Assembly (NCBI GenBank): GCA_017857425.1
Contig: JAFMDE010000007.1
Coordinates: 1-32,428 of the forward strand
Direction: 5' to 3'
Source of the DNA: Akkermansiaceae bacterium
GTDB taxonomy: Bacteria; Verrucomicrobiota; Verrucomicrobiia; Verrucomicrobiales; Akkermansiaceae
Length of the DNA stretch: 32,428 nt
Shown here: positions 1 through 32,428 of the stretch, piece after piece
How positions within the stretch are numbered: the first letter of the stretch is position 1
Layout of the letters: each line of letters begins with the position of its first letter
The notes under the pieces: generated by a model
Seen by the model: only the letters and a program-made list of their open reading frames with translations
The model's database searches: none
What the model was told of the DNA's origin: nothing
Translations under genes and position numbers: made by a program

Positions 1-1283
1 TTTATGATGAATATGGGGCAGACTATGAGGATCGTTATCAATGGCGGGTGCCACGCCACACCGGGGCTTATTATGTGAAAGATGTTGACGTCAACAAAGG
101 GGTTTCTGTCAAGCTGACCCGGGCCAAGGACTGGTGGGCCAAGGACAAGAAGTATTACCGTTATCGTTTTAATCCGGACCACATCATCTACACCGTGATC
201 CGGGATGAGAACAAGGCATTCGAGCTGTTCCGGGCCGGTCAGTTGGAGGCGTTTTTCCTGACCCTGCCCCAGTACTGGTATGAGAAGTCCGAGATACCCC
301 AGGTGTTTGATGGCTACATTGAGCGCTACAAGTTCTACACCCAGTACCCGCGGGTGCCGCGTGGCATTTACATGAATGTCTCACGCCCGAAGCTTGATGA
401 GCGCGATGTCAGGCTGGGTCTGCAGCACGCGCTGAACTGGCGCAAGGTCATTGATGTCATGTTCCGTGGGGATTTCTCCCGTCTGGAGGGATTTAGCCAA
501 GGATATGGCGAGTATACCAACTCCACGATCAAGGCACGTCCTTACTCGGTGACCAAGGCACGTGAGTATTTTAATGAGGCGGGCTATACCGAGGAAGGCA
601 GTGATGGCATTCTCAGAAAACCATCAGGCGAAAAGTTGTCCGTGGTTCTGAGTTTTGGAAATTCACCTGCTGCCAGTAAGCTCTGTAATCTGCTCAAGGA
701 GGAGGCCAAAAAGGCAGGGGTTGATCTAGTGCTCGATGGTCAGGAAAACACGGTCTTCTATAAGACGGTGATGAAGAAGGAGCATGATATGGCCTTCTGG
801 GGCTGGGGATCGCAGCCACCTTTTCCTGCATATCATCAGTTTTTCTATTCCAAGAATGCCTTCGATGAGAAAGGTAAACCCAAGCCACAGACCAATAACA
901 TCAACAGCTACGCCAACCCGCAGATGGATGTCTACGCGATGGCGGTGAGAAACGCCAAGACTCTGGAGGAGATCAGGCAAAATGCGTGGGCCGCCCAGCA
1001 GCTGGTTCATGATGAGGGTTTTTTCTCTCCGGGCTACTCGACGGATTACGTAAGGCTGGGAACATGGCGCTGGGTGTGCTGGCCGGAGACCGAGGACACG
1101 CCATTCAATGTGCCGGTCGTGCGGGAGCCCTTTGAGAGCTACGTGCTCTGGATTGATCCGCAGCGCAAGGAGGAGACGGAGAAAGCGATGCGTTCAGGGA
1201 AGGTGTTTAGTGAGGTCTACCAGGTGATTGATGTTTTCAAGGATGGCATTCCGCAACAACAGAAAGGAGAAGGCAGTGAGTGA
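1..1283 (+). CDS. Peptide ABC transporter substrate-binding protein (family 5), 5'-truncated
   Basis: This is the C-terminal part of an extracellular solute-binding protein of family 5 (OppA/DppA type), which delivers oligopeptides to an ABC importer from the periplasm. The frame is open from base 3, reading YDEYGADYEDRYQWRV before the GTG at 48, so the true start and signal peptide lie left of the window. About 427 codons are visible, against 500-650 for the family. Family-like segments include YTVIRDENKAFELFRAGQ and the block around GIYMNVSRPKLDERDVRLGL, where bound-peptide proteins have an 'N....PF.D..VR.A...A' pattern. The end overlaps the start of the next gene by 8 bp (GTGAGTGA), so the two are translationally coupled. 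No permease genes lie between it and the ATPases, so they must be upstream or elsewhere. Family is confident; substrate is not known. Confidence 0.9.
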   Translation, partial: YDEYGADYEDRYQWRVPRHTGAYYVKDVDVNKGVSVKLTRAKDWWAKDKKYYRYRFNPDHIIYTVIRDENKAFELFRAGQLEAFFLTLPQYWYEKSEIPQVFDGYIERYKFYTQYPRVPRGIYMNVSRPKLDERDVRLGLQHALNWRKVIDVMFRGDFSRLEGFSQGYGEYTNSTIKARPYSVTKAREYFNEAGYTEEGSDGILRKPSGEKLSVVLSFGNSPAASKLCNLLKEEAKKAGVDLVLDGQENTVFYKTVMKKEHDMAFWGWGSQPPFPAYHQFFYSKNAFDEKGKPKPQTNNINSYANPQMDVYAMAVRNAKTLEEIRQNAWAAQQLVHDEGFFSPGYSTDYVRLGTWRWVCWPETEDTPFNVPVVREPFESYVLWIDPQRKEETEKAMRSGKVFSEVYQVIDVFKDGIPQQQKGEGSE

Positions 1284-2277
1284 GAAACAGAATAATTTAC
1301 TCGAGGTGAAGAATCTGGTCACCGCGTTCCGCCTAGAGAACGGAGACTGGGTGCGTGCCGTTGATGGTATTTCATTCCACGTGCCCAAGGGCAAGACGGT
1401 GGGCATTGTAGGTGAGTCGGGATGCGGCAAGAGTGTGACGGCGATGTCGATAGTCCAGCTCTTGCCCAAGCCGATGGGGCATATTTTGGATGGCGAGGTG
1501 ATCTTCAAGGGTGAGGACCTGCGCAGCGCGAGTAGTGAGCGCATGCATGATGTAAGGGGCGGGGAGATTGGTGTTATTTTTCAAGAGCCGATGATGGCAC
1601 TCAACCCTTGTCACAGGATTGGCAAGCAAATCAGTGAGTCATTGATCCTGCACCGCGGCATGGACAAGCGAGAGGCGCTGAGGGAATCTGTGAGCTTGCT
1701 TGAGAAGGTAGGCATCCCAGCACCAGAGAAGCGAGTGATGGAGTATCCTCACCAGCTCTCGGGCGGCATGCGTCAGCGGGTAGTGATCGCCATTGCGCTG
1801 GCCTGTAAACCGGACTTGCTCATTGCTGATGAGCCGACCACGGCCCTCGATGTTACCGTGCAGTCCCAGATTTTAGAACTCATCGAGGATCTCCAAGAAG
1901 AGATGGGCATGTCGACAATCCTGATCACCCATGACCTCGGTGTTATAGCCGGGCATTGTGATGAGGTGGTGGTGATGTATGCCGGCCGGGTGGTTGAGCG
2001 CGCACCTGTGAAAGAACTCTACGCATCGCCAAGGCATGCTTACACCAAAGGCTTGCTGAGTGCTATCCCAACCCTTGCCACGCCACGTAAATCGACTCTC
2101 AAAACCATTGAGGGTCAGGTGGCATCCATCAAGGACTTCGTCCCGGGTTGTCGCTTCTGCCAACGTATGGAGCGTAGTGGGGACACTCTGGTCAAGCGTG
2201 CTCCCTTTATCGAGATATCGAAAAACCATTGGGTGGAAGCGTGTCCTGAGTGCGTTGAGCTCAATGACGCTAAGTAA
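1276..2277 (+). CDS. Oligopeptide/dipeptide ABC transporter ATPase, OppD/DppD type
   Basis: Cytoplasmic ATPase that powers peptide import with its partner just downstream. I chose the GTG at 1276 because AAAGGAGA sits at 1263-1270, one of the clearest Shine-Dalgarno sequences in the window, and the protein then begins [15 protein letters not shown] as the family does. An upstream ATG at 1228 lies inside the previous gene. The product is 333 aa. Visible motifs are Walker A GESGCGKS, the Q-loop in [10 protein letters not shown], signature LSGGMRQR, Walker [13 protein letters not shown] and the H-loop ILITHDLG. The C-terminal oligo_HPY-type region keeps four cysteines (GCRFC and ACPEC), though their spacing differs from the usual GCxFxxRC pattern; in some OppD proteins such cysteines hold an iron-sulfur cluster. 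Substrate specificity cannot be read. Confidence 0.93.
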
Positions 2278-2297
2278 CTTTTTTCCAACTACACGAG

Positions 2298-3308
2298 ATG
2301 CCTGATCCCATTCTAGAATTAAGAGACCTGAAGATGCACTTCCCAGTGCGGGGCGGGGTGATGTCTCGTCAGCTTAACTCGGTGAAGGCGGTGGATGGTG
2401 TCTCCCTGAGTATCGGCCATGGTGAAACGCTCGGCCTGGTGGGTGAGTCCGGTTGTGGTAAGTCTACGCTGGGGAAGAGTATTGTCAGGCTCACGCGGCC
2501 TACCGCGGGCTCGGTGTTTTTTGATGGCAAGGACATCACGCATCTTTCCCAGAGGCAGCTGCGCCCGCTGCGCTGCAATATGCAGATGGTGTTTCAGGAT
2601 CCGGCGGAGTCACTGAACTCGAGAATGTCCGTGGGCCAGATTATTGCCGAGCCACTCGAAGTGCAGAAAATTGGTACCAAGGCAACACGCATGGACACCG
2701 TGCACCAGCTACTCGAGCGGGTGGGCATGCCTAAAAGTGCGGCGCAGAGGTTTTCCTTTGAGTTCTCAGGAGGTCAAAGGCAGCGCATTGGCATTGCACG
2801 CGCTCTGGCACTTAATCCAGATATGATCGTGCTTGATGAGCCGGTCTCTGCCCTTGATGTTTCCGTGCAGAGTCAGGTGCTTAACCTGCTACTTGACCTG
2901 CAAGAGGATTATAACATGGCGTATCTCTTCATCGCCCATGATCTGGCGGTGGTGAAGCATATCTCAGACCGGGTGGCGGTGATGTATCTCGGTAAAATTG
3001 TCGAGCTTGCTGATGCGGATGCGATTTATAAGAACCCACGCCATGCTTACACCAAGGCCTTGATCTCAGCTATTCCCGAGCCTGATCCGATGATTGAGCG
3101 GCCCCGTGTTCATTTGGAAGGTGAGGTTCCTTCCCCGATTAACCCACCCAAGGGCAGTGCCTTTGGTCACCGGATCAATCACCCGCGCTATGAGGAGACC
3201 ATTGGCATGGACCTCTCCATGGCGGAGATTGAAAAAGGTCACTGGGTAGCTGCCGATCCCTGCTGCCTGAGTGAGGAGGATTTTGGGCTAGTAGCCAGCA
3301 GCAGTTAG
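2298..3308 (+). CDS. Oligopeptide/dipeptide ABC transporter ATPase, OppF/DppF type
   Basis: Second ATPase of the peptide importer (336 aa), 20 bp after the first. It carries Walker A GESGCGKS, a Q-loop in MVFQDPAESLN, signature FSGGQRQR, Walker B MIVLDEPVSALD and the H-loop LFIAHDLA. The order SBP-D-F and close spacing indicate one transcript. The C-terminal tail begins as in the family (PSPINPPKGSAF) but lacks the cysteines normally found in the GCxFxxRC segment, ending instead with a CC pair near WVAADPCC. The contrast with the cysteine-bearing tail of its partner is noted as a finding. No clear Shine-Dalgarno precedes the ATG. No U-tract terminator is visible after the stop. Confidence 0.93.
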   Translation: MPDPILELRDLKMHFPVRGGVMSRQLNSVKAVDGVSLSIGHGETLGLVGESGCGKSTLGKSIVRLTRPTAGSVFFDGKDITHLSQRQLRPLRCNMQMVFQDPAESLNSRMSVGQIIAEPLEVQKIGTKATRMDTVHQLLERVGMPKSAAQRFSFEFSGGQRQRIGIARALALNPDMIVLDEPVSALDVSVQSQVLNLLLDLQEDYNMAYLFIAHDLAVVKHISDRVAVMYLGKIVELADADAIYKNPRHAYTKALISAIPEPDPMIERPRVHLEGEVPSPINPPKGSAFGHRINHPRYEETIGMDLSMAEIEKGHWVAADPCCLSEEDFGLVASSS

Positions 3309-3325
3309 TAGCCAAGCGCCACGCG

Positions 3326-4075
3326 CTAAAGAATTTCCTCAATAGGAATCTTGCCATTGGTGGCGACGATTGACCAAGCATCGGCATTGCCAGGAATCTC
3401 AGTCAGTTCGGTTTTACCGCCGGCGGCCTCCAGTAGAAGTTGGCCAGCAGCGATATCCCAGAGGGAGATACGGGACTCCACATAAGCGTCGAGCCTGCCG
3501 GTGGCGACATAGGCCATGCCAAGTGCCGCAGAGCCCATCATGCGCATCTTACGAGCCCTCAGCGAGGCTTTGCGAAAGCGTTCAAGGCCGGTGGTAAGAG
3601 CCTCTTCATCTTTGCCGCAGCCAACAAAAAGCGCGCATTCCTCCAGCTTGGTGCGTGGACTCACAGAAATTGGCTCGCCATTGAGCAATGCCGGGCTGCC
3701 TTTTTCGACCTCCCAGAGGTCTCCCATGCTGGGGTCATAGATCGTTCCCAGAATCAGCTCGCCTTTGTGGCGCAGCGCGATGGAAACGCAATAGTGGGGA
3801 ATGCCGTAGAAAAAATTCACCGTGCCATCAATGGGGTCGACAATCCATTGGTATTCACTGTCCTGGTTGCCGGCGAGACCTTCTTCTCCATAAATGGCGT
3901 GGTCAGGAAAAGCGCCTAGTATCACACGGGTAATGAGGTCCTGGCTCTCGCGGTCAAGGGCAAGCTTGATGTCATGGTGCTTGGCCTCGTCCACATCGAG
4001 AGGTTTGCCAAAGTGCTCCTTGAGGAATGCTCCAGCTTGGCATGCGGCTTGTTTGGCTACGTCCAAATAATTCAT
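3326..4075 (-). CDS. Inositol monophosphatase family protein (SuhB-like)
   Basis: Magnesium-dependent phosphatase of the inositol monophosphatase superfamily, 249 aa from the chosen start. The metal and catalytic motifs are complete: GEE (Glu64-Glu65), DPIDGT (80-85, Asp80 and Asp83) and the late WDIAAG (Asp207). I chose the ATG at 4075 (MNYLDVAKQA) because it aligns with SuhB-type proteins, which start just before the first helix; an in-frame ATG at 4114 would add 13 unconserved residues, and neither has a good Shine-Dalgarno. Family members act on inositol-1-phosphate, on histidinol phosphate, or on 3'-phosphoadenosine nucleotides; the sequence alone does not separate these. It is convergent with the transporter operon and divergent from the Verru_Chthon gene. 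Confidence 0.9.
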   Translation of the reverse strand: MNYLDVAKQAACQAGAFLKEHFGKPLDVDEAKHHDIKLALDRESQDLITRVILGAFPDHAIYGEEGLAGNQDSEYQWIVDPIDGTVNFFYGIPHYCVSIALRHKGELILGTIYDPSMGDLWEVEKGSPALLNGEPISVSPRTKLEECALFVGCGKDEEALTTGLERFRKASLRARKMRMMGSAALGMAYVATGRLDAYVESRISLWDIAAGQLLLEAAGGKTELTEIPGNADAWSIVATNGKIPIEEIL

Positions 4076-4204
4076 GACCGATCTTTTACAAGACTCAGAG
4101 GGAATTGCCATCATGAAAAACGGGGATTGGCAGACTTTTATTTAAACATCCTGTAATTTAATAGCTGGGATAAGGGCGTCTAAGAATCCCTTTGTTGCGG
4201 GAGT

Positions 4205-4235
4205 CTAACAAAAATTATCATTTAATGATTGTTAG
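4205..4235. repeat. Inverted repeat upstream of the Verru_Chthon A gene
   Basis: CTAACAA (4205-4211) and TTGTTAG (4229-4235) are exact inverse complements enclosing an AT-rich segment with a small TCAT/ATGA inner arm. A further CTAAC occurs at 4251-4255. The site lies in the divergent gap between the phosphatase and the Verru_Chthon A gene and could be an operator or just an AT-rich coincidence. No regulator is identified. Confidence 0.35.
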
Positions 4236-4302
4236 TAATCTGAGCTCGGGCTAACAGAATAACAATCTAACTTTTTAATTGGTTATAATGCATTTAATGA
4301 TT
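4219..4302 (+). promoter_or_regulatory. Direct repeat CATTTAATGATT and TATAAT hexamer at the Verru_Chthon A start
   Basis: The 12-mer CATTTAATGATT occurs at 4219-4230 and again at 4291-4302, the second copy overlapping the two possible start codons at 4288 and 4297. A perfect TATAAT (4284-4289) overlaps the ATG at 4288. If this is a -10 box, transcription would begin near 4296, giving an almost leaderless message starting at the ATG at 4297. There is no convincing -35 box, so this is tentative. Confidence 0.3.
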
Positions 4303-7300
4303 CCTCGTAAGCCCTTTGCCGAAAAAGGCTTTTCGCTGGTGGCTTTGATGATGCTTATGGCGCTTATTGTGGTGGTTTTACTGGGGATGATCTCTCTCTC
4401 GAATCTTGAGTTGAAGGGGTCGAAGCAAAATGTTCATGAGCTAGCGGCCCGAGCTAATGCTCGCATGGCCTTGATGATCGCGATGGGGGAATTGCAAAAA
4501 CACACGGGTCCAGATCAGCGGGTGACAGCGCGCGCAGCTATCCTTGAAGGTTCAGGCCAAGAGCCTCCACTAGCCAATAGAGACTGGCTGGGAGTCTGGA
4601 AGACGACTTATCGTTATCAGGGTCAAGATTGGCCCCTGATTGGCAAGGCTTCAGAGGGTCTGGAAAGTAAACCGTATTCTATTCAAGGAGCTTATCAGGA
4701 TCTAAGGCATTCTATTACGAGCTTGTCCGAAGGGCGCTGGAAGCGCGAGCACGTGCAAACCTGGCTAGTGAGTAAGCGCCATCGGCTGATTGACCCCAGA
4801 GAAAGCTTGGATGAAAGCAGTGATGGTGTGGTGAGATTGCTTGGTCGGGGAACCTTGGGTAAGGCGATGAGTATGGAAGATTTTGATAAGAGTAAGGTTT
4901 TAGTCGAAAAGGTGCAGATCCATGGAGCTAATAAAAACGGTGCTTATGCGTGGTATATCTCGGACAATAATCAGAAGGCGTGCATAGTACCTGGAGCCGA
5001 GATTGAAAATACACAAGCCGCGCTTGAGGCGGCACCTGGATTTGATCCTGCGTTGATCGTGCGAGATGATGGAGAGGCTCCATATAAGGACTTTATGCAG
5101 CATGCCCGTCCTCACAGGGACAAAATAATAAGCTATGCCACAGCATCACTCAGCCAGGTACACAATCCAGCGTGGAAGGACACGCTGGCGCAAGATTATC
5201 ATCATTTCACGACATACTCTCCAGGCCTTTTTGCCAACTCGCTGATGAGCGGATTGCGTCGTGACTTAACGCCATTACTGTTGGCGCATGATAATCGTGA
5301 AGCAATAGATTTGTCATATGCTGGACAGGGGAAACCTCAGTTTTTTTCATCATCGTATCCCATCATACCAGGACCTGAGCATGGTGTGCTTGGGCCCTCT
5401 TTCGGGGCATTGAGAGATTGGGCGCAGCACAAATATTCAGATTTGGAGTATGCGGAGACCGTTTTTGATCAACAGGCAATGCGTATGCGCCCCTCTACGC
5501 ATTGGCCTCACGGTATATCTGATGGTGCCTGTGCAGATGCTTCAAAATGGGCAGAGCATGCTCCCAAGATCCATCCTGTGATGACGGAATGTCGTTGGCA
5601 TTATTATTTTTCACACCACAACAACCGTATTCGAACACATATCGTCCCTCGTGTTTGTTTGTGGAATCCATACAATAGGCCCTTAAAAACTAAGGCCTTA
5701 TCGGTTGTCATGCCTAACCCCTATTACGGCGTAAAGCATGGGATGCACTTTTTTCCAGAAAAGGAGTATGTGGAGCAAGAGCTGAAGTCTCAAAGTATCG
5801 AGGTCTTTAACCGTTGGGTTGAAAAGAGCGGCTATACAGGAGGGGATGTTTATAAAATAAGAACGAACCCCTTTCCGCCGCGTCGATATTTGGCCTTTAC
5901 CTTGGATCCTACTATTTTGTCAGCTGGGCAGTGCCAGGTATTCTCACCCAAGGTGACGGGAGGTCTCTCTTCTGGCGGCATTAATATACAGCACTACAAC
6001 CTAGACGCAGTGTCAGACAATGTGCTGAGTCCGCATTCCATCCAAGGAGAGGACCACTTTTTCTATGATCATGATTCATCTGTTGCTTATGAGATACAGA
6101 CTCCCCAATGGAAAAACATCAATGCACATCTTGGGCAAATAGACTTCGGGAGAATTTTTGATTATCAGCCCGCACTTGATTTGCAAACTGATGGCAAAGT
6201 AGAAAATTTTCCTTTTATGCTCAAGGTCGGGCAAGCGGCTTTGCTTGATGATCTTTACAGTAGCTTCCAGCACCCGACCATACAGCTAGTCAACAATGGC
6301 GCAGGAGGGGCCAAGTCCACGAAGACATTTCATCGCAATGGCCTATATTGGGGCTCAGCAAACCAAAAGGATTTGAGTTTTGGTCATTTGCAAACATTTG
6401 CTGAAGCGCCTATGAAGAATGCCCCCCATACACATCAAGTAGGAGCCAAGTTATTGTGGCTGAATGAAACGGTGGGTGAGGGAGACCCAGCTAATCGATC
6501 TCCGCATCGCCACGGAACGTCAACGATTACACGGTGGGGAGAGGAACACATGGTTTATAATGTCTGCCCAGTAGCTAACTGGAATGTAAGAGCTCAATTA
6601 GTCAGCCGTTCGCCGGCGAGTCAATGTGCCAATAAGTGGTATATGAATAGCACGGGACCTTGGCTGCTTCAGTTTGTTCCTCAGCGCCCTATGGATGTTC
6701 ATGATATGCCTGCTCCATCCATCAATGGCTTTGTTAAAAATCCATTTGGTTTGGCTGTTGATTTTTCTTTTTTCCCCAATGTGGTGTTGTTTGATTTGCC
6801 CTCCGAAGATTATGGTGTGATCTCAGTGGCTAGCTTACGCCATGCCATGCTGAGTCCCTATTCGTGGAGCCCCAGTTACTTGGTAGGACATTCCTTGAGA
6901 GATATGCATGCTCCGGCAGATGCAACGGCCTATGCTGTTGCCGCCTCATTTGCTCCTGATGAGCAAGGCGCCACGCGTTGGGATTATCTTATTGGGAAAG
7001 CTGCAGGCGGAGAAACTATGAAAGCGCCAAGTCATGGTGCACGCTGTATCTTATCGGACTCTCAAGGTTTGCTACAAATAGGCAATCAATCGGCTCTCAG
7101 AGAAATAGGTGACTTGCAGCACACCTCAGCAGATGAAGTATTGGCTTATGACATTGCTTATGAAGTGAACCATAATCTATGGGACGGGTATTTTTTCTCC
7201 AGTATCCCTCTCGATCAGGCTGGAGAACGATTCGTATGGAACCCTGATAAGGGCAAGTATTTGTGGAATAGGCGCTATCAATTTAATGAAGATGGTAAGC

Positions 7301-8265
7301 AGTCCAAAGATAAGGTCAAAAGCATGCTTTTGAGTGGGGAAGGCGTGAATTGGGCGTTTTGGAGAAGTGCGGAATATTTTAAAAACCGTTCTGCATTCAA
7401 CGTGAACTCCACATCAGTAGAAGCATGGACAGCATTTTTATCGGGTACACTTGGAATAAGTCGTCCTCTACGATCAGGCATAGGAAGTGAAAGCGGGGTG
7501 TCGTTTGCGAGATATCGGCAACCGAAGGGTTTAGCTGATACGGATGCTGCTACGCCAGATCAGCCGGGGGGTTGGATGGGAGCACGTCAACTGACTGCCG
7601 ATGAGGTGAGAATGTTAGCGGTCAAAATCGTCTATGAAGTTAAAAAAAGAGGCCCTTTTGTCTCTATTGCTGATTTTGTGAATCGCAGGCTGGTATCGGA
7701 TCAGGATCAAACATCGTGCATGGGGACTATTGATGCAGCGATACAAAGCTGTGGACTCAACAAAAACTTTGAGCGGCTGGCTACGCAATTATCAACTGCG
7801 GTGAATGTTGAGGCATCTTCCGATGCTCCAGATAATAATATGCAGGTCTTCAAGGAGGGATATCGTTATCGATACGATGATAAGTGGAATACGGTCCAGC
7901 CCACAAGTAAGGCTTGGGGCGTTCCTGGATTTTTGACACAGGGGGATATTCTTCATCCTCTAGCCCCCTTCATGGCCGCAAGAGGGGACACATTCACGAT
8001 ACGCGCATACGGCGAATCTTCGGCTGGCGGAGTGATTCAAGCGCGTGCATGGCTTGAGGCAACGGTTGAGCGCACCCCTTATTATGTTGATCACGAGTCA
8101 TCGGAGGTGAGTCAAGCAAGTGGCAATGGACCAATAGATTGTTTGACTTCAATCAATCCGGCCACGGGAACTTATGAAAGGGGCCAGCTTAGTAAGGCAA
8201 ACGAAAAGTGGGGTAGGAAATATAAACTAAAAAGCTTTCGATGGTTACAACGAGAAGAAATATAA
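4288..8265 (+). CDS. Verru_Chthon cassette protein A (giant prepilin-like protein)
   Basis: A 1325-aa protein from the ATG at 4288; an ATG at 4297 is equally possible and a TTG at 4279 less likely. The N-terminus is a type IV prepilin-like leader: charged residues, a KG cleavage site before FSLVALMMLMALIVVVL, then a roughly 20-residue hydrophobic helix. Position +5 after the glycine is Ala, not the Glu of classical pilins. The rest is a large, presumably exported domain. Family-typical segments near the C-terminus are FNVNSTSVEAWTAFLSG and the closing RKYKLKSFRWL, which I recognise from the Verru_Chthon cassette protein A family (TIGR02600). Its function is unknown; the family is thought to be exported by a type II/IV-like system together with small B, C and D prepilins. 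None of those is adjacent here. A probable lipoprotein follows in the same direction. Confidence 0.85.
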   Translation: MHLMIPRKPFAEKGFSLVALMMLMALIVVVLLGMISLSNLELKGSKQNVHELAARANARMALMIAMGELQKHTGPDQRVTARAAILEGSGQEPPLANRDWLGVWKTTYRYQGQDWPLIGKASEGLESKPYSIQGAYQDLRHSITSLSEGRWKREHVQTWLVSKRHRLIDPRESLDESSDGVVRLLGRGTLGKAMSMEDFDKSKVLVEKVQIHGANKNGAYAWYISDNNQKACIVPGAEIENTQAALEAAPGFDPALIVRDDGEAPYKDFMQHARPHRDKIISYATASLSQVHNPAWKDTLAQDYHHFTTYSPGLFANSLMSGLRRDLTPLLLAHDNREAIDLSYAGQGKPQFFSSSYPIIPGPEHGVLGPSFGALRDWAQHKYSDLEYAETVFDQQAMRMRPSTHWPHGISDGACADASKWAEHAPKIHPVMTECRWHYYFSHHNNRIRTHIVPRVCLWNPYNRPLKTKALSVVMPNPYYGVKHGMHFFPEKEYVEQELKSQSIEVFNRWVEKSGYTGGDVYKIRTNPFPPRRYLAFTLDPTILSAGQCQVFSPKVTGGLSSGGINIQHYNLDAVSDNVLSPHSIQGEDHFFYDHDSSVAYEIQTPQWKNINAHLGQIDFGRIFDYQPALDLQTDGKVENFPFMLKVGQAALLDDLYSSFQHPTIQLVNNGAGGAKSTKTFHRNGLYWGSANQKDLSFGHLQTFAEAPMKNAPHTHQVGAKLLWLNETVGEGDPANRSPHRHGTSTITRWGEEHMVYNVCPVANWNVRAQLVSRSPASQCANKWYMNSTGPWLLQFVPQRPMDVHDMPAPSINGFVKNPFGLAVDFSFFPNVVLFDLPSEDYGVISVASLRHAMLSPYSWSPSYLVGHSLRDMHAPADATAYAVAASFAPDEQGATRWDYLIGKAAGGETMKAPSHGARCILSDSQGLLQIGNQSALREIGDLQHTSADEVLAYDIAYEVNHNLWDGYFFSSIPLDQAGERFVWNPDKGKYLWNRRYQFNEDGKQSKDKVKSMLLSGEGVNWAFWRSAEYFKNRSAFNVNSTSVEAWTAFLSGTLGISRPLRSGIGSESGVSFARYRQPKGLADTDAATPDQPGGWMGARQLTADEVRMLAVKIVYEVKKRGPFVSIADFVNRRLVSDQDQTSCMGTIDAAIQSCGLNKNFERLATQLSTAVNVEASSDAPDNNMQVFKEGYRYRYDDKWNTVQPTSKAWGVPGFLTQGDILHPLAPFMAARGDTFTIRAYGESSAGGVIQARAWLEATVERTPYYVDHESSEVSQASGNGPIDCLTSINPATGTYERGQLSKANEKWGRKYKLKSFRWLQREEI

Positions 8266-8351
8266 ATGATAATCATCAGGACAGGATGTGGTCATGTGCT
8301 AGCGTGATGAGGGTAAACTTGGCAATCAACGGGGCGGTGGCTTGTTATCGA

Positions 8352-9161
8352 ATGCTTGGCAGGAAGATGCTGGTGACACTTTTCATGACAATCATTGCTG
8401 TAGCGTGTGATCAATCAAGAGGGGAGGAGCAAGAGCTCAGTCTGCAAACGAAGATCATGGTAGTCGCCTTAGGTCCCGTGCCACCTAGAAGATATAGTGC
8501 AGGGGAAAATCGTGGCGACGCGGCCATGCTGCTGCCTCAAGTAGGTGAAGTGCCGCCAAGTAAGCTCTATTATCAAGGGCTAGAGGAGGGTGAAAAAAAT
8601 TCAAAAGCTATAGAAAAGTGGAGGCCATTCCAGATAGCATTTAATAATACGACAGCGATGCGATCGATTAAAGCGGGGGTGGAGTTCGTGCTGTATAAAA
8701 AGTTAGCCGACGGCTATGAACCCTATGTGACGGTACCTGCTGGAGAAGTTGGTATGCGTAGAGTGGTATTCTTATCGCCGTCGTCGTTATTGAAAAATGA
8801 AAAAAGGCCATGGATGGATAAACCACAAGTAACGGTTATTTCACCAGACGCTGGACGCTTAAAAGATAAGCATTTTGTTATCAAGAATCTCTCACGAATG
8901 ACTGTCCTACACGCGTTTGGTGATACAATAGCAAACGTTGATCCAGGTCAGCTGATTGGATATCGGCGAAATCGGCAAGGCGTGTTGTATCATCTGGCAG
9001 CGAGATACGGGAAGCAACGAAAGATCATTTATAATATGGCGGTTAAGCTTGGAAAGGGAAGTGGTATCTACCTCTACACTCTCTACGATGCGATGCCTGA
9101 TACTAATGCGGGGCGCTCTGTTGGTGTTTTTAGAATGGTATTGCCAGTTGCGGGCCTCTAA
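8352..9161 (+). CDS. Uncharacterised probable lipoprotein downstream of Verru_Chthon A
   Basis: I do not recognise a family. The frame is open from an ATG at 8241 inside the previous gene. The ATG at 8352 gives the best export signal, MLGRKMLVTLFMTIIAVAC, a short positive segment and hydrophobic core ending in a lipobox-like AVAC, so a 269-aa lipoprotein is likely. ATGs at 8286, 8307 and 8367 are alternatives. The mature part has short beta-like segments and no catalytic motif that I can see; FQIAFNNTTAMRSIKAG and the run around DTIANVDPGQLIGYRR look like a beta-sandwich rather than an enzyme. It is the only gene on this strand between the Verru_Chthon A gene and a minus-strand terminator, so the two are probably co-transcribed and may work together at the cell envelope. 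That partnership is inference. Confidence 0.65.
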   Translation: MLGRKMLVTLFMTIIAVACDQSRGEEQELSLQTKIMVVALGPVPPRRYSAGENRGDAAMLLPQVGEVPPSKLYYQGLEEGEKNSKAIEKWRPFQIAFNNTTAMRSIKAGVEFVLYKKLADGYEPYVTVPAGEVGMRRVVFLSPSSLLKNEKRPWMDKPQVTVISPDAGRLKDKHFVIKNLSRMTVLHAFGDTIANVDPGQLIGYRRNRQGVLYHLAARYGKQRKIIYNMAVKLGKGSGIYLYTLYDAMPDTNAGRSVGVFRMVLPVAGL

Positions 9162-9187
9162 TTACGGCTTTGATTTTATAGAGGCAC

Positions 9188-9221
9188 AAAAAACCCCGAC
9201 TTCCGTGAGGGAGTCGGGGTT
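9188..9221 (-). terminator. Intrinsic terminator of the histone-like gene
   Basis: On the minus strand AACCCCGACT (rc of 9212-9221) pairs perfectly over 10 bp with AGTCGGGGTT (rc of 9192-9201), with a 10-nt loop, followed by TTTTTT (rc of 9188-9193). It lies 25 bp after the stop of the histone-like gene. It does not have a U-tract in the plus direction, so it probably does not stop the lipoprotein gene efficiently. Confidence 0.85.
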
Positions 9222-9245
9222 GATGTATGAATTGTAATTGGAAGA

Positions 9246-9641
9246 TTACTTGCGCTTCTTAGCTGCTTTCTTAGCTGGCTTTTTAGCGGCTTTTTTCTTG
9301 GCTACCTTCTTCTTAGCTGGCTTTTTAGCGGCCTTTTTCTTGGCTACCTTCTTTTTAGCTGGCTTTTTAGCGGCCTTTTTCTTGGCTACCTTCTTCTTAG
9401 CTGGCTTCTTGGCTGCCTTTTTCTTGGCTACCTTCTTCTTAGCTGGCTTCTTAGCGGCCTTTTTCTTGGCTGCTTTTTTAGCTGGCTTCTTAGCTACTTT
9501 TTTAGCTGGCTTCTTAGCTGGCTTCTTAGCTGCTTTTTTGGCTGGCTTCTTAGCGGGCTTCTTAGCTACACGCTTTGCTGCGGCTTTTTTGGCCTTGCGC
9601 GGCGCGGCTTTCTTCTTAGCGGTCTTTTTTTTGGCTGCCAT
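9246..9641 (-). CDS. Histone H1-like Lys/Ala/Pro-rich DNA-binding protein
   Basis: A 131-aa protein composed almost entirely of Lys, Ala, Pro and Val (MAAKKKTAKKKAAPRKAKK...), with one or two Arg and no acidic residue. It resembles the tails of eukaryotic H1 and bacterial Hc1/Hc2-type proteins that coat and compact DNA. The C-terminal half is four perfect protein repeats of the 14-residue unit KKPAKKKVAKKKAA followed by a shorter last unit. There is no globular domain, so it is expected to be disordered and to bind DNA by charge. It has its own terminator and is flanked by convergent and unrelated genes, so it appears monocistronic. The opposite strand reads as a spurious hydrophobic frame. 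Function as a nucleoid protein is a family inference. Confidence 0.9.
   Translation of the reverse strand: MAAKKKTAKKKAAPRKAKKAAAKRVAKKPAKKPAKKAAKKPAKKPAKKVAKKPAKKAAKKKAAKKPAKKKVAKKKAAKKPAKKKVAKKKAAKKPAKKKVAKKKAAKKPAKKKVAKKKAAKKPAKKAAKKRK
9273..9440 (-). repeat. 42-bp tandem repeats inside the histone-like gene
   Basis: Four consecutive 42-bp units (starting at 9273, 9315, 9357 and 9399) with few base differences encode the 14-residue repeats, and a degenerate fifth copy follows. Differences between copies are nearly all synonymous. Such an array can gain or lose units by slippage, so the length of the protein may vary between strains. Confidence 0.9.
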
Positions 9642-9754
9642 AGTGGTATTGTATTATACTGTTTGTTAGGGTAGTTGGGATCCGAAGGTCTGCTGTTTAG
9701 GGCATGTTAGTTTTTGCGGATGTTTATTGTTAGATTGTTTTATTTAATCAGAGA

Positions 9755-9770
9755 TAACTTTTAAAAGTTA
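9755..9770. repeat. 16-bp perfect palindrome upstream of the histone-like gene
   Basis: TAACTTTTAAAAGTTA is its own reverse complement. It lies 114 bp upstream of the histone-like start in an AT-rich 250-bp gap that contains no gene. A short direct repeat, CGTAAACGTAAAC, follows at about 9779. It could be an operator or simply AT-rich sequence; there is no supporting regulator nearby. Confidence 0.4.
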
Positions 9771-9891
9771 ACTATATCGTAAACGTAAACTCTCTTTATA
9801 GATGACAATGCTCTAACAGGTTGGTTTGGTCAAGGAGGGAATTAAACTTTTGCAAAGTATTTTTTAAAATGATGTCGCGTGTTTTGATCTG

Positions 9892-10869
9892 TTACGAACC
9901 TTTTTTGACGTTACTGTTAGGTCGTTTGAATGTTGGAGATAAATTTTCTAGTGCGATCCAAAATTCTTTGTCCGCCGGATGGCCGTTAAATAAAATTTTT
10001 CCTTCCGGTGATATAATGACCATGGTGGGGATGTCTCTTACTCGTAATAGGCTACTGAGTAATTTTTTGTTAGAGTCAATGAGCCATGCGCATTGAGCTT
10101 GTGCGGCATCCTCTTTACGGATGATTTCTGCATCTTGAATGATGTCCGGGTATTGGCCTGTTAAGATGGCTAAAACAGGGATGTTGTTAAGATGGCATGT
10201 CTGGGTTGTGACGACGAAATCAGGTAGATTGATCTGTATCTCTTGGCTCATGGGGTTCCAGAAGTAGAGGATGATCGCTTTTCTGCCCTCCATATGCTGA
10301 GCCAGGGTGGCTAATTGGCCGTCTATTTGAGATTTAAGTGATTGATTGAGGGGGAGTCTGATTGACTGCATAGCTTCCTCTAGCTGGAGCCTTTCTATGT
10401 GTGGACCGAAGGCCTGTGCTTGCCGGGGGCTTAGCCAAAATGCTTCGGTAATATGTTTTTTGAAGTCTCCCTTGTTGTTTTTTTCGAGTGCTGCTAGTGC
10501 CTGGCCATAGTGAATGATTGCTAGCCAGTCATCCTTGAGTGCGAATACCTCTGAGTGATTAGGGTCAAAGCTGTCACGTTTTTCGTTGAGCTCTGGCGCC
10601 ATGGCGGCAATGGCGGCGTTGTCTCCAAGATCAATGAGGTTGAGAAAACGTGCCTCGAGTAAAACTTGGGGATGGACGTCTGCTTGTTTAGCCTCTTTGA
10701 GGGCTGTTGCAAATTCGTCTTGTCCTAAGGTGGCGAAAAGTTTTTCCAACGCAGCCTCTCTGTCCTTGCTTGCTTGTGTGTCAGTTGCGCTATCAATTTC
10801 AAGGGGGGCTGGATTTTCAAGTGCGATCACATAGGTTCCTAATATGAGGCAGAGCAATAAAGATTTCAT
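9892..10869 (-). CDS. Exported thioredoxin-fold protein lacking the CXXC motif
   Basis: A 325-aa protein with an N-terminal signal peptide (MKSLLLCLILGTYVIALE). Residues of about 30-190 look helical and repeat-like, with no motif I recognise. The C-terminal third reads like a TlpA/thioredoxin-type fold: AIILYFWNPMSQEIQ aligns with the WCxxC active-site strand of that family, and RDIPTMVIISPEGKIL matches the cis-proline loop and following strand. The active-site cysteines are replaced (NPMS), so classical disulfide chemistry is unlikely. The ATG at 10869 is preferred over the one 3 bp earlier (10872). No Shine-Dalgarno is visible. The likely location is periplasmic. It could be a scaffold or a binding protein; the fold assignment is from motif reading only. 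Confidence 0.7.
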   Translation of the reverse strand: MKSLLLCLILGTYVIALENPAPLEIDSATDTQASKDREAALEKLFATLGQDEFATALKEAKQADVHPQVLLEARFLNLIDLGDNAAIAAMAPELNEKRDSFDPNHSEVFALKDDWLAIIHYGQALAALEKNNKGDFKKHITEAFWLSPRQAQAFGPHIERLQLEEAMQSIRLPLNQSLKSQIDGQLATLAQHMEGRKAIILYFWNPMSQEIQINLPDFVVTTQTCHLNNIPVLAILTGQYPDIIQDAEIIRKEDAAQAQCAWLIDSNKKLLSSLLRVRDIPTMVIISPEGKILFNGHPADKEFWIALENLSPTFKRPNSNVKKGS

Positions 10870-10910
10870 CACGCGAATTTTGAAGTGCTTGATGCTAAAA
10901 TACCAACACT

Positions 10911-10945
10911 AAAAAAGCGGACGACCTGTTACAGGATCGTCCGCT
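10911..10945 (-). terminator. Intrinsic terminator of the LysM lipoprotein gene
   Basis: AGCGGACGA (10916-10924) pairs with TCGTCCGCT (10937-10945), with a partly paired interior. On the minus strand the stem is followed by TTTTTT (rc of 10911-10916). It lies about 36 bp after the LysM gene stop. Confidence 0.8.
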
Positions 10946-10980
10946 GAATAAATCAGATGATGATAGCTTCGGGCGCAGCG

Positions 10981-11445
10981 TTAGTTGCTGGGGATGTTTA
11001 ATTGTTGCCCAATTCGAATCGTTGTACTGCTAAGTCCGTTGGCGGACTGGATGGCCTCTACACTAGTGCCGTTTTTACGGGCGATACCCCAGAGGCTGTC
11101 GCCTGATACTACAGTGTAGGTGGTGCTAGCGATTGGCGCGGGCGGGCTATCGAGTGTGTTGGAAGGAGCTAAGCTAGGAGCTGTTACTGGAGCAGTAGGG
11201 CTGTCTGCGTGAGTAATAGCGGGGAGGGTTTGGTATGGGTTGTTCTCTGGAGATGTTGGCGCCGTTGGGGCTTGCGGGTAGCTGCCTAGCTCGCCACCAG
11301 CGCGAGGAACTCCGTATGGATTGGCTGCGCCAGATGGTCCAGGGTTGTTGCTTTTCCAATTACTGTATCCAGAGCCCGTGGAGCAGGAAATAAACAGAAG
11401 AGGGGCAAGGCAAGTTGCGATAAGCAGTAGAGTAGCTGTTTTCAT
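10981..11445 (-). CDS. LysM-domain lipoprotein
   Basis: A 154-aa exported protein. The N-terminus is a lipoprotein signal peptide ending in FISC (Cys21). A Pro/Ser/Ala/Thr-rich linker of about 85 residues follows, then one LysM domain at the C-terminus (about 109-152: YTVVSGDSLWGIARKNGTS ... RIGQQLNIP), which binds peptidoglycan. There is no attached catalytic domain, so it is more likely a wall-binding anchor or spacer than an enzyme. The start codon context is CCATTATGAAA with no Shine-Dalgarno, like that of rpmJ in this window. A terminator follows, so it is probably a single-gene transcript. Confidence 0.85.
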   Translation of the reverse strand: MKTATLLLIATCLAPLLFISCSTGSGYSNWKSNNPGPSGAANPYGVPRAGGELGSYPQAPTAPTSPENNPYQTLPAITHADSPTAPVTAPSLAPSNTLDSPPAPIASTTYTVVSGDSLWGIARKNGTSVEAIQSANGLSSTTIRIGQQLNIPSN

Positions 11446-11541
11446 AATGGAGTTGTATGGTATGTCAGGTTGAGGTGGTCGTTAATTTTCACCCTCTCTT
11501 TGATTAACACGTAGACGAGTTTTGTAAAATGAGGATATTAT

Positions 11542-11561
11542 AAAAACGCCGAGAAGTCGGC
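11542..11561 (-). terminator. Possible terminator after the TatD gene
   Basis: On the minus strand GCCGA-CTTC-TCGGC forms a 5-bp stem with a 4-nt loop, followed by GTTTTT. It lies about 86 bp downstream of the TatD stop. The stem is short, so confidence is moderate. Confidence 0.5.
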
Positions 11562-11647
11562 TAGGCTTTCATCTGATCTGGAAAACATCATGAGCATTCA
11601 GATACGGTGCGGGTCTGGGTAGCTGTTTCTCTGATAAGGCTGTTTCT

Positions 11648-12463
11648 CTATAAATCTGTGCCAATACCGTAAAATTCATTCACGGTAGCCTCAGTGTGGG
11701 CGGCAAGATCTGTAAGGCTTTCGCCTCTGGCATTAGCAATGGCTTCCGCTGTGAAGTAAGTGTATGCCGGTTCATTACGTTGGCCCCGATGCGGAACGGG
11801 GGCAAGATAGGGTGAGTCGGTCTCAAGCATGAAGGAACCCGCAGGGCAGTTGGTGGCGGTTTCAATGACAGTCGCTGCATTTTTAAAGGTGGCGATGCCG
11901 GTAAAAGAGATGAGTCCTCCTAAGTCGAGTATCGGCTGGGCAGCTTTCAAGCTGAAGGGGAAACAGTGAAATACTGCGCGAACTTGAGGGGCATACTGGC
12001 GATAGATGCTGATGGCATCGTGGAGTGAGGCTTCGCCGGAGCGGTCACGGGTATGAATGACGATATTTTTACCAAGTTGGGCAGCTAGCTCAAAGTGCTG
12101 TCTAAGAAACTCTTGTTGTCTGCTGTGATATTGATCATTTGACCATCCCTCTGGTGCAGGGTGGTAGTAGTCGAGGCCTGTTTCACCAATAGCAACACAG
12201 CGCGGGTGACTGGCATGGATTTGTAGCTCGTTGATGTAATCATCTTTTGTTTCGTGAACGTCACATGGGTGAATGCCCATGCAGGCATAAACCTCTGGGT
12301 ATTGCTCAGCAATGGATATGTTCTGAGGGCAGTCATCCAGGCATGTGGCTAGGGTGACCATGCGTTGTACGCCGCGCTCCCGTGCTCGGGTAATTATATC
12401 GTGGAGCTCGTCAGAGGTAAATTTCTGCGAAGCCAGGTGGCAGTGTGAGTCAGTCAGAGTCAT
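11648..12463 (-). CDS. TatD family metal-dependent hydrolase/DNase
   Basis: A 271-aa TIM-barrel hydrolase of the TatD family, enzymes with Mg-dependent 3'-exonuclease activity. Visible metal and active-site motifs are the N-terminal TDSHCHLA (HxH), GIHP, GETGLDYY (Glu ligand), IHTRD, FHCF and the late LETDSPYLAP (Asp). The first in-frame ATG at 12529 would overlap the upstream gene; the ATG at 12463 puts the HxH motif six residues in, as usual for the family, so I chose it. It is 13 bp after the stop of the outer-membrane protein gene, so the two may be co-transcribed, although their functions do not obviously connect. Confidence 0.92.
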   Translation of the reverse strand: MTLTDSHCHLASQKFTSDELHDIITRARERGVQRMVTLATCLDDCPQNISIAEQYPEVYACMGIHPCDVHETKDDYINELQIHASHPRCVAIGETGLDYYHPAPEGWSNDQYHSRQQEFLRQHFELAAQLGKNIVIHTRDRSGEASLHDAISIYRQYAPQVRAVFHCFPFSLKAAQPILDLGGLISFTGIATFKNAATVIETATNCPAGSFMLETDSPYLAPVPHRGQRNEPAYTYFTAEAIANARGESLTDLAAHTEATVNEFYGIGTDL

Positions 12464-12476
12464 CGGTGATGACTGA

Positions 12477-13199
12477 TTAAAATCTGACTTCGAACCAGAG
12501 GCCAGCGAAAGCTTGGTCATCACCAGCATCACTACTGTCTAAGAGCAGAGAGCCACCCACGTAGGGGGTGATAGATACCGTATCAGATAGATGGTGAGTT
12601 AGTGATAGCCGCCCATAGGCGTCGTTGATGCCGTCACGACCATAGTAATCATCGACATAGCTGATGCCTGTGTTGAGTGCTACGAAGGTTTTTTCAGAGA
12701 TGGCTTTGGACCATTGTGTTTCTGCATTTCCATACCAAGCTTCTGCGCCGAAATCGTAATAAGCTCCGGCAGTAGCGCTGAAATCATCGTTACATTGCCA
12801 GGTGGCAAAGGTGCCGACATCGACACCATCCTTGAAAACAGCACTAAGCGGAGAGTTAGAGTTGCCGAAATGACGGTAACTAGCACTGAGGCCAAAGGTG
12901 AGTTGGTCGCTTTGTTTGAATCGCAAGTGGGAGAAAAAGGCGGATTCATCAAAATCACCCTTGCCGTTTTCTGTAGCATACCATGATCCAAGATTGAGCG
13001 AGGTGCGATTGCTGAGCGAGATCTCGGTCTCTACCTGAAAGTCGATGGTGCTTTCTGCTAGCTCAAAGCCTCGGTAAACATATCCGCTGCGGTATCCTGC
13101 GACGGCTTCTACACCAAGCTGGATTTCTTTACTAATATCAGCGGGGAGGTGGCAGGGCAGCAAGAAGGTGAGAATGGTAAGCGGAAATAGAGATTTCAT
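12477..13199 (-). CDS. Outer-membrane beta-barrel protein (porin-like)
   Basis: A 240-aa exported protein with a signal peptide (MKSLFPLTILTFLLPCHLPA) followed by alternating hydrophobic/polar strands (for example DVGTFATWQ, ATAGAYYDFG, ISYVDDYYG, YVGGSLLLD) and a terminal Phe (AGLWFEVRF), the classic signal for barrel insertion. The early sequence GYRSGYVYRGFELAES resembles TorF-type putative porins, where a YRG motif follows the first strand. I chose the ATG at 13199; an in-frame ATG at 13217 would add six residues and overlap a hairpin. The substrate is unknown. The family call as a barrel is firm; TorF is tentative. Confidence 0.75.
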   Translation of the reverse strand: MKSLFPLTILTFLLPCHLPADISKEIQLGVEAVAGYRSGYVYRGFELAESTIDFQVETEISLSNRTSLNLGSWYATENGKGDFDESAFFSHLRFKQSDQLTFGLSASYRHFGNSNSPLSAVFKDGVDVGTFATWQCNDDFSATAGAYYDFGAEAWYGNAETQWSKAISEKTFVALNTGISYVDDYYGRDGINDAYGRLSLTHHLSDTVSITPYVGGSLLLDSSDAGDDQAFAGLWFEVRF

Positions 13200-13208
13200 G
13201 ATATGAGT

Positions 13209-13233
13209 CGCCAACATAAGGTGGCGGTTTTTT
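13209..13233 (+). terminator. Hairpin with U-tract on the plus strand, between two minus-strand genes
   Basis: CGCCA (13209-13213) pairs with TGGCG (13222-13226), with an 8-nt loop, and is followed by GTTTTTTT. In the plus direction this looks like a weak intrinsic terminator, although no plus-strand gene ends here. It may limit antisense transcription, or the hairpin may sit in the 5' leader of the barrel gene. Weak evidence. Confidence 0.3.
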
Positions 13234-14384
13234 TAATCAATGACTTTGGCCATTTTCTCAAGACCTTCAATGACCCGGCTGTGTGGACAACCGAAATTAA
13301 AGCGGACATGGCCCGGATTGCCAAAGAAGGCGCCGTCCGAGAGATAGATGCCTGCTTCCTGCTCAAAGAACTTTGCTGGATTCTCTTTGTTCATGGAGCG
13401 GCAGTCGATCCACGCTAGGTAGGTAGCTTCGATGTCAGGAGTGATGAGTCCGGGCATTTGCTTGCCAATAAAGCTAGTCAGCGTGTCGCGGTTATTGCGT
13501 AAATAGGCCAGTAATGCTTGCCGCCATGAGTCTCCATCTTTGTAGGCAGCTTCCGCAGCATAGTATGCAAGGCAGTTGATCTCGGGGAGGGTGTGGCCGC
13601 GGGCAGCGCAAAACTTGCGACGCAGCGAGTCATCCTTGATGATAGCAAAGGCATAACCAAGGCCGGCGATGTTGTAGGTTTTACTGGGTGCGAGTAGTGT
13701 GATGATCCGGTTTTGTAATTGCTCTGGAAGGCTAGCAGCGCACACGTGAGGAGTTTGCTCCTCGTCAAGGATGAGGTCACAGTGGATCTCATCCGATACC
13801 AAAATCATATCGTGGTGCAGGCAGAAATCGGCCAGCTTCTCGATTTCCTCCTGTGAAAAGACACGACCGAGTGGGTTTTGAGGATTACTAAGAAGGAATA
13901 TCTTCGTGTTTGCTGTGACAGCGGCTTCCATCGCCTGCCAATCAAAACCCCAGCGGCCATCCGCTAAAATATGAGGAACGGAAATCAGCTCCATGTTGGC
14001 ATCTTGATGTATGGAGAGAAAAGGGGGGTAGATCGGTGTGCAGGTCATGACCGCATCTCCTGGAGAGCCGAACGCGCGCGCAGCAATAGAGAGTGCCGGC
14101 ACCAAACCACCGAGGTGGACGATCTCCTTTTCCTCGACGATAAGCTGGTGCCTGTTCTGTAAGTAGTGATCGATCGCCTCTATGATGCCTGCATGTGGTT
14201 GAGCGTAACCCATGATCCCATGAGAAACCCGCGCTTGAAGAGCTTCAAGCACACAGGGTGGCGACATGAAGTCCATGTCAGCGACCCAGTAGGGATCGAG
14301 ATTCGGAAACCGGTCCCATTTGATGGAGCCTGAACCTCGCCGGGGTACGATCTGATCAAAATCTGCAGAGCTGTGCATGTCCAT
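13233..14384 (-). CDS. patB: MalY/PatB family aminotransferase (cystathionine beta-lyase-like)
   Basis: A 383-aa pyridoxal-phosphate enzyme of the class I/II aminotransferases, MalY/PatB branch, whose members cleave the C-S bond of cystathionine or cysteine. Visible: SIKWDRFPNLDPYWVADMDF at the N-terminus (a branch hallmark), SNPQNPLGRV (PLP pocket Asn), VSDEIHCDL (Asp that pairs with the PLP nitrogen), LLAPSKTYNIAGLG (Schiff-base Lys) and RFNFGCP near the end (carboxylate-binding Arg). The length is normal. Start is the first ATG; a second ATG two codons in (14378) is equally possible. It is 33 bp upstream of the barrel gene and in the same direction. Reaction is inferred from the branch, not proven. 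Confidence 0.88.
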   Translation of the reverse strand: MDMHSSADFDQIVPRRGSGSIKWDRFPNLDPYWVADMDFMSPPCVLEALQARVSHGIMGYAQPHAGIIEAIDHYLQNRHQLIVEEKEIVHLGGLVPALSIAARAFGSPGDAVMTCTPIYPPFLSIHQDANMELISVPHILADGRWGFDWQAMEAAVTANTKIFLLSNPQNPLGRVFSQEEIEKLADFCLHHDMILVSDEIHCDLILDEEQTPHVCAASLPEQLQNRIITLLAPSKTYNIAGLGYAFAIIKDDSLRRKFCAARGHTLPEINCLAYYAAEAAYKDGDSWRQALLAYLRNNRDTLTSFIGKQMPGLITPDIEATYLAWIDCRSMNKENPAKFFEQEAGIYLSDGAFFGNPGHVRFNFGCPHSRVIEGLEKMAKVID

Positions 14385-14522
14385 TTGCTAGCCTATGAGT
14401 TTGGAACTGGCGAGTAATATATCATTTTCTACACCTTGCGGGTAGGGTCTTGTTAAATGTGAGTTTTTTTCCCGGATGGGAATTATCTTGCTTCTTGGTG
14501 CGCTCATTCTAACTCTGAGTCT

Positions 14523-16502
14523 ATGCAGGTGTTGCAGATGCGGGAGGTGGCAGAGCGAGTTTTACTTGCGAATTCGCTGGAGGAGAAGCTTTTGCTTGCT
14601 CCGCGCTTGGGGGCGGGCGTGGTTGATGATGATCGAGGGCGTTCATTTAGCCTGCCAGATGCCCCAGGACGCCCTGAAGAGTTGAAAATCACCAACAAGG
14701 TAGTGCGCTCAAATTTTCCTGGGGTCAACAAACTCGGTGATGATCGTGAGCGAGGCAAAATGCTCCATTTTCTTGCCAATCATGAGATGCTGGCAGCTGA
14801 GCTGATGGCTCTAGTCCTGCTCAAGTTCCCCGATGCTCCTGCTGAATACCGCCGTGGTGTTTATGAATCGATGCGGGAGGAGCAGATGCATACCTTGATG
14901 TATCTGCGCAGGATGAAGGAGTGCGGCATATCCTTTGGCGATTTGCCACTCAATGATTACTTCTGGAAGTTGGTGGCCCCGATGGATACACCAATGGACT
15001 TTGTCACCCGACTTAATCTCACCTTCGAGCAGGCCAATTTAGATTTCTCTAAACACTATGCAACCTTGTTTCGGCAAGTGGGCGATCATGCAACGGCCAA
15101 GGTATTGGAAAAGATTTACCTCGATGAGATTAATCATGTGGGTCACGGCTTGAAGTGGTTTCGGAAATGGAAAAAACAAGGTGAAACAGATTGGAACGCC
15201 TACCGCAAATCACTCAGTTTCCCGATGGCACCCGCAAAAGCAAAGGGCATGGCACCTTTCAATACCGAGGGTCGTCAATTGGCGGGTTTGGATCAAGATT
15301 TCATCGAGCAATTAGCAATATGCGAGCAATCGAGAGGGCGCACCCCCGTAGTGCACTGGTATAATCCAAACGCAGAGTCTCATGCCGCAGCCGCGTTCAC
15401 GCATCGCAGCTATCAGCCGAACAAAATAGAGGTGGCATTAGAGCATGACCTGGAAATGCTTTCCCTGGCATGGTGCCGAAGAGATGACCTTAGTCTGATG
15501 CGAACATTGCCCAGCAATGCTCACCGGGCGTATTTGAAAAAGGCTGGTTTCCACCTGCCTGAGGTCATTAAAGTCGGCAGTCTGGCTGGGCGTAAGCTAG
15601 GGGGTCTGCGTCCTTGGGCCTGGTCACCAGACGCCTCGGATACGCTCAAGCCTTTGGCCGGTGATGTATCACCGGCTTTACCATGGCAGTGGCGTGGGGA
15701 GGTTCCTCAATGGTGGTTTAGTAAAGAAGCGGGTTTTCGGCTCAATGAAATGCTTACATCGTCTGGAGAGGAGGTTGGATTTTTCTGTAAGGATCTGGAC
15801 GCGGCAGCTGAGGCAGTGGAATGCCTGCTAAAGCGAGGACCGGTTCTGCTCAAGGCGGCATACGCGTGTGCGGGCCGTGGGCATCGTAAAGTCATGGCTG
15901 GAGAAGATTTTATGCCTTGGTTGAACAAGGTGATTAAACGCCATGGTGGCGTTGCTGTGGAGCCGTGGCTAGAGCGAGAGTTGGATTTTTCTGCACTCTA
16001 TGAAATGCGTGAGGGTGGAGAGGTCGACTTCATAGGAATGACTGAGATGAAGAATGATGCTCAGGGGCGCTACCAAAGCACAAAGGTTAAGCCGAAGTGG
16101 GCTACGGGTTTTAATGATGAACTGAGTTCGTTTCTGTTCCGAGATGCAAAGATCAATGATGTTTATGGTGAGGAAATCCCGCTAGCGCTGAGCACTTTAC
16201 TAAAGGGCTATATTGGACCTGTTGGGGTGGATGCGATGGTCGCCCGGCAGGCCGATGGCTCATTAGGAATACGTTATGTCATTGAGCTCAATGTGCGCAT
16301 GACCATGGGGCGTGTGGCACTGGAGATCGCCAAAAAACGAATGCCCAATAAGGGCGGGCAGCTCCGAATTTTGCAAAAAAACAAACTTGCGGAGGGTGAG
16401 TTGCAGGCACTTTATAAGCAAGTTATTCACAATCCATCGTTTGTCTTGAATGATCCTGAGCGAGCACTCGAATTTGTTGCTGTATGGGATCAGGAAGATT
16501 AA
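14523..16502 (+). CDS. DUF455 ferritin-like diiron domain fused to an ATP-grasp domain
   Basis: A 659-aa two-domain protein. Residues of about 55-220 match DUF455, a MiaE-like ferritin fold: Glu93, the EExxH-like EEQMH (119-123), Glu169 and DEINHVGH (201-208) are placed as the four-helix carboxylate/His ligands of a diiron site. From about 275 an ATP-grasp region follows: a pre-ATP-grasp stretch beginning VVHWYNPNAESHAAA, a Lys-rich strand VLLKAAYACAGRGH (Lys444), VEPWLERELDFS (480-490) and the metal-binding ELNVRM (588-593). ATP-grasp enzymes join carboxylates to amines or thiols, and diiron proteins of this fold hydroxylate. The fusion therefore suggests a two-step modification of one substrate, which is unknown. 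The start is an ATG without a Shine-Dalgarno. The gene stands alone with no operon partner. Confidence 0.8.
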   Translation: MQVLQMREVAERVLLANSLEEKLLLAPRLGAGVVDDDRGRSFSLPDAPGRPEELKITNKVVRSNFPGVNKLGDDRERGKMLHFLANHEMLAAELMALVLLKFPDAPAEYRRGVYESMREEQMHTLMYLRRMKECGISFGDLPLNDYFWKLVAPMDTPMDFVTRLNLTFEQANLDFSKHYATLFRQVGDHATAKVLEKIYLDEINHVGHGLKWFRKWKKQGETDWNAYRKSLSFPMAPAKAKGMAPFNTEGRQLAGLDQDFIEQLAICEQSRGRTPVVHWYNPNAESHAAAAFTHRSYQPNKIEVALEHDLEMLSLAWCRRDDLSLMRTLPSNAHRAYLKKAGFHLPEVIKVGSLAGRKLGGLRPWAWSPDASDTLKPLAGDVSPALPWQWRGEVPQWWFSKEAGFRLNEMLTSSGEEVGFFCKDLDAAAEAVECLLKRGPVLLKAAYACAGRGHRKVMAGEDFMPWLNKVIKRHGGVAVEPWLERELDFSALYEMREGGEVDFIGMTEMKNDAQGRYQSTKVKPKWATGFNDELSSFLFRDAKINDVYGEEIPLALSTLLKGYIGPVGVDAMVARQADGSLGIRYVIELNVRMTMGRVALEIAKKRMPNKGGQLRILQKNKLAEGELQALYKQVIHNPSFVLNDPERALEFVAVWDQED

Positions 16503-16665
16503 TATATTTTTGCTCGTTTCTGTATTATTTTATAAAACCAAGGGTATTGCCCAAGTTATTCACAGAGGGCTTTTGCGTTTTCGGAATCGAGTGTGAATAA
16601 GTTTGTTGATAAGGTTTATCCCTCTTGTCTTTGATTTAACAATGTCACCTTGCAGTTGTTCACAT
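16501..16665. other. Cluster of DnaA-box-like sites beside an AT-rich stretch
   Basis: Within the 283-bp gap between the DUF455/ATP-grasp and HNH genes there are two perfect TTATTCACA 9-mers, at 16556-16564 (plus) and 16592-16600 (minus strand; TGTGAATAA on plus). Two near matches follow: TTATCAACA on the minus strand (16604-16612) and TTGTTCACA at 16656-16664 (plus). The gap begins with an AT-rich tract (16501-16540). The arrangement resembles a small origin or a DnaA-regulated region. Nothing here proves function. Confidence 0.45.
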
Positions 16666-16785
16666 TGCTTCCAAGGAGATCACAGGCAGCTGACAAAATG
16701 AGCTCTGCGGCGCATCAAATTTCAGGATTGAAGGCTCATCGATAGCGTGTTAAAATCCGCAAATTATATAATCTACCCGCTTATT

Positions 16786-17364
16786 ATGATCGAAGCTTTG
16801 AATTTGAATGTATTAGTTCTCAATAAACTTTGGCAGCCTATTCAGACTTGCTCAGTACGTCGGGCTGTGAAGTTGCTTTGTCTGGGGCATGCGCACGTGG
16901 TGGAGGCGGAGGGGGACATGAAATATCAGACGCACGATTTAGGGTCTTGGTTGGAATCATCCTCCGAGAAGGTGGCCGAGGAGGTGATCAGATCTGTGCG
17001 CTTCGCGATGAAGATTCCTAAAGTCATTGTGCTGGCGCTCTACGACAAACTGCCAAGTAAGGAGGTGAAATTCACGCGTCACAATGTTTTTTTGCGTGAT
17101 CACTATACCTGCCAATATTGCTGTCAGAAGTTCCCCGAAAAAAATCTTAACCTCGATCATGTGTTGCCGCGCGATAAAGGTGGTAAAACCCGCTGGGACA
17201 ACATTGTGACTTCCTGCATCAAATGCAATACGCGCAAGGCCAACCAGCTTCCTCATGAGGCCGGCATGTTCCCCGCCATGCACCCTAAGGCACCTCGATG
17301 GCGGCCGCTATTTGGATTTCGGCGCAAAGGCAAAATGGAGGAAAGCTGGAAGACTTTTTTCTGA
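16786..17364 (+). CDS. HNH endonuclease
   Basis: A 192-aa protein with a C-terminal HNH domain at about residues 105-155: CQYC, LDHVLPRDKGG (the H-N-H core region), WDNIV, then CIKCNTRK. Two CxxC pairs form the structural zinc site and the LDH His is the expected catalytic residue. The N-terminal half (LNVLVLNKLWQPIQTCSVRR and the following region) is the strand-rich module found in the widespread small HNH proteins of cyanobacteria and Verrucomicrobia. The ATG at 16786 is preferred over the GTG at 16747, which begins a 13-residue extension of low quality. No toxin partner or mobile-element gene is adjacent, so it is more probably a chromosomal DNA-processing protein than a homing element. 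The role is unknown. Confidence 0.85.
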   Translation: MIEALNLNVLVLNKLWQPIQTCSVRRAVKLLCLGHAHVVEAEGDMKYQTHDLGSWLESSSEKVAEEVIRSVRFAMKIPKVIVLALYDKLPSKEVKFTRHNVFLRDHYTCQYCCQKFPEKNLNLDHVLPRDKGGKTRWDNIVTSCIKCNTRKANQLPHEAGMFPAMHPKAPRWRPLFGFRRKGKMEESWKTFF

Positions 17365-17400
17365 GAAATTGAGGTGAGACTTGTCTATGTTGGCTCGCAT

Positions 17401-17418
17401 AGCCTTTGTAGCCTTTGT
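17401..17418. repeat. 9-bp tandem duplication
   Basis: AGCCTTTGT occurs twice in a row (17401-17409 and 17410-17418) in the short gap between the HNH gene and the convergent membrane protein gene. Probably of no functional weight. Confidence 0.4.
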
Positions 17419-17421
17419 GGC

Positions 17422-17802
17422 CTATTCGATATCATCGACCTCCTGCAGTCGGGCTCTGTCTCTTTGAACCTCTTTCCAGGAGATGGAGAGTTGCAGCGCG
17501 CAAATAGCTGCCATGGCGACAATGATTTGGGTTTTGGGGTCAGAGATGCTCTGAAACTGCTCATACTGATAAATACGCACGATTGCCGAGACTACGCCAA
17601 GTAGAGCAACAATGAGCCCTCCATACAATCCGTGACGATAATGCTGGCGTCCGAATGCCATACAGATAATCAGAGCGCCGCCAAAAAAAACGGGCATGAG
17701 CATTTCCACCTGATTGCCTTCTGTTCCAAGTCGCTCCCAGCCTAAAAATCCTCCAAGACCCAAAATGATGAGGCAGCAGGCGCTAAGCAGTGTTAAGATC
17801 AT
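17422..17802 (-). CDS. Small integral membrane protein, unknown
   Basis: A 126-aa protein with about four hydrophobic segments (ILTLLSACCLIILGLGGFLG, MLMPVFFGGALIICMAF, GLYGGLIVALLGVVSAIV and IIVAMAAICALQLSIS) and a charged cytoplasmic-looking tail ending EVQRDRARLQEVDDIE. I do not recognise a family. It has no obvious operon partner, lies convergent to the HNH gene and divergent from the AsmA-like gene. Good hydrophobic helices over a full-length frame support a real protein. Confidence 0.65.
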   Translation of the reverse strand: MILTLLSACCLIILGLGGFLGWERLGTEGNQVEMLMPVFFGGALIICMAFGRQHYRHGLYGGLIVALLGVVSAIVRIYQYEQFQSISDPKTQIIVAMAAICALQLSISWKEVQRDRARLQEVDDIE

Positions 17803-17962
17803 GACGGCAACATATTGTTATCACGGCCAAGGGCGCAAGGTCTGAATTAGTTATATTAACACGATTGATTTTATTGCTGTTAACTCAACCCTATCTGATA
17901 ATGTGACACCTGTATCATATAACCTTGCATAGTTATAACTCGCTCAACCAAATCTTACTATA

Positions 17963-19300
17963 ATGGCTACTCTATTTAAAAAACCTTCAATCAAAATGGT
18001 TGCGCTGACGGGCGCTTTTGTTCTCTGTGTATTCGTTGGAATAGGGCTGTGGGTGAAAAATATAGCTACCAAAGATCTGTTGGTACAAAAAATTGAGGAA
18101 TCCATTAATAGTGAGGTTTCGATTGGTGGAGTGGAGGTGTCTATTTTTAATTTCCCAGCGAAGGTCGTCATTAGTGATGTTTCTCTCATGCCTAAGGGGG
18201 GCAAGGTTCCCGCTGAGGCACCTGTCAAGATAGGCGAAATCAGTCTCAGTATCGGATGGTTAGGCCTGTTTCAAAAGCACATTGATGTGAAGCATATCGG
18301 GATCAAAGAGGCTGATATTAAAATCACCTACTACAAGGATGGCACGACATCTCTCGAAAAGCTTTTTCAATCCCCTGATGAGGCAGATGGGAAGGTGCAA
18401 GAAAGCAGCCAAAAGAAGCAAGGGGGATTCAACATTCATGAACAAGGGGACTTTGTTGCCTCACTCGGTGGGCTTTCTATAAGCAACAGCAGTTTGAACT
18501 TAGTCCTCGAGGAAATGGGTTTGCAATTAGAATGCAAGGATCTGCATGTGGAGCTAAGTTCTATCCAAATAGATTCCAATGATTTGGCGGCCTCGAATGA
18601 AGCCAAGCTGAAGGCAAAGAGTTTGATTCGAGTGTATTCCGAAAAGAGAGAGCATTACGGAGATTTGTATTTAGATGGGCTTTCTAGTGTCAGCTTGTTC
18701 AACGTAACAACAGGTGAAATTGAGGCCGAGGTCGATGGGGTATTTAGTTTGTCAGATGAATCTTGGCTCAGTACCAACATGCCCTTTATTTCGCGTTCTT
18801 GGGATCAACTTTCTGTGCTTAAAAAAGTGGGCCTTAATGTGGGTAAGGCGCCGGAGAGGGCAAGCTTCGGGCGCAGTAAATCTATTTCAGCGCACTATCA
18901 TCTAGGCCGCATAGACATTACCAAGCCTCTCTCTATCTGGGTGGAGGACTGGGAGGTTGCCGTGCTTGGTGGAGGATGGCTTAACACGCACACAGATCAA
19001 CACGATGTCCGAGGCGAATTGCTGGCATCTAAAAAGACAAGCGCGGTGATGGCTCCTACTATTTTTAAAGGGCTGGAGCTATTGCCAAAGGAGCTCAGAG
19101 CCAGTGTTGCCGATGATGTGAATAAAAACCTTTTCCGCGATGAGCGCTTGCTGGTCAAAATCAAATCGACCGGTGATTTTTCAGATCCGAAAATACGACC
19201 TGATGGTAAGATTATTGATCTTTCAAAGGCCACTAAGGGTGCCGCCGGTGAACTATTGAAGCAAAAGGCGGGTAGTCTACTTGAGGGGCTGCTTAAGTGA
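17963..19300 (+). CDS. AsmA-like membrane-anchored protein
   Basis: A 445-aa protein with an N-terminal membrane helix (VALTGAFVLCVFVGIGLWV), then a large periplasmic-looking domain rich in short beta-strands. The early segment KIEESINSEVSIGGVEVSIF, followed by VVISDVSLMPKG, is the AsmA/YdbH-type pattern (membrane anchor, then strands that form a hydrophobic groove, thought to carry phospholipids to the outer membrane). The C-terminal DFSDPKIRPDGKIIDL matches the conserved end of AsmA-like proteins. It is shorter than AsmA, TamB or YhdP. The start codon is embedded in TATAATG (17959-17965) and has no Shine-Dalgarno. The family is likely but not proven. It is convergent with hemB. Confidence 0.7.
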   Translation: MATLFKKPSIKMVALTGAFVLCVFVGIGLWVKNIATKDLLVQKIEESINSEVSIGGVEVSIFNFPAKVVISDVSLMPKGGKVPAEAPVKIGEISLSIGWLGLFQKHIDVKHIGIKEADIKITYYKDGTTSLEKLFQSPDEADGKVQESSQKKQGGFNIHEQGDFVASLGGLSISNSSLNLVLEEMGLQLECKDLHVELSSIQIDSNDLAASNEAKLKAKSLIRVYSEKREHYGDLYLDGLSSVSLFNVTTGEIEAEVDGVFSLSDESWLSTNMPFISRSWDQLSVLKKVGLNVGKAPERASFGRSKSISAHYHLGRIDITKPLSIWVEDWEVAVLGGGWLNTHTDQHDVRGELLASKKTSAVMAPTIFKGLELLPKELRASVADDVNKNLFRDERLLVKIKSTGDFSDPKIRPDGKIIDLSKATKGAAGELLKQKAGSLLEGLLK

Positions 19301-19321
19301 TGCCATCACAGCAAGTCTGAT

Positions 19322-20296
19322 TTATAGGCAGTTCGCAGCTTGCTTGGCAAAGTAGGTGACAATGATGTCTGCTCCGGCGCGTTTAATGCCGATAAGGGAC
19401 TCCATCATGACGGCCTGTTCGTCCAGCCAGCCATCTTTAGCAGCCGCTTTAATCATCAGGTATTCACCACTTACTTGGAATGCGGCAAGGGGTAAGGTGG
19501 TGGCATTGCGGACCTGTGAAATGATATCCAGGTAGGGGCCGGCGGGTTTGACCATGATGATGTCCGCGCCTTCTTCTTCATCAAGTAGGGTCTCACGTAT
19601 TGCCTCGTGAACGTTGGCGGGATCCATCTGGTAGGTTTTTTTGTCACCTGCCTTAGGTGTCGATTCAAGCGCACCTCGGAATGGACCGTAGTATGCTGAA
19701 GCATATTTGGCGGTGTAGGCAAGAATGGAGACGTCTTGGTAACCCTCTGAGTCTAGTGTGGTGCGGATGGCCTCGACACGTCCGTCCATCATATCAGAGG
19801 GGGATACCATGTCAGCTCCTGCACGGGCATGGCAGAGTGCTTGTTGGCACAGCACTTCGACAGTCTCATCGTTGATGATTTCAAGTCCGCCGTGCTCATT
19901 TTTAGCGATGAGGCCATCATGGCCATCGCTGTTGTATGGATCGAGCGCGACATCGGTGATGACACAGAGCTCTGGGTAAGCGGCCTTGAGTGCTTTGATG
20001 GCACGAGGAATAAGTCCGTCATCATTGTAGCATTGTGCCGCATCCGAGCTCTTTAAATCTTCCGAGATGGCGGGGAAAATGACCACCGCGGGAATGCCCA
20101 GTGCTTGGGCCTCTCCAGCTTCTTTGAGCAGACCTTCAATCGACCATCTCGTGCAGCCAGGCATTGAGTCAATCGCTTCATCGGCATTTTTGTCATGGAC
20201 GAAGAGCGGGTAGATGAAATCGGAGGCTGACAGTGTGGTTTCGCGAACGAGAGCACGGACAGCGGGGGATTTGCGATTGCGGCGCGGGCGGATCAT
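19322..20296 (-). CDS. hemB: Porphobilinogen synthase (delta-aminolevulinic acid dehydratase)
   Basis: Condenses two 5-aminolevulinate molecules to porphobilinogen, the second common step of tetrapyrrole synthesis. 324 aa, normal length. The two active-site lysines are visible: Lys197 in YTAKYASAYYGPFR and Lys250 (Schiff base) in IIMVKPAGPY. The metal loop reads DVALDPYNSDGHDG, with Ala117, Asp119 and Asp127 replacing the three zinc cysteines of the animal enzyme, so it belongs to the magnesium-dependent, zinc-independent class. It lies 68 bp downstream of cysS in the same direction; the gap holds only short repeated GATGAC sequence. Confident. Confidence 0.96.
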   Translation of the reverse strand: MIRPRRNRKSPAVRALVRETTLSASDFIYPLFVHDKNADEAIDSMPGCTRWSIEGLLKEAGEAQALGIPAVVIFPAISEDLKSSDAAQCYNDDGLIPRAIKALKAAYPELCVITDVALDPYNSDGHDGLIAKNEHGGLEIINDETVEVLCQQALCHARAGADMVSPSDMMDGRVEAIRTTLDSEGYQDVSILAYTAKYASAYYGPFRGALESTPKAGDKKTYQMDPANVHEAIRETLLDEEEGADIIMVKPAGPYLDIISQVRNATTLPLAAFQVSGEYLMIKAAAKDGWLDEQAVMMESLIGIKRAGADIIVTYFAKQAANCL

Positions 20297-20364
20297 GGAG
20301 GGATTGTCGTATTGACTGCCGTTGTTTTCAAGCAGGAATGACGATGGCGATGACGATGACTATA

Positions 20365-21762
20365 CTATAACTGGCTTAGCTCGTAACCATCTGGGTTGTC
20401 TTTGATGGTCCAACCAGCGGAGCTGAGCTGGTCGCGTAGCTGATCTGAAGCAGCCCAGTCTTTGTTTTGTTTCGCTTGCCAGCGTTGCTCAGCAAGCTCT
20501 TGGATGTCAGCGGGAGCATCTGATGATTGCTCTTGTTCTTGGACTGGCAGTTCAAGTCCGAGTGCGTTGAGAATATCATCAAAGGCGGCGAGGTTGGCGG
20601 CAGCCTCTTCACTCTTGAGGTTCTGCGAGGCTTTGAGGCCTGAGAATAGATGACCCAGTGCTGCGGGGGTATTGAGGTCTTGATTGAGTGACTCCCAGGC
20701 GGGGGCAAAGACTGAGCTCTCCATAGCTACAGAACAGTCAGCTTGGTTGCCTCCGATGGATGCCAGTAATGCGCGACCTTTGGCCAGCTTTTGTAAGGCT
20801 TCCTTGGCTGCATGTAGGGAGTCGAGAGTGAAGTTGAGTTGTTTGCGATAGTGACCGGAAATGAGGACGTAACGGACCTCCATGGCGGTGTAACCTTTCT
20901 CAGCAAGGTCATCGATGGTGTAGAGGTTGCCGAGTGACTTCGACATCTTTCCGCCATCTACCATCAGGTGTGTAATATGGAACCAGTGGGCGGCAAAGTT
21001 ACCACCACAGCTGCAGCGTGACTGAGCTATTTCATTTTCATGATGGGGGAAGACGAGATCAACGCCACCCGAGTGGAGGTCGAAGTCATTACCCAAATAC
21101 TCCTTGATCATGGCGGAGCACTCGAGATGCCAGCCAGGACGACCTTCTCCCCACGGAGACGCCCAGTAGTTTTCACCATCTTCATCTTTACGTGATTTCC
21201 AGAGAACGAAGTCGGCGATGGAGTCTTTTTCATATTCATCCGCATCAGCGCGTTGGTTCTGAGTCTTGCCAAGATCGAGCTCGCGGGTGTCGAGGTGGGA
21301 GAGCTTGCCGTATTCAGGGAACGAAGAAACCTTGAAGTAAACGGAACCATCCTCTGAGGCATAGGCGTTGCCCTTTTCGATCAGCTTTTCGATCATGGCG
21401 ATCTGCTGAGGGATGTGGTCGAGAGCGCTTGGTTCGATGTGAGGGGCTAGACAGTTGAGGGCCACACAATCGGCATGAAACTTCTCTAGCCAATGACGAG
21501 TGAATTCTCTGAGGGACTTGCCGGCAGCCTGGGAGTCACGGATGGTTTTATCATCTACATCGGTGATGTTGCGCACATGGAGAGTCGTCATGCCACTTGT
21601 TTCAAGAACGCGGCGAAAGACATCATGCATCACAAAAGTCCGAAAATTACCGATGTGTGCGGGGCCGTAAACGGTGGGCCCACAGCAGTAAAAACGAAAG
21701 GCCTTACCGTCGATGGGGGAGAGCGCTCGTTTGCTGCGGGTGAGGGTGTCGAATAAGTTCAT
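20365..21762 (-). CDS. cysS: Cysteinyl-tRNA synthetase
   Basis: Charges tRNA-Cys with cysteine. 465 aa, normal length. Class I motifs are present: [13 protein letters not shown] (HIGN at 36-39) and KMSKS (272-276). The four zinc ligands that select cysteine are all in place: Cys27, Cys215 (WHLECS), His240 and Glu244 (HHENE). The C-terminal part carries the DALR-type helical region and the anticodon-binding tail. It begins 4 bp after the stop of the MscS-type channel gene, so both are probably on one transcript. No Shine-Dalgarno precedes the ATG. Confidence 0.97.
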
Positions 21763-21766
21763 CGTT

Positions 21767-23044
21767 TTACTTAACGTTGGTCATGGATTGGAAAGAGTAG
21801 TCCGAGGGAGCTTGGAAAGCGCGCAGACCAAATTCGGGCAAGATGGAAAGGAGGTGGTCAAAGATGTCTGATTGGATGTCTTCGTAATATGCCCAGCGAT
21901 TATCCGTTGTAAATATATAGAGCTCGACGGGGATGCCGTTCTCAGTGGGCTGAAGTTGACGCACAAGCAGTGTTTCCTCTTGGGCGATTTTTGGGTGATT
22001 TTTGAGATACTCTCTGATGTAGGCTCGGAAAGTGCCGATATTAGTGAGTGATCTAGCATTGATGGGGTTGGCTAAATCGGCATTCTGGGTGTTCCATGTC
22101 TCGATTTCCTGCTCTTTCTGGGACAGGTAATCTTTGAGTAGAGAGATTTTACGTAGTCGAGGTAGAGACTCTTGGTCGAGGAATGCTACGCTCGACATAT
22201 CGACACTGACAGAGCGTTTGATGCGGCGCACGCCGGAGTTTGACATTCCGCGCCAGTTTTTAAAGCTGTCTGATATCAACGCATAGGTCGGAATGGTGGT
22301 GATGGTTTTATCCCAATTGCGTATTTTTACCGTGGTGAGTGCGACCTCAAGCACCTCGCCATCGGCACCAAATTTAGGCATTTCAATCCAATCGCCGCGG
22401 GCGACCATGCGGTTAGCCGATAACTGGATACCTGCGACAAGGCCAAGGATGCTGTCTTTAAAGATCAGCATGATGATGGCGGTCATCGCCCCTAGTCCGG
22501 AGAAAATCAGGACGGGGGATTTGCCGATGAGCGTAGAAACAATGAGTATAATGGCGGCTAGTACCAGTATGATTTTGATAACCTGAAAGAAGCTTTTAAT
22601 CGGCAGTTCTCGCGATACCTCAAGTCGACTATAGATGCGCTCGAGAATGTTAAGCAGTGAGCTGATTGCTAGGAATGATAAGATAACAATAAAGACCTTC
22701 GCCGAGATCTGAATGAATGACGAAAAGATAGGTACGCCATCATGATGAGTGATGATGGCATGGGGTGCTGCAGTGAGAATGATCACGGCGGGTAGTAATA
22801 ATGAAAGCCACTTGAACAGCTTACTGTTGAGGAGCTCATCATCCCAGGTGGATTCGGTTTTCTGAACAACTCGGGAGATAAGCCCAAAGACAAGCTTGCG
22901 AGCGACCCAGTAGGAGATGACGGAGGCAAGAATGGCAGCAAGTAGCAGGGTGCCATCCACGGCAAGGCTCTGGTGCCAGTCAATTTTCTCAAACGGTTTC
23001 GCAAAAAACTGCTCGGAGATCCTGTTGTGCCATGGATTATTCAT
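21767..23044 (-). CDS. MscS family mechanosensitive channel (YbdG-like)
   Basis: A 425-aa inner-membrane protein from the ATG at 23044, which is preceded by AGGAA seven bases upstream; an in-frame TTG at 23080 gives a longer but weaker start. Several membrane helices (TLLLAAILASVISYWVA, WLSLLLPAVIILTAA, VFIVILSFLAISSLL, IILVLAAIILIVSTLI) lead into the pore helix and MscS beta domain: SGLGAMTAIIMLIFKDSILG, VARGDWIEMP, GEVLEVALTTVKIRNWD and TIPTYALISDSFKNW. The length and motifs match YbdG/MscM-type channels that relieve osmotic downshock. It is 4 bp upstream of cysS. Family is confident; the precise conductance class is not readable. Confidence 0.9.
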   Translation of the reverse strand: MNNPWHNRISEQFFAKPFEKIDWHQSLAVDGTLLLAAILASVISYWVARKLVFGLISRVVQKTESTWDDELLNSKLFKWLSLLLPAVIILTAAPHAIITHHDGVPIFSSFIQISAKVFIVILSFLAISSLLNILERIYSRLEVSRELPIKSFFQVIKIILVLAAIILIVSTLIGKSPVLIFSGLGAMTAIIMLIFKDSILGLVAGIQLSANRMVARGDWIEMPKFGADGEVLEVALTTVKIRNWDKTITTIPTYALISDSFKNWRGMSNSGVRRIKRSVSVDMSSVAFLDQESLPRLRKISLLKDYLSQKEQEIETWNTQNADLANPINARSLTNIGTFRAYIREYLKNHPKIAQEETLLVRQLQPTENGIPVELYIFTTDNRWAYYEDIQSDIFDHLLSILPEFGLRAFQAPSDYSFQSMTNVK

Positions 23045-23108
23045 CGACGGATTCCTGACAGATAGGTGACTGAGTGGCAAGGGGAATGCGGCTCTAGGAG
23101 CTGGTTTT

Positions 23109-23141
23109 CAGAGTGGGGCCAGAGTGGGGCCAGAGTGGGGC
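23109..23141. repeat. Three tandem copies of CAGAGTGGGGC
   Basis: The 11-bp unit CAGAGTGGGGC is repeated three times exactly (23109-23119, 23120-23130, 23131-23141) in the divergent gap between the MscS gene and the methyltransferase operon. The rest of the gap (23045-23253) holds no gene. Possible regulator-binding iterons or slippage sequence; function unknown. Confidence 0.7.
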
Positions 23142-23253
23142 CTTTACCGCTGAATGTAACTTGGCGAGATGAGCAAGGATGCTGAGGGTGTGTTCTTGTG
23201 ATTGAGCGTATCGATGAGGATTACACGTTGCTTATCGATAAAGTTCATGAATA

Positions 23254-23898
23254 GTGGAGATAGTGAATCGTTTGGTAGCACCTGAAATACTTGATGGGCT
23301 GGACCCAGCCGACAAACGGGCAATACGTAGCCGGCGAGATTTGCGATTGGTAAACTGGTTCATGAGGGGGGAATCGTGGATTGTCAGAGAATTAAAAAAT
23401 ATGCAGGGGGTAAGGCGTGTGGTTGATCTGGGTGCCGGAGACGGGTCTCTCGGGGCTGCAATCATTGAGGCATTGCCCGATCTAGAGGTGACATGTGTTG
23501 ACCTAGTGCCTCGTCCCGAGAATTTGGATCATCGTATTACTTGGTGGTCGGGTGATGTTTTTGATTATGAGCGTTATGATGAGACCACGGTAGTCGTAGC
23601 TAATCTTTTCCTACACCATTTGGTTTCATCCGAGCTGCAAAAGTTAGGGGCTAAGATTCACGGAGTGCGTGGAGTTTTGGCAACAGAACCGTACCGAGGG
23701 GCCATGAGCTTGATGATGAGCCGGTGTTTATTCCCTTTTGTCAATGATGTGACTCGCCATGACATGACGGTGAGTATTCGTGCCGGCTTTAGGCAGGGTG
23801 AGCTTGGCCGTGAACTAAGCCATGAACTGGACGGAGCACTGACATGGTCTGATCAGAAGGGGGTATTTGGAGCAATCAGAGTAAGGGGAATACGATGA
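23254..23898 (+). CDS. SAM-dependent methyltransferase of the polyketide cassette
   Basis: A 214-aa class I methyltransferase. The SAM-binding motif I is RVVDLGAGDGSLG (about 55-67) and motif II-III strands follow (VTCVDLVPR, VVVANLFLHHLV). No clear Shine-Dalgarno; the GTG at 23254 or at 23263 could start it, and there is an out-of-frame ATG at 23247. The stop overlaps the next start by 4 bp (ATGA at 23895-23898), so it is translationally coupled to the FAD oxidoreductase. Its place with a type III PKS suggests it methylates a polyketide product such as a resorcinol, quinone or pyrone, as in known PKS/methyltransferase/flavoprotein operons. Substrate is inference. Confidence 0.82.
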   Translation: MEIVNRLVAPEILDGLDPADKRAIRSRRDLRLVNWFMRGESWIVRELKNMQGVRRVVDLGAGDGSLGAAIIEALPDLEVTCVDLVPRPENLDHRITWWSGDVFDYERYDETTVVVANLFLHHLVSSELQKLGAKIHGVRGVLATEPYRGAMSLMMSRCLFPFVNDVTRHDMTVSIRAGFRQGELGRELSHELDGALTWSDQKGVFGAIRVRGIR

Positions 23899-24899
23899 GG
23901 AAGATTGAAATTGTTGGAGGAGGCTTGAGTGGTCTGAGCTTGGGTATTTATTTACGCAGGCGAGGTGTGCCGGTCAGGATTTTAGAGGCGGGAGCTTACC
24001 CGCGGCACAAAGTGTGCGGGGAGTTTGTGTGTGGTGTTAGCAATGATGTCTTAGATGAAATGGGCATCAGTGATGTTTTTGCCCAAGCGAGGCGCCATCA
24101 AAAACTGGCGTGGTGGATGGGGGATGATTTAGTGCTGCAAGATCATCTTCCTGAGGAAGCTATTGGTTTGTCGCGTTTTCGTATGGATGCTGATCTTGCG
24201 TCTTTATTTGAAGCAGCAGGTGGAGAATTAATCACTGGCATGCGGGCTCATAGAGAGGATGCTGATGGGCGAGTGTGGGCAGTCGGTAAGCGCAAGCGAG
24301 GGGGTAAGTGGATAGGTCTTAAGGTACACGCACGGGATGTCGATCTTGAGGGTCTTGAGATGCATGTAGGTAGACGAGGATACTTAGGTCTTTCTGGCAT
24401 AGAGGACGGCCGTGTTAACTGCTGTGGCTTGTTCAGGATAAACAAGGCGGTGGACAAAAAGAATATGATTGCGAGCTACTTGAAGGTCAATGGGCTCAAT
24501 GAATTACACGAGAAGTTCTGTGGCTGGGATATCGATGGGGATTCGTTATCTGCGACGGCTGGATTTTCTCTTGGCGTTCAGGAAAAAGCAGGAGCTTTTT
24601 GTATTGGTGATGCTTCGCTTTTGATTCCTCCATTTACCGGCAACGGCATGAGCATGGCAATTGAGTCCTCTTGGTTAGCAGGCCCATGGCTGGAGAGATT
24701 CGCAAAAGGTGAGCTGGAATGGGATGCAGCTTGTTTGGCTTATGCATCGAGCTGTGAAGATTATTTTGGCAAGAGGATGAGATTAGCTGGTAGTTTGCAT
24801 CCCTTGCTTTTTAATAGTACTGGGCGAGGTTTACTCAAGTGGTCTGCGGTTAGCGGGTTGTTGCCCTTTGGTTTTTTATTTAAGCAATTACGATCCTGA
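23895..24899 (+). CDS. FAD-dependent oxidoreductase (hydroxylase/geranylgeranyl reductase-like)
   Basis: A 334-aa flavoprotein. The N-terminal Rossmann motif is KIEIVGGGLSGLSLG, followed by the dinucleotide-binding YLRRRGVPVRILEAG and the PRHKVCGEF segment typical of geranylgeranyl reductase-type and tailoring flavoproteins. The second FAD motif is CIGDASLLIPPFTGNG (GD motif). It overlaps the methyltransferase by 4 bp and the PKS by 1 bp (TGATG), so all three genes are coupled. In such a cassette it would oxidise or hydroxylate the PKS product; reduction of a polyene is also possible. A Shine-Dalgarno-like AAGGGGA precedes the ATG. Confidence 0.85.
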   Translation: MRKIEIVGGGLSGLSLGIYLRRRGVPVRILEAGAYPRHKVCGEFVCGVSNDVLDEMGISDVFAQARRHQKLAWWMGDDLVLQDHLPEEAIGLSRFRMDADLASLFEAAGGELITGMRAHREDADGRVWAVGKRKRGGKWIGLKVHARDVDLEGLEMHVGRRGYLGLSGIEDGRVNCCGLFRINKAVDKKNMIASYLKVNGLNELHEKFCGWDIDGDSLSATAGFSLGVQEKAGAFCIGDASLLIPPFTGNGMSMAIESSWLAGPWLERFAKGELEWDAACLAYASSCEDYFGKRMRLAGSLHPLLFNSTGRGLLKWSAVSGLLPFGFLFKQLRS

Positions 24900-25942
24900 T
24901 GAATTTAATAGCGGTAGGCAGTGCATTTCCGAGTAATCGTTTTACTCAGCTGGAGTGCTTAGAGGCAATGAAGGGGGCCGATTTTTGGCAGGGTCTGACG
25001 GGTCGTTCGAGGATGGTGCTAGAAAAAGTGTTGGCGGGAGAGAGTGGTATTGAAAAGCGACACTTCGCCTTGGATTCATTGGAAGAAGCATGGCGCAGAG
25101 GTGCTCAAGAGCTTAATGAGGCCTACGAGCAGGAGGCTCCGGACCTTGCCGCCGATGCCGTTAGAAATGCTTTAGCCAAAAGCGGTCATCGTTTGGATGA
25201 GATCGACGCGGTTTTTATTTCTTCCTGTACGGGCTATCTTTGCCCAGGGGTGAGTAGCCACCTGGCTGAGCGGTTGGGCTTACGAGCAGATGTTTTTTTG
25301 CAGGACATGACGGGGCTAGGCTGTGGTGCAGCAGTTCCGTTAATGCGTGCAGCGGATGGCGTGATAGCGCGCAATCCAGACGCTGTGATTCTCACGGTAG
25401 CTGTTGAGGTTTGCTCGGCGGCCTTCTACGTGGAAGATGATTTTGGAGTTTTGATTTCAACCTGCTTGTTCGGTGATGGCGCCGCCGCCGCCGTGTGGTC
25501 CGGAAACGGAGGTAGCTGGAAGGTTCAGGATTTTGCCAGTTTGCATATTCCGGAGGAACGGGAAAAAATTAGGTTTACCAATGCTGGGGGAAGGTTGAGA
25601 AATCAGCTCGATCGAAGTGTGCCTGAGCTGGCAGGTAAGACGGTCAAAGAACTTTATCAAAAACGCCGACAAGAGCCGCAGGCATGGGTGACGCACGGAG
25701 GCGGGCGAGATGTGATTGAGGCACTTGAAAAGGCATTGCCGGCGGGTGAGCTGAGTTTGGCTCGCAGTGTGATGCGTGATTATGGCAATTTGAGTAGCCC
25801 TAGTGTTCTAGTGGCATTAGAACGATTTCTTGAGCAAGTTGAATCAGACGTATCAGGTGCATCAGATGTTGAGCATGTTTGGATGTGTGCCTTTGGCGCT
25901 GGGTTTTCGGCCCATAGCTGTGAGTTGACGCGTCTACCATAA
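24899..25942 (+). CDS. Type III polyketide synthase (chalcone/stilbene synthase family)
   Basis: A 347-aa ketosynthase of the type III PKS family, homodimeric enzymes that extend an acyl-CoA starter with malonyl-CoA without a carrier protein. The Cys-His-Asn triad is readable: Cys142 in DMTGLGCGAA, His266 in WVTHGGGRDVIEAL and Asn297 in DYGNLSSPSVL. The N-terminal SSCTGYLCPGVSSHL segment is typical, and the protein lacks the four-helix and biotin features of other ketosynthases. Bacterial relatives make alkylresorcinols, alkylpyrones or tetrahydroxynaphthalene. The presence of methyltransferase and flavoprotein partners is most like phenolic lipid operons. Product is unknown. Start by the TGATG overlap. 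Confidence 0.9.
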   Translation: MNLIAVGSAFPSNRFTQLECLEAMKGADFWQGLTGRSRMVLEKVLAGESGIEKRHFALDSLEEAWRRGAQELNEAYEQEAPDLAADAVRNALAKSGHRLDEIDAVFISSCTGYLCPGVSSHLAERLGLRADVFLQDMTGLGCGAAVPLMRAADGVIARNPDAVILTVAVEVCSAAFYVEDDFGVLISTCLFGDGAAAAVWSGNGGSWKVQDFASLHIPEEREKIRFTNAGGRLRNQLDRSVPELAGKTVKELYQKRRQEPQAWVTHGGGRDVIEALEKALPAGELSLARSVMRDYGNLSSPSVLVALERFLEQVESDVSGASDVEHVWMCAFGAGFSAHSCELTRLP

Positions 25943-26023
25943 GACCTTGTCCAGTTGGAGCTGATGTGATCAGAGATTTTCGTGGTTGCAGAGCGTAAGG
26001 ATTGGTTCAGCGTATCATCAGCG

Positions 26024-26770
26024 ATGAAATATCTTTTGAATGCTTTGCTCTGTGCAGCGTTGCTGCTTCTTAGCAGCTGTATTGATGGCGATGAGGAAAT
26101 ATTTCTCCGTGCAGACGGAGGTGCTCGGGTGTTGGCAATCTACCGTGTGCCTACGTTGTTGCTGTCAGTTCAAGATGCTGAAGATCTGAGGTCGAGTATT
26201 AAGAAAGAGGTCGGCAGCGCAAAAAATCTCAAGTTGCTCACCAATAAGGTTGAAAAGCACCAGGGGAACCGAGTTATCACTTTTGAAATTGAGACTGATG
26301 ATGTCATGGCTTTGGAAGGAGTCCTCGCTGAACATGATCCAGCCCTTCAAATGAGTAAGGGAGACAAAATTTTACATGCGATTATTGGACGCATGAGGGT
26401 CAATATTGAGGGGCTTAGTGTTGTGCTAAGCCGGGAGGTTCAATTAGAGCCATTATTAGATGAGTATCTTGGATCCAACGGAGCATCTATGCTGGGGGAT
26501 TCAACATTTCGCTACACAGTTCATCTGCCCGATGCCGCGGAGAGCAGTAATGCCCATGAGGTTTTTAATGAGGGGCGAACCTTGAAGTGGACTCATAAGT
26601 TGATTGATAGCAGCACATCACCCATCATCATGACTTTGACTGCTCCTATCCCCATTCCTTGGTGGGTGTTTGTCTTGGCTGCATTATTTTTAGCTGCAGC
26701 TATTTGGAGCTGTTATGTCTTGATGGCTCGCAGCCGTGGTCAGAAATACGCTGCCGGCAGCAAAAAATAA
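26024..26770 (+). CDS. Lipoprotein with C-terminal membrane anchor (LppM-like)
   Basis: A 248-aa exported protein. The ATG at 26024 gives a lipoprotein signal peptide (MKYLLNALLCAALLLLSSC, lipobox LSSC, Cys19); an ORF from 25982 adds only a poor extension. The mature domain (about 20-205) is strand-rich, starting DGDEEIFLRADGGARVLAIY, an LppM-like opening. A membrane helix near the end (IPIPWWVFVLAALFLAAAIWS, about 212-234) is followed by a basic tail. It lies 81 bp after the PKS gene in the same direction, so it could share the transcript, but the function gives no clue. Its stop is directly followed by the rpmJ terminator. Confidence 0.65.
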   Translation: MKYLLNALLCAALLLLSSCIDGDEEIFLRADGGARVLAIYRVPTLLLSVQDAEDLRSSIKKEVGSAKNLKLLTNKVEKHQGNRVITFEIETDDVMALEGVLAEHDPALQMSKGDKILHAIIGRMRVNIEGLSVVLSREVQLEPLLDEYLGSNGASMLGDSTFRYTVHLPDAAESSNAHEVFNEGRTLKWTHKLIDSSTSPIIMTLTAPIPIPWWVFVLAALFLAAAIWSCYVLMARSRGQKYAAGSKK

Positions 26771-26802
26771 AAAACCCCGCGCCGAATTCTCGGAGCGAGG
26801 TT
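26762..26802 (-). terminator. Intrinsic terminator of rpmJ
   Basis: On the minus strand a 12-bp stem (rc of 26791-26802 with rc of 26773-26784, two G-U pairs) with a 6-nt loop is followed by a T-rich run (rc of 26762-26774). It lies about 30 bp downstream of the rpmJ stop. The plus strand lacks a matching U-tract and has two mismatches, so it is directional. Confidence 0.85.
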
Positions 26803-26832
26803 GAAATGTGTTATGCTAAAACCTCGATGGTT

Positions 26833-26997
26833 TTACTTCACGCCTTTTTTGCTGAGGCGAGTTCCTTTGGTGGCGCCTTGGCGTGCCTTGAACTTAGGGT
26901 TGCTCTTACAGATGACGTAGAGGGTGCCTTTGCGCTTTACGACTTGGCAGTCTTCGTGGCGCTTCTTCATGGACAAAAGGGATGAGAGAACTTTCAT
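26833..26997 (-). CDS. rpmJ: Ribosomal protein L36 (bL36), C-minus form
   Basis: A 54-aa ribosomal protein of the large subunit. The minus strand translates as [20 protein letters not shown] followed by [20 protein letters not shown], then [14 protein letters not shown], and TAA. It is the form that has lost most zinc ligands: only Cys17 and Cys30 of the usual CCCH set remain and the expected His is Phe, so it should not need zinc. A 13-residue basic C-terminal extension after RQG is unlike the short bacterial type. It is not in a ribosomal operon here: the neighbours are a lipoprotein and serA. The ATG at 26997 has no Shine-Dalgarno (CATTTCCATTATG). Confidence 0.93.
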
Positions 26998-27181
26998 AAT
27001 GGAAATGGGTTACAGAGCTTGTTTGTGTTGCAGGGTTAAATCCGATATCTGTGTTTGGATTCTGCTGTCAGTCGGGCAAGAGATGGTGAAAGAATCACGG
27101 CTCTCAGAGCGACTAGGGAGGCGCAAAATACTCGGATTCGCTTCTGTGTAAAGTCTATTTCAGGGAAAAATAAGGGGGTTT

Positions 27182-28786
27182 TTATATTTTCACCGCAGTG
27201 ACTGATATTATTCCTGGGGCATCGCTGAGAGACTGGATGATTTCGGGCCCTGGAGCTGTGTCCAATTCAATGATATTGAGAGCATCTCCCGCGGTTTTGT
27301 TGCGTGCGAGTGAAAGGTTGGCGATATTGAGCCCAGCCTCACCCAGTGAGCTACCGACAAGCCCCACAATACCAGGGCGGTCATCATTACGAACAATGAG
27401 GAAATGTCCCTTGATGTTGGTGTCGACAAAGAGGCGGTCGATTTCAACGATTCGAGGTGATTTACCGATAATAGTGCCTGAAACACGGAATTTTTTGTCG
27501 TCTTTGGTAAGCTCTGCGACAATGAGCTCACTGTATTCGGTTTTGGCATTGATGACTGAATCAACCAGTTCTAGGCCCATGTCATGGGCAACTGCCGGAG
27601 AATTGACAATGTTGACCTGGCCCTCGGGACGCGCAGCCTCAAGGTATCCGGTAAGTGCTGTGCGAGAGATCAGCGCGGTGTCTTTCTCGGCTATTTCTCC
27701 GTGGTAGGAGATGCGCAGAGAATCGGGATTGGCTGGTCCTAATTTGGCAAGGAATTTGCCAAGGGAGTTGGCGAGATCAAGGTAAGGGCCGATTTGTTGA
27801 AGGGCTCCTGCGTCGAGCGAAGGCATGTTGATGGCATTGCGAATTTCTCCAGTGGTGAGGAAATCACGTAATTGCTCTGCAACTTGGATGCCGACATTTT
27901 CTTGAGCTTCATTAGTAGAGGCTCCGAGGTGTGGGGTAAACGCAATGTGTTTTTCCTGCGCAAAAAGGATATGATCAGCTGCAGGGGGTTCGTCTTCAAA
28001 GACGTCAAGTCCACAGCCAGCTACATGACCTGAATCGATAGCGGCTTTGAGGGCAGGCTCATCAATGAGTCCGCCGCGAGCACAGTTGACGATCAGGGCG
28101 CCCTTGTTCATGAGAGCAAGTCGATCGGTATTGATGATGTGGCGCGTGTCGTCGGTGAGCGGCACGTGTAGTGTTACAACATCTGCGCCTGTGAGTGCCT
28201 CATCTGGGCTGGCTGCGAGCTCGACTTTCAGTTGGTCGGCCCGAGCTTGGGTGAGGAAGGGGTCGTAAGCGACAACTTGCATGCCAAAGGCTTGAGCGCG
28301 TTTGGCAAACTCAGCTCCGATGCGTCCCATGCCAATGACGGCGAGGCGCTTTTCATTGAGCTCAATTCCGGCATAGGCCTTGCGGGCAGCTTTGAAGTTG
28401 CCTTTGAGGACTTCAGCGTGGGCAGGGCCGATGTTGCGCGCAGCAGAAAGCATGAGAGTGAAAGCCAGCTCAGCTGTGGAGATGGTGTTACCCGTGGGCG
28501 TGTTCATGACGATGACACCGTGGTTGGTGGCTGAGTCACGATCAACGTTGTCAACGCCTACACCAGCTCGGCCAACGGCTTTGAGTTCGGTGGCTGCAGC
28601 AAGAACATCAGCTGTGACCTTCGTTTGGGAACGAATAATCAGACCATGGTATGCTGGAATAATCTTGATGAGCTCCTCCGGGCTTAGGCCGGTGTTTACA
28701 TCCACTTCCAAATCTGGGTGATTACTCAGTAGTTCAACACCCTTGTCTGAGATGGGGTCCGATACGAGAATACGTTTTTTCGCCAT
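27182..28786 (-). CDS. serA: D-3-phosphoglycerate dehydrogenase
   Basis: First step of serine biosynthesis: oxidises 3-phosphoglycerate to phosphohydroxypyruvate using NAD. 534 aa, the long form with an intervening (ASB) domain and a C-terminal ACT domain. Visible: SQTKVT substrate loop, the NAD-binding LAVIGMGRIG, catalytic Arg in NCARGGLIDE, Glu in DVFEDEPPAAD and His in FTPHLGAST. The ACT domain starts at about FLIVRNDDRPGIVGLVGSSL near residue 455, implying feedback by serine. The gene is 88 bp downstream of the MidA-type gene and may be co-transcribed. ATG start at MAKKRILVSDP. Firm. Confidence 0.97.
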   Translation of the reverse strand: MAKKRILVSDPISDKGVELLSNHPDLEVDVNTGLSPEELIKIIPAYHGLIIRSQTKVTADVLAAATELKAVGRAGVGVDNVDRDSATNHGVIVMNTPTGNTISTAELAFTLMLSAARNIGPAHAEVLKGNFKAARKAYAGIELNEKRLAVIGMGRIGAEFAKRAQAFGMQVVAYDPFLTQARADQLKVELAASPDEALTGADVVTLHVPLTDDTRHIINTDRLALMNKGALIVNCARGGLIDEPALKAAIDSGHVAGCGLDVFEDEPPAADHILFAQEKHIAFTPHLGASTNEAQENVGIQVAEQLRDFLTTGEIRNAINMPSLDAGALQQIGPYLDLANSLGKFLAKLGPANPDSLRISYHGEIAEKDTALISRTALTGYLEAARPEGQVNIVNSPAVAHDMGLELVDSVINAKTEYSELIVAELTKDDKKFRVSGTIIGKSPRIVEIDRLFVDTNIKGHFLIVRNDDRPGIVGLVGSSLGEAGLNIANLSLARNKTAGDALNIIELDTAPGPEIIQSLSDAPGIISVTAVKI

Positions 28787-28874
28787 GCCGCGCGTGTAAT
28801 GTCAGAGCCCGCAATTGTCAAAGCATAGCGAATTTATTTATCGTCATAACAAGAGGATGCTCATCAATCTGGGC

Positions 28875-30050
28875 TCATTTCATCATCTCCAGAACCATGA
28901 ACTTGCTGCCAAGCATGGCAGGATGAGTCAGGGTTTGAAACTGGCGCAACAGTGCAGGAGCTTCATCGAGTTCATCGAACTTGGCCTCAATATCGATGAG
29001 CCAGTCTCTGGCGTGTGCAGTGAGGTAGCTTGCTTGAGAGGATAAGGTGGGTTTTGAAAAGCCTGCAGCTTCTAATGCTTCTGTGATGCGACAAAAATCA
29101 ACGTGGCAGGTGATATCAAGCTCGCCAGGGCTCTCCAAAGGATTGTCTGACTTTTGATGCTGATAGTATGTTTGTAATGTTCCGCTACTGCGACTGGGGT
29201 GGTAATAATCCTCCGCACGGTAGCCGTAATCGATTGTTATCATCAGTCCTGACTTGAGCGCGGCTGATGCTTGTTGGGCCAAGTCTGGTATCCCTGGGCT
29301 GAACTCGGTGAGGTATTCATTTGGAAATGAGCCCCCTAATGATTGGCAGAAATTTGCCAGTTCGGCGCCATGAATTGCCTTTTCACTGAATTTCAGTTCG
29401 CCATTGCACTCCTCCACATAAAGCTGCTGCCATTTTCCGTCTGTGAATTTGATCAAGTCTACCGGAAAGGCATCGATGAGTTCATTGGATATCACTGCAC
29501 CATGATCAGCTTTAATATCCGAGAGCGACCGGTGAGATGAAAACTTTCCTTTGAAATCGTCTGAGAGTTTCCTTTGCTGCTCTTGCTGCATGTGGTCACT
29601 GGCTTCCACTAAGTGGTAGTGCACAGCATCAAAAAATTCAGGAGACTGTGTTTGGATTTCGCGCAAAATATCAGCACAGAGCGCGCCGTTGTGTGCGCCG
29701 GGCTCAATAATGGAAAAGGAGCTGGGCATGTTCACTTGCTGCCAGAATGCAATAAGTCGGCGCGCTAGAATCAAGCCAAAGCAGCGACCGACGCTCACGC
29801 TAGTAATGAAATCACCGTCTTTACCCACTGTTTGCGAGTCTGAGGTATAGTATCCATGATCTTCATCAAAGAGTGCCATTGCCATATAATCGCGGAATGG
29901 GAGAGGCCCGTTCTGCCTGATCAGATGAGCTATTTTATCCCTCAGCGGGTTATTGCCGTTTGTGAAAGCGGGGGTTGCCATTGGTTGCTTCTGAGGGTAT
30001 GGGTATAAGAAGTTGTTGGAGAGCGGGATCGCTGGTGTTGCCGCTGCCAT
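28875..30050 (-). CDS. MidA/NDUFAF7-type SAM-dependent methyltransferase (DUF185)
   Basis: A 391-aa protein of the family of the mitochondrial complex I factor NDUFAF7, an arginine methyltransferase; bacterial members are of unknown substrate. Visible: the N-terminal PLPFRDYMAMALFDEDHGYYT motif of the family, DFITSVSVGRCFG, motif I IIEPGAHNGALCADIL (SAM binding), VISNELIDAFPVDL and ITIDYGYRAEDYYHP. The ATG at 30050 gives a 24-residue proline-rich extension; the ATG at 29981 (MATPAFTNGN) would start nearer the conserved core, so either is possible. A TTG at 30053 is unlikely. It is divergent from the penicillin-binding protein gene with a 51-bp gap. Family is firm, substrate unknown. Confidence 0.88.
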   Translation of the reverse strand: MAAATPAIPLSNNFLYPYPQKQPMATPAFTNGNNPLRDKIAHLIRQNGPLPFRDYMAMALFDEDHGYYTSDSQTVGKDGDFITSVSVGRCFGLILARRLIAFWQQVNMPSSFSIIEPGAHNGALCADILREIQTQSPEFFDAVHYHLVEASDHMQQEQQRKLSDDFKGKFSSHRSLSDIKADHGAVISNELIDAFPVDLIKFTDGKWQQLYVEECNGELKFSEKAIHGAELANFCQSLGGSFPNEYLTEFSPGIPDLAQQASAALKSGLMITIDYGYRAEDYYHPSRSSGTLQTYYQHQKSDNPLESPGELDITCHVDFCRITEALEAAGFSKPTLSSQASYLTAHARDWLIDIEAKFDELDEAPALLRQFQTLTHPAMLGSKFMVLEMMK

Positions 30051-30101
30051 CAAACATGTTTTAGCAATGGTTGAAAAGCATATCAGTAATCGATATCAGT
30101 A

Positions 30102-32428
30102 ATGGATGTAAGTAATGGCAGAGCTCGTGCTAGCACGGGCAACAAGCGCCGTAAAAAGCGATTCTTCAAGCTAAAATGGCTTCTGTATCTTTTTGTCATC
30201 GGCTTGATCCTCGGGCTCTTGGCCTTTTGGGTTTTTGAACAGCAGACGAAGAAATTTCGAGACCGGGCGGAAATTTACAATCTTGAGGAGATAGACAATG
30301 TTGAGGTGAAGAGCCTTATCCTAGATCGTAAGGGTCGTGAACTAGGCCGTATTTTTGTTGAGAATCGGGATAAGATCAGCATCAAGGATGTGCCGAAGGT
30401 GATGATCGATGCCCTGGTTGCAGGCGAAGATCAGAGGTTCTTTGCGCATGATGGGGTTGACCGAATTGGGGTGATCCGTGCTGTCTATATAAACCTGAAA
30501 GCTGGGCGCCAGACTCAAGGAGCCAGCACTCTTACCCAGCAGTTGGCACGCAACGCATTTCACCTCAAACAAGAAGCGGATAAGCGAGGTGAGGGGGGCT
30601 TGGAGCGTAAAGCGGTGGAGGCCTTCCTTGCGCTGCGTATTGAAAAAAAATACAGCAAAGAGGAAATCCTTGAGTTTTACCTGAATCGCATTCCTTTCGG
30701 AAGTGGTTTCTACGGCATCCGGTCAGCGTCTCTTGGTTACTTTGGAAAAGAGCCACGTGATCTTTCTGCGATGGAGTGCGCATCACTTGTAGGCTGCATC
30801 AAAAACCCTACCAGAATTTCCCCGCTCAATAATGTAAAGGAAAACAAAAAGGCGAGAGATCAGGTGTTGCAGAGGATGGTTGACGAGGGTTTTATTTCTT
30901 CCAAGGAGGGTAAGATATACCGAAATACTCCAGTTGTTGTGAGGCCAAACCCAATCCGCCGAGGCACCTCCCATCTCTATGAGAGAGTTGCTAATGCTGT
31001 CCGTTCTCGGCTTGGCGAAGATGCTCTCACTGAGGGAGGATTCAAGATCTACACTACGATCGACCTCGATGTTCAGCAGGCGATGGAAAAAAGTCTTTTG
31101 AGACAGCTCTCTATTGCTGAATCACATGAACTCTATGAACAGCCGCTTTATGATTCATATCGCAAACGAGACGGTAAGCCTAATTACCTTCAGGCGGCAG
31201 GCTACATGATCGATAATGAGAGCGGCTCTGTATTAGCCTATATTGGTGGTAGGGATTTCACGCATAGCCAGTACGACTTTGTAGAGTCGGGCAGTAAGCC
31301 CTCAGGCACCGCGTTTTTTCCATTCATCTACACGGCGGCGCTTGAAAATGGAATGTCACCTGTTACGAGGCTAATAGATCGCCCCATGGATAATCGCGCG
31401 GTGATGGTTGATGGGCGTGAGGGTATTCTAGGAGAGTGGGGCATGGAGACTTTGCAACCCAAGTATGAGGGCGACATCAGTATGCGTCGCGCCATGGAGG
31501 TTTCCAAAATTGCCGCGTCTGTTCGCCTAGGAAAAGAAGTCGGCTTGGCTCGTGTGATGCAGACAGCTCGTAAGTTTGGACTCTCTCTCCCAGAAACAAA
31601 GCTGCTAGCACGGATGCTTGTCGGTGCCGATGACGTTTCGCTTCCTGAGATGGTGAATGCTTACGCAACCTTTGCGAGGGCTGGTTATGCACCTAGGCCT
31701 GCATCTTTTATAGATCGCGTTGTCGGGCCTAAAGGGATTATTCGTTACAAAGCAATCGGCGCAAGTAGCGAGGGTAATAAACGTGTTATTAGCCGTGAAA
31801 CGGCCTACATCATGAATAGCATGCTGCAGAGTTCCTTAACTGAAGGCACGGGTAAATCAGGCATTGCAGAACTGACCAGTGATGCATCCCTTGCCGGCAA
31901 AACGGGAACTACCTATGATTTTGCTGATAATTGGTTCATCGGATACAACAGTCGTGTTACCTGCGGTTTGTGGATGGGGTTTGTGCATGGCTCAAGAAAA
32001 GCTATTTACACGGGGGCATTCAGCAGGCAGACATTGTTACCTGTTTGGGTGAAGGCAATGAATGCAGCCCTGTCAGATTTTTCAGGTCGAGAGATGACTC
32101 AGCCTAACTCAGTTTCGCGCCTCGAGGTTTGCTCTGTTACAGGTTTGCGAGGGACACGCTATTGCCAGAAATACCAACGAAACGTGCTTACGGGTGCCGA
32201 GTCGTATCAATCAACCACGGTAGAGGAACTGTTCACCGCAGAATCTCAGCCTACTGGCTACTGCGACGTACACGGAGTGATTGATCCAGCTATTGCAAAT
32301 CATGATAGCTTTGATTCTGATAAAAAACAAGTTAGTCATTCTCCTGTTATTCCCATCCAACCTAAGCAGCCAGTTTTGCTCGGTGGTGATCCCTATGGTA
32401 CGGAGCAGCCAGATTTTGCTCCCAGAGA
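30102..32428 (+). CDS. Class A penicillin-binding protein with degenerate transpeptidase motifs, 3'-truncated
   Basis: A peptidoglycan-polymerising protein, 775 codons visible and still open at the window edge. Order: basic cytoplasmic tail (1-24), membrane helix (about 25-44), glycosyltransferase domain (about 65-250), linker, transpeptidase-like domain (about 365-655), and a C-terminal part with two cysteine pairs and a proline-rich tail. GT51 motifs are intact: EDQRFFAHDGV (Glu109), GASTLTQQLARN (140-151), RKAVEAFLALRIE and the later EFYLNRIPFGSGFYGI. The transpeptidase motifs are altered: SxxK is TAFF (403-406), SxN is SKI (468-470), while KTGT (600-603) is kept. So the protein probably polymerises glycan strands but should not cross-link or bind beta-lactams normally. 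I verified the frame codon by codon across the altered motifs. Confidence 0.93.
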   Translation, partial: MDVSNGRARASTGNKRRKKRFFKLKWLLYLFVIGLILGLLAFWVFEQQTKKFRDRAEIYNLEEIDNVEVKSLILDRKGRELGRIFVENRDKISIKDVPKVMIDALVAGEDQRFFAHDGVDRIGVIRAVYINLKAGRQTQGASTLTQQLARNAFHLKQEADKRGEGGLERKAVEAFLALRIEKKYSKEEILEFYLNRIPFGSGFYGIRSASLGYFGKEPRDLSAMECASLVGCIKNPTRISPLNNVKENKKARDQVLQRMVDEGFISSKEGKIYRNTPVVVRPNPIRRGTSHLYERVANAVRSRLGEDALTEGGFKIYTTIDLDVQQAMEKSLLRQLSIAESHELYEQPLYDSYRKRDGKPNYLQAAGYMIDNESGSVLAYIGGRDFTHSQYDFVESGSKPSGTAFFPFIYTAALENGMSPVTRLIDRPMDNRAVMVDGREGILGEWGMETLQPKYEGDISMRRAMEVSKIAASVRLGKEVGLARVMQTARKFGLSLPETKLLARMLVGADDVSLPEMVNAYATFARAGYAPRPASFIDRVVGPKGIIRYKAIGASSEGNKRVISRETAYIMNSMLQSSLTEGTGKSGIAELTSDASLAGKTGTTYDFADNWFIGYNSRVTCGLWMGFVHGSRKAIYTGAFSRQTLLPVWVKAMNAALSDFSGREMTQPNSVSRLEVCSVTGLRGTRYCQKYQRNVLTGAESYQSTTVEELFTAESQPTGYCDVHGVIDPAIANHDSFDSDKKQVSHSPVIPIQPKQPVLLGGDPYGTEQPDFAPR

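Follow-up and report, generated by a model that had tools for sequence, protein, structure and literature searches.

The gene, its neighbours and its two domains

The window, a stretch of 32,428 nucleotides from an Akkermansiaceae bacterium, ends in a gene for a class A penicillin-binding protein (aPBP) with a putative pseudo-transpeptidase (30102-32428; coordinates refer to the forward strand unless stated otherwise). The gene is a single open reading frame (30102-32426, 775 residues) that stays open to the contig end. Codons 1-775 of 814 lie in the window, and the final 39 are located on contig C42 (L131) of the same assembly, which shares a 55-bp overlap with the end of the window. The completed protein of 814 aa has the length of an ortholog with 96% identity. 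Since contig C42 supplies the missing end, a truncated gene was ruled out.

On the other side, the gene is adjoined by a divergently oriented gene for a MidA-type SAM methyltransferase (PF02636; 28875-30053, reverse strand), as it is in other families and orders. The neighbour was present beside the orthologs of the window, of families f14 and f27 and of G050, one of the species with an SxxK motif, which supports true orthology. Nothing recognisable as a divisome gene lay beside the PBP gene. Downstream it is followed by two genes that matched no Pfam family (L131:256-2975, on contig C42), encoding proteins of 421 aa, with a CPVC-type zinc-ribbon start, and 468 aa. This pair follows the PBP gene in the genus and, judged by the look of the sequences, in genus g3 as well (L222).

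From the translation, a sole N-terminal transmembrane segment was predicted (30180-30239, around residues 27-46), from which the topology was inferred. It is followed by a complete GT51 glycosyltransferase (GT) domain (30336-30878, residues 79-259; PF00912 Transgly, 197 bits). To a preliminary description of this DNA the GT motifs had looked complete and, indeed, the catalytic glutamate and all five conserved motifs of class A PBPs were found (EDQRFFAHDG, GASTLTQQ, RKAVE, KEEILEFYLN and RDQVL). E109 and E173 showed no variation in the 34 orthologs compared, and E109, the first and catalytic glutamate, was retained in 138 of 138 orthologs.

The second domain has a transpeptidase (TP) fold with a non-canonical active site (31206-31952, residues 369-617) and matched PF00905 weakly, at 62 bits. 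In place of SxxK it carries T403-A-F-F406 (31308-31319; T403 codon 31308-31310, F406 codon 31317-31319) and, as seen in the alignment to PBP1a and the orthologs, SxN is replaced by S468-K469-I470 (31503-31511). The KTG motif is retained as K600-T601-G602 (31899-31907), and KTG or KSG was present in 126 of the 136 orthologs that span the motif. In profile alignments T403 and F406 fell on the catalytic Ser and Lys of solved PBP1a structures (4OON, GSSFKPF; 3UDF, GSTIKPF), and I470 was aligned with the SxN Asn, exactly the three replacements that had been read from the sequence before. The same TAFF and SKI motifs were found in independent genomes at 96%, 84% and 70% identity. A sequencing error at 31310-31325, named earlier as a refuting case, and a frameshift were therefore ruled out.

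Distribution, motif states and probable order of losses

Matches to the window PBP were found in all 58 near relatives searched and in 104 of 105 genomes spread across Verrucomicrobiales. An ortholog set of 138 sequences was compiled from 137 genomes (one with two copies), covering Verrucomicrobiales and three families of neighbouring orders. At the nucleophile position 136 orthologs have Thr and two have Ser. The Lys of SxxK was retained in 17 and lost in 121 orthologs, being replaced by L (47), T (32), F (23), I (9), M (5), V (3), Q (1) or A (1). At SxN, 66 of the 138 still had the Asn; neither Lys nor Asn survived in any member of f1, the family of the window. Members with TxxK belonged to f2 (many, with TxxK/SxN/KTG), f5 and one species of f14, mostly with SxN and KTG. 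The full triad SxxK/SxN/KTG was present only in two sister species of genus g28. Among the comparison rows of the same alignment, all 10 canonical paralogs had SxxK/SxN/KTG and all 13 PBP1C-like proteins had Ser and Lys. Thus, of the earlier question whether TxxF/SxI is fixed, the Thr and the loss of Lys held up, but it is only Thr, mostly without the Lys, that extends across the order, and not the exact TxxF/SxI. Orthologs with a normal SxxK, named beforehand as a refuting case, do occur in the two g28 species, which are distant relatives, and in none of the close genomes.

In a phylum-wide sample, a strong match to the profile of the family was obtained in only 24 of 145 genomes. This agrees with published work in which many PVC bacteria were reported to have no aPBPs and Akkermansia to retain one (PMC8406291). 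The searches also returned a second kind of degenerate aPBP of about 550-640 aa, with an intact GT51 domain and a ruined TP domain (AAFE, DLFT; L079, L080, L081 and L127), which in L079 and L080 lies in tandem with a canonical aPBP; no protein of this kind was detected in the genome of the window. A third degenerate lineage consists of aPBP-like open reading frames of about 1200-1370 codons with three altered TP motifs (e.g. SLLQ/ANG/MTG) and was found in other orders of the class (L104, L105, L123, L124, L125 and L130). In addition, many IMG/VR contigs (L156-L187, many of 128-529 kb and thus jumbo-phage-sized) contain a GT51-like domain with 28-39% identity, in open reading frames that reach far past the domain. 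A domain of the wall-building type is unexpected in phages. One contig (L048, genome G057, 5.1 Mb) is titled Akkermansia muciniphila, yet its family differs from that of the window, and the title looks wrong.

Trees were built without the catalytic columns. The orthologs formed one clade separate from canonical aPBPs (SH-aLRT 99-100). Sequences of families f14, f22 and f27, from outside the order, branched outside most Verrucomicrobiales sequences and already have Thr. A lineage-specific role had been considered possible in the preliminary description; with members in three families beyond the order, the family is older than one lineage. The change from Lys to another residue required at least 10 state changes on the tree and that between Ser and Thr required two, which makes an early loss of Ser and repeated losses of Lys probable. 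Constraining all Thr rows to one clade cost 21 log-likelihood units (p-AU 0.056), so that a single Thr clade is not firmly decided, and the two SxxK species of g28 have either kept or regained Ser.

The window's genome, which is 92.6% complete, contains two GT51 genes, one for the window protein and one for an intact paralog on contig C165 (SLFK/SRN/KTG); the other intact class A PBP that the preliminary description suggested looking for is thus present. It also encodes three class B PBPs with intact SxxK/SxN/KTG, two SEDS proteins and five YkuD matches. With the intact aPBP paralog, the class B PBPs and the YkuD matches, crosslinking is therefore possible by other enzymes. Two small genomes from genus g5, both roughly 90% complete, had the window protein's ortholog as the only GT51 match, next to three class B PBPs, and there it appears to be the sole GT51 enzyme. 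If the gaps in these genomes hide no second GT51 gene, the protein is more than a helper of the canonical aPBP.

Selection, predicted fold and possible roles of the transpeptidase domain

Among close relatives with unsaturated synonymous sites, dN/dS of the TP region was 0.03-0.11, similar to the rest of the protein, and that of the GT region was mostly lower still. The reading frame and the TP fold are thus maintained by purifying selection, so that a new function other than catalysis is probable for this domain. AlphaFold was run on the TP region alone (434 residues, 21 rows including added distant aPBP rows) and predicted the standard aPBP transpeptidase fold (pLDDT 83.9, pTM 0.88). The model aligned with the transpeptidases of PBP1a and PBP1b at Z scores of about 42 (rmsd 3.0-3.2 over 351-371 residues; Z 41.9 for Acinetobacter baumannii PBP1a). 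In this model T403 is predicted at the start of a helix, like the nucleophile of PBPs, and KTG is predicted on a strand, like in active enzymes.

From residue 285 on, 35 strongly conserved positions are common to the pseudo-transpeptidase clade and the canonical paralog. About 30 further positions are at least 90% conserved in the clade and less so in the paralog, and several of them lie in the 426-449 loop and at the C-terminus. For instance, in the lineage-specific loop D430-E449 (31389-31448), D430, N431, G441, E445, G447 and E449 are 90-100% conserved in the clade, and this conservation was not found in the canonical paralog. The loop was modelled at low confidence, with residues 447-451 below pLDDT 50. 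At the C-terminus, a G761-x-D-P-Y motif (32382-32396) is more conserved in the clade than in the canonical one, whereas a Cys/His set (C677, C688, C721 and H724; 32130-32273) is shared with the paralog.

We consider it probable that the window protein polymerises lipid II and that its TP domain has become a non-catalytic module for structure, docking or regulation. An ancestral duplicate of a class A PBP would have lost D,D-transpeptidase chemistry, with Ser changing to Thr first, the general-base Lys then being lost repeatedly and the SxN Asn being lost in the window's family, while the TP fold would have been retained as a non-catalytic module. The membrane-anchored GT51 protein would most likely polymerise glycan strands that are crosslinked by others, be it the intact paralog, the three class B PBPs or L,D-transpeptidases. 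The pseudo-transpeptidase, which has a conserved loop (430-449) and C-terminal motifs of its own, would then serve the polymerase structurally, in docking or as a regulator. Because nucleophile, base and SxN Asn are lost, acylation by a donor peptide or a beta-lactam is very unlikely under the established PBP mechanism (reviewed in PMC4810414), and judging from its residues the window protein should not acylate beta-lactams. That the fold and KTG are kept, together with a clade-specific loop, suggests a role in binding, in docking or as a scaffold. Since KTG and the Ser of SxN are still in place, the domain may bind some ligand or carry out unusual chemistry.

Work on Streptococcus pneumoniae PBP2a suggested that the conformation at the TM-GT interface determines how active an aPBP is as a polymerase (PMC10746261), and a Clostridioides difficile PBP1 with a dead TPase can still sustain the synthesis of the septum (PMC12539705). 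These findings make a polymerase-only aPBP plausible without proving it.

The conserved residues of the pseudo-transpeptidase could be purely structural, without a regulatory role. That the fold serves only as a scaffold for folding or stability of the GT domain, with no binding or regulatory partner, agrees with the 35 positions shared with the canonical paralog, many of which are glycines or belong to the core of the shared fold. The roughly 30 clade-only positions, however, suggest a new interface, and monofunctional GT51 enzymes function without any TP domain (PMC4810414). We regard a mere scaffold as unlikely. Slightly more doubtful still is a TP domain that remains catalytic, with Thr as nucleophile and with either the KTG Lys or a conserved Glu in the loop 430-449 acting as base. 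Thr rather than random residues in 136 of the 138 orthologs, the kept KTG and several f2, f5 and f14 species that are complete except for Ser (TxxK/SxN/KTG) would fit such an enzyme, and TxxK lineages may indeed have some remaining activity with Thr as nucleophile. However, the window lineage has hydrophobic residues at both the Lys and the Asn positions, and the exchange of Lys for eight different residues is as expected of a non-catalytic site. Least probable is ordinary decay to a monofunctional glycosyltransferase with the TP domain as a functionless remnant: the other degenerate aPBPs of the phylum, some with a truncated TP domain, show that such erosion occurs, but the low dN/dS, the intact frame and length in nearly all 138 orthologs and the clade-specific residues within the domain make it improbable, as the preliminary description had already argued from the intact frame and other motifs.

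Going beyond a lipid II polymerase with a non-catalytic module, we tentatively suggest that this near-universal paralog might be a naturally penicillin-blind polymerase, in which the TP domain serves as a non-covalent sensor or docking module that gates the GT domain. Its ligand might be stem peptides or a partner protein, and nearly the whole order might then possess a two-part class A PBP system; we hold this as a possibility and no more.

The role of the aPBP transpeptidase domain beyond crosslinking is usually probed with engineered mutants, and here a natural, old and order-wide separation-of-function family is available. The TxxK and SxxK relatives are built-in controls, and in two small genomes the protein is apparently the sole GT51 enzyme. 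If a survey scored the protein as a standard bifunctional aPBP, it would misestimate both the crosslinking capacity of these bacteria and their beta-lactam targets. Most of the nearest named relatives carry the title Akkermansiaceae or Verrucomicrobiales, the former being the family of the gut symbiont Akkermansia.

Comparison with known systems

In the titles, abstracts and passages of the open-licence literature that were searched, no description of a natural, conserved pseudo-transpeptidase aPBP was found, which is weak evidence of absence. Like PBP1a of Pseudomonas aeruginosa (4OON) and A. baumannii (3UDF), the window protein combines GT51 and TP domains with an N-terminal anchor, the GT motifs, the TP fold and KTG. 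In contrast to the PBP1a type, its SxxK and SxN are destroyed and the insert between linker and TP domain is absent, while the lineage-specific loop 430-449 and the C-terminal DPY motif are added. The canonical verrucomicrobial aPBP paralog (L084, on contig C165 of the window's own genome) shares about 31-33% identity and the C-terminal Cys/His pattern, but it has kept SLFK/SRN/KTG and belongs to a separate clade.

The monofunctional glycosyltransferases MtgA and SgtB polymerise lipid II without crosslinking, as is predicted for the window protein. However, they have no TP domain at all (PMC4810414), whereas the window protein conserves the full fold. C. difficile PBP1 S487A (PMC12539705) likewise keeps its GT domain with an inactivated TP domain, but it is an engineered single substitution that cannot support growth, while the loss in the window family is natural, old and nearly fixed. 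Of the features of bifunctional class A PBPs, the window protein has the GT51 domain, the PF00905 match above the cut-off, the TP fold and KTG, but TAFF and SKI stand where SxxK and SxN are expected; a monofunctional glycosyltransferase would consist of GT51 alone, and here a TP fold is present. The protein thus departs from both classes in these features.
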